64,000 bases of DNA from contig JBBDQU010000022.1 in the NCBI GenBank assembly GCA_040905865.1, forward strand, positions 1-64,000. The letters run 5' to 3'. Shown piece after piece: positions 1 to 64,000 of the stretch. Under the pieces are notes generated by a model, which ran no database searches, was not told the DNA's origin, and saw only the letters and a list, made by a program, of their open reading frames with translations. The DNA comes from Alphaproteobacteria bacterium (GTDB taxonomy: Bacteria > Pseudomonadota > Alphaproteobacteria > UBA8366 > GCA-2717185). The translations under genes and the position numbers were made by a program. The number at the start of each line of letters is the position of its first letter. The first letter of the stretch is position 1.

Positions 1-154
1 TCCTGGCATCAATCCTCGGAACCATGGATCGTTAACCTGGATTCGTTGCCCTGGTAACGATTCCCGACCGTTTGACATATGCCGCCGGACGATGCAATTG
101 CTAACCCGGTCCGCGGCGCGTCCAGGCCGCCTGAATCATGGGAGTACGGCAGGA

Positions 155-1699
155 ATGAACGGCGCGGAAAGCCTGGTAAGGACACTGGTCAGGGGCGGTG
201 TCGATGTCTGCTTCACCAACCCGGGGACGTCGGAGATGCATTTCGTCGCCGCACTCGACAAGGTCGACGGCATGAACTGCCTGCTGTGCCTGTTCGAAGG
301 CGTGGTGACCGGCGCCGCCGACGGCTATGCCCGGATGGCCGGAAAGCCGGCCTCGACCCTGCTGCATCTTGGTCCCGGCCTCGGCAACGCGGTCGCCAAC
401 CTGCACAACGCGCGCAAGGCGAATACGCCGATGGTCAATATCGTCGGCGAACACGCGACCTATCATATCGAACACGACGCGCCGCTCACCGCCGATATCG
501 AAGGCATCGCCCGGCCCGTGTCGCACTGGGTGCGAACCTCGATGGATTCGAAAACGGTAGCGGCCGACGCGGCGGAAGCCATTGCCGCCGCCAGCGCGCC
601 GCCGGGGCAGATCGCGACGCTGATCCTGCCCGCCAATACCGCTTGGGAAGATGCGGACGGGCCGGCCAGCGTGCCGCCGCCGCCGAAACGGGGCACGGTG
701 TCCGACGGGGCTGTGGAAGCCGCGGCGAAGGTGCTGCGCTCCGGCGAACCGACCCTGCTGCTGCTGACCGGGCAGGCGCTGTACGAACACGGGCTCGACG
801 TCGCCGGCCGCATCGCCGCGCGCACCGGCGCGAAGCTGATGGCGCAGGGGGCGAACGCCCGGACGCAGCGCGGCGCGGGGCGCGTGCCGGTCAACCGCAT
901 ACCGTTCGCGGTCGACCAGGCGCTGGAGGTGCTGGCGTCCTATCGGAACATCATCCTGGTCGGTACGAAGGCGCCGGTCGCCTTCTTCGCCTACCCCGGC
1001 AAGCCGAGTCGGCTGGAGCCCGAAGGCTGCAGGATCCACCGGCTGTGCGATCTGGCCGAGGATGCGGTGGACGCGCTGGAACGGCTGGCCGAGGCGGTGG
1101 GCGCGAAACCGGGCGACGCGCAGGTGCAGCAGGCCTTCCGTCCCGACCTGCCGAAGGGGGCGCTGACGGCGGAAACCATCGCCGCGGTACTGGGCAATGT
1201 CCTGCCCGAAGGCGCCATCGTCGCCGACGAATCGGTGTCGGTCGGACGCGGCTTCTTCGCCCTCACCGCCGGCACGCCGCCGCATGACTGGCTGAACAAC
1301 ATGGGCGGCTCCATCGGGCTTGGCATGCCCATGGCGACGGGGGCGGCGGTTGCCTGCCCGGACCGCAAGGTGGTCTGCCTGGAAGGCGACGGCAGCGGCA
1401 TGTACACGCTGCAGGCGCTGTGGACCCAGGCGCGCGCAAGTCTGGACGTCACGACGGTGGTGCTCGCCAACCGGTCCTATGCGATCCTGCGCGGCGAACT
1501 GACCCGGGTCGGTGCGGAAAACCCGGGACGCAAGGCGCTGGACATGCTGGATCTGTCGCGGCCCGACCTGGACTGGGTGCAGATGGCGAACGGCATGGGC
1601 GTGGAGGCCGTACGCGTCGACGACTGCGAGGGATTCCATAAGGCGCTGATGGCGGGGCTAGCGGTAAAGGGCCCCTATCTGGTTGAAGTCGTGATGTGA
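155..1699 (+). CDS. ThDP-dependent enzyme, acetolactate synthase/benzoylformate decarboxylase-like
   Basis: A 514-residue ThDP enzyme. The ATG at 155 was chosen over an in-frame ATG at 92 because the protein then begins MNGAESL, a normal family N-terminus, with GGAG about 10 nt upstream. Glu48 in LFEGVVTGAADGYAR is the expected cofactor-activating glutamate. The diphosphate/metal motif starts at G411-D412-G413, followed by SGMYTLQALW, which resembles benzoylformate decarboxylases more than classical IlvB. No small regulatory subunit is adjacent, so a role in branched-chain amino-acid synthesis is unlikely. Substrate unknown; a 2-oxo-acid decarboxylase or carboligase is the safe call. A GST-like gene follows after 10 nt and is probably co-transcribed. 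Confidence 0.85.
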   Translation: MNGAESLVRTLVRGGVDVCFTNPGTSEMHFVAALDKVDGMNCLLCLFEGVVTGAADGYARMAGKPASTLLHLGPGLGNAVANLHNARKANTPMVNIVGEHATYHIEHDAPLTADIEGIARPVSHWVRTSMDSKTVAADAAEAIAAASAPPGQIATLILPANTAWEDADGPASVPPPPKRGTVSDGAVEAAAKVLRSGEPTLLLLTGQALYEHGLDVAGRIAARTGAKLMAQGANARTQRGAGRVPVNRIPFAVDQALEVLASYRNIILVGTKAPVAFFAYPGKPSRLEPEGCRIHRLCDLAEDAVDALERLAEAVGAKPGDAQVQQAFRPDLPKGALTAETIAAVLGNVLPEGAIVADESVSVGRGFFALTAGTPPHDWLNNMGGSIGLGMPMATGAAVACPDRKVVCLEGDGSGMYTLQALWTQARASLDVTTVVLANRSYAILRGELTRVGAENPGRKALDMLDLSRPDLDWVQMANGMGVEAVRVDDCEGFHKALMAGLAVKGPYLVEVVM

Positions 1700-1709
1700 G
1701 GGACGCGCA

Positions 1710-2309
1710 ATGAAACTGTATGTGACGCTGACATCGCCCTATGCTCGCATGGCGCGGGTGCTGGTTATCGAAAAGGGCATCGAGGACAGGGTCGCCGTCG
1801 TGCCGATTCAGACGCGTACGCTCGATACGCCGCTGCTGGCGATCAACCCTGCGGGCCGGGTGCCGACGCTGGTCAATGACGGGGGCGAGATGTTCGACGA
1901 ATCGGCGCTCATCATCGACTATCTGGAAGCCATATACGGGCCGCCGCTGCTGGCGCCGCCTTCCGGCTGGGCCGAGAAACGGCTGGAAGCGCATGCACGC
2001 AGCAACCTGGACGGGCTGTCGGTGTGGATACGCGAATTGCGGCGGCCGCCGGAGCACCGCTCGCCCGTCATCCTGGAGCTGGAGGAAGCGCGCGGCCTGC
2101 GCCTGGCCAGGGAATTTGACGCTATCGTCGCCGGCGGCGCGCTGGACGGGCCGCTGGATCGGGCGCAACTCATCCTCGGCTGCACCTATCACTGGCGCGA
2201 CAGAACGATGCCCGACTTCGACTGGCGGACCGGCAACCCGAACCTGTCGGCCTGGATCGACCGCTTCGGCGAACGGGAATCGATGCAGCGGACGGTTCCG
2301 CCCGTCTGA
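1710..2309 (+). CDS. Glutathione S-transferase family protein
   Basis: A 199-residue cytosolic GST-type protein. The N-terminal thioredoxin-like domain (about residues 1-77) carries a likely active-site Ser/Tyr region (LTSPYARM), the cis-proline and glutathione-contact segment NPAGRVPTL, and DESALIIDYLE at the domain end. The remainder is the helical C-terminal domain, slightly short for the family. It starts 10 nt after the ThDP enzyme with a GAGGGA ribosome site, so the two likely form an operon. Substrate not predictable. Confidence 0.85.
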   Translation: MKLYVTLTSPYARMARVLVIEKGIEDRVAVVPIQTRTLDTPLLAINPAGRVPTLVNDGGEMFDESALIIDYLEAIYGPPLLAPPSGWAEKRLEAHARSNLDGLSVWIRELRRPPEHRSPVILELEEARGLRLAREFDAIVAGGALDGPLDRAQLILGCTYHWRDRTMPDFDWRTGNPNLSAWIDRFGERESMQRTVPPV

Positions 2310-2342
2310 AACGGGATTCCGCGTTGCCGCAAATGCGTCGTC

Positions 2343-2360
2343 GCGGGCAAAATTGCCCGC
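2343..2360. terminator. Hairpin between convergent genes
   Basis: A perfect inverted repeat, GCGGGC (2343-2348) and GCCCGC (2355-2360), whose spacer is also self-complementary (AAAATT). It lies in the 61-nt gap between the convergent GST-like and msrB genes. There is no strong T-tract on either side, so it is a candidate bidirectional terminator rather than a textbook one. Confidence 0.5.
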
Positions 2361-2370
2361 TCGGGATTTG

Positions 2371-2781
2371 CTATTCCTTCGGTTTCAGTTCCAGCGACGC
2401 CGAATTCATGCAGTAGCGCAACCCGGTCGGGGCCGGGCCGTCCGGGAAGACGTGGCCAAGATGGGCATCGCACTTCGCGCATAACGCTTCGGTCCGGCGC
2501 ATGAAGAAGCTGTTGTCCGATTCCTCGCCGACCGCGTCGGGCGACAGCGGCTGGTAAAAGCTGGGCCAGCCGGTGCCGGAATCGAACTTGGTGTCGGAAT
2601 CGAACAGCGGATTGCCGCAACAGACGCAGACATAGATTCCTGCGTCTTTGGTATTGGCGTACTTGCCGGTAAAGGCACGCTCGGTGCCCTTCTCACGAGT
2701 CACGTGGTACTGCTCGGGCGACAGTTGCGCCCGCCACTCGGCGTCCGTTTTTACGACCTTGCCGGATGTATCGTCAGCCAT
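2371..2781 (-). CDS. msrB: Peptide-methionine (R)-S-oxide reductase MsrB
   Basis: Reduces the R-epimer of methionine sulfoxide in proteins. The 136-residue protein shows the SelR/MsrB pattern: two zinc CxxC pairs (CVCC and CAKC), the core [16 protein letters not shown], and the C-terminal catalytic segment [11 protein letters not shown] with Cys124. The ATG at 2781 gives the family-typical MADDTSGKV start with GGGAGA 7-8 nt upstream. This makes the gene overlap the 3' end of the upstream ChaC-like gene by 31 nt. An earlier in-frame start at 2820 would lengthen the overlap and has no support. Cytoplasmic, no signal peptide. Confidence 0.95.
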
Positions 2782-3476
2782 TTGCCGTTCTCCCATCGTC
2801 CCGCCGGCGGTCCGCCGCAATAGGCGCGGACCCCTTCCAGCATCTCGTGCATAGGCCCATCTTCTATGCCAAGCGCGTGCATGTGTTCAACCGTGTTCGC
2901 CAGGTACTCCGCGCAGCTGCCGATCTTCCCCCTGGCTTCAGCCAGGTGGGCGATCAGCAGGTCGCGGGGCAGTTTGCCCGCATACCGCACATGATCGCGC
3001 CGGATGACAAAGGTCAGCGCCTTCACCGGGCCCGCCGCCGTGCGGACCGTGACCCAGCGGGCCAGATACGATCCGCCGCCCATTTCCCGCGCCCAGACGA
3101 TCTCCAGTTCCTCGCGGACCTGTTCCGGCGCGATGCAATAGGCTATTCCGGTGCATGACCCGCCGCGATCCAGTCCCAGGGTCAACCCCGCCAGTTCCGG
3201 CGACCCGCGCCCGGCCGCCGTCCACATGCAGAAACTGCGGTGATAGCCATGCACCGTGCCGGGGCGGCGCTCGCAGTAATGAAAGGCGGGGTTCCACATC
3301 AGCGAGCCGTACCCGAAAAGCCAGACGCATTCGCCCGCCGGAATATCGCTTAGCGCCGCGCGCAGGGTTTCATTGCGCGCTTCGTCCGAAATCCGCGCGG
3401 TAAGGCCAAGCGCTTGCGCTTCGCGCACGATTTCCCCGACGACACCGTCCCTGATCGATTCGCGGCTCAGGATCAC
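2751..3476 (-). CDS. ChaC-like gamma-glutamylcyclotransferase
   Basis: A 241-residue ChaC-family protein, expected to cleave glutathione to 5-oxoproline and Cys-Gly. The family's substrate-binding loop is visible as [11 protein letters not shown] (about residues 53-63), and the region [11 protein letters not shown] holds the glutamate expected to be catalytic. The first about 50 residues are an additional helical segment common in proteobacterial members. Its stop lies 31 nt inside msrB, so the two are co-transcribed and linked to thiol/oxidation homeostasis. The 129-nt gap upstream (3477-3605) may hold its promoter. Confidence 0.88.
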
Positions 3477-3605
3477 GCAGCACTACTCCTGTTATCGGAA
3501 GATCAATATACCGGAAGCCGCCGCAATCGCAGGCGATCTTTCCCCGGTTTCCGGCTTCAATATCCTATCATTGTGGAAGGGTTTCAACCGGGTCGGGATA
3601 TAACC

Positions 3606-5216
3606 CTAAAATCGCCCGTCATAGGCGCCGCGCGGGATATGCGCCGCGATGACCGTGAAGGTGTCGGCGGCCAGCCCGTCGCGTACCGCATCCGCCAGCG
3701 CCGGCCGGCTGTTCACGTCGACGCCGATGCCGCCCATGGCGCGCGCCACGGCGGCGAAATCCGTCTGCTCGAAATCGACGCCCAGATTGGTCATGCCGGT
3801 GGCGCGCTGTTTCATTTCGATCAGGGTCAGCGACGCATCCACAAAAACCACGATAACAACCGGCAGCCTGCGGTCGCGCAGGGTCGCCAGTTCGCCCAGG
3901 ACCATTTCCAGCCCCGCATCGCCCGTGAAGGCGACGACCGGACGGTCCGGATCCACCAGCTTCACGCCGGCCGCCAGCGGCATCCCGCAGCCCATGCTGC
4001 CGAAGGCCGAGGACTGGATCAGCGTATGCGGCCGCGCGCATTTCCAGACCGAATTCAGCAGGATCCGGTGCGCGCCGGTGTCGCAACTGACCATTGCATG
4101 GTCGGGCAGCAGGCGGTTCACTTCGTCGCAGATCGCGGCCGGGCCCCAGGCCTCGTCGGTCGGAAAGGCGGCGGCCAGCGCCTTGCGGGCTTCCAGCGCG
4201 GCTCCGTTCGACCAGACCGGTCCGGGGATGACGCCGTCCCGCAGCGCCCGCAACCCGGCGCCGATATCGCCGACGAAGGACAGGCTCGCCTGATGAACAT
4301 AATGGGTATTGGCGACGGCGCAGAATTCGATCACCGGCGTTTTTACCGGGTCCCAGGGCGCAACCCAGCTCGACCGCATCTCGATCGGGTCGTATCCCGC
4401 CAGCAGGATCAGGTCGGCGGTTTCGATCAGCGGCATCAGATGGGTATCGCCCAGCGGCGACAGCCCCCAGCCGCCGAGCGCCAGGGGATCGTCTTCGGGC
4501 AGAACGCCCTTCGCCTTGTATGTCGTGATGACCGGAATGGAAAAATCCCGCGCCAGCGACGCAACGGTTTCCGCCGCGTCATGTTCCAGCACCTCGACGC
4601 CCGCGATCATGATCGGCCGTTTGGCCTGTCCCAGCAGGTTCCGGGCGAAGGCCAGTTCGGGTCCCGCCGCCGGGACGGACGGCGCGGGGCGGACCCGTCG
4701 TACCGGCGGCGCGTCCGGCTGTTCGCGCCCGGCCAGCGGCGTCGGCACGTCGATATGTACGGGGCCCGGGCGGGCATCGGTCGCAATCGCGATCGCCTTG
4801 TCGATAATGGTGTCGACGGCGCCGTCGATCAGGGTAAAGCTGGCCTTGGCCACGGATTTCATCAGCGCCACCTGGTCCATGACCTGGTGCGTATAGCTGT
4901 GCGACTCGCCCTCGGTGAAGGCGCCGGTCAGGAAGATCATCGGGACGCGGTCCTGCTTCGCATTGGCGATGACATTGACCGCATTGGTGATGCCAGGCCC
5001 GATGGTCGATACCAGCACCGCCGGCGCGCCGGACGCGTGGAACGTTCCCTCGGCCATGAAGCCGCCGGTGTTTTCATGCTTCACGAGGACAAACTCGATT
5101 CCCGCTTCCTGCAGCGCCGCCATCATGGTCAGGACCTCGCCGCCGGGGATGCCGAACGCATGGCGGCAGCCCGCCTCGTGCAGGCGGCGGGCGACAATTT
5201 GTGCGGCAGTGGCCAT
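3606..5216 (-). CDS. ThDP-dependent acetolactate synthase-like large subunit
   Basis: A 536-residue three-domain ThDP enzyme. Glu48 in VKHENTGGFMAEG is the cofactor-activating glutamate, and G432-D433-A434-G435-LEM is the start of the ThDP diphosphate motif. The central region (about 200-340) is the FAD/DHAP-synthase-like domain of the family. Its ATG shares one base with the stop of the upstream acyl-CoA-dehydrogenase-fold gene (TGATG), so translation is almost certainly coupled. No IlvN-type regulatory subunit is present. The partner gene suggests a catabolic role, possibly in organosulfur or short acyl-CoA metabolism, but the substrate is not evident from sequence. Confidence 0.85.
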   Translation of the reverse strand: MATAAQIVARRLHEAGCRHAFGIPGGEVLTMMAALQEAGIEFVLVKHENTGGFMAEGTFHASGAPAVLVSTIGPGITNAVNVIANAKQDRVPMIFLTGAFTEGESHSYTHQVMDQVALMKSVAKASFTLIDGAVDTIIDKAIAIATDARPGPVHIDVPTPLAGREQPDAPPVRRVRPAPSVPAAGPELAFARNLLGQAKRPIMIAGVEVLEHDAAETVASLARDFSIPVITTYKAKGVLPEDDPLALGGWGLSPLGDTHLMPLIETADLILLAGYDPIEMRSSWVAPWDPVKTPVIEFCAVANTHYVHQASLSFVGDIGAGLRALRDGVIPGPVWSNGAALEARKALAAAFPTDEAWGPAAICDEVNRLLPDHAMVSCDTGAHRILLNSVWKCARPHTLIQSSAFGSMGCGMPLAAGVKLVDPDRPVVAFTGDAGLEMVLGELATLRDRRLPVVIVVFVDASLTLIEMKQRATGMTNLGVDFEQTDFAAVARAMGGIGVDVNSRPALADAVRDGLAADTFTVIAAHIPRGAYDGRF

Positions 5217-6433
5217 CAGCGTTCCGCTCCCGGCCGTGGCAGGTTCATGTAGCCGTCCCGCGTCTGCGGCAGTTTCCTGTTCAGGATGCGCGACGCCACG
5301 ACCGTGCGCAGGATCTGCGCCGTGCCGCCGCCGATGGTGAACATGCGCGCATCCCGCACCATGCGTTCCAGCGGGTTGTTGCGCGAATACCCCGCCGCGC
5401 CGAATACCTGCAGCGCGTCATTGGTGACCTTGATCGCCATTTCGGAGGTGAATATCTTGGCCTGCGCCGCCTCGTTGGCGTCGGGGAACCCCTCGCCGGC
5501 ATTGCCCGCCGCCTTGTAACAGAGCGCCTCCGCCGCGGCGATCTGGATCGACATATCGGCCAGCATCCACTGCAGTCCCTGGAATTCGTGAATCGGGCGG
5601 CCGAACTGTTCGCGCTGATGGCTGAACGCCAGCGCCTTTTCATAGGCGCCCTGCGCCAGGCCCAGCGCGACGGAAGCCGCCCCGACACGCTGCGCGTTGT
5701 ACGCATTCATCAGCCCGGCGAAGCCGCGCCGCAATCCTTCCGGCGGCACGATCATCATGGATTGATCGACTTCCAGATCCTCGAACATCACTTCCGCTTC
5801 CGGTATGCCGCGCAGCCCCATGGTCGGTTCGCGCCTGCCGATGACGAGCCCCTTCGGCGTGCCGGCCTGCGGGTCGCGGACCACCAGGAAACCGCCGATA
5901 CCCTGCTCGAACCCGTTGTCGAAGACCCGTGCGAAGATCAGGTGCAGCCGCGATACGCCGCCGCCGGTGATCCAGTGCTTCTTGCCGTTCAGGATGTATC
6001 TCTCGCCGTGCTTTTCGGCGCGGGTCGTCATCTCGCTGGCGGCGCTGCCGGCATTCGGCTCGGTGATGCAGATCGCCGGCTTGTCGCCGGACAGCACGAG
6101 GTCCGCCGCGAACCTGCGTTGTGCGGCGTCGCCATATTTCATCACGGCGCTGATCGCGCCCATGTTGCATTCCACGGCAATGCGGCCGGTGACCCCGCAG
6201 ACCTTGGCCATTTCGACGATCAGCAAGACGGCGTCGAAGATCGACCGGCCCTGACCGCCGAGTTCCCCCGGAATGGAGATACCGACAAATCCCGCTTCCT
6301 TCAGTGCCTGCACGTTGTCCCAGGGATACTGTTCGCTGCGATCCACCTCGGCCGCGCGCGGGGCAATCACGGTTTCCGCAAGGTCGCGGGCGCGCGCCTG
6401 AAAGGCGCGCTGTTCGTCGGTCAGGCTGAACAT
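5216..6433 (-). CDS. Acyl-CoA dehydrogenase-fold protein, candidate 3-sulfinopropanoyl-CoA desulfinase
   Basis: A 405-residue flavoprotein with the complete acyl-CoA dehydrogenase fold: ITEPNAGSAASEM (FAD loop), WITGGG, REQFGRPIHEFQGLQW, and the C-terminal GGGTAQILR. Neither usual catalytic base is present. The YEGT-type glutamate is Gly369 (IGGGTAQ), and the alternative isovaleryl-CoA-dehydrogenase-type glutamate is Gln248 (YNAQRVG). Arg84 lies in VTGRIAVE. From memory, the same trio (Gln246, Gly366, Arg84) was reported for the 3-sulfinopropanoyl-CoA desulfinase of Advenella mimigardefordensis, which releases sulfite and propanoyl-CoA and has no dehydrogenase activity. The family is certain; the desulfinase activity is an inference from these positions. 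First gene of a two-gene unit with the ThDP enzyme. Confidence 0.85.
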   Translation of the reverse strand: MFSLTDEQRAFQARARDLAETVIAPRAAEVDRSEQYPWDNVQALKEAGFVGISIPGELGGQGRSIFDAVLLIVEMAKVCGVTGRIAVECNMGAISAVMKYGDAAQRRFAADLVLSGDKPAICITEPNAGSAASEMTTRAEKHGERYILNGKKHWITGGGVSRLHLIFARVFDNGFEQGIGGFLVVRDPQAGTPKGLVIGRREPTMGLRGIPEAEVMFEDLEVDQSMMIVPPEGLRRGFAGLMNAYNAQRVGAASVALGLAQGAYEKALAFSHQREQFGRPIHEFQGLQWMLADMSIQIAAAEALCYKAAGNAGEGFPDANEAAQAKIFTSEMAIKVTNDALQVFGAAGYSRNNPLERMVRDARMFTIGGGTAQILRTVVASRILNRKLPQTRDGYMNLPRPGAER

Positions 6434-6592
6434 GGCGTATTGTTCCTCATATAAATCCGAAGGGCCGGTACTTGATACATCACCGGCGGCGCGGGCGCGT
6501 GCCGGAAAAGGCCCGCACCCATTCTGTCATGCGAATGTGTGGAGTTTAAAGAAAATCCCGCATGGCATCAGGAATATCCGGAAGAGCAGACG

Positions 6593-7582
6593 CTACTTCA
6601 GAAGGATATTGGCAATTTCCTTGATCTGCGTCCGTGACCGCAGCAGGTAGAAGCCCTGCGATGCCAGGTGGCTCGGCATGACCTGACTGTCCGGTTCGCC
6701 GTTCGCGACGACCAGCGGCTGCATGGTAGCCGCAATCCGGAAGGATTCCAGCATCTGGCTCCAGGCGGCGGTCAATTCCCGTTCGTCGATTATTTTCTGG
6801 AAATCCAGGCCTAATGCCTTGAGAATTTGGTAATATGCGTAAAGCCGGCCCTTGGTCTGGTAGAAAACGTCGTCGGCCTCGGTGTCGATCAGGAAACCGC
6901 CGGTGGCGATGCGCTGGTCGATCACCGCCGATGACGACCCAATGTCGTTGCTGATCCGTTCGATCGTCGCCTGCAGGTTGTCGGCACGGCGTTCGAAACT
7001 GGCCTGCCCCACGGCCAGGCGCTTGTTGTAGTTCAGGAAGGCCAGCCGGGCCGTCCGGTAATGCTGTTCGGAAGCGGTCGTCGGCGCCAGCGATGTCCCG
7101 AAATCGAACAACCAGATCGTACCGGGAAATTTCAATCGGCCGGCCGCGCTGTCGAGGTCGGCGTCAACCTGGCTCGACCCCCGGACCCGGCCGATCTGAT
7201 CGCTCATCTCGATGGCGAAACGGGACAGGGCATACATGATACCCTGCTGGAAGTTAGGCATATTGTCGAGCATAAAGCCGGGCATGAAGAACGGATCGTT
7301 TGCGGTCCACCGGTTTTCATCGGTCTCGCGCGTAATCAGCGCCGCCGCTACCGCGACGGCGCGGCTTTCGCCTTCATCGACCTGATAACTCAATTCCGCG
7401 TCATCGTCGATATCGTGAATAAGCAGCATTCCGATGGGGTAGTAGAGCAGCGCAAGGACGGCAAGTATTCCCAGGATCCGCAACGCGATCCTGCCGTAAT
7501 TCCGCTCCCGGGCAGGGCCACGCTGGCCGTCCAGCCGGGGGCGGGCGGCGGTTGAATCGCTGATCAGATCATCATCATTCAT
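6593..7582 (-). CDS. DUF2333 family membrane-anchored protein
   Basis: A protein of unknown function that fits DUF2333, common near housekeeping genes of alphaproteobacteria. It has a short charged cytoplasmic N-terminus, one transmembrane helix (ILGILAVLALLYYPIGMLLI, about residues 34-53), then a long, probably periplasmic, mostly helical domain. The start at 7582 gives MNDDDLIS and the usual length of 329 residues. An in-frame ATG at 7636 is possible, but neither start has a well-spaced ribosome site. It follows trpS by about 60 nt on the same strand. Confidence 0.75.
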   Translation of the reverse strand: MNDDDLISDSTAARPRLDGQRGPARERNYGRIALRILGILAVLALLYYPIGMLLIHDIDDDAELSYQVDEGESRAVAVAAALITRETDENRWTANDPFFMPGFMLDNMPNFQQGIMYALSRFAIEMSDQIGRVRGSSQVDADLDSAAGRLKFPGTIWLFDFGTSLAPTTASEQHYRTARLAFLNYNKRLAVGQASFERRADNLQATIERISNDIGSSSAVIDQRIATGGFLIDTEADDVFYQTKGRLYAYYQILKALGLDFQKIIDERELTAAWSQMLESFRIAATMQPLVVANGEPDSQVMPSHLASQGFYLLRSRTQIKEIANILLK

Positions 7583-7643
7583 TGTGTTTAATTGTGTATC
7601 CGGGGCATGCAGCGCAAGGGGCCGGGTCGCGGACATCTCCGAT

Positions 7644-8642
7644 TCAGGATTGCAGCAGCCCCACGACGTCGAAGACCTCGCGCATGACCGGCGCCGAAAT
7701 GGCCCGCGCGCGGGCGCCCCCGTCATTCAATACGCCGTCGATATAGCCGGGGTCGGCGACAAGCCGCTGCATTTCCGCGCCGATGGGCCCCAGCACGGAA
7801 ACCGCCAGGTCGGCTAGCATGGGTTTGAACTCGGAAAACATCCTGCCGCCGACATCGGACAGGACAGCGTCGACGCTGCAATCGGACAGCGCGGCATAGA
7901 TGCCGACCAGATTGGCGGCCTCCGGACGGCCTTCCAGTCCCGCCGCCTCGTCCGGCAGGGCATCGGGGTCGGTTCGCGCCCGCCGGATTTTCTGCGCAAT
8001 CGTATCCGCGTCATCGGTCAGGTTCAGCCGGCTGTTGTCGGACGGATCGGATTTCGACATTTTCAACGACCCGTCCCGCAGCGACATGACCCGCGTGGCC
8101 GGCCCCACGATCAGCGGCTCGGTAATCGGAAACAGTTCGGTTTCGTAATCGTTATTGAACTTCTGCGCGATGTCCCGGCAGAGTTCCAGATGCTGTTTCT
8201 GGTCTTCGCCAACCGGCACATGAGTCGCCTTGTAGGCCAGGATATCCGCCGCCATCAGGTTCGGATAGGCATACAGGCCGACCGAGGCATTTTCGCGGTT
8301 CTTGCCCGCCTTCTCCTTGAACTGGGTCATCCGGTTCAGCCAGCCCAGCCGCGCGACGCAGTTGAACACCCAGGCGAGTTCCGCATGGTGCGGGTTACGG
8401 GACTGGTTGAAGATGACGCTTTTCTTCGGATCGACGCCGGCCGCAATAAAAGCCGCGGTCACTTCGCGGGTGCTTTGCCGCAGTTCTTCGGGATCCTGCC
8501 AGACCGTAATCGCGTGCAGGTCGACAACACAGTAAATGCATTCATTGCCTTCCTGCAGACGGACGAAATTCCGGATCGCGCCCAGATAGTTGCCGAGATG
8601 CAGGTTGCCCGTGGGCTGTACGCCCGAGAATATCCGGTCCAT
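7644..8642 (-). CDS. trpS: Tryptophanyl-tRNA synthetase
   Basis: A 332-residue class I aminoacyl-tRNA synthetase that charges tRNA-Trp. The HIGH-type signature is [10 protein letters not shown] near residues 13-22 and the KMSKS loop appears as [10 protein letters not shown]. Length and the opening [12 protein letters not shown] are typical of bacterial TrpS. It sits 98 nt downstream of murJ in a run of minus-strand housekeeping genes. Confidence 0.97.
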
Positions 8643-8740
8643 GACGCCCCCGTGGAAATCCTTCGCAGAACTGAACGGCGCGTGTTATCGCGGCTCCTCC
8701 GCGCCCGGTCAAGCCCGGCGCCGCGCCGGATGGCGCCGCA

Positions 8741-10288
8741 TTACCGGCGCGAGACCATCTCCCGCAGGTCGGCGAGCCGGACGGCGCCGGTAACCGCCGC
8801 CAGACCGGCGAAGACCACTCCGCCGCCGGCAACCAGCAGGACGAGCGCGGCAATCCGTTCCGGTTCGCCGGCGTTCAGCCATTCCTGCAAATATGCCGCC
8901 CCCGCATAAAGCGCCCCGGCCAGCACCGCCGACGCCATAACCAGCCGGGGGATCCGGTTGCGAAGCCGCGCGTCGAATGTCAGATGGCCGCGCCGGATCA
9001 GTATTGTTCCCAGCAGGCCCGCATTCATCCAGGCGGCCAGGGCGGTCGCCAGGGCGATGCCCACATGGGCCAGAACCTGCATCAGGAGTACCGCCAGCAC
9101 GATATTCAGCACGACCGCCGATACAGCGATCTTTACCGGCGTCTTCGTATCCTCCCGGGCATAGAAGCCCGGCGTCAGGGCCTTGATCAGCACATAGGCG
9201 GGCAGGCCGGTGGCGAAGGCTGTCAGGGCATTGGCCGTCGCTTCGGCGGCGGCCGCATCGAAAACGCCGCGCTGGAACAAGACGGTAACGATCGGACCGG
9301 ATATGGCGATCAGAGCCGCGGCGGCGGGCACCGTCAGCGTCAGGGCGAATTCGATGGCGCGGTTCTGGCTGTATTGCGCGGCTTCGGTTTCACCCGACCG
9401 CAACTGTCGCACCAGCATCGGCAGCAGTACGATGCCGACAGCCACGCCGACCACCCCCAGCGGCAGCTGGTTTATCCGGTCCGCGTAATACAGGAACGAG
9501 ACCGACCCTTCGCGCAGGGTCGATGCGAGAACGACATCGACCACCAGGTTGATCTGCACGACGCCGGCGCCGATCAGCGCCGGCACCATCAGCACGAACA
9601 GCCGCTTCACGCCGGGCGTCAATCGGGGTCGCGGCAGGGTGGCGAGGATGCCCGCCCGTTTGCACGCCCAGGCAATCCAGGCGAACTGTCCCAGCCCGGC
9701 GGCCGCCACACCCCAGGCGAGCGCATAGCCGGGCACGGGAAAGACGCCCGCCTGCGCCAGCAACAGCACCGCGATCAGGACGACGTTCAGGAAAATCGGC
9801 GCCGCCGCCGTGGCCGCAAACCGCTCCAGGGAATTCAGCATCCCGCCCATCAGCGCGATCAGCGCCATGAACAGCAGGTAGGGGAAGGTGACGCGGGTCA
9901 GTTCGACGGTCATGTCGAACTTGACCGGATCGTCGGCGAAACCGGGTGCAATGGCGTACATCAGCCAGGGCATGGCCAGAATGACCGCGATGCTGAAGAT
10001 AATCAGCGCCGTCGCCATGACCGCCGCGACTTGCGCGGCAAAGCGTAGCGCGGCGTCGCGCCCTTCCGTCGTCAGGCGTCCCGCGAACAGCGGTACGAAG
10101 GCGGCGTTGAAGGCGCCTTCGGCAAACAGGCGGCGAAAGAAATTCGGAAACTTGAAGGCAACGAAAAACGCATCCGCGACCATGCCGGCGCCGAGCACAT
10201 TGGCTAGCAGCATGTCGCGGGCAAAGCCGAGGCCCCGGCTCATCATGGTCCAGCCGCCAACGGTCGCAATGGAACGAAAGAGTGCCAT
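8741..10288 (-). CDS. murJ: Lipid II flippase MurJ (MviN)
   Basis: A 515-residue polytopic inner-membrane protein of the MOP superfamily with about 14 hydrophobic helices. It is expected to flip lipid II outward for peptidoglycan synthesis. The N-terminal segment (TVGGWTMMSRGLGFARDM), KFPNFFRRLFAEGAFNAAFVP and FYAREDTKTPVKI are characteristic of MurJ/MviN. It lies between glnD and trpS on the same strand, 40 nt after glnD, an arrangement commonly seen in this group. Confidence 0.96.
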   Translation of the reverse strand: MALFRSIATVGGWTMMSRGLGFARDMLLANVLGAGMVADAFFVAFKFPNFFRRLFAEGAFNAAFVPLFAGRLTTEGRDAALRFAAQVAAVMATALIIFSIAVILAMPWLMYAIAPGFADDPVKFDMTVELTRVTFPYLLFMALIALMGGMLNSLERFAATAAAPIFLNVVLIAVLLLAQAGVFPVPGYALAWGVAAAGLGQFAWIAWACKRAGILATLPRPRLTPGVKRLFVLMVPALIGAGVVQINLVVDVVLASTLREGSVSFLYYADRINQLPLGVVGVAVGIVLLPMLVRQLRSGETEAAQYSQNRAIEFALTLTVPAAAALIAISGPIVTVLFQRGVFDAAAAEATANALTAFATGLPAYVLIKALTPGFYAREDTKTPVKIAVSAVVLNIVLAVLLMQVLAHVGIALATALAAWMNAGLLGTILIRRGHLTFDARLRNRIPRLVMASAVLAGALYAGAAYLQEWLNAGEPERIAALVLLVAGGGVVFAGLAAVTGAVRLADLREMVSRR

Positions 10289-10328
10289 GGCGCTATCTAG
10301 CGGATAATGGCGGCGCGAAAAAGGCGGA

Positions 10329-13154
10329 TCACTTCGCCGCGACAGTCGCTTTTTTCGATTCCCTTGCTTTCGATTCCTTCGCAGCCGGCTTTACGACAGG
10401 TTTCCTTCGCGACTTCTTCCGCTCCGCCGGCGCCGGTCCCTCTAGAACTGCCAGCAGTTCCCGGTCGATCTGCTTCAGCTTGTCGGGATGGTCGATCTTG
10501 GTGCCGAACAGGTTCTTGACGTAGAAGACGTCGACCACGCGCTCGCCGAAGGTCGAGACCTTCGCCGAGGCTATCTGGAGGTTCAGATCGTGCAGTGTGC
10601 GGGTCAGATCGTAGATCAGCCCGGGCCGGTCGCGCCCGTTCACTTCGATAACCGTGTGGGTATTGCTGGCCTTGTTGTCGATAAAGACCTGCGGCGCGAC
10701 CTTGAAAATCCGTGTGCGGCTGGGCATAGGGCTGCGTTTCGACAATTCGTCGGCCATGTTGAACCGCCCGGAAAGTGACAGCTCGACCCGCTCCAACAGC
10801 CGCGCCAGATCGGCGGGATTTTCTATTGCGGCGCCGGCGGCATTCTGAATCCAGAAAGTATCCAGCGCCATGCCGTCCATCAGTGTGTTGATCCGCGCAT
10901 CCACGATCGTCGACCCCGTAACCGAAATCGCCGCGGCAATCTTGTTGAACAGACCAGGGTGGTCGGCCGTATAGATCGTCAGCTCGGTTACCGCGTGGTC
11001 CAGGTTTATACGCGCATCGACGGCCAGTTTTTGCGCCTTTGTTTCCGCGGCCCGCATCATTTCCGCATGCTGGATCAACGTGTCCATGTCATAGAACAGC
11101 CAATAGGACGATTCACCACGCCCGACATGAGCTTCGCGTTCCTCCAGCGGCCAGTCGGAAAGCGCATCGGCGACCCGTTGACGGACCTTCGCGGCCCGAT
11201 CGCGCGACTGATAACTGTCATAGCCGCCGGACATGGCCGATTCCGCATGGTAGAACAGTTCGCGTAGCAGGGTCGCCTTCCAGTTATTCCAGCGGCCGGG
11301 ACCGACAGCGCGTATATCGACCGCAGTCAGGCACAGCAACAGCCGCAGCCGCTCCGGCGATTGCACCAGATCGGCAAAATCCGTGATGGTCTTGGGGTCG
11401 TCCAGGTCGCGCTTGAACGCCGTATTGGACATTTCGAGGTGATGCCGCACCAGCCAGGCCACGGTTTCCGTTTGCGCCGGGGTGAACCCGAACCGCGGAC
11501 ACAGCCGTTCCGCGACTTTCGCGCCCAGCACGGAATGGTCGCCGCCGCGTCCCTTGGCGATGTCATGCAGCAGCACGGACATATAGAGCACCTCGCGAGA
11601 CAACACCTTATGGATAATGTCGCTGGCGACGGGCAGTTCATCCTTCAACTCGCCGCGCTCGATCTGGCCAAGAATGCCGATGGCGCGGATCGTGTGCTCG
11701 TCGGTCGTATAGACGTGATACATGTCGTACTGCATCTGCGCCACGACGCGTCCGAAATCGGGCAGGAACTTGCCCAGGATACCCGCTTCGTTCATCCGCC
11801 GCAGGGTGAGGTCCGTATCCTGCTTCGCCGTCAGGATTTTCATGAAAATCGCGCAGGCTTCCGGATCGGACCGCAGCGATTTGTCGATCCGCCGCAGGTT
11901 GCGGGTCATCGTCTGCAGCGCGTCGGGGTGAATATCCAGCCTGCCGCGCTGCGCGACGTCGAACAGCCGGATCATGTCGATCGGGTGTTCGGCGAAATGC
12001 CTGGGTGACGCCACGTTGACCCGCCCGGCCGTGACGGGAAAACCTTCTATCTCGCGATTCCACAGCCCAAGGCGCGGCAGCGAAAAGCGCCGCTGCCGCT
12101 GCTGGCGCGCTTCCAGCGCGGCGCAGAATATGCGTGTCAGGTCGCCGACATCCTTGGCCACCAGGAAATAGTGACGCATGAATCGTTCGACTCCCAGCAT
12201 TCCGGCCCGGTCCGTGTAACCCATCCGGCGGGCGAGTTCCGGCTGGACATCGAAGGTCAATCGCTCCTCTGGCCGGCCGGCCAGATAGTGCAGATGGCAT
12301 CGCACCGTCCACAGATAGGCCTGCGCCTTGTCGAAGCGGGCGACCTCCCTGGACGTGAAAACGCCTTTCTCGATCAATGCGGAAACGTTGTCGACCTGAT
12401 AGAGGTACTTGGCGATCCAGAACAGCGTCTGCAGGTCGCGGATGCCGCCCTTGCCTTCCTTGATATTGGGCTCCAGCACGTAGCGCGTATCGCCCATCTG
12501 CTTGTGGCGCCCGTCACGTTCATGCAGCTTGGCATCGACAAATTCCGTTCCGGTATCCGTCGCGACCTCGTTCCAGAAACGCTTTCGCAGCTCCAGGTAC
12601 AGGCCCTGCTCGCCCCAGACATAGCGCGATTCCAACAGTCCGGTCCGTATCGTGATGTCGGACTTTGCCTGGCGAACGCATTCATCCAGCGAACGTGTCG
12701 CATGGCCGACCTTCAGCCCGAGGTCCCACAGCATGTAAAGGATGTGCTCGACGATCTGTTCGCTGCGTCCCGATTTCTTGTAGGGCAGCACGAACAGCAG
12801 ATCGACGTCGGATTTCGGCGCCAGTTCGCCACGGCCGTAGCCGCCATAGGCGACGATACAGACCTGATCGCCGGCTGTCGGGTTGGCCGCCGGATAGATC
12901 TTTTCGGCGACGACATCGTAGATCGCCCGTATCAGCTGATCGATCAGGTGGCAGGCGCCCTGTACGCACAGCCCGCCATCGTGGTCCGCTTCGAAGCGCT
13001 GACGGACCTCCGCGACACCCGAATCCAGTGCGTCCCGGTAGCAGGCCAGCAGAGCGGTCCGGCGCTCCGAATCCTTAAGGGCCGCGAGCGCCATTGCCCT
13101 CTCGGTCAGCGCCAGACGATCGATGATCTTTCGTGTTCCACGCAGTGTTTTCAT
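10329..13154 (-). CDS. glnD: [Protein-PII] uridylyltransferase/uridylyl-removing enzyme
   Basis: The nitrogen-status sensor that uridylylates and de-uridylylates PII proteins. The 941-residue protein shows the full domain order: nucleotidyltransferase motif GGYGRGELAPKSDVDLLF (about residues 104-121), the GlnD helical linker, an HD domain (LLHDIAKGRGGDHS, near 500), and two C-terminal ACT domains (TADHPGLFNKIAAAI and GRDRPGLIYDLTRTL) that bind glutamine. A basic Lys/Arg/Pro/Ala-rich tail follows. It lies 42 nt after mutS, probably in one transcript with murJ. Confidence 0.97.
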   Translation of the reverse strand: MKTLRGTRKIIDRLALTERAMALAALKDSERRTALLACYRDALDSGVAEVRQRFEADHDGGLCVQGACHLIDQLIRAIYDVVAEKIYPAANPTAGDQVCIVAYGGYGRGELAPKSDVDLLFVLPYKKSGRSEQIVEHILYMLWDLGLKVGHATRSLDECVRQAKSDITIRTGLLESRYVWGEQGLYLELRKRFWNEVATDTGTEFVDAKLHERDGRHKQMGDTRYVLEPNIKEGKGGIRDLQTLFWIAKYLYQVDNVSALIEKGVFTSREVARFDKAQAYLWTVRCHLHYLAGRPEERLTFDVQPELARRMGYTDRAGMLGVERFMRHYFLVAKDVGDLTRIFCAALEARQQRQRRFSLPRLGLWNREIEGFPVTAGRVNVASPRHFAEHPIDMIRLFDVAQRGRLDIHPDALQTMTRNLRRIDKSLRSDPEACAIFMKILTAKQDTDLTLRRMNEAGILGKFLPDFGRVVAQMQYDMYHVYTTDEHTIRAIGILGQIERGELKDELPVASDIIHKVLSREVLYMSVLLHDIAKGRGGDHSVLGAKVAERLCPRFGFTPAQTETVAWLVRHHLEMSNTAFKRDLDDPKTITDFADLVQSPERLRLLLCLTAVDIRAVGPGRWNNWKATLLRELFYHAESAMSGGYDSYQSRDRAAKVRQRVADALSDWPLEEREAHVGRGESSYWLFYDMDTLIQHAEMMRAAETKAQKLAVDARINLDHAVTELTIYTADHPGLFNKIAAAISVTGSTIVDARINTLMDGMALDTFWIQNAAGAAIENPADLARLLERVELSLSGRFNMADELSKRSPMPSRTRIFKVAPQVFIDNKASNTHTVIEVNGRDRPGLIYDLTRTLHDLNLQIASAKVSTFGERVVDVFYVKNLFGTKIDHPDKLKQIDRELLAVLEGPAPAERKKSRRKPVVKPAAKESKARESKKATVAAK

Positions 13155-13196
13155 GGCTATAATCTGTAAGCGAAGGCTCCAAATAACAAGGCAGGG

Positions 13197-15830
13197 TTAG
13201 TTATTCGCAAGCATGCCGCGCAGCCGGTACAGATATTCCAGCGCTTCCCGTGGCGTCATGCTGTCGGGGTCGGCATCCGCGAGCGCCGATTCGACGGCGG
13301 ATTCAACCGGTGGTGCGGCGGCAGGCCGCGCGGCGGCGGCAAACAGCGGCAGGTCGTCGGACAACCGCGCCAGGGTACCCGACTGTTCGCCCTTTTCCAG
13401 TTCCGTCAGGACGGCGCCGGCGCGTGCCACCACAGACGCCGGCAGTCCCGCCAGCCTGGCGACGTGAATGCCGTAGGACCGGTCGGCGGCGCCCGGCGCC
13501 ACCGAATGCAGGAAGACGACATCGCCGTTCCATTCCTTGACCTGCATCGTATGCGGCGACAGCGATGCCAGCCGCCCGGTCAGTCCCGTGAGTTCATGGT
13601 AATGGGTGGCGAACAGGGCGCGGCAGCGGTTCACCTCATGCAGATGTTCGACGCAGGCCCAGGCGATGGACAACCCGTCATAGGTCGCGGTGCCCCGGCC
13701 GATTTCGTCCAGGATCACCAGCGAACGGGGGCCCGCCTGGTTCAGGATCGCCGCCGTTTCCACCATCTCGACCATGAAGGTGGACCGGCCGCGCGCGAGG
13801 TCATCGGCGGCGCCCACCCGGCTAAACAGCCGGTCGACAATGCCGATGGTCGCCGACTCCGCCGGAACATACGATCCCATCTGCGCCATGATGGCGATCA
13901 GGGCGTTCTGCCGCAGGAAGGTACTCTTCCCCGCCATGTTAGGCCCCGTTATCAGCCAGAGCCGCCGGTCTTCCGCAAGATCGCAGTCGTTCGGGACGAA
14001 TTCTCCGCCCTCCAGCGAGGCCTCGACGACGGGATGCCGGCCGCCCCTGATATCGAATACGGGCGCGCTATCGAATTCCGGCCGGCAATAGCGCCGCGCC
14101 TGCGCCAGGTCGGCCAGCGCCGCTGCGACATCCAGTGCCGCAAGACCGTCCGCCGTTGCGGCGATTGCCTCTGACCTTGCGGTTACTTCGCCAACCACGT
14201 CCTCGTACAGGGCCAGTTCGATCGCCAGAACTTTGTCCGCGGCTTCCGAAATATCGCGGGCGAGGTCGGCCAGTTCGACGGTCGAATACCGCATCGCGCT
14301 GGCCAGCGTCTGGCGGTGGATGAAGGCCTCGCCTATTTTATCGGCATGGCGCGGCGTGATTTCGATAAAGTACCCCAGCACGTTATTGTGCCTGATCTTC
14401 AGGCTTTCGACGCCGGTTTCGGTCCGGTAGCGGCTCTCCAGATTGGCGATCAGCCGGCGACCCTCATCCCGCAGCTTGCGAAACCCGTCCAGTTCCGGTG
14501 AATAGTCCGGCGCGATAAAGCCGCCGTCGCGGGCGAGGAGCGGCAGGTTTTCCGCCAGCGCCCGGCCCAGCCGGTCGCGCAGCGTATCATGCGGGCCAAG
14601 GGCTCGCCGCGCCGCCGCCACGCCGTCCGGCGGCATCAGGTCCGGGTCGGCCAGCAATCCGCCGATATCGCCTGCAACGCCCAGCCCGTCGCGGATCGCG
14701 GCGAGATCGCGGGGGCCGCCCCGCCTGACCGTCAATCGCGACAGGGCGCGCATCATGTCCGGGCAATGGCGCAGGTGACCGATCAGGTCGGACCGGACCG
14801 TCGCCGCCTCGATGAAGAACCCGATCATGTCCAGCCGCGCGGCAATCGCATTCGCATCCGTGACCGGCGCCGCCAGCCGCGCCGCCAGCAATCGCGCGCC
14901 CGGGCCGGTGACGGTGCGGTCGATAACCGACAGCAGGCTGCCCTGGCGCCCGCCGCTCAGGCTCCGCGTCAGTTCCAGGCTGGCCCGTGTGGCGGCGTCA
15001 ATCTCCAGCACCGCGCCGAGCGCCAGGCGGCGGGGCGGCGACAGGCGCGGCATGCTGCCATACTGGGTCAGCGCGACATAGTCGACCAGCGCGCCCGCCG
15101 CCGCGAGTTCCATGCGCTCGAAACTGCCGAACCCGTCCAGCACCGCGACATCATACAGCGCTTCCAGCCGCCGACGGCCGTTTTCGGAATCGAACCGGCT
15201 GCCCGGCAGCGGCGACAGGATGGTTTTCCACTGCGCGAAGACATCGAACAGATCCGGATTTTCGAGCATCCGCTCCGGCACGATCAGTTCACCGGGCGAT
15301 ACCCGCGCCAGCACCGCCGCCACGCCCGCCGTATCGACCTGCTGGACCGTGAATTCCCCGGTCGACATGTCCAGCCAGGCGAAGCCCATCCGGCCGCCGG
15401 CTTCCGCCAGCGCCGCCAGGTGGTTATGCGCGCGCGCGTCGAGCAGAACCTCTTCCGTCAGCGTGCCGGGCGTCACCAGCCGGACGATTTCCCGCTTCAC
15501 GACCGATTTCGGGCCGCGCTTCTTCGCTTCGGCGGGATCTTCGACCTGTTCGCAGACCGCCACCTTGAAGCCTTCGCGGATCAGACGGGACAGGTAGGTA
15601 TCGGCGGCATGCACCGGCACGCCGCACATCGGGATATCGTTGCCGTTATGGGCGCCGCGCTTGGTCAGTGCGATATCCAGCGCCGCCGACGCCTGGACCG
15701 CGTCGTCGAAGAAGAGTTCATAGAAATCGCCCATGCGGTAAAACAGCAGGCAGTCGGGCTGCTGTTTCTTGATCGCGAGATATTGCGCCATCATCGGCGT
15801 CGCGGCGGGCTTTCGGACGGGGCCATTCAT
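13197..15830 (-). CDS. mutS: DNA mismatch repair protein MutS
   Basis: The mismatch-recognition ATPase of methyl-independent mismatch repair. At 877 residues it has the N-terminal mismatch-contact Phe-x-Glu segment (GDFYELF), the connector and lever domains, and the C-terminal ATPase with Walker [14 protein letters not shown], Walker [12 protein letters not shown] and the ATHYHELT signature. The ATG at 15830 begins [19 protein letters not shown] later ATG at M13 or M14 is possible but the longer form is normal for the group. First gene of the mutS-glnD-murJ-trpS run. Confidence 0.98.
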
Positions 15831-16006
15831 GATGCCCGTTCATAGCACGTCATGGCAACGCTCCCAATGTTCCGAATCGGCAAAGCATGCCGCGCCCGCC
15901 ACTTAAATCCTTGCCATGATCGCGAATATGGCGTTTAGCTTCTGAAAAGTTCGCAATCCTGGCTACTGCATTCATATTGCGGTGCAATAATCGATATGAG
16001 GGGGAG

Positions 16007-16021
16007 GGAGGCGCAGCCTCC
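16007..16021 (+). promoter_or_regulatory. Hairpin enclosing a Shine-Dalgarno-like GGAGG upstream of maeB
   Basis: In the 202-nt divergent region between mutS and maeB, GGAGGC (16007-16012) pairs perfectly with GCCTCC (16016-16021) across a 3-nt loop. The 5' arm is the only strong Shine-Dalgarno-like sequence before the maeB start at 16033, but it lies about 21 nt away, farther than ideal. A hairpin placed there could limit ribosome access. The rest of 15831-16032 must hold the mutS and maeB promoters, but no convincing -35/-10 pair was found. Confidence 0.35.
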
Positions 16022-16032
16022 GTCAATTGCAA

Positions 16033-18294
16033 ATGGCTAATGGAAGATCATTGGAAGAAGAAGCGCTCGAGTTCCACGCGAAGGGACGTCCGGGCAAACT
16101 CGCGGTCATGGCGACCAAGCCGCTGACGACACAGCACGAACTGTCGCTCGCCTATTCGCCCGGTGTGGCATTTCCCTGTCTGCACATTGAGAAGAACCCG
16201 GACCTTGCCTTCGACTATACCAACAAGGGTAACGTCGTTGCCGTCATCACGAACGGTACGGCGGTTCTCGGCCTGGGCAATATCGGCGCGCTGGCGGCGA
16301 AGCCCGTCATGGAAGGCAAGGGCGTGCTGTTCAAACGCTTTGCTGATATCGACGGCATGGATATCGAAGTCGACACCGAAAATGTCGACGAATTCGTGAA
16401 CTGCGTCCGCTACCTCGGCAAGACTTTCGGCGGAATCAACCTTGAGGACATCAAGGCGCCGGAATGTTTCATCATCGAACAGCGGCTGCGCGAACTGATG
16501 GATATTCCGGTATTTCATGACGACCAGCACGGCACCGCGATCATTACCGCCGCCGGGGTCATCAACGGGCTGCACCTGACCGGCCGCACGCTGGCCGATA
16601 CGAAAATCGTCGTGAACGGCGCGGGCGCCGCGTCCATCGCCTGTATCGAACTGCTGAAGTCGATGGGCCTGCCCCACAACAACGCGATCCTCTGCGACAG
16701 CAAGGGTGTCATCTACCAGGGCCGGGAAGACGGCATGAACCAGTGGAAATCGGCGCATGCGGCGGATACCGATGCGCGGACGCTTGCCGATGCGCTGGAC
16801 GGCGCCGACGTCATGCTGGGCCTGTCCGTGAAGGGCGCCGTCACCCGGGAGATGGTCAAATCCATGGCCGCGAAACCCCTGATCTTCGCCATGGCGAATC
16901 CCGATCCGGAAATTACGCCGGAAGAGGTCGCGGCCGTCCGCGACGACGCCATCATGGCGACCGGCCGGTCCGATTATCCGAACCAGATCAATAATGTCCT
17001 GGGCTTTCCGTATATCTTCCGCGGCGCCCTCGACGTGCGCGCCGTGCAGATCAACGACGCGATGAAGATTGCCGCCGCCGAGGCGCTTGCCGCCCTGGCG
17101 CGGGAAGACGTCCCCGATGAGGTCGATGCCGCCTATGCCGGTCAGCACCTTCGCTACGGCCCCGGGTATATCATTCCGGTGCCGTTCGATCCTAGGCTGA
17201 TCGCGGCGATTCCGGCCGCCGTGGCGCAGGCCGCGATGGACAGCGGCGTGGCGCGCAAGCCGATCGCCGACATGGAAATTTACAAGCAGCAGCTGTCGGC
17301 GCGTCTCGATCCGCGCGTATCGACCCTGCAACTCGTATATGAAAAGCTGCGCGCCAGTCCGCGCCGTACCGTATTCGCGGAAGGCGAGGAAGACCGCATC
17401 ATTCGCGCGGCGCAGGCGTATCGCGACAGCGGCTATGGCACGCCGGTTCTGATCGGCCGGAACGAGGAAGTGACGGAAAAGATCGCGGCGCTGGGTATCG
17501 AAAACAGCGATGGTCTTGAAATCCACAATGCGCGGCTGTCATCCCACAACAAGAAATATACCGACTTTCTGTACAGCCGGCTGCAGCGCGAAGGATTGCT
17601 GTACCGCGATTGCCAGCGGCTGGTGAACCTGGACCGGAATGTCTTTGCCGCCTGTATGGTGGCCTGCGGCGATGCGGATGCCATGGTCACCGGGGCGACC
17701 CGGCCATTCTCTGTCGCCTATGACGACATCTGCAAGGTCTTTGACGCGAAACCCGGTGAGCGGATGCTCGGCCTGCAGATCATGATCGCGCAGGACAGGA
17801 CGGTGTTCATCGCCGATACCCGCGTCCACGAAGAACCCGACGCGGAAGCGCTGGCCGATATTGCGATACAAAGCGCCGCCTATGCGCGCCGGGTCGGTCA
17901 TGCGCCGCGTGTCGCGTTGCTGTCCTACTCAAATTTCGGGCAGCCGATAACGCGGAATGTCGCCCGGATCCGCGACGCGGTCGCGATTCTGGACGCGCGC
18001 GGCGTCGATTTCGAATATGACGGCGACATGGCGGCGGATACGGCGCTGAACTTCAAGCTGATGCAGGAGCATTACCCGTTCTGCCGCCTGACCGGCCCCG
18101 CCAACGTGCTGGTCATGCCGGCGCTGCACGGCGCCAATATCGCGGCCAAGCTGATGCAGGAAATCGGCGGCGGCTCTGTTGTCGGCCCCATTCTGCTCGG
18201 CGTGGAAAAACCGGTGCAGATCGTGCAGATGGGCGCAACCGCGCATGATCTGGTGACGGCGGCGGCGCTGGCCGCGCATGCGACGCTGGACTGA
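16033..18294 (+). CDS. maeB: NADP-dependent malic enzyme with C-terminal phosphotransacetylase-like domain
   Basis: A 753-residue MaeB-type malic enzyme that decarboxylates malate to pyruvate with NADP. Residues 1 to about 430 form the malic-enzyme part (YSPGVAFPC, AVLGLGNIGALAAKPVMEGK, FHDDQHGTA, the NAD-binding VNGAGAASIACIELL, and NPDPEI). From about 440 to the end is a phosphate acetyl/butyryltransferase-like regulatory domain (VTGATRPF, HGANIAAKLMQEIGGG). The ATG at 16033 was preferred over an in-frame TTG at 16027. Transcribed away from mutS and convergent with ampG. Confidence 0.95.
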   Translation: MANGRSLEEEALEFHAKGRPGKLAVMATKPLTTQHELSLAYSPGVAFPCLHIEKNPDLAFDYTNKGNVVAVITNGTAVLGLGNIGALAAKPVMEGKGVLFKRFADIDGMDIEVDTENVDEFVNCVRYLGKTFGGINLEDIKAPECFIIEQRLRELMDIPVFHDDQHGTAIITAAGVINGLHLTGRTLADTKIVVNGAGAASIACIELLKSMGLPHNNAILCDSKGVIYQGREDGMNQWKSAHAADTDARTLADALDGADVMLGLSVKGAVTREMVKSMAAKPLIFAMANPDPEITPEEVAAVRDDAIMATGRSDYPNQINNVLGFPYIFRGALDVRAVQINDAMKIAAAEALAALAREDVPDEVDAAYAGQHLRYGPGYIIPVPFDPRLIAAIPAAVAQAAMDSGVARKPIADMEIYKQQLSARLDPRVSTLQLVYEKLRASPRRTVFAEGEEDRIIRAAQAYRDSGYGTPVLIGRNEEVTEKIAALGIENSDGLEIHNARLSSHNKKYTDFLYSRLQREGLLYRDCQRLVNLDRNVFAACMVACGDADAMVTGATRPFSVAYDDICKVFDAKPGERMLGLQIMIAQDRTVFIADTRVHEEPDAEALADIAIQSAAYARRVGHAPRVALLSYSNFGQPITRNVARIRDAVAILDARGVDFEYDGDMAADTALNFKLMQEHYPFCRLTGPANVLVMPALHGANIAAKLMQEIGGGSVVGPILLGVEKPVQIVQMGATAHDLVTAAALAAHATLD

Positions 18295-18327
18295 CCAACG
18301 GACCGGACGGCGGTTCCCGTACAAGCG

Positions 18328-19659
18328 TTAATCGAAAACCGCGCTGACCGGCACCGGTTGTTTCGGTTCCGGGTAGCGCTGCATGATCCACCACAACAGC
18401 AGCAGCCCCGGCGCGGCCGCCGCGGTCGTCAGCAGGAAATAGCCGATCCAGCCCGTCTGATCCGCCGCCCAGCCGCCGCCGGAGGCAAAAAGTGTGCGTG
18501 CCGCCGCCATCATCGACGACAACAGCGCGTATTGCGTGGCGGTATAGGCGCGGTTGCACAAACTGGACAGATACGCGACAAACGCTGTCGTTCCCGCGCC
18601 GCCGGTCAGGTTTTCGACACCGATCGTCACCGACAGCATCGGCAGTGAATGCCCGACCCAAGCCTGTACCACAAAAACGAGGTTCGACACGGCCTGCGCC
18701 AGCCCGGCCAGCAGCAGGGCGCGGACAATTCCCAGCCGCGCCACCAGGACGCCGCCCAGCGCGGCGCCCGCAAGGGTCATGGCCAGTCCGAAGCCCTTCG
18801 TCACGACGCCGATTTCGGCCAGCGAAAAGCCGATATCGAGGTAAAACGGCGTCGCCATCACGCCCAGCAGGGCGTCGCCATATTTATACAGCGCCACGAA
18901 CAGCAGTACCGCGATCCAGCCCGGGCGCGACATGAACTCTCCGAAGGGCCGGATCACCGCGCCATGAAACCAGGCCAGCATCCGTCGGACCGGATAACGG
19001 TCGTTTTTATCCGCAGCGGCCGGATCCGCATCGGACAGGGGGGGATCCGGTTCGGGATTAATCAATGTCGCCGCGATTCCGACCGCCATCAGCGCCGCCA
19101 TCGCGCCATATGCCCAGCCCCACCCCGTCACGCTCGCGACGATCAGGGCGCCGCCGCCCGAGACGAGCATGGCGACGCGATAGCCGAAAACCAGCATCGC
19201 CGCGCCGGCGCCGAGTTGTTCTTCCTCCAGGATCTCCGTGCGATAGGCGTCGATCGCGATATCCTGGGTCGCCGAGCCAAACGCGACACAAGCGGCGAAC
19301 ATGACCGTCCAGCCGCCCGCCGTTCCCGGATCGGTCAGCGCCAGCGCGCCAAGTGCTGCGACCAGCAGCATCTGGGATGTCAGCATCCAGCCGCGGCGAC
19401 GCCCGAACACCCGGGACAGGACCGGCACCGGCATACGATCCACCAGCGGCGACCAGGCGAATTTCAGCGCATAGGCGATCCCGACCAGGCTGACGAAGCC
19501 GATTTCCGTCAGGGACGCGCCGGACTGGGTGAACCACGCGGCAAGGGTCGCGCCGGTCAGCGCCAGCGGCAGCCCGCTGGAGAAGCCGAGGAAAAACAGC
19601 GACGCGACCCGGCGGTCCCGATAGACCCCGGCCGCCGCGCCCCAGCTTTCCCGCGTCAT
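18328..19659 (-). CDS. ampG: AmpG-family muropeptide MFS transporter
   Basis: A 443-residue, 12-helix major facilitator of the AmpG family, expected to import anhydromuropeptides for cell-wall recycling. AmpG-like features include FFLGFSSGLPLALTGATLAAWF near the N-terminus, FAWSPLVDRM, FGSATQDIAIDAYRTEIL (the conserved QDIAxDA motif) and ENLTGGAGTTAFVAYLSSLC. It starts 13 nt after the adenosine kinase stop, so the two are probably co-transcribed. Confidence 0.9.
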   Translation of the reverse strand: MTRESWGAAAGVYRDRRVASLFFLGFSSGLPLALTGATLAAWFTQSGASLTEIGFVSLVGIAYALKFAWSPLVDRMPVPVLSRVFGRRRGWMLTSQMLLVAALGALALTDPGTAGGWTVMFAACVAFGSATQDIAIDAYRTEILEEEQLGAGAAMLVFGYRVAMLVSGGGALIVASVTGWGWAYGAMAALMAVGIAATLINPEPDPPLSDADPAAADKNDRYPVRRMLAWFHGAVIRPFGEFMSRPGWIAVLLFVALYKYGDALLGVMATPFYLDIGFSLAEIGVVTKGFGLAMTLAGAALGGVLVARLGIVRALLLAGLAQAVSNLVFVVQAWVGHSLPMLSVTIGVENLTGGAGTTAFVAYLSSLCNRAYTATQYALLSSMMAAARTLFASGGGWAADQTGWIGYFLLTTAAAAPGLLLLWWIMQRYPEPKQPVPVSAVFD

Positions 19660-19672
19660 TGCATCGCCTGCG

Positions 19673-20659
19673 TCAGCGGAGCTTACGGCGTATCAGTTCC
19701 GCCAGGTTGACTTCCGGCCGCGCGCCGTAATGGCTTATGATTTCCGCCGCGGCGATACTGCCCATGCGGCCGGCAACCGCAAGGCTGCAATTTTTGGTAT
19801 AGCCATACAGGAATCCGGCGGCGTACTGGTCGCCCGCGCCGGTCGAGTCGATGATCGCGGCGGCGGGTTCCGCGTCGATTACATGCACTTCGTCGCCGGA
19901 CAGCACGACCGAACCCTTTTCGCTGCGCGTGAGGCACGCAACCTCGCAATGGCCGCGCACTGCCTGCAACGCGTCGTCGAATTTGGAAAGTTGATACAAC
20001 GACATGATTTCCGCCTCATTGGCGAAAAGGATGTCGATGTGATCCTCGACCAGCGCCCGGAATTCATCCCGGTGGCGTTCGACGCAGAAACTGTCGGACA
20101 GCGTGATGGCGACCTTGCGGCCCGCCGCGTGGGCCAGTTCGGCGGCGCGCACGAAAGCTTTCTTCGCCTCGGGCGGATCGAACAGGTATCCTTCCATATA
20201 GGTTACGGCGGAAGCCTGGACCAGGTTGGCGTCGATATCGTCTTCGTTCAGCGCCGTTGCGGCGCCGAGGCAGGTGCACATGGTCCGTTGCGCATCCGGC
20301 GTGACCAGGACAAGGCAGCGGCCGGTCGGTGCGCCGTCAACCGCGGCGGGCGTCGTGAAGGTCACGCCGATGGCGGTCATGTCGTGCCGGAAGACCGTCC
20401 CGAATACGTCGTCATGGGTCTTGCCGATATAGGCGCCCTTGCCGCCCATCGAGGCAAAGCCGGCCATCGTATTGGCGCAGGAGCCGCCGGAACTTTCGAC
20501 CGCCGGGCCCATCCGCGCGTAAAGCTGCGTCGCGCGCTCCGGGTCGATCAGCATCATGCCGCCCTTGTCGAGGCTTTCATTCTTCAGAAACGATTCATCG
20601 GTCTGGGCGACGACATCGACAAGTGCGTTGCCAATGCCAAGAAGGTCATACTCCGTCAT
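19673..20659 (-). CDS. PfkB-family adenosine kinase
   Basis: A 328-residue PfkB/ribokinase-fold sugar kinase of the adenosine kinase subgroup, phosphorylating a nucleoside with ATP. It begins MTEYDLLGIGNALVDVVA and carries GGSCANTMAGFASMGGKGAYIGK and the C-terminal PfkB signature DSTGAGDQYAAGFLYG with the catalytic GAGD. The start at 20659 is supported by AAGGAAAACTA directly upstream (AGGA, 6 nt). The long ORF extension upstream is out of family. Forms a unit with ampG. Adenosine is inferred from overall resemblance; inosine/guanosine use cannot be excluded. Confidence 0.88.
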   Translation of the reverse strand: MTEYDLLGIGNALVDVVAQTDESFLKNESLDKGGMMLIDPERATQLYARMGPAVESSGGSCANTMAGFASMGGKGAYIGKTHDDVFGTVFRHDMTAIGVTFTTPAAVDGAPTGRCLVLVTPDAQRTMCTCLGAATALNEDDIDANLVQASAVTYMEGYLFDPPEAKKAFVRAAELAHAAGRKVAITLSDSFCVERHRDEFRALVEDHIDILFANEAEIMSLYQLSKFDDALQAVRGHCEVACLTRSEKGSVVLSGDEVHVIDAEPAAAIIDSTGAGDQYAAGFLYGYTKNCSLAVAGRMGSIAAAEIISHYGARPEVNLAELIRRKLR

Positions 20660-20858
20660 TAGTTTTCCTTTTAATTGTTGATTCCGTTGCGCCGGACCCG
20701 GGTTGCGCACCCTCGCGATCATTCCAGCACACCCCTGTCTAACATAGCGCGCGATGAAGGCACCCAAATTATCACCGAAAACCCCGCAAAGGGTGATCGC
20801 GGGTTGCGCCCGGACACGGGGAAGGATATGAAATTTTCATGATTTTCAGGGGATCCGC

Positions 20859-21614
20859 ATGAGCATTGTCGACTGTTTCATGAAGGCCGTTGCGCAAATG
20901 CCGGACCCGCGGTTGCGTCGGGTCCTGCTGATCGGCATTGTCGGTTCGCTCGCCGTATTCTTCGTCCTGTGGATGATGTTGCTCTGGGCGATGAGTGCGG
21001 TGGCCTGGACCGAAGTATGGCTGCTCGGCGCCGTGATCGAATGGCTCGGCGGCTTCGCGGAGTGGATCGGCGGTTTCCTGTATTTTTCGTCCGTCCTGAT
21101 CGCCACCTTCCTGCTGTTTCCCGCCGTCGTGACGGTCGTCGTCGGATTTTTCCTCGAAGATGTCGTCGGTGCGGTCGAATCGAAACACTACCCGAACGAA
21201 CCGGCGCCCCGGCCGCAGCCGCTGGCGGAGATGCTGGCGTCGACGCTGCGGTTCGCGCTTCTGGTGGTGTCGCTAAACCTGCTGTTCCTGCCGCTATACC
21301 TGATACTTTTCCTGGTGCCGCCGATGAACCTCGTGCTGTACTATCTGCTCAACGGCTATCTCGTCAGCCGTGAATTCTATGAACTGGTTGCCTTCCGGCG
21401 CCTGGACCAGCGCGACGCGCGGCGGCTGCGCCGGGCCCATCGCGGACGGTTGCTGTTCGCCGGCGTCATCATCGTATTTGTCATGACCATTCCCATCGTC
21501 AATTTCGTAACGCCCGTTCTGGCGGCGGCGTTCATGGTGCATGTCTATCAAAGCATGCCCCGCCGCGGCGAATTCACAGTCTCGCCTGCCGGCCCGCCGG
21601 CAAATATTGCTTAA
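20859..21614 (+). CDS. EI24/CysZ-like integral membrane protein
   Basis: A 251-residue polytopic protein of the EI24 domain family that includes the sulfate permease CysZ. It has about four long hydrophobic stretches (residues 23-50, 65-100, 130-160, 208-235) and the family-like YLLNGYLVSREFYELVAFRRL, followed by a basic DARRLRRAHRGR loop. CysZ transports sulfate in enterobacteria, but no cysteine-synthesis genes are nearby, so a transport role is only possible. Gene order with bactofilin and the lipoprotein suggests a short plus-strand unit. Confidence 0.75.
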   Translation: MSIVDCFMKAVAQMPDPRLRRVLLIGIVGSLAVFFVLWMMLLWAMSAVAWTEVWLLGAVIEWLGGFAEWIGGFLYFSSVLIATFLLFPAVVTVVVGFFLEDVVGAVESKHYPNEPAPRPQPLAEMLASTLRFALLVVSLNLLFLPLYLILFLVPPMNLVLYYLLNGYLVSREFYELVAFRRLDQRDARRLRRAHRGRLLFAGVIIVFVMTIPIVNFVTPVLAAAFMVHVYQSMPRRGEFTVSPAGPPANIA

Positions 21615-21716
21615 ATTCCCAACGCGTCCGTGATAGTCAGTAGCGGGCGCGGAGGGGATGTGCCCTTCGCTCCATTTTTTGCGGTGTCTGCAGGTGCGGA
21701 CCGACGAGGAGATCCC

Positions 21717-22175
21717 ATGGCGAACGAAAACCCCTTTGCTCCCGAAAAGCGGGCGGATACGAGCCGCCGCGTCGTCGATATCCCCGGTGTCCACCGGCCG
21801 GATTCGCCCAGCGGTTCGCCGGGAAAGAAGCTCATTGTCGGCCGTGAAATCAGCCTGTCGGGACAGATTTCCGCCTGCGATACGCTGGTGGTCGAAGGGA
21901 CCGTCGAAGCGTCGCTGACCGACAGCCGGACAATCGAGATCGCGGAATCCGGTGTGTTCCGGGGACAGATCGAAATCGATGTTGCCGAAATCAGCGGGCA
22001 GTTCGAGGGCTCGCTGACCGCGCGCAGCCGGCTGATCATTCACGGCAAGGGCCGCGTCGAAGGCACGATCCGCTATGCTGAAATCGAGATCGAGCGCGGT
22101 GGCCGCATTTCCGGCGATATCCAGTTGATCGAGAAGACACCGTCCCCGGCTCCGAATGCGGCGGAGCGCGGTTAG
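21717..22175 (+). CDS. Bactofilin family cytoskeletal protein
   Basis: A 152-residue polymer-forming protein with a disordered N-terminus (about 1-38) and then a bactofilin right-handed beta-helix (KLIVGREISLSGQISACDTLVVEGTVEA and further six-residue-type repeats to SGDIQL), ending in a short Pro/Ala tail. Bactofilins build membrane-associated scaffolds for shape and cell-wall enzymes. The ATG at 21717 has an ideal AGGAG ribosome site; the ORF extension to 21630 is not needed. It overlaps the next gene by 20 nt. Confidence 0.92.
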   Translation: MANENPFAPEKRADTSRRVVDIPGVHRPDSPSGSPGKKLIVGREISLSGQISACDTLVVEGTVEASLTDSRTIEIAESGVFRGQIEIDVAEISGQFEGSLTARSRLIIHGKGRVEGTIRYAEIEIERGGRISGDIQLIEKTPSPAPNAAERG

Positions 22176-22644
22176 CCGCGGAACCGCCCCGGCGGCCCTA
22201 GTGCTGGCCCTGTCCCTCGCCGCCTGCGGTACCGCGCCGTCCGAATCGCCGCCTGCGCCGAACGCGGCGGCGCCCGCCATTACCGTTGCCCCGTTGTCGC
22301 CGTCCCTCGATGCCCGTCGTCCAAACCCGGTCCCGTCGCCGGCAACGCGCCAGCAGGCGTCCGTTCCCCCCGAACCCGTAGCCGAACCGGTCAACGACGA
22401 CCCCAGGCAGCTTCTCCGGCTGAGCGGCAAGACGGTCGCGGCGTTACTGGGGCCCGCCAGCTATGTGCGCCGTGACGGGACGGCGGAAATCTGGCAGTAC
22501 CGGGCGGCGCAATGCGTGCTCGACGTCTTTCTGTTCCAGGACAGTAGCGGCCTGTCGGTCGCCCATGTGGACCTGCGCGAACGGGCGGATGGAACAATCC
22601 CCGCGCGGCGTTGTTTCGGCGACCTGCTGGCGAGCCGGAAATAG
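22156..22644 (+). CDS. Putative lipoprotein of unknown function
   Basis: A 162-residue protein with a lipoprotein signal: basic MRRSAVSRG, hydrophobic ALVLALSLAAC with the lipobox cysteine at position 24. A Pro/Ala-rich linker (about 25-80) precedes a compact C-terminal domain (LSGKTVAALLGPASYVRRDGTAEIWQY, about 90-160) with two cysteines. The start overlaps the bactofilin 3' end by 20 nt, implying coupling and possibly a joint cell-envelope role. The C-terminal part resembles small SmpA/BamE-like domains only vaguely, so no function is assigned. Confidence 0.8.
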   Translation: MRRSAVSRGTAPAALVLALSLAACGTAPSESPPAPNAAAPAITVAPLSPSLDARRPNPVPSPATRQQASVPPEPVAEPVNDDPRQLLRLSGKTVAALLGPASYVRRDGTAEIWQYRAAQCVLDVFLFQDSSGLSVAHVDLRERADGTIPARRCFGDLLASRK

Positions 22645-22684
22645 CCGAAACGGGGCTGCCCGAGGGCCGATTTGCCGTTCCGGT

Positions 22685-23317
22685 CTACAGGGTTTTTCCC
22701 TTGAACCGGCAAAGGTCGGCCACGCTGCAGGCCGGGCATTCCGGCTTGCGCGCCTTGCAGACATAGCGGCCATGCAGGATCAGCCAGTGATGCGCGTGCT
22801 GCTTGAAGGCGGCCGGCACAACCTTTTCCAGCTTCTGCTCCACCGCCAGCACCGACTTTCCGGGGGCCAGCCCGGTGCGGTTGCTGACACGGAAAACATG
22901 GGTATCGACGGCGATGGTCGGCGCGCCGAACGCGACGTTCATGACGACGCTCGCCGTTTTGCGGCCGACGCCGGCCAGTGCCTCCAGGGCATCGCGGTCC
23001 CGGGGCACCTCGCCGCCGTGGCGTTCCAGCAATTGCCGGCTCAGCAGGATGACATTCTTGGCCTTGGTGTTGAACAGGCCGATTGTCTTGACGTAGTCGC
23101 GAACCGTCGCTTCGCCCAGCGCCAGCATCTTCTGCGGCGTATCCGCGACCTTGAACAGGGGCCCCGTCGCCCTGTTCACGCCGATATCCGTCGCCTGCGC
23201 CGACAGCACCACGGCGACCAGCAGCGTATACGGCGTGGTGTAATCCAGCTCGCCGCGCGGTTCGGGGTCGCGCGCCTTCAGCCGGGTAAAAAATGTCTCG
23301 ATATCGGCTTTCTTCAT
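22685..23317 (-). CDS. nth: Endonuclease III
   Basis: A DNA glycosylase/AP lyase for oxidised pyrimidines in base-excision repair. The 210-residue protein has the HhH motif LAGVGRKTASVV with catalytic Lys120, the catalytic Asp138 in AVDTHVFRV (same numbers as E. coli Nth) and the C-terminal 4Fe-4S pattern C-x6-C-x2-C-x5-C. The ATG at 23317 gives the normal start MKKADIETFF. Convergent with the lipoprotein gene and divergent from the DUF2244 gene. Confidence 0.97.
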   Translation of the reverse strand: MKKADIETFFTRLKARDPEPRGELDYTTPYTLLVAVVLSAQATDIGVNRATGPLFKVADTPQKMLALGEATVRDYVKTIGLFNTKAKNVILLSRQLLERHGGEVPRDRDALEALAGVGRKTASVVMNVAFGAPTIAVDTHVFRVSNRTGLAPGKSVLAVEQKLEKVVPAAFKQHAHHWLILHGRYVCKARKPECPACSVADLCRFKGKTL

Positions 23318-23384
23318 GGCCGGAAGAGTAATGAATCGGACGCGCGATGGACAGTGCCGCATGACGTTCCTATTTATAGACAGG

Positions 23385-23900
23385 ATGACTGATCAACCGA
23401 CGCCGGACGGCCCGCGGGAGCGGGTCTATTTCAACACCGAACTGCGCCCGCACCGCAGCCTCGGGCCGAGCGGATTCGTCATTGTCATGGCCGTGGCGAC
23501 CGGGTTCGGTTTCGTCATCGGCGTTACCTTCATGATGATCGGCGCCTGGCCGGTATTCGGTTTCTGCGGGCTGGAAATCCTGCTGCTGTATGTCGCGTTC
23601 CGGATGAATTACCGCGCCGGTATGCGGCGCGAGCGGATATTGCTGACCGACCGGGGGTTGCAGGTCCGATACCGCGCGCCGGACGGCACGACCCGCGACT
23701 GGGACAGCGAACCGACCTGGCTGCGTATTACGGTCGAAAACCCGCGGCGCGGCGCCGGAAAGATCACCCTGTCGAGCCACGGCCGGCAAACCAGCATCGG
23801 CAGCTTCCTGACCCATGGCGAACGGACCGACCTGGCCGAGGCGCTGGGATCCGCCATCCGGCAGTATCGCCACGTGTCGTCGCATTTCGGCGCGGAATGA
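23385..23900 (+). CDS. DUF2244 domain integral membrane protein
   Basis: A protein of about 171 residues with the DUF2244 pattern: an N-terminal TELRPHRSLGPSGF, two adjacent transmembrane helices (about 30-75), then a soluble C-terminal part with the typical RERILLTDRGLQVRYR and FLTHGERTDLAEAL. Function unknown; such genes often lie near cytochrome oxidase or housekeeping genes. The start MTDQPTPDG at 23385 was chosen; 23361 is an alternative in-frame ATG. The stop overlaps the next start (ATGA). Confidence 0.8.
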   Translation: MTDQPTPDGPRERVYFNTELRPHRSLGPSGFVIVMAVATGFGFVIGVTFMMIGAWPVFGFCGLEILLLYVAFRMNYRAGMRRERILLTDRGLQVRYRAPDGTTRDWDSEPTWLRITVENPRRGAGKITLSSHGRQTSIGSFLTHGERTDLAEALGSAIRQYRHVSSHFGAE

Positions 23901-24826
23901 CCGACAACCCGCCTTCCGGGTCGTCCGCCGCAATGCGGGTCGGCGGGCTGCTGACGCTCGGCCTGCTCTGGGGCGGTTCCTTCATGGTGCTCAAGATCGC
24001 GGTGATGGAAGTGCCCGCGGCCAGCGTGGCGGCGGGCCGGCTTGTCATTGCCGCGGTTGTTCTGGTCGCCCTCGCCTATGCCGGCGGCCACCGACTGCCG
24101 GTCACTTTCGACGCCTGGCGGCGGTATTTCATCATGGGCGCCTTTGCCGCGGCCCTGCCCTTTACCCTGATCGGCTGGGGCGAGGTCGCGATCGACAGCG
24201 GGCTGGCGGCGATCCTGATGGCGGTCACGCCGCTAACCACCCTGATCCTGGCGCATATCTTCGTTTCGGAAGAACCGCTGACGCTGCCCCGCCTGCTGGG
24301 TATCCTGCTCGGCCTCGCCGGGGTCATCGTGCTGATCGGTCCCGCGGCCCTGGCCGGTCTCGGGGACCAGGCGATACGTCAGGCCGCCGTCGCGCTGGGC
24401 GCGGTCTGCTACGCCAGCGCCAATATCATTGCGCGGCAATTGCCGAAGGAATCGGACATGACGAATTCCGCCGGAATCATGACTGCCGCCGCGATCCTGT
24501 GGACCCCGGTTGCCCTGTTCGCGGAACGGCCCTGGACAGTCGAACCGTCGATGGCGGCCCTCGTGGCCATCATCGTGCTGGGCCTGTTACCGACGGCGCT
24601 TGCGACGCTGGTCTACCTGCGCCTGGTGCGAACCGCCGGCCCGACCTTCGTATCGCTCAGCAATTATCTCGTCCCGCTGTTCGGCGTCTTCCTGGGCGTG
24701 CTTATCCTGGACGAATCGCTGCACCCCAATGCCGCTCTTGCCCTGGCGCTCGTTCTCGCCGGAATTGCGCTGGCGCAACGCGGCCCTGGCCAGCGTCAGC
24801 TCGGTCTTGAGCACCGGGATCGTTAA
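23897..24826 (+). CDS. EamA/DMT-family transporter
   Basis: A 309-residue drug/metabolite transporter with about ten transmembrane helices in two EamA repeats (LLTLGLLWGGSFMVLKIAV at the start; second repeat from about 160). RPTFVSL-type and NYLVPLFGVFLGVLILDE segments are typical of the family. The ATG overlaps the DUF2244 gene stop by 4 nt. Substrate not predictable. Convergent with dapB across 32 nt. Confidence 0.88.
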   Translation: MTDNPPSGSSAAMRVGGLLTLGLLWGGSFMVLKIAVMEVPAASVAAGRLVIAAVVLVALAYAGGHRLPVTFDAWRRYFIMGAFAAALPFTLIGWGEVAIDSGLAAILMAVTPLTTLILAHIFVSEEPLTLPRLLGILLGLAGVIVLIGPAALAGLGDQAIRQAAVALGAVCYASANIIARQLPKESDMTNSAGIMTAAAILWTPVALFAERPWTVEPSMAALVAIIVLGLLPTALATLVYLRLVRTAGPTFVSLSNYLVPLFGVFLGVLILDESLHPNAALALALVLAGIALAQRGPGQRQLGLEHRDR

Positions 24827-24858
24827 GGACCCGCGGTAGGACCGTCCTTTCGCGCGCC

Positions 24859-25677
24859 TCAATCGTTGAAGCCCAGGACGTTCTTCATCGAATAGAGCCC
24901 GGCCGGCTGGCCCTGGGTCCATTGCGCCGCACGCAGCGCGCCCGCGCCGAAGACCCGCCGGCTGCCGGCCTTGTGGGTCAGCACCACCTGTTCCCCGTCG
25001 CCGGCGAAAATGACGGAATGCTCGCCGACCACATCGCCGCCGCGCAACACCGCAAAACCGATTTCGCCGCGCGGCCGCGCGCCCGTATGGCCGTCCCGCG
25101 CCGCCCTGTAGGCCGTGTCCAGATCGACCCCGCGCCCGGCGGCGACCGCCCGGCCCAGGCCCAGCGCCGTGCCGGACGGCGCATCGATCTTGTGCCGGTG
25201 ATGCATTTCGACGATTTCGGCGTCGTAGTCATCGGGGCCCAGCAACCCGGCGACCTGTTCGCTCAGCGCCAGCAGCAGGGTAACGCCGACACTCATGTTC
25301 GGGGCCCAGACGATGGGGACATGCCGGGCGGCGGCTTCCAGAATGCCCGCCTGTTCCTTGCTCAACCCGGTCGTGCCGATCACCATGGCCGCCCCCGCCT
25401 GCGCCGCCAGCCTGGCGTGCCCGACGCAGGCTTCCGGAATGGTGAAATCCACGACCACATCGACGCCGGCGATCATTTCCGCCGCATCCGCGAGGATCGT
25501 AACGCCTATCGCGTCCAGCCCCGCGACCTCGCCCGCGTCGCGCCCGACCATCGGATGGTTCGGGTATTCGCTGGCGCCGGCGACGACACAGCCGTCGGCT
25601 TCGGTCACCAGCGTGACAATCATCTGTCCCATCCGGCCGGTACAGCCGACAACGCCTACCTTTATATCTTCCGCCAT
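24859..25677 (-). CDS. dapB: 4-hydroxy-tetrahydrodipicolinate reductase
   Basis: Catalyses the NAD(P)H-dependent reduction step of the lysine/diaminopimelate pathway. The 272-residue protein has the dinucleotide motif VGVVGCTGRMGQM at its start, VVDFTIPEA, the GTTG(L)S loop and the signature EMHHRHKIDAPSGTALGL with the catalytic His and Lys. The ATG at 25677 is preceded by a GGGGGA ribosome site and matches the family start; the ORF extension to 25698 does not. Confidence 0.97.
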   Translation of the reverse strand: MAEDIKVGVVGCTGRMGQMIVTLVTEADGCVVAGASEYPNHPMVGRDAGEVAGLDAIGVTILADAAEMIAGVDVVVDFTIPEACVGHARLAAQAGAAMVIGTTGLSKEQAGILEAAARHVPIVWAPNMSVGVTLLLALSEQVAGLLGPDDYDAEIVEMHHRHKIDAPSGTALGLGRAVAAGRGVDLDTAYRAARDGHTGARPRGEIGFAVLRGGDVVGEHSVIFAGDGEQVVLTHKAGSRRVFGAGALRAAQWTQGQPAGLYSMKNVLGFND

Positions 25678-26039
25678 GGCACCGTTCCCCCTGTTCAAAA
25701 TGATTGGCTTTTATTGACATTTATCGGCATCGCGCGGGCGCGTCGTCCCCCGGCGCGAAGCATAGACGTTCCGGCACGCCGCGGCCAAGCCTGCGAAGGG
25801 CTGCCGGAACCGCGTTATCTGGACTGGCGTCGAATGGCTTTCATTCGATGGACGGGGCTTCACAAAAAGGTATATAATCCTTTATCATTGCGTTTCAAGG
25901 GCTGGCAAGGCTGCTTGTACATCTCCTACCTTCCCACCATATGAAAAACAGGCAATTCCATGACATGCAGACGGCGGATCGGAAATCAAACCGGCGGCGT
26001 CGCGGGGCGCCGAAGGCGTTGCCGGGAAAAGGAAAAAAC
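25678..26039. other. Noncoding region between dapB and a small membrane-protein gene
   Basis: A 362-nt stretch without a convincing gene. It must contain the dapB promoter (minus strand). On the plus strand it has a perfect 7-bp inverted repeat, TCGAATG (25830-25836) and CATTCGA (25842-25848), followed about 25 nt later by a consensus-like -10 box TATAAT at 25873-25878. The -35 positions are poor. The region near 25860-25920 is locally AT-rich. Together these could form a regulated promoter for the small membrane-protein gene. Confidence 0.4.
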
Positions 26040-26165
26040 ATGAATGCCGAGAGCGAAAAACACAGGAAAACACGGATCCTGTCCGGCGGGGTGGTCTTCG
26101 TGCTGACCTTCGCATGGTGGATCGGAACGGTCGGCATCGTTACCTATATCGTGGGCGCTGCGTAA
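26040..26165 (+). CDS. Small single-pass membrane protein
   Basis: A 41-residue ORF starting at the ATG at 26040 with a good ribosome site (AAGGA, 7 nt). The product has a polar basic N-terminus (MNAESEKHRKTRI) and one transmembrane helix (about residues 16-38, VVFVLTFAWWIGTVGIVTYIV). An in-frame start at 25941 would add a very basic leader with no support. Not recognised. The charge pattern and length fit genuine bacterial small membrane proteins, and it has a possible promoter upstream. Confidence 0.55.
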   Translation: MNAESEKHRKTRILSGGVVFVLTFAWWIGTVGIVTYIVGAA

Positions 26166-26348
26166 TAATTCCTGAAATCACCCGCGCCACGGCGCGCGAT
26201 GCCGCCCGTCCATTGACAGCGGCTGCGCCGGCATGGTGTCTGGATATATCGCCGGGGACGCTGGACGGTTCTGATGATGACGGTTTGTTACTGCGCCATA
26301 CGCGCCGGGTTTCCGGATTTTCCGCTGCTGCCGGCGGATCGCTGACCG

Positions 26349-27266
26349 ATGCCGCGCGTGGCCTGTATCGGCGAATGCATGCTGGAACTCAGCGGCGCCG
26401 ATAACCGGGCGATGACGCTGTCCTATGGCGGCGATACGCTGAACACGGCGGTATACCTGTCGCGGCTTGGAATCGAAACCGATTATGTCACGGCGCTGGG
26501 CGACGATCCGTACAGCGACTGGATGATCGACCAGTGGCAGGCCGAAGCCGTCGGCACATCGCTGGTGGTCCGGGCCAGGGGGCGGGTGCCCGGTCTGTAC
26601 GCCATCCGGACCGATGGCGCGGGCGAACGGCAGTTTTTCTACTGGCGCGACCAGGCGCCGGCGCGGGACCTTTTTTCGTTTCCCGAAAGCGATGCGCTGG
26701 CAGGCCGGCTGGTCGGTTATGACTGCATTTACCTCAGCGGCATCACCCTGTCGCTCTACCCGGCCGAATCGCGCGCCATTCTGTATGGCCTGCTGGATGC
26801 CGTCCGGCGGAACGGCTGCAGGATTGTGTTCGACACCAATTACCGGGCGCGGGGCTGGTCCGATGCCGGGGCGGCACGGCGCGTGATGTCCGAAATCCTG
26901 ACCCGCACCGATCTGGCCTTGCCGACGTTTGGCGATGATTATCAGGTCTTTGGCGATGCGGATGCGGCGGCCTGCGCCGACCGGCTGCACGCGGCGGGCG
27001 TCGCCGAAGCCGTGGTGAAGCGGGATGCGGCGGGATGCCTGGTTTCCGCGCCGGATATCCGTGAACATGTCCCGACCGTTGCCCGCGCCGATCCGCTGGA
27101 TACGACGGGCGCGGGCGATTCGTTCAATGCGGGGTATCTGGCCGCGCGGCTGTCCGGCGCCGGTCCCGTCGAGGCGGCGCGGCGGGCGCATCGGCTCGCC
27201 GGCGAGGTCATCATGCACCGGGGCGCGATCATGCCGCGCGCCGCCATGCCGGGGGGAGAACGATGA
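26349..27266 (+). CDS. kdgK: 2-dehydro-3-deoxygluconokinase (PfkB family)
   Basis: Phosphorylates 2-keto-3-deoxygluconate to KDPG. The 305-residue protein starts with the KdgK-like CIGECMLELSG and GGDTLNTAVYLSRLG and has the C-terminal PfkB signature DTTGAGDSFNAGYLA with catalytic GAGD. The next gene is a KDPG aldolase whose ATG overlaps this stop by 4 nt, so the pair converts KDG to pyruvate and glyceraldehyde-3-phosphate. The 183 nt upstream (26166-26348) show no gene. Confidence 0.92.
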   Translation: MPRVACIGECMLELSGADNRAMTLSYGGDTLNTAVYLSRLGIETDYVTALGDDPYSDWMIDQWQAEAVGTSLVVRARGRVPGLYAIRTDGAGERQFFYWRDQAPARDLFSFPESDALAGRLVGYDCIYLSGITLSLYPAESRAILYGLLDAVRRNGCRIVFDTNYRARGWSDAGAARRVMSEILTRTDLALPTFGDDYQVFGDADAAACADRLHAAGVAEAVVKRDAAGCLVSAPDIREHVPTVARADPLDTTGAGDSFNAGYLAARLSGAGPVEAARRAHRLAGEVIMHRGAIMPRAAMPGGER

Positions 27267-27871
27267 AAGACCTGTTCGAACGGGCCCGGGTCATCCCGGT
27301 GCTGATTTTTCCAGAGCCCGGATATGCGGCGCCGACGGCGGCGGCGCTGATCGCCGGCGGGCTTCCCGCCCTGGAAGTAACCCTGCGCACGGATACCGCC
27401 TGGCAGTCGCTGGCGGAAATTATTGAAGCGCATCCCGAAGCAACCGTCGGGGTCGGGACGGTGCTGGAGCCCGAGCAGATGATCCGGGCGAAGCAGGCCG
27501 GCGCCGCCTTCGCCGTCAGTCCCGGTTTCGACCCCCTGCTGGCGGATATCGCCCGGGAACAGGGGTTGTTCTATCTGCCCGGCGTCGCGACCGCGTCCGA
27601 AGTGATGATGGCGCGCCGCGCCGGGTTCCGCTTCGTGAAATTCTTCCCCGCCGAGGCGGCGGGTGGCGTCGCCATGCTGCAGAGCTTCGCCTCGCCGTTC
27701 CGCGACATGGCGTTCTGCCCGACCGGCGGCGTCGGGGCCGGTAATTTCGCCGACTACCTGGCCCTGCCGAATGTCGTCTGTGTCGGCGGCAGCTGGGTGG
27801 CCGGGGCGCAGGACATGGAACAGGGAGACTGGTCCGGTATTACCGATAAGGCGCGCGCCGCCGCACGCTGA
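27263..27871 (+). CDS. eda: KDPG/KHG aldolase
   Basis: A class I aldolase that splits 2-keto-3-deoxy-6-phosphogluconate. The 202-residue protein has LPALEVTLRT (catalytic Glu), VGVGTVLEPEQM, and the Schiff-base lysine in RFVKFFPAEAAGG, then CPTGGVGAGN. Short opening MKDLFERARVIPVLIF is typical. Translationally coupled to kdgK (ATGA overlap). Confidence 0.95.
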   Translation: MKDLFERARVIPVLIFPEPGYAAPTAAALIAGGLPALEVTLRTDTAWQSLAEIIEAHPEATVGVGTVLEPEQMIRAKQAGAAFAVSPGFDPLLADIAREQGLFYLPGVATASEVMMARRAGFRFVKFFPAEAAGGVAMLQSFASPFRDMAFCPTGGVGAGNFADYLALPNVVCVGGSWVAGAQDMEQGDWSGITDKARAAAR

Positions 27872-27965
27872 ACGGGACCCGTGCGGCCATTGACCTTGCC
27901 CGTCGGGCTTGTCACGCTTGCGGCACGCTGTTGCGCGCGCCTGAAATCCTGGGAGGGGAAAATCC

Positions 27966-28850
27966 ATGAATATCGGTTATGTCGGCCTTGGCAATATGGG
28001 CGGCGCGCTGGCCCGCCGGTTACAGCTGTCGCGCCAGCTTCGCGTCTATGACCTGCGCCCCGAATCGGTCAGCGCGCTGGTCGACAACGGCGCCATTGCG
28101 ACGCAGGACGGCGCGTCGCTGGCCCGCGAATGCGATGTGGTGATGACCTGCCTGCCGACCTCGCAGAACGTGCGCGAGGCGATCTTCGGCGCGGGCGGGC
28201 TGCTGGAAGGTCTGGCGCCCGGCAAGATCATCATCGACCAGACGACCGGCGACCCGAACGAAACCCGCGCGATGGCCGCCGAGCTGCGCCGGCACGGCGT
28301 CGAACTCGTCGATGCGCCGGTATCGGGCGGGATTCGCGGCGCCGATGCGGGGACCATCGCCCTCATGGTCGGCGCGTCCGACGAAATGTTCGCGAAGATA
28401 AAGCCGACACTGGAACTGATCAGCCCCAACATCTTCCATTGCGGCGGCACCGGTAACGGCCATGTCATGAAGCTGGTCAACAATGTCACCAGCGCCTGCA
28501 TCCGCGCCGCCACCTATGAGGCGGTGTCGATGGGCGCGAAGAACGGGCTGTCGCTGGAAACCATGGCCGAGGTGATGAACAAGGGCACCTCCTACAGCAG
28601 CACGACGGCGAACCACATGCCGAAACTGCTGTCCGGTTCCCGGGATGTGAATTTCGCGCTCGGCCTGATGCTCAAGGATGTGCGGCTGGCGACGCAGCTG
28701 GGCATCGACAGCGGCGCGCCCATGATGGTCGGCAACATGGTGCGCGGCATGCTGCAGGCGGCAAGTTACGAGTTGGGACCGGATGTGGACATGAACGAGA
28801 TCATCCGGCCCATCCAGAAAGCGGCCGACGTGACCGTGGTCGACTGGTAG
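27966..28850 (+). CDS. NAD(P)-dependent 3-hydroxyisobutyrate/tartronate semialdehyde-type dehydrogenase
   Basis: A 294-residue beta-hydroxyacid dehydrogenase (GarR/MmsB superfamily). It has the Rossmann motif GYVGLGNMGGALARRL, the substrate loop DAPVSGGIRGADAGTIALMVG and the catalytic lysine in GHVMKLVNNV (about residue 170). The exact substrate (tartronate semialdehyde, threonate or similar) cannot be told. Placed 94 nt after eda and 12 nt before a short-chain dehydrogenase, it belongs to the same sugar-acid module. Confidence 0.88.
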   Translation: MNIGYVGLGNMGGALARRLQLSRQLRVYDLRPESVSALVDNGAIATQDGASLARECDVVMTCLPTSQNVREAIFGAGGLLEGLAPGKIIIDQTTGDPNETRAMAAELRRHGVELVDAPVSGGIRGADAGTIALMVGASDEMFAKIKPTLELISPNIFHCGGTGNGHVMKLVNNVTSACIRAATYEAVSMGAKNGLSLETMAEVMNKGTSYSSTTANHMPKLLSGSRDVNFALGLMLKDVRLATQLGIDSGAPMMVGNMVRGMLQAASYELGPDVDMNEIIRPIQKAADVTVVDW

Positions 28851-28862
28851 AAGGCGGGACGC

Positions 28863-29588
28863 ATGGCGGGAACGGCAATCGTAACGGGCGGGACCCGCGG
28901 CATCGGCGAAGCGGTCTCCATCGCGCTGGCCGGCGCGGGATACCGGGTCGCGGCGTGTTACGGCGGCGACGACGCGGCGGCGGACGCCTTCCGCGAGCGG
29001 ACCGGTATCGCCACCTATCGCTTCGATGTCGGCGATTTCGACGCATGCGGGGCGGCGGTCGCAAAAATCGAATCGGAACTCGGACCGGTCGATGTGCTGG
29101 TCAACAATGCGGGCATCATCTGGGATGTGCCGCTGCACCGGATGACGATGGAACAATGGTCGACCGTCCTGCGGACCGACCTGGACAGCGTCTTCATCAT
29201 GTCGCGCCATGTCATCGAAGGCATGCGCGCGCGCCGCTTCGGGCGGATCGTCAACATGACGTCTATCAACGGTCAGAAGGGCCAGTTCGGCCAGATCAAC
29301 TATTCTGCCGCCAAGGCCGGAATCATCGGCTTCACCAGGGCGCTGGCGCTGGAAGGCGCCGGGCGGGGGATAACGGTCAACTGCATCGCGCCCGGCCATA
29401 TCGATACCGGGATGCTGCATTCGCTGGATCGCGGCGTGATCGAGGAAAAGCTGCTGCCGCTGATCCCGGTCGGGCGGCTGGGCACGGCGGAAGACATCGC
29501 CCGCTGCGTCATGTTCCTTGTCGCGGCGGAATCGGATTTCCTGACCGGGATCACGCTGACCGCCAATGGCGGCCAGTACATGACCTGA
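28863..29588 (+). CDS. Short-chain dehydrogenase, acetoacetyl-CoA reductase-like
   Basis: A 241-residue classical SDR with TGGTRGIGEAV for the cofactor, NNAG at about residue 81, and the catalytic Ser-Tyr-Lys set in MTSINGQKGQFGQINYSAAKAG. This stretch is strikingly like PhaB acetoacetyl-CoA reductases, but the gene context (KDG catabolism) would also fit a sugar-acid dehydrogenase. No phaA/phaC lies nearby. Family certain, substrate open. Confidence 0.88.
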   Translation: MAGTAIVTGGTRGIGEAVSIALAGAGYRVAACYGGDDAAADAFRERTGIATYRFDVGDFDACGAAVAKIESELGPVDVLVNNAGIIWDVPLHRMTMEQWSTVLRTDLDSVFIMSRHVIEGMRARRFGRIVNMTSINGQKGQFGQINYSAAKAGIIGFTRALALEGAGRGITVNCIAPGHIDTGMLHSLDRGVIEEKLLPLIPVGRLGTAEDIARCVMFLVAAESDFLTGITLTANGGQYMT

Positions 29589-29593
29589 GTGCT

Positions 29594-30148
29594 CTATTCC
29601 GGCAGGGGATGCGCCTTGAGTTCCGCGTCGTAGCTGGAACCGGGTTCCACATCGACATCCATCGTCGCGAGGAATCGCACGACCCCGTTATAGAACGCGA
29701 TGATGGTGACCAGGTCCACCAGGTGCTCGTTGCTGAAATGCGCCTGCAATATGGCGAAGGTCTCGTCGGACGCCTTCAGCCCCTCGGTCATTTCCCGCGC
29801 CGCTCGCAATACCGCCCGGTCGAGTTCCGGCAGACTGCTGGCGCCGCCATTGGTTTCGGTTTCGATCGCCGCCAGATCAGCGACAGTGACGCCGAAATCC
29901 TTGCCGATCTTCAAATGGTGGCTGTACTCGTACGGGCTCTTCGTCACGTAACCGACCTGCAGGATGGCCAGTTCCCGCAGGCGCGGGTCCAGCGTGCTGC
30001 CATAGCGGATGTGGTGGCCCAGCGCCGTGAAGGGCCGCGCCATGCCCGGGCTGTGCACATGCATGCGGTGCAGGTTGATCGGCCTTTTCAGCAGGTCGCG
30101 GTCTTCCGGCTTGAGGTCCGCTTCGTCGAGATAGGGAAGGCGCGCCAT
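29594..30148 (-). CDS. Carboxymuconolactone decarboxylase (CMD)-family protein
   Basis: A 184-residue all-helical CMD/AhpD-like protein with the core LRELAILQVGYVTKSPYEYSHHLKIGKDFGV. The redox CxxC of AhpD is absent, so peroxidase activity is unlikely. Such proteins are often annotated as CMD-like without a known substrate. Its ATG directly abuts the stop of the upstream aldo/keto reductase (TAAATG), indicating a two-gene minus-strand unit that converges on the SDR gene. Confidence 0.8.
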   Translation of the reverse strand: MARLPYLDEADLKPEDRDLLKRPINLHRMHVHSPGMARPFTALGHHIRYGSTLDPRLRELAILQVGYVTKSPYEYSHHLKIGKDFGVTVADLAAIETETNGGASSLPELDRAVLRAAREMTEGLKASDETFAILQAHFSNEHLVDLVTIIAFYNGVVRFLATMDVDVEPGSSYDAELKAHPLPE

Positions 30149-31159
30149 TTACTTTGCTCCTGTCGGTCGGCCGAGGATCGGGTATTGCGGGTCGTTATAG
30201 CCGGGAGTCGACGGATGGCCGGACGGGACCATCGAATCGATCAGCGCTTCGTCCTCGGCGGTGAATTCGTGATTGAAGATTTCCAGATAGGATTTCCAGT
30301 GGTCCAGCGTGCGCGGCCCCGCCACGGCGGCGGTGATGATCGGGTTGTGCAGGATCCACAGGAAGGCGAAGGAAACCGCCGTCATGCCGCGCTTTTCCGC
30401 ATGCTTGCGGATCTTCTGCGCCATCTTCAGCGATTCGGGGCGGAATTCGGTTTCCATCATGCGCCGGTCTTCGCGACCCGCGCGGGAATCCTTGTCCGGC
30501 GCCGCCTTCGGGTCGTATTTCCCCGTCAGCACGCCCCGCGCCAGCGGCGAATAGGGCACGACGCCGATACCGTGATGGGCGCAGGCCGGCAGAATGTCGT
30601 TTTCCGGCATCCGGTTCATCGCGTTGTAATAGGGCTGGCTGGCGGCTGGACGGGGGACGCCGAGCCTGTCCGCCAGATGAACGACCTCCACATGCCGCCA
30701 GCCCCGGTAATTGGAAATGCCCCAGTAGCGGATCTTGCCGGACCGGATCATGTCGCCCACCGTGGCGACCGTTTCCTCCAGCCCCCGGTCTTCCTCGTCC
30801 TTGTGCAGGTAATACAGGTCGATATAGTCGGTGTTCAGCCGCTTCAGGCTGTCGTCGAGGAACTTCATCAGCGCCTTGCGGCTGATGCCCCGGTCATAGG
30901 GGCCCGGACCCAGCGGCGAGCCGCCCTTGGTCGCCAGGACCCATTTGTCGCGATCCTTCGCGAGCAGTTCGCCGACCATGGATTCCGATTTACCGCCGGT
31001 ATAGCTGCTCGCCGAATCGATGAAATTGATTCCCGCGTCGCGCGCCGAGCCGAGAATCGCATCGGCGGTCTTTTTGTTGGTCAGGCCGCCAAACAGCATG
31101 GTGCCGATACAAAGCGGCGACACCATCAGGCCGCTGCGGCCGAGATTCCGATATTCCAT
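30149..31159 (-). CDS. Aldo/keto reductase
   Basis: A 336-residue NADPH-dependent oxidoreductase with the (beta/alpha)8 AKR fold. It shows MEYRNLGRSGLMVSPL, FIDSASSYTGGKSE (catalytic Asp/Tyr), ATKGG (catalytic Lys region), YIDLYYLHKDEED and GISNYRGW. The ATG at 31159 is preferred over a GTG at 31165 because AGGA lies 7 nt upstream. Substrate not predictable; upstream of and abutting the CMD gene. Confidence 0.9.
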   Translation of the reverse strand: MEYRNLGRSGLMVSPLCIGTMLFGGLTNKKTADAILGSARDAGINFIDSASSYTGGKSESMVGELLAKDRDKWVLATKGGSPLGPGPYDRGISRKALMKFLDDSLKRLNTDYIDLYYLHKDEEDRGLEETVATVGDMIRSGKIRYWGISNYRGWRHVEVVHLADRLGVPRPAASQPYYNAMNRMPENDILPACAHHGIGVVPYSPLARGVLTGKYDPKAAPDKDSRAGREDRRMMETEFRPESLKMAQKIRKHAEKRGMTAVSFAFLWILHNPIITAAVAGPRTLDHWKSYLEIFNHEFTAEDEALIDSMVPSGHPSTPGYNDPQYPILGRPTGAK

Positions 31160-31301
31160 ATTCACATCCTGTCCGTCAGTTCGGGTCGGGCGGCGAATGC
31201 GCCCGGGGCTGCGTTCAGTCTAGCGTGTCGCGCCCGTAGCGGCAAAGTTGTGATCGGGTGTCGCGGCGTGTAAATGATTCGCAGCAGTGAGGGGGAACGA
31301 C

Positions 31302-31733
31302 ATGTCGCGTGAATATCCGGAACGGCCGATCGTCGGTGTCGGCGTTGTTGTCTGGCGGGAGGACAGGTTCCTGCTGATCCAGCGGGGCAAGCCGCCGCGC
31401 CGCGGATCCTGGAGCCTGCCGGGCGGCGCCCAGGAACTGGGCGAAACGGTACGCGAAACGGCGGCCCGGGAAATCCGCGAGGAGACCGGCGTCGAGATCG
31501 AGGTCCGGGGCCTGATCGACGTGTTCGACACGATTGCCCGCGACGACGACGGCCGGATCCGCCTGCAATACACGCTGATCGATTTTACCGCCGAATGGCG
31601 GTCGGGCACCGCGGTCGCCGGCGACGATGCGATGGGCGTGCGATGGGTCGGGCTGGACGAAATCGACGATTTCAATCTATGGAAGGAAACGGCGCGGGCG
31701 ATCCAGATGTCGGCAGCATCGCGATGCCCATGA
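31302..31733 (+). CDS. NUDIX hydrolase
   Basis: A 143-residue NUDIX phosphohydrolase with an intact Nudix box: GGAQELGETVRETAAREI followed by REETGV, giving the G-x5-E-x7-REUxEExGU pattern. The ATG at 31302 follows a GAGGGGGAA ribosome site. N-terminal VGVGVVVWREDRFLLIQRG is typical of ADP-ribose or nucleotide-clearing members. Its stop overlaps the start of the EamA transporter. Confidence 0.92.
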   Translation: MSREYPERPIVGVGVVVWREDRFLLIQRGKPPRRGSWSLPGGAQELGETVRETAAREIREETGVEIEVRGLIDVFDTIARDDDGRIRLQYTLIDFTAEWRSGTAVAGDDAMGVRWVGLDEIDDFNLWKETARAIQMSAASRCP

Positions 31734-32617
31734 CGTCGGCCCGGGCGACGGCCATCGGCGCGACGGCGGTGCTGATGTGGGGGGCGCTGGCGATCCTCAC
31801 GACCTGGACCGGGTCCGTCCCGCCGTTTCAACTGGTCGCCATGTCGTTTACCGTCGCCTTTGCGCTGGCGCTGGCGAAATGGCTGGTGCGCGGTGAAAAC
31901 CTCCGCACCCATATCCGCCATGGGGCGCCGGTCTGGCTGCTCGGCGTCGGCGGCCTGTTTGGCTATCACTTCTTTTATTTCATGGCGCTGCGCAACGCGC
32001 CCGCCGTCGAGGCCAATCTGGTCAACTACCTCTGGCCGCTGCTGATCGTCATCTTTTCGGCGGCGCTGCCGGGGGAACGGTTGCGCTGGTGGCATATCCT
32101 GGGCGCGCTTGCCGGGCTGGCCGGATGCGTGTTGCTGGTGACCGATGGCGGCCGGGTCGGCTTCCGGGCGGAGTTCGTGTTCGGTTATTCGGCGGCGCTG
32201 GCCTGCGCGGTGACATGGTCCGGTTACTCGGTGCTCAGCCGCCGTTTTGCGGCGGTGCCGACCGACACGGTGGGCTGGTTCTGCGGCGCGTCGGCGCTGC
32301 TCGGCTATGCGGCGCATTTTATTTTTGAGACAACGGTATGGCCCGCCGGTGCGGGCGAATGGCTGGCGGTGCTGGGGCTGGGCCTCGGGCCGGTCGGCGC
32401 GGCATTCTTCGTCTGGGACGTAGGCGTGAAGCATGGCGATATCCGCGTGCTCGGCGTTTTTGCCTATTTCGCACCGCTGATTTCAACCCTGCTTCTGATC
32501 GCCTTCGGACAGGCGCCCGCCAGCGGGGTTGTGCTGACAGCCTGCGCCCTGATCGTTGGCGGCGCGCTTATGGCCTCCTGCGATATGTTCCGCCGAAAGC
32601 GGGGATTCCCATCGTGA
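31730..32617 (+). CDS. EamA/DMT-family transporter
   Basis: A 295-residue protein with ten predicted membrane helices in two EamA repeats, for example ATAVLMWGALAILTTW, FGYHFFYFMALRNAPAVEANL and NYLWPLLIVIFSAAL. The glutamate/asparagine-rich EANLVNYLWPL segment is typical of YddG-like aromatic amino acid exporters, which is suggestive only. The ATG at 31730 overlaps the NUDIX stop (ATGA); an ATG 6 nt upstream is equally in frame. Confidence 0.87.
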   Translation: MTSARATAIGATAVLMWGALAILTTWTGSVPPFQLVAMSFTVAFALALAKWLVRGENLRTHIRHGAPVWLLGVGGLFGYHFFYFMALRNAPAVEANLVNYLWPLLIVIFSAALPGERLRWWHILGALAGLAGCVLLVTDGGRVGFRAEFVFGYSAALACAVTWSGYSVLSRRFAAVPTDTVGWFCGASALLGYAAHFIFETTVWPAGAGEWLAVLGLGLGPVGAAFFVWDVGVKHGDIRVLGVFAYFAPLISTLLLIAFGQAPASGVVLTACALIVGGALMASCDMFRRKRGFPS

Positions 32618-32686
32618 CGACGGTCACATTCGGCGCCCCTCCGAACGGAACGGTCTCTCGGGACGACCGGGCCAGCGGCAACAGAC

Positions 32687-34066
32687 CTATTTGGCGTAGC
32701 GTCCGGAAATAACCTCGAAGGCGGCCCGCATCCCCATGGCCTCGCCGCCTTCCGGCCGGCCCGGCTGGGATGAATTGTTCCAGGCCATGATATCGAAATG
32801 CGCCCAGGGGATCGTATCCTCGACAAAGGCTTCCAGGAAAAGCGCCGCGGTGATCGCGCCGCCCTGCGGCGAGTTGCCGGTATTGACGATATCGCCGACC
32901 GAGCTCTCGATCATCTTCTTGTAGGGCTGCCACAGCGGCAGCCGCCAGACGGGATCGTCCGCCGCCGCGCCGCGTTTGTGGAACTCGTCGGCCAGCTTGT
33001 CGTCATTGGCGAACATTGCCGGCAGGCTCGGCCCCAGGGCGATGCGCGCCGCCCCGGTCAGGGTCGCGAAATCGAGGATCATTTCCGGTTTTTCCGCCGC
33101 GGCCAGCGCCAGCGCATCGGACAACACAACCCGTCCTTCCGCATCGGTATTGCCGATTTCGATCCGGATGCCCTTGCGCGTCGTGATGATATCGAGCGGC
33201 CGGTAGGCATTGCCCGACACGCTGTTCTCCACGGCGGGGATCAGCACCCGCAGCCGGATCGGCAGTTTCGCCATCATGATCATCCGGGCGAGGCCCAGCA
33301 CATGGGCGGCGCCGCCCATATCCTTCTTCATCCGCAGCATGCCGGAGGCGGGCTTGAGATCGAGCCCGCCCGTATCGAAACACACGCCCTTGCCGACCAG
33401 CGTCACTTTCGGGTGCCGGGCGTTGCCCCAGGTGAAATCGATCAGCCGCGGCGCGCGGGGCGACGCCCGCCCGACCGCGTGGATCGCTGGAAAATTCTGC
33501 TTCAGCAGGTCGTCGCCGACGATGGTCCTGAACCGCGCCTTGAATTCGCGGGCCAGCTTGCGGGCTTCCGCCGCCAGTTCCTCCGGCCCCATATCGGAGG
33601 CCGGTGTATTGATCAGGTCGCGGACCAGGAAGGTCGCGCCGACGGTCGCTTCCACCGAGCCCCTGTCCGCCTTCTGTGGCCAGACCAGTTGCGGATGCGG
33701 TTTGCGTTCCTTGCGGTAGCGGTCGAAGCCATAGGCGGCGAGTCCCCATCCGAGCGCCAGTTGCGTGGCGGTGGCGGCTTTCGGTTCGCGGGCCAGCCGG
33801 TAGCGGCCGGCCGGAAGTTTTGCGCTGATGGCGCTCCACGACCAGATATCGGCATCGCCCTCCACGCCAACCAGAACGCCGGTTGCGCCATTCGGCCCGC
33901 CCGGCAGCAACAGCACGCTGCCGGCGGCTGCCGTGAAGGCGGATGCGCGCACCCATGCGGCGATTTCCTGTGGCTGATCCTTCAGCCAATCGTCTTGCTG
34001 TGCAGCCGTCAATGGCGTGATGGGCAGGGTTTGGGCATTCGCCCGCGCTACGAAACAGTCGGTCAC
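32687..34066 (-). CDS. Leucyl aminopeptidase family (M17) protein
   Basis: A 459-residue M17 metallo-aminopeptidase. The C-terminal catalytic domain has VGKGVCFDTGGLDLKPASGM (metal Lys/Asp), MKKDMGGAA and the signature NTDAEGRVVLSDAL with metal-binding Asp and Glu. The N-terminal about 170 residues are the divergent domain. The GTG at 34066 was chosen because GAGGAGA lies 7 nt upstream; the ATG at 34129 would add a non-conserved leader. Divergent from cbiD across 80 nt. Confidence 0.9.
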   Translation of the reverse strand: MTDCFVARANAQTLPITPLTAAQQDDWLKDQPQEIAAWVRASAFTAAAGSVLLLPGGPNGATGVLVGVEGDADIWSWSAISAKLPAGRYRLAREPKAATATQLALGWGLAAYGFDRYRKERKPHPQLVWPQKADRGSVEATVGATFLVRDLINTPASDMGPEELAAEARKLAREFKARFRTIVGDDLLKQNFPAIHAVGRASPRAPRLIDFTWGNARHPKVTLVGKGVCFDTGGLDLKPASGMLRMKKDMGGAAHVLGLARMIMMAKLPIRLRVLIPAVENSVSGNAYRPLDIITTRKGIRIEIGNTDAEGRVVLSDALALAAAEKPEMILDFATLTGAARIALGPSLPAMFANDDKLADEFHKRGAAADDPVWRLPLWQPYKKMIESSVGDIVNTGNSPQGGAITAALFLEAFVEDTIPWAHFDIMAWNNSSQPGRPEGGEAMGMRAAFEVISGRYAK

Positions 34067-34146
34067 CGGCCAGTCTCCTCGGGAATGGAAGGAAATAGAA
34101 GATTCATCATTATCGCACAGCGGCGGCATTTGATAAAATCATTGCG

Positions 34147-35220
34147 ATGAATCGTAAACCCGAAGGGACACTGCGGCGCGGCTGGACGACCGGGGCATGC
34201 GCCACGGCGGCGGCGAAGGCCGCCTACATGGCGTTGCTGACCGGGCGTTTTCCCGATCCCGTGACAATCCGGCTGCCGCGCGGGCAGATGCCGGTGTTTC
34301 CACTGGCGCGGGAATCCGTTGATGGCGATAGCGCGACAGCAGGGATCGTCAAGGACGCGGGCGACGATCCCGATGTTACCCATGGCGCGATGGTCGTCGT
34401 CACCGTCCGCGCGGGTGCGCCGGGGGCCGGGGTGACGTTTCATGCCGGCGAAGGCGTCGGCACCGTGACCCGTCCCGGCCTGCCGATCCCGCCTGGCGAG
34501 CCCGCCATCAACCCGGCGCCGCGAAAGATGATTCGCGAGGCGCTTGCCGAAATCGCGGCGGCGCACGGCGTGTCGGGCGATGTGGCGGTCACCGTCTCGA
34601 TCCCCGGCGGCGAGAAGATCGCCGAACGGACGTGGAACCCGCGGCTCGGAATCGTTGGCGGCCTGTCCGTTCTGGGCACGACGGGGATCGTGATTCCCTA
34701 TTCCTGCAGCGCGTGGATTCATTCGATCCGGCAGGGGATCGACGTGGCCCGGGCCACTGGCATTTCCCATATTGCCGGCGCGACGGGAAAAACTTCCGAG
34801 GCCGCGGTGCGCCGGTATCACGGACTCGACATGGAATCGGTGGTCGATATGGGCGATTTTGCGGGCGGCATGCTGAAATACCTGAACGGGCATCCCCTGC
34901 CGCGCGTGACGATCGCTGGCGGGTTCGCGAAACTGACCAAACTGGCCCAGGGCAATCTGGACCTGCACTCGGCGCGCAGCCAGGTGGATCTGGAGCGGCT
35001 GGCGGCCATGGCGGGAACCCTGGGCGCGACTCCGGAAATTCAGCAGTCGATACGCGGCGCGAATACAGCGGCGCAGGCGCTGGAATTAGCGCCGTCGCTG
35101 CCCGACGCCGTGGCGCGCGCGGCACAAGAAGAAGCCATGCGCGTCCTGTCCGGCAATATCGCGGTGGATATCCTGGTGGTCGACCGGCAGGGCAGGGCAA
35201 TCGGCCATGCGGGACCGTAA
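34147..35220 (+). CDS. cbiD: Cobalt-precorrin-5B C1-methyltransferase CbiD
   Basis: Methylates C1 of the corrin ring in the early-cobalt pathway; in the aerobic pathway CobF does this job. The 357-residue protein opens with LRRGWTTGACATAAAKAAY, the CbiD hallmark, and contains GEGVGTVTRPGLPIPPGEPAINP, GIVGGLSVLGTTGIV and the later HGLDMESVVDMGDFAGGMLKY. It starts the plus-strand unit cbiD-cobK-ankyrin, overlapping cobK by 14 nt. Confidence 0.96.
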   Translation: MNRKPEGTLRRGWTTGACATAAAKAAYMALLTGRFPDPVTIRLPRGQMPVFPLARESVDGDSATAGIVKDAGDDPDVTHGAMVVVTVRAGAPGAGVTFHAGEGVGTVTRPGLPIPPGEPAINPAPRKMIREALAEIAAAHGVSGDVAVTVSIPGGEKIAERTWNPRLGIVGGLSVLGTTGIVIPYSCSAWIHSIRQGIDVARATGISHIAGATGKTSEAAVRRYHGLDMESVVDMGDFAGGMLKYLNGHPLPRVTIAGGFAKLTKLAQGNLDLHSARSQVDLERLAAMAGTLGATPEIQQSIRGANTAAQALELAPSLPDAVARAAQEEAMRVLSGNIAVDILVVDRQGRAIGHAGP

Positions 35221-35980
35221 CCCGCATCTTCTCATCCTGGCAGGGACCGCACATGCGGCGCGACTGGCAGATGCGGTCTGGGCCCGGTTCGGAAAATCCC
35301 TGGCAGTGACGGTATCGCTGGCGGGGCGAACCGATTCGCCGGAAACGCTTGCCGGCGCGATGCGGATCGGCGGGTTTGGTGGCGCGGACGGGCTTGCCGC
35401 CTGGCTGCGGGCCGCGCGGGTCGATATGGTCGTGGACGCGACACATCCCTATGCGACGCGGATTTCATCGAATGCCCGAATGGCCTGCGATATCGCAAAG
35501 GTTCCCCGGCTGGTGTTTTCACGCCCCCCCTGGGCAGCGGCGGCCGGCGACCGGTGGCGCGAGGTTCCGGATTTCGGCTGCGCGGCCGCGATGCTGCCGC
35601 GAATCGGGTCCAGGATATTCCTCAGCATCGGGTCGCAGAAACTGGACGCGTTTGCCGGGTTGCGGAGCGTTCATCTGGTGGTTCGCATGATCGATGCCCC
35701 AAAAGCCGATTTGCCGCTCGCCGACTATTCGGTCATTCTGGACCGGGGCCCGTTCTGCGAGGCGGCGGAAATCGATCTTCTCCGCCGCGAACGGGTCGAT
35801 GCGGTGGTGAGCCGGAACAGTGGCGGGACGGCTACCTTTGCGAAGATCGCCGCGGCGCGGCGCCTGCGGCTGCCGGTTGTCATGATCGCGCCGCCGCCGG
35901 CTGAACGCGGATTGAACGTCGAGACGATTGAAGGAGCATTGCAATGGGTCGCGCAGACAATGGTAGGGAGAGAAACCTGA
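35207..35980 (+). CDS. cobK: Precorrin-6A reductase CobK/CbiJ
   Basis: A 257-residue NAD(P)H-dependent reductase of the corrin macrocycle. LLILAGTAHAARLADA at the start, VDATHPYATRISSNA (family signature) and SRNSGGTATFAKIAAARRLRLPVVMI support the call. Starts inside cbiD (14-nt overlap), so translation is coupled. The stop shares a base with the ankyrin gene start (TGATG). Confidence 0.94.
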   Translation: MRDRNPHLLILAGTAHAARLADAVWARFGKSLAVTVSLAGRTDSPETLAGAMRIGGFGGADGLAAWLRAARVDMVVDATHPYATRISSNARMACDIAKVPRLVFSRPPWAAAAGDRWREVPDFGCAAAMLPRIGSRIFLSIGSQKLDAFAGLRSVHLVVRMIDAPKADLPLADYSVILDRGPFCEAAEIDLLRRERVDAVVSRNSGGTATFAKIAAARRLRLPVVMIAPPPAERGLNVETIEGALQWVAQTMVGRET

Positions 35981-36537
35981 TGCGGATCGCCTGCGCCGCA
36001 ATCGTTGCGATGGCTGCCTTGTGGGCGGCGCCGTCCGCCGCACAGATGGACCTGACCACGACCAATCCGATGATCGACGGCGCCGCCGTCGGCAATGTCG
36101 ACGTCGTCGAATACTGGATCAAACGCGGCATGAATGCCGACCTTCGGGATCAATCAGGTCGGACAGCGCTGATTTTCGGCGCCTTTGTCGGATCGCCGGA
36201 AATTGTCAGACTTCTCCTGGATGCCGGCGCAACCGTGGACCGGCAGGACAATGGCGGCAATTCCGCGCTGGGCTGGGCGGCGCAACAGGGCGCGTATGAA
36301 GTGGTCCGGATACTGGTTGAGGCGAATGCAAAGGTGAACCTCCAAAACGGTCAGGGAATCACGCCGTTGATGCAGGCGACGGCCGGAGGCTACTACGATG
36401 TCGTACAGTATCTGCTGGAGAACGGGGCGGATATGAACCTGCAGGATTACACGGGCCGAAACGCGCTGGAGCTCGCGCGCAACGGGCGAAACCGCGATGT
36501 CCTGAAGCTGCTGGAGCAGGCCGACAGTCGGCGCTGA
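35980..36537 (+). CDS. Secreted ankyrin-repeat protein
   Basis: A 185-residue protein with a signal peptide (MRIACAAIVAMAALWAAPSAAQ, cleavage likely after AAQ near residue 22) and about four ankyrin repeats (GRTALIFGAFVGSPEIVRLLLDAGA-type units, about residues 30-180). Predicted periplasmic, binding an unknown protein. It shares one base with the cobK stop (TGATG), and GGGAGA lies upstream, so it is in the cobalamin unit although no role in B12 synthesis is known. Convergent with cobM, 9 nt apart. Confidence 0.87.
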   Translation: MRIACAAIVAMAALWAAPSAAQMDLTTTNPMIDGAAVGNVDVVEYWIKRGMNADLRDQSGRTALIFGAFVGSPEIVRLLLDAGATVDRQDNGGNSALGWAAQQGAYEVVRILVEANAKVNLQNGQGITPLMQATAGGYYDVVQYLLENGADMNLQDYTGRNALELARNGRNRDVLKLLEQADSRR

Positions 36538-36546
36538 AAGCCGTTC

Positions 36547-37305
36547 CTATTTGCGCGGCCGCAGCACGTGGTGATGGTCTTGCGCGTACAGGCGGCTGTC
36601 TGAAAAATCTTCTGACGCCAGAACCCTGCCGACCAGAATCAGCGCGGTGCGCGTGATGCGGGCAGCTTTGACCGTGTCGCGGATGTCGGCCAGCGTGCCC
36701 CGCAGCATCAATTCATCCGGCCAGGTCACCCGGTACGCGACGACCACCGGACAATCCGCGCCGTAATGGGGCGTCAGCGCCCGGACCACATGGGCCATGT
36801 TGTTGACCGACAGGTGGATGGCCAGCGTCGCCCTGCTCCGGGCCAGTGTTTCCAGCTCCTCGCCCGGCGGCATGGCGGAAGCCCGCGTCGCCGTCCGGGT
36901 CAGCACGACGGTCTGCGCCACGCCGGGCAGGGTCAGTTCCGCCTTCAGCGCGGCGGCGGCGGCGGAATAGCTCGATACGCCGGGCACGACGTCATAGGGA
37001 ATACCCAGCGCGTCCAGTCGCCGCATCTGTTCGCCGGTCGCCCCGTATAGGGCCGGGTCGCCGGAATGCACCCGCGCCACGTCCAGGCCCTGCGCATGGG
37101 CCGCCGCGATTTCGGCGATGATTTCATTCAGGTTCAGAGGCGCGGTATCCAGAACGCGCGCCCCTGCCGGCGCCTGCGCGACGATTTCCGCCGGGACCAG
37201 CGAGCCCGCATAAAGAACGACTGGCGATGTGCGGATCAGGTTCTGGCCCCGCACGGTTATCAGATCGGCGGCGCCCGGTCCCGCGCCGATAAAATGGACG
37301 GTCAT
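36547..37305 (-). CDS. cobM: Precorrin-4 C11-methyltransferase
   Basis: A 252-residue S-adenosylmethionine-dependent tetrapyrrole methylase (CobM/CbiF). [22 protein letters not shown] is the SAM-binding start; [15 protein letters not shown] and [15 protein letters not shown] are the methylase motifs, and [16 protein letters not shown] is specific to the C11 subgroup. Last gene of the seven-gene minus-strand corrinoid operon; its ATG overlaps the upstream stop by 4 nt. Confidence 0.95.
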
Positions 37306-39080
37306 ATCTTTCCCCTGTAGCCCCGTGGCGTGTACATCCGCATGCCATCGCCGGTGTCCAGCATGCGGGATTCGCTGTTGCCGATGATGAGGATCGTCAG
37401 CATGTCAATTGATTCGATATCCAGGTCGGACAGCGGCACGACGGCCACCGTCTCATCCGGGCGACCCAGGTTTCGGGCGACGGTTACCGGCGTGGAGGGT
37501 GGGCGCGCGGCGGCGAAAATATCGCGCGCCCGGACCAGCAGGTCGCGGCGGCTGTTGCTTTGCGGGTTGTAAAGCGCGGTGACGAAATCGCCGGCGGCGG
37601 CGGCTTCGAGCCGCGCGATGATGGCCCCTCGCGGCGTCAGGAGATCGGATAGCGAGACGGCGCAGAAATCATGCCCCAGCGGCGCGCCGGCCCGCGCGGC
37701 GGCGGCCTGCATCGCGGAAATACCGGGCGCAACGCAAATGGCTATCCGGCGCCAGGCGGGGTCGTCGGTGGCATCCAGCATTTCGTAAACGAGGGTCGCC
37801 AGCGCATAGATGCCGGCATCGCCGGAACAGACCAGCGCGACCCGCTGGCCTTCCGCCGCCTGCGACAGCGCCTCGCGGACCCTGGCGGTTTCCGCACCCA
37901 GCCCGTAGTCGCGCCGCTTCGCCACCGGCACCAGCGCGCCAAGCAGATCGATATAAAGCCCGTATCCGACAACGATATCCGCCTGCGCGATGAGCGCTGT
38001 CGCTTCCGGCGACCGCCAGGCGTCGCTGCCGGGGCCGATGCCCACGACCGAAAGGGCGCCGCGCGGCCGGCCCGCCGGTTCCCCCTCCAATGGCATGGCG
38101 GCGCGGGCGATGGCGCAGGTCGCCCGTTTCGATTTGCGTTTGGCGACGACGAGTTCTCCGTCCGGTCCCGCCAGCGCCAGCGCGGCCCCTTCGGCGACGC
38201 CATGGCAGCCGGTTTCCTGAAACACGATGTCGGACGGATTCCGCAGCCGGGGCGCTTCCGCTTCCAGTTCGGCGGCAGAGAAATACCGTAACGGGGTATT
38301 CAGGGCCGCAGCCGCATGGTGCATCGCGGGCTCGTCCATTTTCAGGTCCAGCGAGCCGATGGCCGCGACCGCGCCCGCGGCGAGCCCCGTTTCGGCGAGG
38401 CTGCGCGCAATCAGCGCCGCCAGTTCGGCCGGGTCCGTTCCCCGCTCGCAGCCGACCCCGACGGTCAGGACCGGCGGATGCAGGACAAGCGTATGGTCGT
38501 TTTCGCAACCGGCGCGTTCCGTGACGCAAACGCCGAGCGCCGCATCGTCACGCCAGGGCGCCCCGGCAAGCCAGGGGGTTACCCCATCCAGCCGCGCGCC
38601 CGCGCCCGACAGCAGCGCCGCCATGACCGGCTTTGCCATTTCCGGGTTGGCGACGCGCCAGCCCGGCGGCGGCTCGTCCAGCGCGAAACCGAAGCGCCGG
38701 TCGCCCGCGGTGGTGATGGCGGGTACGCCGCCGGTGATCCCGGCGATCCGCCGCGCCAGGGCGTTGGCGCCATGATGCCCGCCGATCAATGGCACGATGA
38801 CGCTGCCGTCCTCGTCCAGCGCGACGACGGCGGATTCGCGATGCTTGTTGTCCAGCAGCGGTCCCAGCGCGCGGATCAGGATGCCCGATGCGCAGATACC
38901 GATAATGGGTACGCCTTCGCGGAACAGGCTTCGCAGATGCGCCATTGTGTCGGTGAACACCAAATCGGCATTATCCGCCCGTCCGGCGAATCCGTGAATC
39001 CGCGCCCCGGGAATCCGCGGCTGCAGCCGTCGGGCCAGCGTCAGACCTTCCGCGTTCAGAACGATCAGGGCTGCGTTCAT
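37302..39080 (-). CDS. cobJ: CbiG-CobJ fusion (cobalt-precorrin-5A hydrolase / precorrin-3B C17-methyltransferase)
   Basis: A 592-residue bifunctional protein. The N-terminal about 330 residues are CbiG-like: [22 protein letters not shown] and [21 protein letters not shown], then the C-terminal CbiG/CobE part ([18 protein letters not shown]). From about residue 345 the tetrapyrrole methylase CobJ/CbiH follows: [69 protein letters not shown]. CbiG removes the acetaldehyde fragment in the cobalt-early pathway, so the fusion is a pathway marker. Start 39080 overlaps the cobI stop (ATGA). Confidence 0.95.
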
Positions 39081-39781
39081 CGCAGCGCCGTCCCGCGCCG
39101 GTGCACCAGGATCATTGAAAAATAGGGCGCCGCCTTGTCGCTGATATCGGACAGCGGGCACGTGGATTCGTTCGGCATGGTGGCGTGCTCGATATAGCGT
39201 GCATTGCCGGCGAGGCCGAGCCCGGCCAGGACCCGGCGAACCTTGCCGAGGTGACGCCCGACCTTGATGATGGCGGCGCTGTCCGCGCCGAGGATGGCGG
39301 CGGACAGGGCGTCTTCCGGCAGGGGCGCCGGCACGACGCTCAGCATGTCGTTGCGCGACGCCAGCGGCGATCCCGATGCGGCCGCCGCCGCCATCAGCGA
39401 CGATACGCCCGGCACCACGATAACCGGATGATGGTCCGCGACCCGGTCGTACAGGTACATGAACGAGCCGTAGAAAAACGGGTCGCCCTCACAGAGCGCG
39501 ACGACGTTCTGACCCGCGCGCAGATGGCTGCCGATTTCGGTCGCCGCCTCGTCATAGACGCCGCGATCGGGAAAACGGGTCACTTCCAGCGGCATGCGGA
39601 TGGCGATTTCCTTCGGGCTATGCGTGATATGCGGCGCGGCTATTTTCCGGGCCAGGCTTTCGCCTTCCGGCGGCGCGGGCCACGCGATCACCGGGGCGGC
39701 CTGCAGCAGGCGCAGCGCCTTCAGCGTGATCAGCTCCGGGTCGCCCGGGCCGACGCCGATGCCGTACAGGGTTCCGCTCAT
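39077..39781 (-). CDS. cobI: Precorrin-2 C20-methyltransferase
   Basis: A 234-residue tetrapyrrole methylase adding the C20 methyl group. LYGIGVGPGDPELITLKALRLL is the SAM-binding start; VVALCEGDPFFYGSFMYLYDR and VVPGVSSLMAAAAASG are the CobI/CbiL motifs. The true start is the ATG at 39781, which overlaps the cobL stop by 4 nt; a long in-frame ORF extension upstream lies within cobL and is rejected. Confidence 0.95.
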   Translation of the reverse strand: MSGTLYGIGVGPGDPELITLKALRLLQAAPVIAWPAPPEGESLARKIAAPHITHSPKEIAIRMPLEVTRFPDRGVYDEAATEIGSHLRAGQNVVALCEGDPFFYGSFMYLYDRVADHHPVIVVPGVSSLMAAAAASGSPLASRNDMLSVVPAPLPEDALSAAILGADSAAIIKVGRHLGKVRRVLAGLGLAGNARYIEHATMPNESTCPLSDISDKAAPYFSMILVHRRGTALR

Positions 39782-40980
39782 GGTTTCACGGCGCTGAACT
39801 GCGTCACCGGCCGCATGGGCTGCCAGCCGCGCAATCCGCCGATCGGCTTCGCTTCCGATACGGCGATCCGGGTCAGCGCGCCGCCCCATTTTTCCTGGCG
39901 TGACATTAGCATCGCTTCGCCTTCCAGTGTGACTGCATTGGCGACCAGCCGCCCGCCCCTGGCCAACGCCGCCCAGCAGGCCTCCGCCAGGGACAACGCG
40001 CTGACGCCGCCGCCGATAAAGATCGCGTCCGGCTGCGCAAGGTCCGCCAGCGCATCGGGCGCGGTACCGGTAACGATATCCAGCGTCGGCGTGCCCAGCA
40101 TCGCCGCATTGCGGGCGATCAGGGTGCAGCGCTCCGGGCTGCGTTCGATAGCGGCGGCCCTTCCGCCGGCGCGCATCCATTCGATGGCGATAGACCCGCA
40201 GCCGGCGCCGACATCCCACAGGAATTCGCCCGGTTGCGGCGCCAGCGCCGACAGGGTCGCCGCCCGCACGACGCGCTTGGTCAGCTGCCCGTCATGGGCG
40301 AAGGCGTCGTCCGGCAGACCGCCAATCCGGCTATGGGTGAGGGCGCGGTCGCCGCCGACGCAGGCCACGGCGACGGTGTTCAGGTCGGCGGCCGGTGTCT
40401 CGTCCCAGTCATCGGCCGTGGCGATCCGCGCCGATTCGTTCTGCGCGCCCATGTTTTCCAGCACCGTGATTACGCTTTTCCCGTAGCCCCGGTCCCGCAG
40501 GGTCGCGGCGATCTGCGCCGGTGTGCCGCCATCCTCGGACAGGATCAGCAGACGCGCGCCCGGCCGGACGAACAGGTTCAGCGCCGCCAGCGGCCGGCCA
40601 TGCAGGGTCAGGCAGTCGGTTTCATGCAGCGCCCAGCCAAGCCGCGCGGCGGCAAGCGAGAACGCGCCCGGCGCGGGCAGCACCGTCATTGCGTCGGGCC
40701 CAAAGGCGCGCCCCAGGGTCACGCCGATGCCGTAACTCATCGGGTCGCCGGTCGCCAGAACGACGACACGCCGTCCTGCCAGCCGTTTCATCGCTGCAAC
40801 CGTGTCGCCGATCGGCGATGCCCATCCCTGCCGCTCGGCCGGATGGTCGTCCGGCAGCATTGCCAGATGCCGCGCGCCGCCGATGACGATTTCCGCATTG
40901 TCGATCAGGACCCGCGCCGGCGCCGGCAGGTCGCCGATGCCCTCCGCGCCGACGCCGACGATGCTGAGCCAGGGGGTCAT
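39778..40980 (-). CDS. cobL: Precorrin-6Y C5,15-methyltransferase (decarboxylating)
   Basis: A 400-residue two-domain enzyme. The N-terminal half is CbiE-like (LSIVGVGAEGIGDL, VLATGDPMSYGIGVTL); the C-terminal half is a CbiT-like Rossmann methyltransferase (LWDVGAGCGSIAIEWMRAG, about residue 250). It methylates C5 and C15 and decarboxylates the acetate side chain. Overlaps cobH and cobI by 4 nt each. Confidence 0.95.
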   Translation of the reverse strand: MTPWLSIVGVGAEGIGDLPAPARVLIDNAEIVIGGARHLAMLPDDHPAERQGWASPIGDTVAAMKRLAGRRVVVLATGDPMSYGIGVTLGRAFGPDAMTVLPAPGAFSLAAARLGWALHETDCLTLHGRPLAALNLFVRPGARLLILSEDGGTPAQIAATLRDRGYGKSVITVLENMGAQNESARIATADDWDETPAADLNTVAVACVGGDRALTHSRIGGLPDDAFAHDGQLTKRVVRAATLSALAPQPGEFLWDVGAGCGSIAIEWMRAGGRAAAIERSPERCTLIARNAAMLGTPTLDIVTGTAPDALADLAQPDAIFIGGGVSALSLAEACWAALARGGRLVANAVTLEGEAMLMSRQEKWGGALTRIAVSEAKPIGGLRGWQPMRPVTQFSAVKP

Positions 40981-41615
40981 GCGCTATCTCCGCAAAGCGC
41001 ATTGACCGCCGCCGCCGCCATGGCGCTGCCGCCCCGGCGTCCGCGCAGGGCGATGGCGGGGACGCCGAAACTGTCGTCGATCAGGGTGGATTTCGATTCC
41101 GCCGCGCCAATGAAGCCGACCGGAAATCCCAGGATCACGGCGGGTCTCGGCCACCCTTCGGCCAGTCCTTCCAGCAGCCGGAACAATGCCGTCGGGGCGT
41201 TGCCGATGGCCACGACCGCGCCCGCCAGATGCGGCTGCCACAGGGTGACGGCGGCGGCGGAGCGCGTTGTTCCGGAAGACTTCGCCAGGGGCAGGACCCG
41301 GTCGTCGTTCAACAGGCACAGCACGTCATTGTCCCGTGGCAGCCGGTTGCGGGTGACGCCGCGGGCGACCATTTCCGCATCGCACAGGACCGGCGCACCC
41401 CTTGCCAGCGCGTCCCTGCCGGCCAGCGCCGCGCCGCGCGTCGCGACGAGGTCGTCCAGGATTTCCGGCATCGCCGTCGCATGGACCAGCCGCAGCGCGA
41501 CCGACGCCAGGTCATCCGGCAGCGCCGACAGATCGACTTCGCGCCGGATCGCGGCAAAGGATTGCCGATAGATTTCCACCGGGTCGCGGATGTAGTCGTA
41601 ACGCGGTGTCGTCAT
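40977..41615 (-). CDS. cobH: Precorrin-8X methylmutase
   Basis: A 212-residue CobH/CbiC that moves the C11 methyl group to C12. The catalytic histidine is His45 in LRLVHATAMPEI. Further family segments are VLCDAEMVARGVTRNRLP, VVAIGNAPTALFRLLE and ILGFPVGFIGAAESKSTL. It overlaps both the DUF429-like gene upstream and cobL downstream by 4 nt. Confidence 0.96.
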   Translation of the reverse strand: MTTPRYDYIRDPVEIYRQSFAAIRREVDLSALPDDLASVALRLVHATAMPEILDDLVATRGAALAGRDALARGAPVLCDAEMVARGVTRNRLPRDNDVLCLLNDDRVLPLAKSSGTTRSAAAVTLWQPHLAGAVVAIGNAPTALFRLLEGLAEGWPRPAVILGFPVGFIGAAESKSTLIDDSFGVPAIALRGRRGGSAMAAAAVNALCGDSA

Positions 41616-42499
41616 GCGCCCAGTATCCAGGCTTCCTCGCGCTCGACGATCCGGCGCTCCGCCGATGTCAGCGTCGGGTCGCCGGCGAACAGCGGTTCCA
41701 GCGCGCCGGAATCGTCCAGCGTAGCGAAATGCGCCGCGATGCTGCGCACCTGTCTTGCATCCTTTACCATTTCGTCTTCCGGTTCCGGTGCGACCATCGA
41801 GGGGTAAACCTCGGCGAGGATGATCTGCAATCGCGGGTCATGAGTCAGCCCGGTTTCGAACGGCCAGATTCCACTGATCATGGCCAGCCGCGGGTCGGTG
41901 CGCAAGGCCAGCACGCGGGGAATGCCGGTCAGGACCTGGCTGCCGACCGAACCCGCGCCGGCCAGCTGCCAGACGGAACTGGCGGTTTTCGCCAGCCGGT
42001 CGCAGAGCCGCCATTCGTCCAGGTCGCCGGCCCCGTGCGGCCGCCGTCCGCGCCGCCGCAGGCAGGGGCGGCTTTCCTCGCGGACATTGCCCCAGAAGGG
42101 AAACGCCTCGCCGCTGATCCGGGCGTTCAGCCCTTCCGCCACGTCGATGCGGTTATTGGCGTTGCCCGGCGCATCGTCCAGCAAGTCCGCAAGCTCCTGC
42201 CACATATACCGCCAGGGTAGCCCCGGCATGCCGAGCCGCTGGGCGGTGCCCGCCGGGTAGCCGAAGGGAAAATCGAATCCGACGAGGACCCGCTGCCCCG
42301 CGACCGCCAGCGAATCCAGCGTATCGGCGATCGCGGCGGTGGCGTCCGCGCGCGTTGCCGGATTCTCGTGCCGGGTCAGCCGGGTCTTGCCGTCCTGGCG
42401 CTGCAGCAGCGCCCACCAGATCGAATCCTTCCCCTTCGCCGGTTTGGCCGCGGCGCTCCAGTCGACCATGAGATACGCATCGAACAGCGCCATCGTCAC
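41612..42499 (-). CDS. Uncharacterised DUF429-like (RNase H-fold) protein in the corrinoid operon
   Basis: A 295-residue protein without a confident function. The start, LMVDWSAAAKP (Asp13), and the second acidic strand VLVGFDFPFGYPAG (Asp76) look like the first and second strands of an RNase H/DUF429-type fold; further on are NARISGEAFPFWGNVREE and ILAEVYPSMVAPEP. The GTG at 42499 overlaps the cbiX stop (GTGA), with an in-frame ATG at 42493, and the stop overlaps cobH (ATGA). It is thus fixed between two corrin-synthesis genes and probably acts with them. Database names such as 'molybdopterin guanine dinucleotide synthesis protein' sometimes given to relatives look unfounded. Confidence 0.7.
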   Translation of the reverse strand: MTMALFDAYLMVDWSAAAKPAKGKDSIWWALLQRQDGKTRLTRHENPATRADATAAIADTLDSLAVAGQRVLVGFDFPFGYPAGTAQRLGMPGLPWRYMWQELADLLDDAPGNANNRIDVAEGLNARISGEAFPFWGNVREESRPCLRRRGRRPHGAGDLDEWRLCDRLAKTASSVWQLAGAGSVGSQVLTGIPRVLALRTDPRLAMISGIWPFETGLTHDPRLQIILAEVYPSMVAPEPEDEMVKDARQVRSIAAHFATLDDSGALEPLFAGDPTLTSAERRIVEREEAWILGA

Positions 42500-43533
42500 T
42501 CGACCGGGTCCGAATCCTTTTCCATGCTGCGCGGCCCCATCGGGTGGTCGGCATGGGGGTAGGGATGGTGATGGCTGTGCGAATGCTTGCGGTCGTGGCT
42601 ATGGCCGTGGCCGTGCGCATGGCTGTGGCCATGATCGTGCTCATCGTGCGAATGGCCGGCATTGATGCCTTCGACGTGATGGTGATGGCTTTCCTGGGCC
42701 AGCCCGACCTGATCCTCGAATCCCAGCACCTGTTCGCGGTATTTGCACAACTGGCAATTCATCGTATTCGGTCCGCCGAGAATATCCCGCGCCCGTTCGG
42801 CAAAGGTGTCGAGCACCAGCGCGTGATCGTTCAGATATCCGGCCTTGATGAACTGGATATCGGGATGCCGCGCCGCCACCTTGTCGGTGTAATCGTAGAT
42901 CCGCTTCACCAGGACCCCGGTGAACAGGAAATAGGGAAATACGACGATGCGCTTGAAGCCGAGCCGCGTTGCCTGTTCCAGCCCCGGTTCGACCAGCGGG
43001 AAGGTGACGCCGGAATAGGCGGTTTCCGCCCAGCCGAGGCCCAGGCCTTCCCACAGCATGCGGGTGATCTTGGCGACGTTCGAATTGGCGTCCGGGTCCG
43101 AGGCGCCGCGGCCGACGACGACCAGCAGGGTTTCTTCCTTCGGAATGTCGCCGCGCGCAGCGTCCAGCGCCTCGCGGATCCGCGACCCTGCGGCGTTGAT
43201 CATCTTGGGGTCGATGCCAAGCTCCCTTCCATAGAGGATTTCGACATCGTCGTGCTGCGCCTGATAGGTGTTCAGCACCGAGGGAATGTCGTTCTTCGCA
43301 TGGCCGGCTGCGAACAGCATGCCCGGCACCGCCAGTATCCGCCTGTTGCCGCGCGCGCGCAGCGCATCCAGCCCGGTGCGGATAATCGGCGTGGCGAATT
43401 CCAGGAACCCGTAGTCGATATCGTATTCGGGCAGCCGGCCGCGCAGTCCGGCGGCGACCGACCGGAATTCGCGCACCGCGGCCTCGTCGCGGCTGCCGTG
43501 GCCGCATACAATCACGCCGGTCTGTTCGGCCAT
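42496..43533 (-). CDS. cbiX: Sirohydrochlorin cobaltochelatase CbiX with His-rich tail
   Basis: A 345-residue long-form CbiX with two tandem chelatase halves. The first has VIVCGHGSRDEAAV (His12) and PGMLFAAGHAKNDIP, the second GVTFPLVEPGLEQ and FPYFLFTGVLVKRIYDYT. A Cys pair (MNCQLC, about residue 260) is followed by a strongly His-rich tail from about residue 280 (repeated HSHDEHDHGHSH-like units) that should bind metal. It inserts cobalt into sirohydrochlorin, the committing step of the early-cobalt pathway. First gene of the seven-gene operon; the 88 nt up to divergent cbiB must hold both promoters. Confidence 0.93.
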   Translation of the reverse strand: MAEQTGVIVCGHGSRDEAAVREFRSVAAGLRGRLPEYDIDYGFLEFATPIIRTGLDALRARGNRRILAVPGMLFAAGHAKNDIPSVLNTYQAQHDDVEILYGRELGIDPKMINAAGSRIREALDAARGDIPKEETLLVVVGRGASDPDANSNVAKITRMLWEGLGLGWAETAYSGVTFPLVEPGLEQATRLGFKRIVVFPYFLFTGVLVKRIYDYTDKVAARHPDIQFIKAGYLNDHALVLDTFAERARDILGGPNTMNCQLCKYREQVLGFEDQVGLAQESHHHHVEGINAGHSHDEHDHGHSHAHGHGHSHDRKHSHSHHHPYPHADHPMGPRSMEKDSDPVE

Positions 43534-43621
43534 GCAACTTCCCCTTTTACGAAAAATATCCCGAACGCATGTTAACAGTCCAGCTCGTGCGGGTCAGGCC
43601 AATTCTCTCTATGATCGCCGG

Positions 43622-44620
43622 ATGATTTCGATGCCCGAAACTGTTGCCCGCGCGGCGGACCCGCTGGTCGTCCTGACATTCGCCCTGATTCTGGACGCGA
43701 TCGTCGGCGACATGCGCTGGCTGTTCCGTATTCTGCCGCATCCCGTCGTGCTGGCCGGGCGGTTGATCGGCTTCCTGGATGCAAGGCTGAACCGCAGCGG
43801 CCGCAGCGCCGCGAACCGCCTGATCCGGGGCATAATCGTCACACTCATTGTCTCCGGGCTGGCGGCGCTGACCGGCTGGGCGCTGGGCGAGGCCGGACGG
43901 AATATTCCCTATGGCTGGGGGATCGAGCTGTTCTTCGTCACCGTGCTGATCGCGCAGCGCAGCCTCTACGGCCATGCCCGCGCCGTCGCCATTGCGCTGC
44001 GCCGGGACGGGCTGCCGGCGGGCCGCGCCGCCGTCGCCCATATTGTCGGGCGCAAGACCGACCGGCTGGACGAACACGGGGTGGCCCGGGGCGCCATCGA
44101 ATCGCTGGCCGAGAATTTCGCCGATGGCGTCGTCGCCCCCGCCTTCTGGTACGTGATCCTGGGGCTGCCCGGGCTGTTCGCCTACAAGGCGATCAACACG
44201 ATGGACAGCATGATCGGGTACAGGTCCGAGCAATACCGCGATTTCGGCATGGCGGCGGCACGGCTGGACGATGTGGTGAACCTGATCCCGGCGCGGCTTG
44301 CCGGCCTGCTGTTCGTGCTGGCTGCTATCGTGACGCCCACCGCCAATCCCCTGCGCGCCCTGCGCATCATGTGGCGCGACGCGGGGAGGCATGATTCGCC
44401 CAATGCCGGCTGGCCCGAAGCCGCGGTGGCCGGCGCGTTGCGCCTGTCGCTGGGCGGTCCGCGCCAATATCTGGGCGGCGTCGTGAAGGCGGCATGGCTG
44501 GGCGACGGCAACCCCCGCGCCACTGTGCGCGATATTGACCGCGCCCTGCTGCTGTATGGCGTTACAGGGGTGCTGCATCTGCTGTTCTATGTCACCCTGG
44601 CGTCGATGCGGCTGAACTGA
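43622..44620 (+). CDS. cbiB: Adenosylcobinamide-phosphate synthase CbiB/CobD
   Basis: A 332-residue integral membrane protein that attaches the aminopropanol (phosphate) arm to adenosylcobyric acid. [29 protein letters not shown] is the expected N-terminus, followed by [33 protein letters not shown] (family signature) and [15 protein letters not shown]. The start at 43622 is uncertain (an ATG at 43631 is also in frame). The 3' end overlaps the convergent cobQ 3' end by 29 nt. Confidence 0.93.
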
Positions 44621-46070
44621 TCGCCAGCAGCCGGTCTATATCCACATGCGCCTCCAGATGCGCCGCCAGCCGGTCCAGTATTGTCTCCACCTGCAAATCA
44701 TACGCCGCCCCGGCGACATGGCCGGTCCGGATCCGCGACAGGAACGCCGTGCGGAAATCATCCGCCGCGAACAACCCGTGCAGGTAACAGCCCATGACCC
44801 GCCCGTCTGCTGAAACCGCGCCGTCCGCCCGGCCGCTGAAATCGAGCATGGGGCGGGCAAGTCCCGGCCCGGTCGTGCGGCCCATATGCATCTCGTATCC
44901 CCGTACCGTCGCGCCGGTCGCGGTTTCGGCGCCCTGCGCGTCGGTCAGTGTCTTGTCGCCGGCCAGCACCGTCGCCACGTCAAGCAGGCCGAGCCCGTCG
45001 CTGACGCCAGCCGGCCCCTCGATCCCGTCCGGATCGGCGACGCTGTTCCCCAGCATCTGGTAGCCGCCGCACAAGCCGACCACGATACCGCCGCGCCGGA
45101 CATGGGCGTGAATATCGATATCCCAGCCTTCCGCCCGCAGTACCGCGAGGTCCGCGCGCACCGCCTTCGATCCCGACAGCAGCACGATATCCGCGTCGCC
45201 GGGGATCGGGTCGCCCGGCTGCACGATAGTCACGGCGACACCCGGCTCCGCGCCCAGCGGGTCCAGGTCGTCGAAATTGGCGATCCGGCCCAGTCGCGGC
45301 ACGGCAATCCGGATCGCGCCGGACGCCGCCGTCGCCGTCGGGCGATCCAGCGCCATGGCGTCCTCCGCCGGCAGCAGCCGTGCCGCTTCGAACCAGGGAA
45401 CCACCCCGTAACAGGGCATGGCTGTGCGGTCCCGGATGATGTCCAGCGCCGGGTCGAACAACCGCTGGTCGCCGCGGAACTTGTTGACGATATAACCGCG
45501 CAGCAGCCTGCGTTCGGCATCGGTCAGCAATGCATGGGTGCCGACCAGGCTGGCGATCACGCCGCCCCGGTTGATATCGGCGACCAGCACCACCGGCACA
45601 TTGGCCGCTTCGGCGAAACCCATATTGGCGATATCGCCCGCGCGCAGGTTGACCTCCGCCGGGCTGCCGGCGCCCTCGACCAGCACCAGGTCGGCCTGGC
45701 GGCCGAGCCGGTGGAAACTGTCCAGTACACGCGGCAGCAATTGCGGCTTCAGCCGGTAATAGTCCCGCGCGCCGGCGGTGCCGAAGATCCTGCCGCATAA
45801 AATGACCTGCGCTTCGGCTTCCGCCTGCGGTTTCAGCAATACCGGATTCATGTCGACACTGGGGGGCACGCCGCAGGCCCGCGCCTGCAACGCCTGGGCC
45901 CGGCCGATTTCGCCGCCATCGGCGGTGACGGCGGCGTTGTTGGACATGTTTTGCGGCTTGAAGGGCCGCACCGTCAGCCCGCGCCTAAGGCAGGCGCGGG
46001 CCAGCCCGGCAACCAGCAGCGACTTGCCGACATCGGAGCCCGTGCCCTGCAGCATCAATGCGGCGGGCAT
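44592..46070 (-). CDS. cobQ: Cobyric acid synthase (glutamine-hydrolysing)
   Basis: Amidates four side chains of adenosylcobyrinic acid a,c-diamide. The 492-residue protein has the P-loop-like N-terminus [19 protein letters not shown] and [27 protein letters not shown], plus a C-terminal class I glutaminase domain with the catalytic cysteine in [12 protein letters not shown]. Preceded by the SYLF gene by 20 nt, in the unit cobO-SYLF-cobQ. Tail-to-tail overlap with cbiB. Confidence 0.96.
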
Positions 46071-46090
46071 TCCCGGCCATCCTGTACGGA

Positions 46091-46783
46091 TTATTTGGCG
46101 CTGACGTTTCCGATGACCTGACGCAACCGGTCGGCCTGCGGATTGGCGAATTTGCCGTCGAGCAGAATCGCATTCGGTGTCGCCGTCGTATCGTTATAAT
46201 ATTCGTAATTCATGGATGGGCGCCGTTCGATCACCGCGCCTTCGATCGAGCCGCCCAGGAAGGCGCCCTTGCCGATCGAATAGGTGATGATATCCGCGCC
46301 GACCGCCGTCGTGGTCGAGCCTTCGATGCCGACGCCGTAGGGGCCGACCGCCGCGCTCAGGTCGCCGCCGATCTTCACCCTGTTTTCAAGGATAGAAGTC
46401 AGCCCCTTCGCGGTCATGATGATCAGCATGGTTTCCGACACCTGGCCGCCGGCCTGTAATCCGAAGCTCGCCGCACCCATCGTATAGAAAGCGGGATAGC
46501 TCCACTGGTTGCCGCTGCCCTTGGCCATCAGGACCCCGGTGCCGCCCTCGCCGCCGACGATGAAGGCGCCCTTGATCAGGGCCGGAACGATGAAGACGCC
46601 GCGGGCTTCGCGCAGGTATTTCCTGACGTGGTCCCTGATGTCTTCGCGGCCGGCCAGTTTTTCGATGGTGATGATCGATTTATCGATCAGTTCCTGTTGC
46701 TCCGACAGCGCCCGGGCCGGTGTGCTCGCCGCGAAGGAGGCCGCCATCAGGGCCGCGAAGAAAAATGCTGTAATCCGTGTCAT
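46091..46783 (-). CDS. Secreted SYLF (YSC84-type) lipid-binding domain protein
   Basis: A 230-residue protein with a signal peptide ([25 protein letters not shown], cleavage about residue 25) and one SYLF domain: [48 protein letters not shown] and [24 protein letters not shown] domains bind lipids; the bacterial role is unknown. It sits between cobO and cobQ with short gaps (43 and 20 nt), so it is probably co-transcribed with them although a B12 role is not established. Confidence 0.87.
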
Positions 46784-46826
46784 GCTCTGTTTCCCGTTGC
46801 CGTTGGGGGTCCATGAAGGCTGCCCC

Positions 46827-47450
46827 TCAGAATTCGATGCCCGCCTGTGCCTTTACGCCGCTGCGGAACGGATGTTTCACCTGCGTCATTTCCGTCACCA
46901 GATCCGCCAAGTCGATCAGGGCGTCCTTGGCGTTGCGTCCGGTGACCACGACGTGAAGGTTTTCCGGCCTCGCCGAAAGCGTTTCCACCACCTCATTTAG
47001 GGGTAAATAATCATAGCGCAATACTATATTTAGTTCATCGAGAATTATCATCCGGTATGAAGGGTCAGTCATCAGCGCCTTCGCGTATTCCCAGGCGGCG
47101 CGGGCGGCGGCGATATCGCGCTGCCGGTCCTGGGTATCCCAGGTGAAGCCCTCGCCCATTGCCTTGATCGTGCAGCGTTCGGGGAATTTATCCAGCACCT
47201 CGCGTTCCCCGGTTGCCCAGGCACCCTTTACGAACTGCACGATGCCGACCTTCATGCCGTTGCCGATGGCCCGCACCGCCAGTCCCATGGCGGCGGTGGA
47301 CTTCCCCTTGCCCTTGCCGGTATGGACGATCAGCAGTCCCTTCTCAATGGTCTTGCCGGCCAGCATCCGGTCTCTGGCGGCCTTCTTGCTGGCCATCTTT
47401 TCCGCATGCCGCGCGTCCGCTTCGGCCTCCGTCATCCCCTCGGTCTTCAT
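46827..47450 (-). CDS. cobO: Corrinoid adenosyltransferase CobO/BtuR
   Basis: Transfers the adenosyl group of ATP to Co(I) corrinoids. The 207-residue protein has a CobA/CobO-type P-loop HTGKGKGKSTAAMG (Gly45-Ser51), VGIVQFVKGAWATGE, and MIILDELNIVLRYDYLPLNEV. The ATG at 47450 has AGGAG about 10 nt upstream. First gene of the unit cobO-SYLF-cobQ. Confidence 0.96.
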   Translation of the reverse strand: MKTEGMTEAEADARHAEKMASKKAARDRMLAGKTIEKGLLIVHTGKGKGKSTAAMGLAVRAIGNGMKVGIVQFVKGAWATGEREVLDKFPERCTIKAMGEGFTWDTQDRQRDIAAARAAWEYAKALMTDPSYRMIILDELNIVLRYDYLPLNEVVETLSARPENLHVVVTGRNAKDALIDLADLVTEMTQVKHPFRSGVKAQAGIEF

Positions 47451-47499
47451 CCGCGTTTATCTCCTGTTCCCGGCGCCTATGTATTACGGGCGTTATTCA

Positions 47500-47560
47500 C
47501 GGATATCATACACGCGAATTGTGCAAAGGTTATGGCGTGTGTGCAAATCGCGAATATCCG
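47500..47560. promoter_or_regulatory. Repeats upstream of cobO
   Basis: The 197-nt gap 47451-47647 lies upstream of cobO and downstream of the sulfotransferase gene. It contains two direct copies of TGTGCAAA (47520-47527 and 47540-47547) spaced exactly 20 nt, i.e. about two helical turns. These are flanked by an inverted pair CGGATAT (47500-47506)/ATATCCG (47554-47560) and a shorter CGCGA/TCGCG pair. It could be an operator for cobO. No cobalamin-riboswitch core is present here. Confidence 0.4.
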
Positions 47561-47647
47561 GGAACGGCACGGCTATCGCCGCCACAGGAAGACGCATTGC
47601 AGGTCCTTGGGTGTATCTTGGATGATTTGCGCGGGTGTTGAGCGCGA

Positions 47648-48616
47648 TTACAGGGAATTGTTGTAGAATAAATTCCCCGGCAGCGAATTTTTTGCGATTT
47701 TTTCCACGGTCTCGATATCGCCAGCCGTCATTTCCTTTTGCCAGCGCATTGCCGCATCCAGCGGATCACGAATTACACTGAAATAACGGGCATCGCGAGG
47801 GCCATTTGTGCTCCGTTGCAGGAATTTTTCCGATTGGTTTTTCCAATCCAGGTTGCAAAACGCGAATAGTTCCTTCGACAACTTTATAGGAGATTCACAT
47901 AAATCTTCATACCGGACCAATTTGAAGCGTTCTGAGTTATCGCTGTTTTCGAGTGCCAATTCGTTGAGCAATGTCCAAACCCAGGCCAGCCTCTCGACAG
48001 GAACGGTTTTTGCCAGATACTCGTTGGTGAGTCCGCGGCGCCTGCCCGGGCCGGTCTCGGCCAGGCCACTGATTGCCACATTGGATCCCATGCTGCCCGT
48101 TTTTCTGCCTCGCATGACGGAGGAAACGTATCCGCATGGATGACGGATGATAAAAACCACCTTGGATTCTGGGACAGCATGCAAATACAGCCGTATCCTT
48201 GCTAAGGAGCCCACTGATTTAATCACGGGGACAACTGAATCTTCGTTACGTCTACTGATAAGATCCGGAACATCGATTTTACCGACCCAACGTGGTTTGG
48301 CGGGAAACTGATCAAGCGCATGTAATGCAGCCACGATAAAGTAGCGCGTCAACCAACTCAGTCTGGAGTTATGCGCCTTGGGAAAAACGGGCAATGTGCC
48401 GGAAGTGCGCAGCGTCCTGATGCGATGCATCGTCGCTACATATTCGCGAGCAGCAGAGGCACTAGCTTCAATTTCATCTTCCCGCGGCAAGAAGGGAATA
48501 TCTGTATTGCGAAGTTCAATATCCGGCTCGTGTCGGTAAAGCACATCTGGATGGCTGTCGAATATTTTTGCCAGCCACGTCGTTCCCGACCTGGGGGCGC
48601 CGTGAATTAAAATCAT
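47648..48616 (-). CDS. PAPS-dependent sulfotransferase family protein
   Basis: A 322-residue sulfotransferase with the 5'-phosphosulfate loop ILIHGAPRSGTTWLAKIF at the very N-terminus and the 3'-phosphate site KVVFIIRHPCGYVSSVMRGRK. It would transfer sulfate from PAPS to an unknown acceptor, perhaps a cell-surface glycan or lipid. Base composition is visibly more AT-rich than the flanking cob genes, it has no corrin-related role, and it sits with a strong hairpin between cobN and cobO. It is a likely acquired cargo gene. Confidence 0.85.
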   Translation of the reverse strand: MILIHGAPRSGTTWLAKIFDSHPDVLYRHEPDIELRNTDIPFLPREDEIEASASAAREYVATMHRIRTLRTSGTLPVFPKAHNSRLSWLTRYFIVAALHALDQFPAKPRWVGKIDVPDLISRRNEDSVVPVIKSVGSLARIRLYLHAVPESKVVFIIRHPCGYVSSVMRGRKTGSMGSNVAISGLAETGPGRRRGLTNEYLAKTVPVERLAWVWTLLNELALENSDNSERFKLVRYEDLCESPIKLSKELFAFCNLDWKNQSEKFLQRSTNGPRDARYFSVIRDPLDAAMRWQKEMTAGDIETVEKIAKNSLPGNLFYNNSL

Positions 48617-48626
48617 ATGAAATTAA

Positions 48627-48701
48627 GCCTATCGAAATCAGCCGTTTCCATTGCATTTGCAGCCAACGCTGCATGCGGAAACGGGTTCCGTTGCGATAGG
48701 C
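48627..48701. repeat. Large imperfect hairpin between cobN and the sulfotransferase gene
   Basis: A 75-nt nested inverted repeat in the 147-nt gap. GCCTATCG (48627-48634) pairs with CGATAGGC (48694-48701), CCGTTTCC (48642-48649) with GGAAACGG (48677-48684), and TGCAG (48658-48662) with CTGCA (48669-48673). It may be a terminator of the cobU-cobW-cobN transcript or a trace of the insertion that brought in the sulfotransferase gene. Confidence 0.55.
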
Positions 48702-48763
48702 AAAAATATTCTTTCTTTGAGAAGCCCGACCGCAACCGATTGAACGCCGCTGATTGCGAACCG

Positions 48764-51700
48764 TTAATTTCCCTGTGCGGCCATTGCTTCCAGCGCACGC
48801 CGGGCGGTGTTCGATTTCGGCTGCCACAATCGGCGGTCCTGCGCCTCGATCAGGCGTTCGGCGATCTCCCGCAGCGCCGCCGGATTGTGGTCGCGGATGA
48901 AGCCGCGCACGGTGTCGTCGCCCAGATAGGCCTCGAACACGGCATCGAAATGGTGGTCCTGTACCGCGCCGGTCGTGGCGGCGAAGGCGAACATGTAATC
49001 GACCGTCGCCGCCATTTCGAAGGCGCCCTTGTAGCCGTGGCGCATCACGCCGGCGATCCACTTCGGGTTCAGCACCCGGCCCCGCACGGTGCGGGCGATT
49101 TCCTCCTCCAGCGTGCGGATGCGCGGGCTTTCCGGGCGCGAATGGTCGTTATGATAAACGGCTGGCCGCTCGCCCCGCAGGCTGTGCACGGTAGCGGTCA
49201 TCCCGCCTTCGAACTGGTAATAGTCGTCGGAATCCAGCAGGTCGTGCTCGCGGTTGTCCTGGTTGTGGACCACGGCATCGACCCCGCGCAGCCGGTTTTC
49301 CAGCATCCCGTGAGCCGCCTCGCCGTCCGATCCCGCGCCATAGGCATAGCCGCCCCAGGCGATATAGGCGCGGGCCAGATCGTCGCGCGATTCCCACCCT
49401 TTCTCGTCGATCAGCGCCTGCAGTCCAGCGCCATAGGCGCCCGGTCTGGATCCGAAGATGCGCGCGGCGGCGCGGCGCATCGCGGTGGCGGCGTCGATGC
49501 CCTCCGTTTCCAGCGCCGCCGTGTCTTCACGTGTGCGCGCGGCCAGCGGGTTATCGCGCGCGTCTTCGTCCAGCGCCGCCACCGCGCGCACGGCGGAATC
49601 GAACAGGTCGATCAGGTTTGGAAAGGCGTCACGGAAGAAACCTGAAATCCGCAGGGTAACGTCGACCCGGGGCCGGTCCAGCACGTTCAGCGGCAACACC
49701 TCGAACCCGGTAACCCGGCGCGACGCCGAATCCCATGTCGGGCGCGCGCCGATCAGCGCCAGCGCCTGGGCGATATCGTCGCCGCCGGTGCGCATGTTGG
49801 ACGTGCCCCAGGCGGACAGCGCCATGGTCTTCGGCCAGTCGCCATGGTCCTGCGCGTGGCGTTCGACCAGCATCTGCGCGGACTTCCATCCCAGCAGCCA
49901 GGCCGCCGGCGTCGGCGCGGTGCGGGTGTCGATGGAATAGAAGTTGCGTCCAGTCGGCAATACATCCGGCCTGCCGCGCGTCGGCGCGCCGGACGGGCCG
50001 GGCGCAACAAAACGGCCGTCCAGCCCGGCCAGCAGCCCGGCGATTTCGGCATCGCCGCAGGCTTCGACATCGGGACGGATACGGCTTTCGATTTCGTCGA
50101 GGACGGGGAGGGAGGCGGTCCAATCGGCAGAGGGAGTCGACGTGCCGCTGACAAGGTTCAGCGCCAGAATTTCGAGGCGCTCCACCGTGTCGCCATTGGT
50201 GCGCCAAGGGATTGCACGCGCGACCCCCTCACCCCGACCCTCTCCCCCCAAGGGGGGCGAGGGAGAAAGATTCGATCCATCGCCCAATTCTTCACTCCCT
50301 CTCCCTGTGGGGAGAGGGTCGGGGTGAGGGGGAGACACGATCACCGTTGCGAGTTCTCCCGGCCGTGCCTCATACCACGCATCTCCTAACACGCAGTCCA
50401 GTGGATCGAATACAAGCCCGAGGTCCTTCGCCAGCGCGCGGATCAGCGAGGCGTCGCCGCCTTTGCCCTTGCCGCGCGGTACCCGGGCCAGCGCGACCAG
50501 CAGGTCGTTCAGCCGGTCCCCGTCCGGCGATTCGCCGAAGACATGCAACCCGTCGCGGATCTGCATTTCCTTCAACTCGCACAGGAAATTGTCGAGCTTG
50601 CCCAGCGCATCGTCCTCCGATGCGTCCGGCGCGATGCCGCAATCCCTGTCCAGCCCCAGCGACCGGGTCAGTTCCAGGATCTGGCCGCCGAGCACCTTCA
50701 GGCGCCGGGGGTCGACTCCGGCGGCTTCGAAATACTCATCGACCAGCGCCTCCAGATCCTTCAGCGGGCCATAGCTTTCGGCGCGGGTCAGCGGCGGCGT
50801 CATGTGATCGATCACCACCGCCTGTGCGCGGCGCTTGGCCTGCGTCCCTTCGCCCGGATCGTTGACGATGAACGGGTACAGGTTCGGCAGCGGTCCCAGT
50901 GTCGCTTCCGGAAAGCATTCTTCCGACAGCGCCAGCGCCTTGCCCGGCAGCCATTCCAGGTTGCCATGTTTGCCCATATGGACCAGCGCCTGCGCCCGGA
51001 ACGATTCCCGCAGCCAGGCGTAAAACGCAAAGTAGTTGTGCGGCGGCACCAGCGCCGGGTCGTGATAGCTGGCCACCGGGTCAATATTATATCCGCGCGC
51101 CGGCTGCAGGCCGATGGCGACGCCGCCGCAGCGGAAGGCGGGAATCGTGAAGCTGCCGCAATCCAGTTCGCCTTCGCGGTAGAACGGGTCCGATTCCGGC
51201 GGACCCCAGCGTTCGGCGACCTGCGCACGCACGGCTTCTGGCAGCCCGCCGAAGAACAGGTGGTAATCGGCGAGCGACAAAGTTTCCTCGATCCTGCGGC
51301 CGCGCCAGCCCGCATTGGTCGGCCCCTCGGTCAGCCGCGCGACCAGCGCATCGCCGTCTTCGGGAATGTCCGTCACGCGGTAACCGGCGGAACCCATTGC
51401 CCGCAGCACGGTGACGGTGCCGGCCGGTGTGTCCAGGCCGACGCCGTTGCCGATGCGCCCGTCCCGGTTCGGGTAGTTGGCGAGGATCAGCGCGACGCGC
51501 CGGTCACCCGGCTTCGTGTTCCGCAGCATTGCCCAGTTGGCGGCGAGCGTCGCCACGAAGGCGCAACGGTCGGCGACTGGTTTGTAGGTGACGATATCGG
51601 CTTCGACCGCGTCGTCGCGCTGCGCCGGCGCCTTGAAGGAAACCGCGCGGGTGAGCAGGCGGCCGTCCACTTCCGGCAACGCCACGTTCATCGCGATATC

Positions 51701-52627
51701 CCGCGCCGACAGTCCGCGCGTGCTGCCGCGCCAGGCTTCTTCCGTCCCGCCGGAAAACACGATCTGCAGGATCGGGCAGTCGGCATCGTCGAAGGGCGTT
51801 TCACTGCGCTTCGCCCCAGGGCTGCTCAGGGCGAAACCGGTGCCGTTCAGGATGACGGCGGGGGCGGCTTCGGCAATCAGCCGGCGCATGGTTTCCGCCG
51901 CGACCGGGTCCTTCAGACTGGTGGCGTAGACCGGCAGCACGTTCAGTCCCGCCGCATTCAGCGCGGTTATCATGGCGTCGATGGCGGCGGTGTTCGATGC
52001 CTGTACCAGCGCGCGGTAGAACACCAGCGCCGCCGCCGGGCGGTCGGGCCGCCAGTCCAGATCGGCGATGGTTTCCGGCGCGCGGTCCGGCGCATACAAC
52101 CCGGCGCGCAGCAACGGGGCGGGTTCGCGCCATTCGGTGTCATGCCCGCAAAGGCTGGCGGCATAGGCGAGGCATTCGCGGTAATTCGCCGGACCGCCCT
52201 GCACGCAGTATTGCCACAGCCGGTGGGCCACATCGCCCGGCAGGGTGGACAGCGAGGTCAATTCGGCGTCCGGCTGGTCGTCGCCGGGCAGGAAGGCCAA
52301 TGCGATGTTTTCCCTGCGGCAGGTATCGGCGATCTGCTCCACACCGTAGGGCCAGTAGCCACGCCCGCCGAGCAGGCGGACGATCACCAGTTTTGCCTGT
52401 CCGACCACGGATTCGACGTAGAGATCGACCGACATGTTGTGGCCGAGCTGCATCAGGTTGGCCAGCCGCAGGGAAATCGCACCGGCTCTGTGCCTGTGCG
52501 CGGCAGCGAAGCCGGCAATCTCGCTATCGGCGGCGGTCAGGATGACGACATCGCCCGGCGTCTGTTCCAGGTCGATGGCGGGGCTTCCGTCCTCGATCGT
52601 GCCGGGCTGGGTGGCGAGCAGGTGCAT
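48764..52627 (-). CDS. cobN: Cobaltochelatase large subunit CobN
   Basis: The 1287-residue large subunit of the ATP-dependent cobaltochelatase (H-subunit homologue), which inserts cobalt into hydrogenobyrinate a,c-diamide in the late-cobalt pathway. CobN/BchH-like segments include VHMGKHGNLEWLPGKALALS, NNMRTGGDD-like NMRTGGDDIAQALALIG and KWIAGVMRHGYKGAFEMAATVDYMFAF. Its partners, chelatase subunits CobS and CobT, are absent from the window (the cobS and cobT here are different enzymes). It follows cobW by 6 nt. A palindromic insertion encodes about residues 766-802. Confidence 0.96.
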   Translation of the reverse strand: MHLLATQPGTIEDGSPAIDLEQTPGDVVILTAADSEIAGFAAAHRHRAGAISLRLANLMQLGHNMSVDLYVESVVGQAKLVIVRLLGGRGYWPYGVEQIADTCRRENIALAFLPGDDQPDAELTSLSTLPGDVAHRLWQYCVQGGPANYRECLAYAASLCGHDTEWREPAPLLRAGLYAPDRAPETIADLDWRPDRPAAALVFYRALVQASNTAAIDAMITALNAAGLNVLPVYATSLKDPVAAETMRRLIAEAAPAVILNGTGFALSSPGAKRSETPFDDADCPILQIVFSGGTEEAWRGSTRGLSARDIAMNVALPEVDGRLLTRAVSFKAPAQRDDAVEADIVTYKPVADRCAFVATLAANWAMLRNTKPGDRRVALILANYPNRDGRIGNGVGLDTPAGTVTVLRAMGSAGYRVTDIPEDGDALVARLTEGPTNAGWRGRRIEETLSLADYHLFFGGLPEAVRAQVAERWGPPESDPFYREGELDCGSFTIPAFRCGGVAIGLQPARGYNIDPVASYHDPALVPPHNYFAFYAWLRESFRAQALVHMGKHGNLEWLPGKALALSEECFPEATLGPLPNLYPFIVNDPGEGTQAKRRAQAVVIDHMTPPLTRAESYGPLKDLEALVDEYFEAAGVDPRRLKVLGGQILELTRSLGLDRDCGIAPDASEDDALGKLDNFLCELKEMQIRDGLHVFGESPDGDRLNDLLVALARVPRGKGKGGDASLIRALAKDLGLVFDPLDCVLGDAWYEARPGELATVIVSPPHPDPLPTGRGSEELGDGSNLSPSPPLGGEGRGEGVARAIPWRTNGDTVERLEILALNLVSGTSTPSADWTASLPVLDEIESRIRPDVEACGDAEIAGLLAGLDGRFVAPGPSGAPTRGRPDVLPTGRNFYSIDTRTAPTPAAWLLGWKSAQMLVERHAQDHGDWPKTMALSAWGTSNMRTGGDDIAQALALIGARPTWDSASRRVTGFEVLPLNVLDRPRVDVTLRISGFFRDAFPNLIDLFDSAVRAVAALDEDARDNPLAARTREDTAALETEGIDAATAMRRAAARIFGSRPGAYGAGLQALIDEKGWESRDDLARAYIAWGGYAYGAGSDGEAAHGMLENRLRGVDAVVHNQDNREHDLLDSDDYYQFEGGMTATVHSLRGERPAVYHNDHSRPESPRIRTLEEEIARTVRGRVLNPKWIAGVMRHGYKGAFEMAATVDYMFAFAATTGAVQDHHFDAVFEAYLGDDTVRGFIRDHNPAALREIAERLIEAQDRRLWQPKSNTARRALEAMAAQGN
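50224..50332. repeat. Palindromic repeat inserted in frame within cobN
   Basis: Perfect 24-bp inverted arms at 50224-50247 (CCCCCTCACCCCGACCCTCT and four further C) and 50309-50332, with a 61-nt spacer that itself contains CT/GA-rich complementary blocks. It lies inside the cobN reading frame without a frameshift and encodes a low-complexity, proline/glycine-rich peptide (PPHPDPLPTGRG near one end and GGEGRGEG near the other). Such GC-rich palindromes are a known class of dispersed repeat in proteobacterial genomes. Confidence 0.85.
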
Positions 52628-52633
52628 CCCGTG

Positions 52634-53662
52634 TCAGCCCAGCACCGTCTCCCAGATCGCCTTCTTGTCCAGCCCCGCGAAGCCGATGACGACAATATGG
52701 CTGCGGCGCTCCTCGCCCGGCGTCCATTCGCGGTCGAAATACCGGTCGAGCCGCGGACCGACCATCTGCACGACTTCGCGACGGGCGATTCCCGGGCGGT
52801 CAAGGAAACCCTTCACCCGCAGGATATGGTGCTGCGCCACGGCCTGCCGCAGCCGCTTCTCCAGCGCGTCCGCATCCGCGACGGGCCCGGGTGTGATGAT
52901 AAAGCTTTCGAAATCGTCATGGTCGTGATCGGATTCGTCGTCGTGACGGGAATGCCGTGTGTCCAGGTCGTCCTCCGCGCCCGCGCCGAGCCCCAGCAGG
53001 ACAGCAGGGTCGACCCGGGCGTTGGCGGCGCTGATCACCTGGGCGCCTGGCCGGATGCGCGCCGCCATCTGGTGGCGAAGGACGGTGGCGGCGGCCTTCG
53101 GGATCAGGTCCGTCTTGTTCATCACCACCATATCGGCGCAGGCCAGCTGGTCCTGAAAGACTTCCTCCAGGGGGTCGTCATGATCCAGCGCCGGGTCGGC
53201 CATGCGCGCCGCCAGCAGGGCGGCGGGGTCGGCGGTAAATACGCCTTCGGCCATCGCCGCGGAATCGACAACGGCGATCACGCCGTCGACGGTGACGCGG
53301 CTGCGCACTTCCGGCCAGTTGAACGCCTTGACCAGCGGCTTGGGCAGCGCCAGCCCGGACGTCTCGATGATGATGTGATCGGGCGGATTGTCACGGTTCA
53401 GGATGATCTCCATGGCGGGCAGGAAATCGTCGGCGACCGTGCAACAGATACAGCCATTGGCAAGTTCGACGATATCGTCCTCCCCGCAATCCTCGATCCC
53501 GCAACCCAGGAGGACATCGCGGTCGATGCCGAGGTCGCCGAACTCGTTGATCAGAAAGGCCAGCCGTTTGCCCCTGTTCTGTTCGATCATGTGGCGGATC
53601 AGGCTGGTCTTGCCGGCGCCAAGAAAGCCGGTGATGACGGTCGCGGGAATTTTTTCGGTCAT
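52634..53662 (-). CDS. cobW: CobW-type GTPase, cobalt chaperone
   Basis: A 342-residue COG0523 G3E GTPase. Walker A is TGFLGAGKTSLIRHM (Gly12-Thr19), the metal-binding CxCC motif is Cys71-Ile-Cys73-Cys74 in ANGCICCTV, and NKTDLI is the base-recognition motif. A His/Asp-rich stretch (SRHDDESDHDHDDFE, about residues 240-255) precedes the C-terminal CobW domain. It is believed to deliver cobalt for corrin synthesis. Gaps of 6 nt to both cobU and cobN show one operon behind the riboswitch. Confidence 0.94.
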   Translation of the reverse strand: MTEKIPATVITGFLGAGKTSLIRHMIEQNRGKRLAFLINEFGDLGIDRDVLLGCGIEDCGEDDIVELANGCICCTVADDFLPAMEIILNRDNPPDHIIIETSGLALPKPLVKAFNWPEVRSRVTVDGVIAVVDSAAMAEGVFTADPAALLAARMADPALDHDDPLEEVFQDQLACADMVVMNKTDLIPKAAATVLRHQMAARIRPGAQVISAANARVDPAVLLGLGAGAEDDLDTRHSRHDDESDHDHDDFESFIITPGPVADADALEKRLRQAVAQHHILRVKGFLDRPGIARREVVQMVGPRLDRYFDREWTPGEERRSHIVVIGFAGLDKKAIWETVLG

Positions 53663-53668
53663 GATATT

Positions 53669-54196
53669 CTAATTGTCCTTTAGCGTGAGGGGCAGCCCGG
53701 CGGCCATAAACTGGACGCGGTCGGCGGCGGCGGCAACCGCCTGGTTCAGGTTTCCGGCCATGTCGCGGAAGGCGCGCGCCAGCGGATTCGCGGGCACAAC
53801 GCCAAGCCCTACCTCGTTGGCGACAATTACCACCGGGCCAGCCAGGCCGGCCAGCGTATCGACCAGATGCCGGGTTTCCCTGTCCGCGTCACGGTCGGCC
53901 AGCATCACATTGGTGATCCAGAGGGTCAGGCAGTCGACCAGCACCGGCCGGTTCGGCGCCGCATGTTTTGCGATGGCGAAGGCCAGCGCCAGCGGTTCCT
54001 CCACCGTTTGCCAGCGGTCGCCTCGGCGTCGCCGGTGCCGTTTGATCCTGTCGATCATTTCCGCATCGCCCGCATGCGCGGTGGCGATATAGGTCGCACC
54101 CGTCCAGGACGTGCCGAAACCGGCTTCGATCAGCGTTTCCGCGTGACGGCTTTTTCCCGACGCCGCGCCGCCCAGGACAAGCGTCACCGGACGCAA
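53669..54196 (-). CDS. cobU: Adenosylcobinamide kinase / guanylyltransferase
   Basis: Phosphorylates and guanylylates adenosylcobinamide during nucleotide-loop assembly. The kinase P-loop is TLVLGGAASGKSRHAETLI at the N-terminus, followed by ATYIATAHAGDAEM, RIKRHRRRRGDRW (site of the guanylylated His) and VIVANEVGLGVVP. The start is uncertain. The TTG at 54196 has an excellent ribosome site (AAGGAAGA, 7 nt) and gives 175 residues. A GTG at 54187 and an ATG at 54253, which abuts the riboswitch, are alternatives. First gene of cobU-cobW-cobN. Confidence 0.93.
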   Translation of the reverse strand: MRPVTLVLGGAASGKSRHAETLIEAGFGTSWTGATYIATAHAGDAEMIDRIKRHRRRRGDRWQTVEEPLALAFAIAKHAAPNRPVLVDCLTLWITNVMLADRDADRETRHLVDTLAGLAGPVVIVANEVGLGVVPANPLARAFRDMAGNLNQAVAAAADRVQFMAAGLPLTLKDN

Positions 54197-54253
54197 CGCG
54201 GATTCTTCCTTCGTATCGATGGCATCGTCCTCCGCCCGAGGGGGCCAGTTCAT

Positions 54254-54427
54254 ATGCGCACCGGAGAGGTCTCCTGGCTGGGGCGGGGTCTTTCCGGAGC
54301 GCCTTCCCGGCGGCAGGGCCGCCAGTGGCAATTTGTTCCGGGTCCGCCTGTCACAGTTGCGGGGGCAGCGCCGGGCTTGCACCGGACTTCCCTGTTCTGG
54401 CACGCTGGCGCGACGGTACCGCGCCGC
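54254..54427 (-). promoter_or_regulatory. Cobalamin (B12) riboswitch upstream of cobU
   Basis: On the minus strand all conserved elements appear in order: GGTACC (54420-54415), GGGAAGTCCGGTGCAAG then CCCGGC (54392-54370), the core GCCCCCGCAACTGTGACAGG then CGGAC (54366-54342), GCCACTGG and GGGAAGGCG, and the B12 box AGCCAGGAGACC (54279-54268). The outer GCGC pair closes the fold. It lies in the gap between the DUF2062 gene and cobU and should repress cobU-cobW-cobN when B12 is plentiful. The B12 box lies just before the cobU start, so control could be at translation initiation or by termination; the sequence does not decide this. Confidence 0.97.
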
Positions 54428-54444
54428 ATCGCCGGGGGCAAGCG

Positions 54445-55041
54445 TTACCGGGAGACGCCGATGCCGGGCTGCCCCTTCCGTCCGAGGCGTTTCCGCATGC
54501 GCCGGACCCGCATCCGCTCCAGCAGTTTCAGGCTCCACCAGTAGCCTATGACGGCGCTGAGCAATGCCCAGGGGATCGATCCGATAAACATCGGCAGGCC
54601 CCATCTTTCGAAGAGCGCGACCGTATAGATCCAGATCGAGTCCAGGAATCCGGCATCGGCGTCCAGCATATTCGTAAGCGTGGCGGTAAATTCGTCATAA
54701 CCGGAAAAGTTACTGTTTTCGCCCAGCATCAGCCGGCCGGTCACGAGGAAAAGGTAATACATCGGCCCCAGGGTAAAAATATTGGTAACCCAGGTCCAGG
54801 CCATGGCGACGATGGCGCTGAAGTCCCATTCCGGCCGGATTATCCGCAGCACGATCCAGATGGCCAGACAGATGGGCATCTGCACGCCGACGGTCGGCGT
54901 CATCGCGACCAGCAACCCGATAAAGACACCGCGCGCCGTATAGTGCGGGGAATGTTTGGCGCGCAGCAGCGGCACGAGCAGGCGATACCGCAGCATACGC
55001 CGCAAGCTCTGTACAATGGGACGGGACTGCAATGCCCTCAC
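54445..55041 (-). CDS. DUF2062 family membrane protein
   Basis: A 198-residue DUF2062 protein of unknown function. It opens with a basic helix, then SPHYTARGVFIGLLVAMTPTVGVQMPICL (family hallmark) and three or four membrane helices, the last followed by a very basic tail (LERMRVRRMRKRLGRKG). It lies upstream of the riboswitch on the same strand; since its 3' end is only 17 nt from the riboswitch, the cobU promoter probably overlaps its coding end. Relation to B12 synthesis unknown. Confidence 0.85.
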   Translation of the reverse strand: MRALQSRPIVQSLRRMLRYRLLVPLLRAKHSPHYTARGVFIGLLVAMTPTVGVQMPICLAIWIVLRIIRPEWDFSAIVAMAWTWVTNIFTLGPMYYLFLVTGRLMLGENSNFSGYDEFTATLTNMLDADAGFLDSIWIYTVALFERWGLPMFIGSIPWALLSAVIGYWWSLKLLERMRVRRMRKRLGRKGQPGIGVSR

Positions 55042-55162
55042 CCTCTGCGTCTCCTTCGTGAAACTAGCATACTGGTAGTCGTTTATATCGGTGCCGACGT
55101 GAAAGGGGCAATGACAGTCCGCGCATCGGTTTCAACAATTCGGCATTCGGATTTTGCGACCG

Positions 55163-55783
55163 TTAATACGCCGGTCTGTTGACGCCGGATACCCGCCAGG
55201 CTTCGCCTTCGGCCAGCCCGGTAATGTAGTCGAGCTGTGTGACGCCCAGATGAACGACGCTGAAGGCGAGTGCGCGTTCCGGGCCGAGACCCAGTGCCAG
55301 CGACAGTGCCGCGCGGATTGTACCGCCATGGGCTACGGCGATGATGTCACGCCCGGCATGGTCCGCCGACAGGCGGATGATGGCCGGGACAGCGCGGGAA
55401 ACAAGATCGGCAAAGCTTTCTCCGTTCGGGGCCCGGACAAATGCGGGGGCGCGCCAGGATTGCGGCGGCATGCTGTCGCGCAGGGCGGCGAATGCCTCGT
55501 TGCGCATGCCCTGCCAATCGCCGAAATTCTGTTCGCGCAGGTCCGGTTCGCGCAGCGGCGCCGGCACGTCCAGCCCGGCGGCCCGGATGGCGTCGGCGGT
55601 CTGGGTGGCGCGCCTCAGATCGCTGGTGACCAGCACGGCATTGGCGGGCAGGATACCCGCCAGCGCCCTGAAGGCATGCGTATCGGTGCAGTCGGCGTCC
55701 AGGTCGCGCTGCCCGTAGACAATATCCAGCCCGTCAGGAACCGGCGCGTGACGAACCCACCACCAGCGGGTCACGGTGCTCAC
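55163..55783 (-). CDS. cobC: Histidine phosphatase, candidate alpha-ribazole phosphatase
   Basis: A 206-residue histidine-phosphatase (phosphoglycerate mutase-like) protein with the phosphate-accepting His in WWVRHAPVPDG and the second His in VAHGGTIRAALSLAL. EQNFGDWQG resembles the CobC consensus. The GTG at 55783 has a GAGGAAA ribosome site 7 nt upstream and begins 17 nt after the cobS stop. Position after cobS points to CobC, which dephosphorylates alpha-ribazole-5'-phosphate or adenosylcobalamin-5'-phosphate. Much of the longer ORF upstream is cobS antisense-frame noise. Confidence 0.82.
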   Translation of the reverse strand: MSTVTRWWWVRHAPVPDGLDIVYGQRDLDADCTDTHAFRALAGILPANAVLVTSDLRRATQTADAIRAAGLDVPAPLREPDLREQNFGDWQGMRNEAFAALRDSMPPQSWRAPAFVRAPNGESFADLVSRAVPAIIRLSADHAGRDIIAVAHGGTIRAALSLALGLGPERALAFSVVHLGVTQLDYITGLAEGEAWRVSGVNRPAY

Positions 55784-55799
55784 CGTTGTGTTTCCTCTG

Positions 55800-56576
55800 C
55801 TATGCAAACTGCGCGGCGGCCGCGACCAGGACGGCGGCTTCCGCCACCTGTTGCGCCGCGCCCAGTGTATCGCCGTTATAGCCGCCGATCTGCCGGCGGG
55901 CCAGCACGGCCAGCCCCGTGACGGCCACGCAGGCCAGTATGATTGCCGCAATGCCGGCGCCCGGACCCAGCAGGACCAGCGCGGCAATGGCGCCGATACC
56001 CGCCGCAACCCAGGCCGTGCCGTTTGGCGGACGGCCGGCCGCCGCCGCCAGCCCGGTGCTGCTGGCAATGGGCAGCACGTTCATGACCGCCGGCAGCAGT
56101 CCGCGCGACAGGGCCGCGGCGGCGATCAGCGCGGCGACGGCGGCATCGGTTTGGTGAATGGCGGCGAGGGCGGCGGCGCGCAGGGCGACGCTGAAAACAA
56201 GCGCCAGCACACCGAAGGCGCCGCTGCGGCTGTCGCGCATGATTTCCAGTTTGCGCTCAGGTGTCGTACCGCCGCCAAACCCGTCTGCGGTATCGGCCAG
56301 CCCGTCTTCGTGCAGCGCGCCGGTAACGATCGCGGTTGCCGCGAGCGCGATCAGCGCCGCGACGGCGCCGGGCGCGCCGATCCCCAGGGACAGCCCGAAA
56401 GCCAGCCCGCCGCACACCCCGACCAGAAGGCCGGCGACGGGAAAGGCCCAACTGGCAGCCGCCAGCCCGCCTTCCGCGCCGGCGATCGGCAGCCGTGTCA
56501 GGAACGCGATGGCGATGCGCAGGTCGCGTATCAGGTACTGCGATGACGGCGGCTGTTTTGAGTTCGTGTCGGTCAT
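55800..56576 (-). CDS. cobS: Adenosylcobinamide-GDP ribazoletransferase (cobalamin synthase)
   Basis: A 258-residue inner-membrane enzyme joining adenosylcobinamide-GDP and alpha-ribazole. It has DLRIAIAFLTRLP at the N-terminus, the acidic signature ALHEDGLADTADGFGGG, RDSRSGAFGVLALV and RQIGGYNGDTLGAAQQVAE near the C-terminus, among several membrane helices. The ATG at 56576 is preceded by AGGA. This is cobalamin synthase, not the cobaltochelatase subunit that shares the name CobS. Confidence 0.95.
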   Translation of the reverse strand: MTDTNSKQPPSSQYLIRDLRIAIAFLTRLPIAGAEGGLAAASWAFPVAGLLVGVCGGLAFGLSLGIGAPGAVAALIALAATAIVTGALHEDGLADTADGFGGGTTPERKLEIMRDSRSGAFGVLALVFSVALRAAALAAIHQTDAAVAALIAAAALSRGLLPAVMNVLPIASSTGLAAAAGRPPNGTAWVAAGIGAIAALVLLGPGAGIAAIILACVAVTGLAVLARRQIGGYNGDTLGAAQQVAEAAVLVAAAAQFA

Positions 56577-56614
56577 TGTTCCTGTTGTGAAAATCTGCAT
56601 TGTGTCGGTGTCCT

Positions 56615-56678
56615 ATAGCACTTTCACAGGTTTGAACGGAACCGCAACAGGTTCCGTTCAAACCTGTGAAGGCGCTAT
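56615..56678. repeat. 29-bp near-perfect palindrome between cobS and the GNAT gene
   Basis: Arms 56615-56643 and 56650-56678 are inverted copies (ATAGCACTTTCACAGGTTTG and on, against its complement) around a 6-nt loop. There is one mismatch and one G-T pair. It lies in the divergent region of two genes, so it is not a simple gene-end terminator. It could be a dispersed palindromic repeat (REP/MITE-like) or a cis-regulatory site. Confidence 0.8.
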
Positions 56679-56735
56679 CTCGATAAGTTGAATCAGTTCG
56701 TGATTGTTGCCGGAACTGCCAGAAAGGTTTGCGCT

Positions 56736-57182
56736 GTGCTTCGGATCCGCTCCGCCGTTGAAACCGATATTCCGGCGCTGACGCGTCTTTTGGGCCAGCT
56801 GTTCGGTCAGGAAGCGGAGTTCCGCCCGGACGATGCGGCGCAGCGCGCCGGCTTGTTGCTGATCCTTGCCGATCCATCGGCCGGCACAATTCTGGTGGCG
56901 GACGATAACGGCCGCCTGACCGGCATGGCGACGCTGCTGTTCACGGTCAGCACGGTACTGGGCGGGCGCGTCGCGCTGCTTGACGATCTGGTTGTGGATC
57001 ATGCCATGCGCGGCCGGGGCACCGGGGCGGCCCTGATGCGGGGCGTGATGGATACCTGCCGCCGGGCGCGGGTCGGTCGTATTTCCCTGAACAGCGACCG
57101 GGACAATAGCGCCGCGCACCGCTTTTACGAACGGTTCGGCTTCAAGCGGTCAACCATGATTCCCTTCCGGCTGCATCTGTAG
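56736..57182 (+). CDS. GNAT family N-acetyltransferase
   Basis: A 148-residue GCN5-related acetyltransferase. LDDLVVDHAMRGRGTGAALMRGVM is the acetyl-CoA-binding motif A, and LNSDRDNSAAHRFYERFGFKR is motif B. The GTG at 56736 (AAAGG, 8 nt) is preferred over a TTG at 56688 that would place the start within the palindrome's flank. Substrate unknown. The 259 nt after it (57183-57441) show no clear gene; a 60-codon ORF there lacks support. Confidence 0.85.
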   Translation: MLRIRSAVETDIPALTRLLGQLFGQEAEFRPDDAAQRAGLLLILADPSAGTILVADDNGRLTGMATLLFTVSTVLGGRVALLDDLVVDHAMRGRGTGAALMRGVMDTCRRARVGRISLNSDRDNSAAHRFYERFGFKRSTMIPFRLHL

Positions 57183-57441
57183 CGTCGATCAGGTCCTTCA
57201 GCTTTTTTCCGTCGGATGCGCCGGTTGATACGCCTCTTGTTTCCCGGCCTTGGATATTCCGCGCCCGTGGCGGCCGCGGCAGTCATGGTTGACGGCGGAA
57301 AATCAGAGTTGGCCACCGATGAATTTGCGGTGCCGGCTGAACCGTCATATACGAGGGCCGGCCCACGCCGCGGTCGCGGCGCGGGGGAATTGGCATGACG
57401 GACTCCTGGCGGCGGTCCCGATCCGAACCGGCGGAGGAAAC

Positions 57442-58467
57442 ATGGTGGAGCGTGTGGTCGAGGCGACATTTGCGGAAATCCGGGAATTGTTTGCCCTGCT
57501 GCCCGCGGCGGACGACGCGGCGCGGGACAAGACAGCGGCGCGCGAAGCGGAGCTGACCAAACCGGCGAAATCGTTGGGGCGGCTGGAATCGCTGACGCAA
57601 TGGTGCGCTGCCTGGCAGGGCAGGCATCCACCGCAAATCGAACATCCGCGCGTCGCGGTGTTCGCCGCCAATCACGGCGTCGCCGTCCAGGGCGTATCGG
57701 CGTATCCGGCCGCCGTTACCGCGCAGATGGTGGCGAATTTCCAGGGCGGCGGGGCCGCCGTCAATCAGCTGTGCCTGCAGCAGGATGCGGATCTCAGGGT
57801 CTACGAAATGGCGCTGGACCATCCGACACGGGATTTCACCCGGGACGCCGCGCTGGACGAGGAAGAATGCGCCCGGGCGATGGCCTATGGCATGATGGCG
57901 GTGGAGGATCAGATCGATATCCTGTGTCTTGGCGAAATGGGCATTGCCAACACGACCAGCGCCGCGGCGCTATGCAATGCGCTGTTCGGCGGCGCGCCGG
58001 AAGACTGGACCGGCCCCGGCACCGGCCTCGCCGGAGAGGCGCTGCGGCGCAAGACGGCGGTCGTGGCGCAAGGTGTCGCCCTGCACCGTGATGCGGCGGG
58101 CGATCCGCTGGAAGTGCTGCGTCGCCTCGGCGGCCACGAACTGGCGGCGATCGGCGGCGCGATCCTGGCGGCGCGGATCGGCCGCGTGCCGGTCATTCTC
58201 GATGGCTTCGCCTGTACGGCTGCGGCATCGGTGTTGTATGCGATAGATTCCGGTTCGCTGGACCATTGCATCGTCGGGCATTGTTCGGCGGAACCGGGGC
58301 ACAGGCGCCTGCTGGACGTCATCGGCAAGCGCCCGCTGCTGGATCTGGGCATGCGGCTCGGCGAAGGGACCGGCGCGGCGGTTGCGCTGGGGCTGGTGCG
58401 CGCCGCGATCGCCTGCCATACGGGTATGGCGACTTTCGCGCAGGCGCGGGTGGACGGGCCCGTATAA
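57442..58467 (+). CDS. cobT: Nicotinate-nucleotide:dimethylbenzimidazole phosphoribosyltransferase
   Basis: Makes alpha-ribazole-5'-phosphate, the lower ligand precursor of cobalamin. The 341-residue protein has TKPAKSLGRLESL, VFAANHGVAVQGVSAYP, LCLGEMGIANTTSAAAL and LDLGMRLGEGTGAAVAL with the catalytic Glu308. The ATG at 57442 has an ideal GGAGGAAAC ribosome site; the ORF extension to 57250 is not needed. Not the chelatase subunit CobT. regB follows after 23 nt on the same strand. Confidence 0.95.
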   Translation: MVERVVEATFAEIRELFALLPAADDAARDKTAAREAELTKPAKSLGRLESLTQWCAAWQGRHPPQIEHPRVAVFAANHGVAVQGVSAYPAAVTAQMVANFQGGGAAVNQLCLQQDADLRVYEMALDHPTRDFTRDAALDEEECARAMAYGMMAVEDQIDILCLGEMGIANTTSAAALCNALFGGAPEDWTGPGTGLAGEALRRKTAVVAQGVALHRDAAGDPLEVLRRLGGHELAAIGGAILAARIGRVPVILDGFACTAAASVLYAIDSGSLDHCIVGHCSAEPGHRRLLDVIGKRPLLDLGMRLGEGTGAAVALGLVRAAIACHTGMATFAQARVDGPV

Positions 58468-58490
58468 TACGATCGGCGGGAAGATTGCCA

Positions 58491-59816
58491 ATGGCGGCAG
58501 TGGAAAACGAAACGCGTCACCCGGAGCCCGGCCCGGCGGCCGCACGGCCGCGCGAAGGTCGGCTGGGCCTGCGGACGCTGATCCTGATCCGCTGGATCGC
58601 CGTCGCGGGACAGACGCTGACCATTCTCGTAGTCCATTACGGCTTTGAGTTCACGCTGCCGGTCTTTGCCTGCCTGCTGGTCGTCGGACTGACGGCTGTG
58701 TCGAACATTCTGCTCGCCCTGCGCATGTCGCCCCGGGCGCGGCTGGGCGACCGGGACGCCACCCTGGTGCTCGGCTTCGACATGCTGCAGCTTGGCATGC
58801 TGCTGTACCTGACGGGCGGACTGGAAAACCCCTTCACGATCCTGATCCTGGCGCCGGTCACCGTTGCCGCGACGATCCTTTCGCGGGGACCGACCATTGC
58901 GCTGACCCTGTTGGCGCTGGCGCTGGTCGCCGGGCTGTCATTCCTGCGGGCGCCATTGCCGTGGACGGGTTCGGCGCTGGCTCTGCCGTTTCCCTATGCG
59001 CTGGGCGTCTGGACGGCCCTGTCGGTCGCGCTGGCCTTCATCGCCACCTATGTCTGGTCGGTTGCGGACGATGCCCGGCGCATGGCGGCGGCGCTGGCCG
59101 CGACGGAAGCCTCGCTCAGCCGGGCGCGCAACCTGTCGGCGCTGGGCGGCCTGGCGGCGGCGGCGGCGCATGAACTCGGCTCGCCGCTCGCGACCATCGC
59201 CGTGGTTGCCCGCGAACTGTCGCGCGACGTGCCGGCCGGCAGCCCCTTGGCCGAGGATGTCGCCCTGCTGATCAGCCAGTCGGATCGTTGCCGCGACATT
59301 CTGGCGCAGCTTTCCCAGCGGCCTGAAGCGGTGGACCATCGGCCGCTCGAAAAACTGACGTTTTCCGCGATGATCATGCAGGTCTGCGAAATCTACCGGA
59401 ATGGAAATGTTACGCTGGATATTGTTATCGACGAGACCAGCCAGGGCGCCGAGCCGGAAGCGCCCGAAAAGCCGGAATTCATGCATGGGGTCGGTAATCT
59501 GGTGAATAACGCGGCGCAGTTCGCGCGGAGCCGCGTCGCGCTGGAACTCTACTGGGACGACGAAACGGTTCGGCTTACGGTACATGACGATGGCCCCGGC
59601 TTCTCGCCGACCGTGCTGGCCTCGCTGGGCGAACCCTATATCTCGACCCGGGCGGAATCCGGCGGACATATGGGGCTGGGTGTCTTTATAGCGCAGACAT
59701 TGCTGGAATCCGACGGCGCGACCTTGCGGTTCCGCAATCGGCGGGGCGCCGAAGTCGCCATCCGCTGGCCTCGCAACCGGTTTGGGCGTAGCATCGCGGA
59801 ACGGAGCAATGGGTAA
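58491..59816 (+). CDS. regB: Redox-sensing sensor histidine kinase of the RegB/PrrB/ActS family
   Basis: A 441-residue membrane histidine kinase with six transmembrane helices (about 30-190). The quinone-site heptapeptide GGLENPF spans Gly109-Phe115. The phospho-acceptor is His227 in AAAAHELGSPLATIA. A cysteine 40 residues later, Cys267 in SQSDRCRDIL, sits where the redox-active cysteine of RegB is (His225/Cys265 in R. capsulatus). The ATPase domain has NLVNNAAQFA, DDGPGFS and MGLGVFIAQTLLES. It pairs with the response regulator 18 nt downstream and likely controls redox-dependent genes. Confidence 0.92.
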   Translation: MAAVENETRHPEPGPAAARPREGRLGLRTLILIRWIAVAGQTLTILVVHYGFEFTLPVFACLLVVGLTAVSNILLALRMSPRARLGDRDATLVLGFDMLQLGMLLYLTGGLENPFTILILAPVTVAATILSRGPTIALTLLALALVAGLSFLRAPLPWTGSALALPFPYALGVWTALSVALAFIATYVWSVADDARRMAAALAATEASLSRARNLSALGGLAAAAAHELGSPLATIAVVARELSRDVPAGSPLAEDVALLISQSDRCRDILAQLSQRPEAVDHRPLEKLTFSAMIMQVCEIYRNGNVTLDIVIDETSQGAEPEAPEKPEFMHGVGNLVNNAAQFARSRVALELYWDDETVRLTVHDDGPGFSPTVLASLGEPYISTRAESGGHMGLGVFIAQTLLESDGATLRFRNRRGAEVAIRWPRNRFGRSIAERSNG

Positions 59817-59834
59817 GTTCAGGGTAAGACCGAT

Positions 59835-60374
59835 ATGACAGAATCAGGCGAGCGCACCTTGCTGATCGTCGATGACGATGCGCCGCTGCGCAACCGGCTG
59901 GCGCGCGCGATGGAACAGCGCGGGTTCGCGGTGACGGTGGCGGAAAGCGTCGCCGAAGGGGTGGCGTCGTCGGCGGTGGCGCCGCCGGCCTATGCGGTCG
60001 TCGATCTTCGGCTGGATGACGGCAGCGGACTTGAGGTCGTATCCGCCCTGCGCCGCGCCCGCGCCGATATGCGGATCGTCATGCTGACCGGCTACGGCAA
60101 CATCGCGACCGCGGTGGTGGCAATCAAGGCGGGCGTGGTGGACTTCCTGGCCAAGCCCGTGGACGCGGACCAGATCACGGCGGCGCTGCTGGAAACCGAC
60201 CGGCCGCTGCCGCCGCCGCCGGAGGAACCGATGTCGGCGGACCGCGTACGCTGGGAGCATATCCTGCGGGTATTCGAACAATGCGACCGCAATGTTTCCG
60301 AAACGGCAAGGCGCCTGAAAATGCACCGCCGCACCTTGCAGCGTATCCTGAACAAGCACGCACCGCGAAACTGA
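59835..60374 (+). CDS. regA: RegA/PrrA/ActR-type response regulator
   Basis: A 179-residue response regulator. The receiver has the acidic pocket Asp13-15, the phosphorylated Asp57 in VVDLRLDDGSGLE, and LTGYGNIATAVVAIKAG and LAKPVDADQ. After a proline linker (PLPPPPEEP) comes a Fis-type helix-turn-helix (NVSETARRLKMHRRTLQRIL), the small RegA arrangement without a sigma-54 AAA+ domain. Cytosolic DNA-binding partner of RegB, coded 18 nt after it. Confidence 0.94.
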   Translation: MTESGERTLLIVDDDAPLRNRLARAMEQRGFAVTVAESVAEGVASSAVAPPAYAVVDLRLDDGSGLEVVSALRRARADMRIVMLTGYGNIATAVVAIKAGVVDFLAKPVDADQITAALLETDRPLPPPPEEPMSADRVRWEHILRVFEQCDRNVSETARRLKMHRRTLQRILNKHAPRN

Positions 60375-60432
60375 AATTCCTGGTGACGGACAGCGTACCG
60401 TTCCGCCGCGGCGGTCCGTTGTGTCGCCGCTG

Positions 60433-61722
60433 TCAGCGCGCCAGGGCGCGGCGGCGCGGCGGTCGTTTCGGCGGCGGCGTGTAACTGCGCTGCTTCTGCA
60501 TCAGCTGGTCGATATGCCGTCCCTGATACATGGTGATTCCCATCGATTGCCCGACGCGGATAGCGGCGGGTGAATCGCAGCGCGACATGATGATTCGCGC
60601 CTTGCCCGACTGTTTTACATGTTCGGTAATTTCATCGCGATGTATCCGGTGACCTTCGGTCATCAGGTCGGGAGACCAGACCATCTTGATCAGGTCGACG
60701 CCCATTTTTTCGCGATCGATCATATTGAAGAAATGCATGCTCACGCCGTCCAGGCACAGCCGGTAGCCTTTTTCATGCACGAAATCGCGCGCAAACATGA
60801 AGGCGCTGTAATCGGCGAAGACCTCGGTCGGCTGCAGTTCGATGATAATGGTGCCCCGGCTGCCGGTGCGGAGCGAGGTATCGAACTCGATAAATTCCGG
60901 CGACAGCAGCGTGCTGATGTTCAGGTTGAGGCTGAAGGAGGAAAACAGGTCGCTGTCGTCGGCGCGGGACAGCATCCGCAGCATCCGCATGTCCAGCGTC
61001 TGGGTCAGGTGCTGGAACAGCCAGCGGTTCGACGCCAGGTTCACGTCCGGCAGCATCGACTCCGCCAGATCCGCGATGGAAATATACAGTTCCTTGACGA
61101 TGGATTGCGGCGGGTTTTCCCCGACGACGACGCAGATATGCTGCCGCCGCAGCACGCTCGATACATCCGTGCGCTGCAGGTAATCCTCCAGCCTGCCAAG
61201 CTGTTCCGGTGACAGCGGCCGCCGGTTATCTTCCCTTTCCTGGGGCATGCCCGCTTCGGCGGCGGCGGCGGCGAGGCGCCTTTCGCGGGCCTGCTCTTCT
61301 TCGTAGAGCTGCTCGGCCGTGGCGAGGAATTTATGATAGCCGGTTTCGATATTGTACCAGGTGCAGAACCGGGTCATGGCTTCTTCGTCCGGCCCCTGCG
61401 TCAGGGGATCTTCGCTGAACAGGTAACGCAGCCGCATGACCGCATCGTCGATATCCGCGATCCTGGCGTCCTTGCAGATGAAGACCATGTCCGAACTCTG
61501 CAATACGAATACCTGTCCGTCGTACTGGCTGACGGTCTCCTCGAAGGTATTGACGGCGACCCGGATGTGCTGTTCGCGCCGGTTCTGGGGTTTCAGCCGC
61601 GACAGATGGATATGGACGGCGCGCCGGCCCTCGCGGTGACGGTCCAGCCGCCGGGTGTAGTCGAGCAGGAGATAGGCCTGACTGTATGGGCTTTCGGCGT
61701 TTTGCATGGTCAGCGTCGGCAT
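60433..61722 (-). CDS. Degenerate EAL-domain-like protein
   Basis: A 429-residue cytosolic protein. The C-terminal about 200 residues look like an EAL phosphodiesterase fold: IIIELQPTEVFADYSAF where EAL proteins have a catalytic Glu region, KGYRLCLDGVSMHFFNMIDREKMGVDLIKMVWSPDL in place of the DDFG-to-K segment, and a final ITMYQGRHIDQL like GxxxxQGYxxxxP. The ExLxR motif and metal ligands are missing, so hydrolysis is unlikely and a c-di-GMP receptor or scaffold is possible. The N-terminal half has no recognised domain. The ATG at 61722 has AGGA 7 nt upstream. Confidence 0.7.
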   Translation of the reverse strand: MPTLTMQNAESPYSQAYLLLDYTRRLDRHREGRRAVHIHLSRLKPQNRREQHIRVAVNTFEETVSQYDGQVFVLQSSDMVFICKDARIADIDDAVMRLRYLFSEDPLTQGPDEEAMTRFCTWYNIETGYHKFLATAEQLYEEEQARERRLAAAAAEAGMPQEREDNRRPLSPEQLGRLEDYLQRTDVSSVLRRQHICVVVGENPPQSIVKELYISIADLAESMLPDVNLASNRWLFQHLTQTLDMRMLRMLSRADDSDLFSSFSLNLNISTLLSPEFIEFDTSLRTGSRGTIIIELQPTEVFADYSAFMFARDFVHEKGYRLCLDGVSMHFFNMIDREKMGVDLIKMVWSPDLMTEGHRIHRDEITEHVKQSGKARIIMSRCDSPAAIRVGQSMGITMYQGRHIDQLMQKQRSYTPPPKRPPRRRALAR

Positions 61723-61905
61723 CCCGTTGTCCTGGGTGTCCGGCCTCGCGATGATCCTGAAACGGTGACGTCCGCAAGCGCATTTCCCGCGCCGGAACGC
61801 TGTAAGGCCCGATCCACCATGGTGTTAGCATAGCTTTCTGGACAGGTCGTTTCAATTCGGGCCCATGAGTCGCTTTTGAATATCATGGTCTGCCGGCTGA
61901 AACGA

Positions 61906-64000
61906 TCAGGCAACGGACACCGGGTCTCGCGCCGGATTGCCGACGGGGGTCTGCGACGTCAAATTCACGCCCCATTCGGAATGGGTCAGCCATTCGTCGA
62001 AATCGGCAACATTTAACGGTTTGCTGAACAGGTAACCTTGCCCGACATCGCAGTTAAGATTTTCCAGAAGGTCGCAAATTTCCGTTGTTTCGACCCCTTC
62101 CGCCACGACCTTCATACCGAGGGCGTGCGCGAGCCCGATGGTTGAACGGACAATCGTTTCATTTCCCGCATCTTCCAGGATGGCCATCACGAAACTCTTG
62201 TCGATCTTCAGTTCGTCCGCCTGCAGGTCCTTCAGGTAACCCAGCGAGGAATAGCCGGTGCCGAAATCATCGACGGATATCCGGACACCCAGTTCGGAGA
62301 GGGCTGTAGTGACTGCCATCGCCGTTGACGGGTCGGCCATCAGCGCATTTTCCGTGACCTCCAGGATCAGCGACGCGGGGTCGGTATTCCATTTTGCCAG
62401 CCCGTCAGAAACCATTTCAACGATATGCCGGTCGTTCAGTAAACGGGCCGACATGTTGACGGCGACGTCGATGGTGTGGCCGCTGGCATGCCATCGGGAC
62501 AACTGTTCCAGCGCCTTGTCCAGGACCCAATATGTCAATTCGCGGATGACACCCGTCTGCTCCGCCTTGTCGATAAAGTCGTCAGGAAAGATGAAACCGT
62601 GGACGGGATGAATCCATCGCACCAGCGCCTCAGTGGCGACAACACGCTGGTCCTTCAGGTTGATCTTGGGCTGGTAGAACAGCACGAGTTCGTCTTCCGC
62701 AACGGCGCGGCGCAGGTCTCCCGACAACGTCAGGTAGCGGACGCTGTTGACGTCTTTTTCAACGTCGTAGACGGCAACCCCGGTTTGCGCGGCCTTGGCG
62801 ATGTACATGGCGACGTCGGCGCATTTGACCAGGCTCTCGGGCTCGTCGCCATGTTCGGGATACATGGCGATACCGATGCTGCCCCCGACCTCCAGGGTAA
62901 GCGACGCAAGTTCGAAAGGCGCCGTAACGGCGCTCAGGATGCGCCGCGATGTGTCGCTGGCATCGGCCGTATTGCGCGCGGAGGGCAGGATCACGGCAAA
63001 TTCGTCGCCGCCAAAGCGAGCGATAGTGTCGGTTTCCGACACGACCGTGCCGAGGCGGATCGCGATCTGTTCCAGCAGGCGGTCGCCCATATGATGACCC
63101 AGCGTGTCGTTGACTTCCTTGAACCGGTCCAGGTCCAGTAGCAGGACCGCGAAGCTGCTTTCCGACTGTGCTGCCTGCGCAATAATTTCGCTTATGCGTT
63201 CCTGGAACATGACCCGGTTGGGAAGGCCTGTCAGGGCGTCATGCCTGGCCTGGTGTTCAAGTGTCTGCCGCTGCTGTTTGCGTTCGGTGATATCGCGAAC
63301 GAATGCTGTGAAAACGGTCTGGTCGTCTTGTTCGACCCTGCTGGCGGATACTTCGGCGGGAAACGAACTTTGTGTGCCTCGTTGTCCCCGCAGTTCGTGC
63401 GGCGCCTCGCCGACATGCAGCTGCCGAGCCAGCTGTTCAGGCGTTTCGCTGCCTGCAAGTTCCGGAAACAGTTTGCCAATATGGCCGCCGACAATATTCG
63501 TTTCACCCTGACCGAATATTTTCATCGCTGCCGGATTGACGGACAGGACGATGCCGGATGGCGCGGTCGTGACGATGCCATCGAAACTGTGCTCGACGAC
63601 ATGGCGCATCATGATGTCCCGGCGGCGGATATCCAGGCTCTGGAAGACCAGTCGGATGGCCTGCTGGTCGCTGCGCCGTATGACCGAGACGACGAAGGAA
63701 AGGATCACGGCCAGGAGCATGGCCGCAGTATCCACAATCACAGGAGCCAGCGCTTGCACGGCATAGGCTGCGCCCAGCACGGCGCACAGGGCGATGCCCG
63801 CGCCGATGGCGCTTTGCCGCCAGGACAGCGCCCTGAACAGGGCGTCCATGCCGAATGTCAGCAGTATGATGAAGAATACCATGGGCCCGGTCGCCAGCGA
63901 GTGCAACGCGCGGCCCTGGACGAGGGTTTCGTATGCCAGGATATGGATCATCGGGCCCGGGACTGTCTGGTATACCGGGACGGCGAGCTGGTCTCCCAGT
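61906..64000 (-). CDS. CHASE2-PAS-GGDEF-EAL protein (truncated at the window edge)
   Basis: A cyclic-di-GMP enzyme that lacks its 5' end here. The reading frame remains open from the internal Met at 63951 to the edge, and the sequence around it (QTVPGPMIHILAYETLVQGRAL) is the end of a CHASE2 sensory domain. Two or three membrane helices follow, then a PAS domain (HVVEHSFDGIVTTAPSGIVLSVNPAA), a GGDEF domain with intact motif ARFGGDEFAVIL but no RxxD inhibitory site, and an EAL domain with ATEALVRWIHP and DDFGTGYSSLGYL. Both diguanylate cyclase and phosphodiesterase activities are possible. The true start lies beyond 64000. Confidence 0.9.
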   Translation of the reverse strand, partial: LGDQLAVPVYQTVPGPMIHILAYETLVQGRALHSLATGPMVFFIILLTFGMDALFRALSWRQSAIGAGIALCAVLGAAYAVQALAPVIVDTAAMLLAVILSFVVSVIRRSDQQAIRLVFQSLDIRRRDIMMRHVVEHSFDGIVTTAPSGIVLSVNPAAMKIFGQGETNIVGGHIGKLFPELAGSETPEQLARQLHVGEAPHELRGQRGTQSSFPAEVSASRVEQDDQTVFTAFVRDITERKQQRQTLEHQARHDALTGLPNRVMFQERISEIIAQAAQSESSFAVLLLDLDRFKEVNDTLGHHMGDRLLEQIAIRLGTVVSETDTIARFGGDEFAVILPSARNTADASDTSRRILSAVTAPFELASLTLEVGGSIGIAMYPEHGDEPESLVKCADVAMYIAKAAQTGVAVYDVEKDVNSVRYLTLSGDLRRAVAEDELVLFYQPKINLKDQRVVATEALVRWIHPVHGFIFPDDFIDKAEQTGVIRELTYWVLDKALEQLSRWHASGHTIDVAVNMSARLLNDRHIVEMVSDGLAKWNTDPASLILEVTENALMADPSTAMAVTTALSELGVRISVDDFGTGYSSLGYLKDLQADELKIDKSFVMAILEDAGNETIVRSTIGLAHALGMKVVAEGVETTEICDLLENLNCDVGQGYLFSKPLNVADFDEWLTHSEWGVNLTSQTPVGNPARDPVSVA

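Follow-up and report, generated by a model that had tools for sequence, protein, structure and literature searches.

A palindromic pair of predicted triplex motifs in frame within a CobN loop, and the association of its repeat family with DUF559 nuclease genes

The cobN gene of the window (the whole 64-kb stretch of DNA analysed) carried an in-frame palindromic element (50224-50332, minus strand), inserted at a loop in which CobN proteins of other Alphaproteobacteria repeatedly contained palindromes, and belonging to a repeat family that was associated with DUF559 nuclease genes and biased in its orientation around them. We propose, with moderate confidence, that the palindrome represents one non-autonomous member of a dispersed family of triplex motif (TM) repeats, lodged in a probably disordered CobN loop, and that these repeats are mobilised by the DUF559 protein.

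The host gene (48764-52627, minus strand), taken from the ORF list, encoded a cobaltochelatase large subunit of 1287 aa (PF02514, Pfam CobN-Mg_chel; TIGR02257, NCBIfam cobalto_cobN). Its open frame was uninterrupted across the palindrome, which was delimited by repeat analysis, folding and CobN comparison and encoded the Pro/Gly-rich peptide SPPHPDPLPTGRGSEELGDGSNLSPSPPLGGEGRGEG (about residues 766-802). As described in the earlier note, the palindrome lay in frame in cobN at these residues and possessed perfect reverse-complement arms of 24 bp (50224-50247, plus strand, and 50309-50332, minus strand, in repeat and mismatch searches) with a 61-nt spacer; once mismatches were allowed, the arms reached 41 nt at 85% complementarity. 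Its folding energy was -94.8 kcal/mol, compared to -58.4±4.1 kcal/mol for shuffled sequences (z = -8.8). A search of the 64-kb window with a 22-mer of the arm and up to three mismatches gave no further match (0 expected by chance). The hairpin was not attributed to a known RNA family, the best Rfam matches being plant and animal miRNA families far under the gathering scores, i.e. chance matches to a long hairpin.

The cobalamin cluster around cobN was interrupted by a Ysc84 gene (46091-46783) and likewise by a sulfotransferase-family gene (PF13469; 47648-48616, minus strand), foreign to this cluster and located between cobO and cobN. An antisense open frame of 1046 aa (50543-53683, plus strand), opposite cobN and cobW and with no Pfam match, was most likely a by-product of the high GC content.

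The TM finder used here was written for this analysis and implements the criteria given by Holder et al. 2015 (PMC4666352): the strand is of the pyrimidine-purine-purine type, its stem comprises 6-15 triads with no more than one mismatch, and its loops measure 1-6 nt. It recovered each arm of the palindrome as a class II TM (pyrimidine-loop-purine-loop-purine), one with 11 triads (CCCTCGCCCCCCTTGGGGGGAGAGGGTCGGGGTGAGGGGG; 50224-50263, minus strand) and the other with 10 triads (CCCTCTCCCTGTGGGGAGAGGGTCGGGGTGAGGGG; 50297-50331, plus strand), both with one Watson-Crick mismatch. The two motifs were inverted relative to each other and were the only TMs in the window, both strands being scanned. 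The right arm was nearly identical to the E. coli motif CCCTCGCCCCTTTGGGGAGAGGGTTAGGGTGAGGGG, which was reconstructed from the control oligo in PMC4666352 by reverting its four G-to-C substitutions. By their predicted architecture, the cobN arms are TM/BoxC/PIT intrastrand triplex motifs.

A pattern search, together with a covariance model trained on 11 copies, located related copies at about 20 places of the 4.37-Mb genome, and a TM was detected in most of them. One of the two objections anticipated in the earlier note, an absence of other genomic copies, therefore does not hold. Based on codon-position GC, all 16 other copies checked were outside coding-like frames, often directly behind a gene, in agreement with the earlier view that such repeats normally sit between genes; among the copies inspected, the cobN copy was the exception.

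On contig C60, two family copies (82604-82717 and 83132-83244), in direct and not inverted orientation, enclosed a 136-aa ORF that represented the only DUF559 gene of the genome (PF04480, Vsr-like PD-(D/E)XK endonuclease; E = 9e-37). The residues expected of a PD-(D/E)XK site (D73, E84, D86 and H90) were invariant in 11 DUF559 proteins. None of the three Y1_Tnp genes of the same genome was located at a listed element copy.

The distribution of repeats around DUF559 genes was surveyed in three samples (the Magnetospirillum family plus the genome studied here, Pseudomonadota, and plasmid-collection records), which gave 64 loci with complete flanks and overlapped in at least one place (L169 = L226). 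At 43 of the 64 loci, the gene was flanked on either side by matching repeats at a distance of up to 330 bp, compared to none of the 64 distal flanks, none of 77 background windows, and 5 of 21 Y1_Tnp loci. TMs up to the same distance occurred at 37 of these 64 loci, with 85 motifs in total (about 2 per kb), but only at 4 in the distal flanks (9 motifs, about 0.1 per kb), and none were found in the 77 background windows or at the 21 Y1_Tnp loci, which were from the Magnetospirillum family and served as mobile-gene control (Fisher p of 1e-6 or less, with a limited control panel). After removal of duplicates and addition of four further plasmid records, strict TMs within 330 bp were on both sides at 23 of the 67 distinct loci, on one side at 16, and absent at 28, some of which carried other hairpins. 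When TMs were present on both sides, the nearest two were inverted in 20 of 23 cases. Overall, the repeats showed a strong and oriented association with DUF559 genes.

Deinococcus DUF559 genes likewise had TMs, and cyanobacterial plasmids showed the same picture, but with another hairpin family. In Deinococcus, the cassette formed by the DUF559 gene and its TMs was located in aromatic-degradation (hpa/paa) operons at varying junctions: between hpaB and an oxidoreductase gene in D. proteolyticus, between the oxidoreductase gene and hpaE in NW-56, between paaD and paaZ in D. psychrotolerans, and adjoining a VOC gene in D. aetherius. The oxidoreductase/hpaE junction occupied in NW-56 was a tight overlap, i.e. 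empty, in D. proteolyticus. On a plasmid of Photobacterium sp. GJ3 (L291:1852-3294), a DUF559 gene was followed by 11 TMs over 1.4 kb, many of them recurring at intervals of about 148 bp on both strands. The E. coli gene ycjD encodes a DUF559 protein, has TMs behind it, and was present in 3365 of 5426 complete E. coli genomes (5372 for the neighbouring sapF). No clean empty site for ycjD was seen in the E. coli strains without it; in two of these strains (L214, L215), genes for an MFS efflux pump and an outer-membrane efflux protein were found downstream of sapF instead. The polymorphism of the Sinorhizobium element consisted of arms lost or rebuilt, not of clean insertion. The DUF559 locus also gave no clean empty site in the sister genome G003, where one element copy lay behind the same hydrolase gene and was followed by an IS110-like transposase gene. 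For the repeats, the analysis revealed neither a transposition event nor an excision product or a duplicated target site.

From this association we infer both the role of DUF559 as mobiliser of the repeats and the chemistry involved. Two facing TMs would constitute a non-autonomous mobile repeat, which would have landed in the disordered CobN loop; its length having preserved the frame, CobN would tolerate the Pro/Gly-rich peptide. The loop would be hit repeatedly because few other parts of the protein are permissive. A DUF559 gene between two TM copies would be arranged like a nuclease gene with terminal inverted repeats on its two sides, and the enzyme would cut the structured repeat DNA, a copy then being joined elsewhere, in a manner similar to that proposed for RAYT transposases and REPs. 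As a DUF559 protein of Caulobacter (VsrA) has been proposed as a mismatch-repair nuclease (PMC12907096), the association with repeats may not mean mobilisation, and the DUF559 enzyme may serve several functions.

The nuclease could instead be a passenger resembling a homing endonuclease, which cuts the repeats and whose gene is copied into these target sites, the repeats themselves spreading otherwise. Nuclease genes within or between repeats, including direct copies as in the present genome, would be accounted for in this way, as would the DUF559 loci with repeats on one side only (16/67). We nevertheless judge it unlikely, as a self-contained unit fits better both the inverted bias (20/23) and the Deinococcus cassette junction, of which the empty counterpart has no repeat.

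Mere co-occurrence, in which repeats and DUF559 genes gather at recombination junctions between genes, and in which slippage during replication and homologous recombination account for the spread of the repeats with no dedicated enzyme, appears distinctly improbable given the orientation bias of the TMs, their rarity in distal flanks (4/64), and their absence at Y1 transposase loci, which are mobile genes too (0/21). It would agree with the proneness of E. coli TM loci to rearrangement (PMC4666352), with the lost or rebuilt arms of the Sinorhizobium element, and with the efflux genes that replace ycjD in E. coli strains lacking it.

Mobilisation by DUF559 remains the preferred reading. We give even chances to its broader form, in which DUF559 genes represent a widespread class of mobile cassettes with triplex-hairpin ends (Proteobacteria, Deinococcus and probably Cyanobacteria), and BoxC/PIT/TM repeats their non-autonomous offspring, i.e. 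a second nuclease-repeat partnership beside RAYT-REP. If causal, the DUF559 partnership would be a larger finding than the insert itself. The spreading mode of these hairpin repeats has been unexplained so far, and a nuclease gene systematically framed by TMs offers a concrete and testable mobiliser candidate, present in E. coli K-12 as ycjD; if mobilisation is true, it would also give a role to a Pfam family still named for its 'unknown function'. No report linking DUF559 to palindromic or triplex repeats was found among the open-licence papers searched that name DUF559, which is not proof of absence.

The insertion itself was examined by alignment of CobN with more than 80 relatives (80 of them named). 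The loop from FDPLDC to WRxxGDTVE, 62 residues long here, mostly comprised 18-24 residues in relatives, and the palindromic segment was absent from most of them, indicating that residues 766-802 are an insertion rather than a segment common to CobN homologues. A second species of the same genus (G002, L097) had the same insert at the same place and of equal length, its arms being conserved and its spacer having diverged; the insertion thus predates the split of the two species and is not very recent. A third species of the genus (G003) had a 36-residue loop without palindrome, which may be what remains of an older insert or may have arisen independently. No clean empty site was found for the cobN copy from which a target-site duplication of the MITE kind could be read, and the G003 loop was itself longer than usual. 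In an AlphaFold model of CobN 550-1287, weak in its basis (16 sequences, mean pLDDT of 68), pLDDT was below 50 at fragment residues 216-256, corresponding to CobN 765-805, i.e. the insert, and the loop is probably disordered. Of the earlier reading as a surface loop or a recent insertion, an insertion into a variable, probably disordered loop is supported, but the word 'recent' is not. A function of the insert within CobN, or as a selected regulatory RNA hairpin, might be suggested by the frame and length kept in two species and by the very stable hairpin, but is very improbable. The sister copy has uncompensated, unpaired changes in its arms and is not recognised as a TM any more, which speaks against a functional RNA or compensatory structure; in addition, the spacer diverges freely, most relatives lack the segment, and the weak model predicts it to be disordered. 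Nothing in the sequences compared suggests selection on the hairpin.

A survey of this loop in 55 genomes of the Magnetospirillum family yielded five further CobN proteins with in-frame palindromic inserts (G388, G389, G394, G409 and G442), which differed from one another in sequence. In G419 (L122; G419:C2:325453-326636), a palindromic element was present at the loop and the frame was broken exactly there; the gene may be a pseudogene or frameshifted, or the assembly may be wrong at this point. Two other palindromic elements were located in a second CobN loop about 28 residues on (G397) and slightly upstream of the loop (Hoeflea, L089). The insert of the Magnetospirillum MAG G389 (L073 / L119) was not made of triplex motifs but was a CGTC-type REP (CGTCATCCCCGCG...GCGGGGATGACG), its start CGTCATCCCCGCG resembling the REPs with a CGTC tag described by Di Nocera et al. 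2013, among them Rickettsia RPE-4 and RPE-6 (PMC3733652). In a class-wide sample, no palindromes were found in the unusual-length loops inspected (about 20 of about 100), which were deleted or low-complexity. One of the loops (L107; G087:C72:3512-4838) was enlarged by about 128 aa of low-complexity, non-palindromic repeats with units like NDNDGDGGRPAVKSPI. In four genomes (L114, L115, L116 and L117), the loop was almost fully deleted, which also argues that it is dispensable. The CobN loop is permissive and has been used by at least two kinds of element, independently in other Alphaproteobacteria. In-frame decoration of genes by palindromes was already known (PMC3733652); several kinds of palindrome in one loop of one enzyme make a strong example of it, with repeats turned into protein repeatedly at one site, outside the obligate intracellular Rickettsia.

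The CobN inserts were also compared with the DUF559 flanks of 21 genomes. The own-genome flank was the best match for G388, G394 and G419, ranked second for the insert studied here and 18th for G442, while the CGTC-type insert of G389 matched no DUF559 flank. A DUF559 match was found in all five genomes with TM-like CobN inserts, compared to 17 of 47 others (p = 0.01), one of the five matches being partial and p being 0.14 without that genome. This comparison supports the link between the repeats and DUF559 without proving it.

Among known systems, the cobN element shares with the TM/BoxC/PIT repeats the Y-loop-R-loop-R architecture, a near-identical sequence, inverted pairs and multiple copies (PMC4666352). 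It differs in lying inside a gene and in the tie of its family to DUF559, whereas E. coli TMs are always intergenic and no mobility gene or function was found around them (PMC4666352). Intergenic location is a described habit of the E. coli TMs and stands outside their structural definition. The RIME elements of Rhizobium, which contain two palindromes in about 108 bp, may be members of this repeat family.

The family also resembles the REP/REPIN-RAYT system in its use of an inverted hairpin pair as a non-autonomous unit and in copies flanking a nuclease-type gene, but the cobN element has no GTAG tag and its partner is a PD-(D/E)XK protein of the DUF559 family instead of the Y1 tyrosine transposase RAYT (PMC2817692, PMC3116915). 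A RAYT/REP origin of the repeats was rejected, as none of the 21 Y1_Tnp loci had a TM.

RPEs and CGTC-tagged REPs, like the cobN element, are palindromes in frame within conserved genes; such an insertion occurs at about one recB site in two Xanthomonas species, and CGTC repeats are described to lack a dedicated transposase (PMC3733652). The cobN element differs from them in having no CGTC tag and another arm sequence, and its peptide matched no RPE model of NCBIfam even at E up to 1. The likeness to Rickettsia RPEs drawn in the earlier note therefore holds for an in-frame palindrome in a conserved protein and not for RPE membership. Judged from its sequence, the cobN element works like an RPE and is built from predicted BoxC/PIT/TM triplex motifs.
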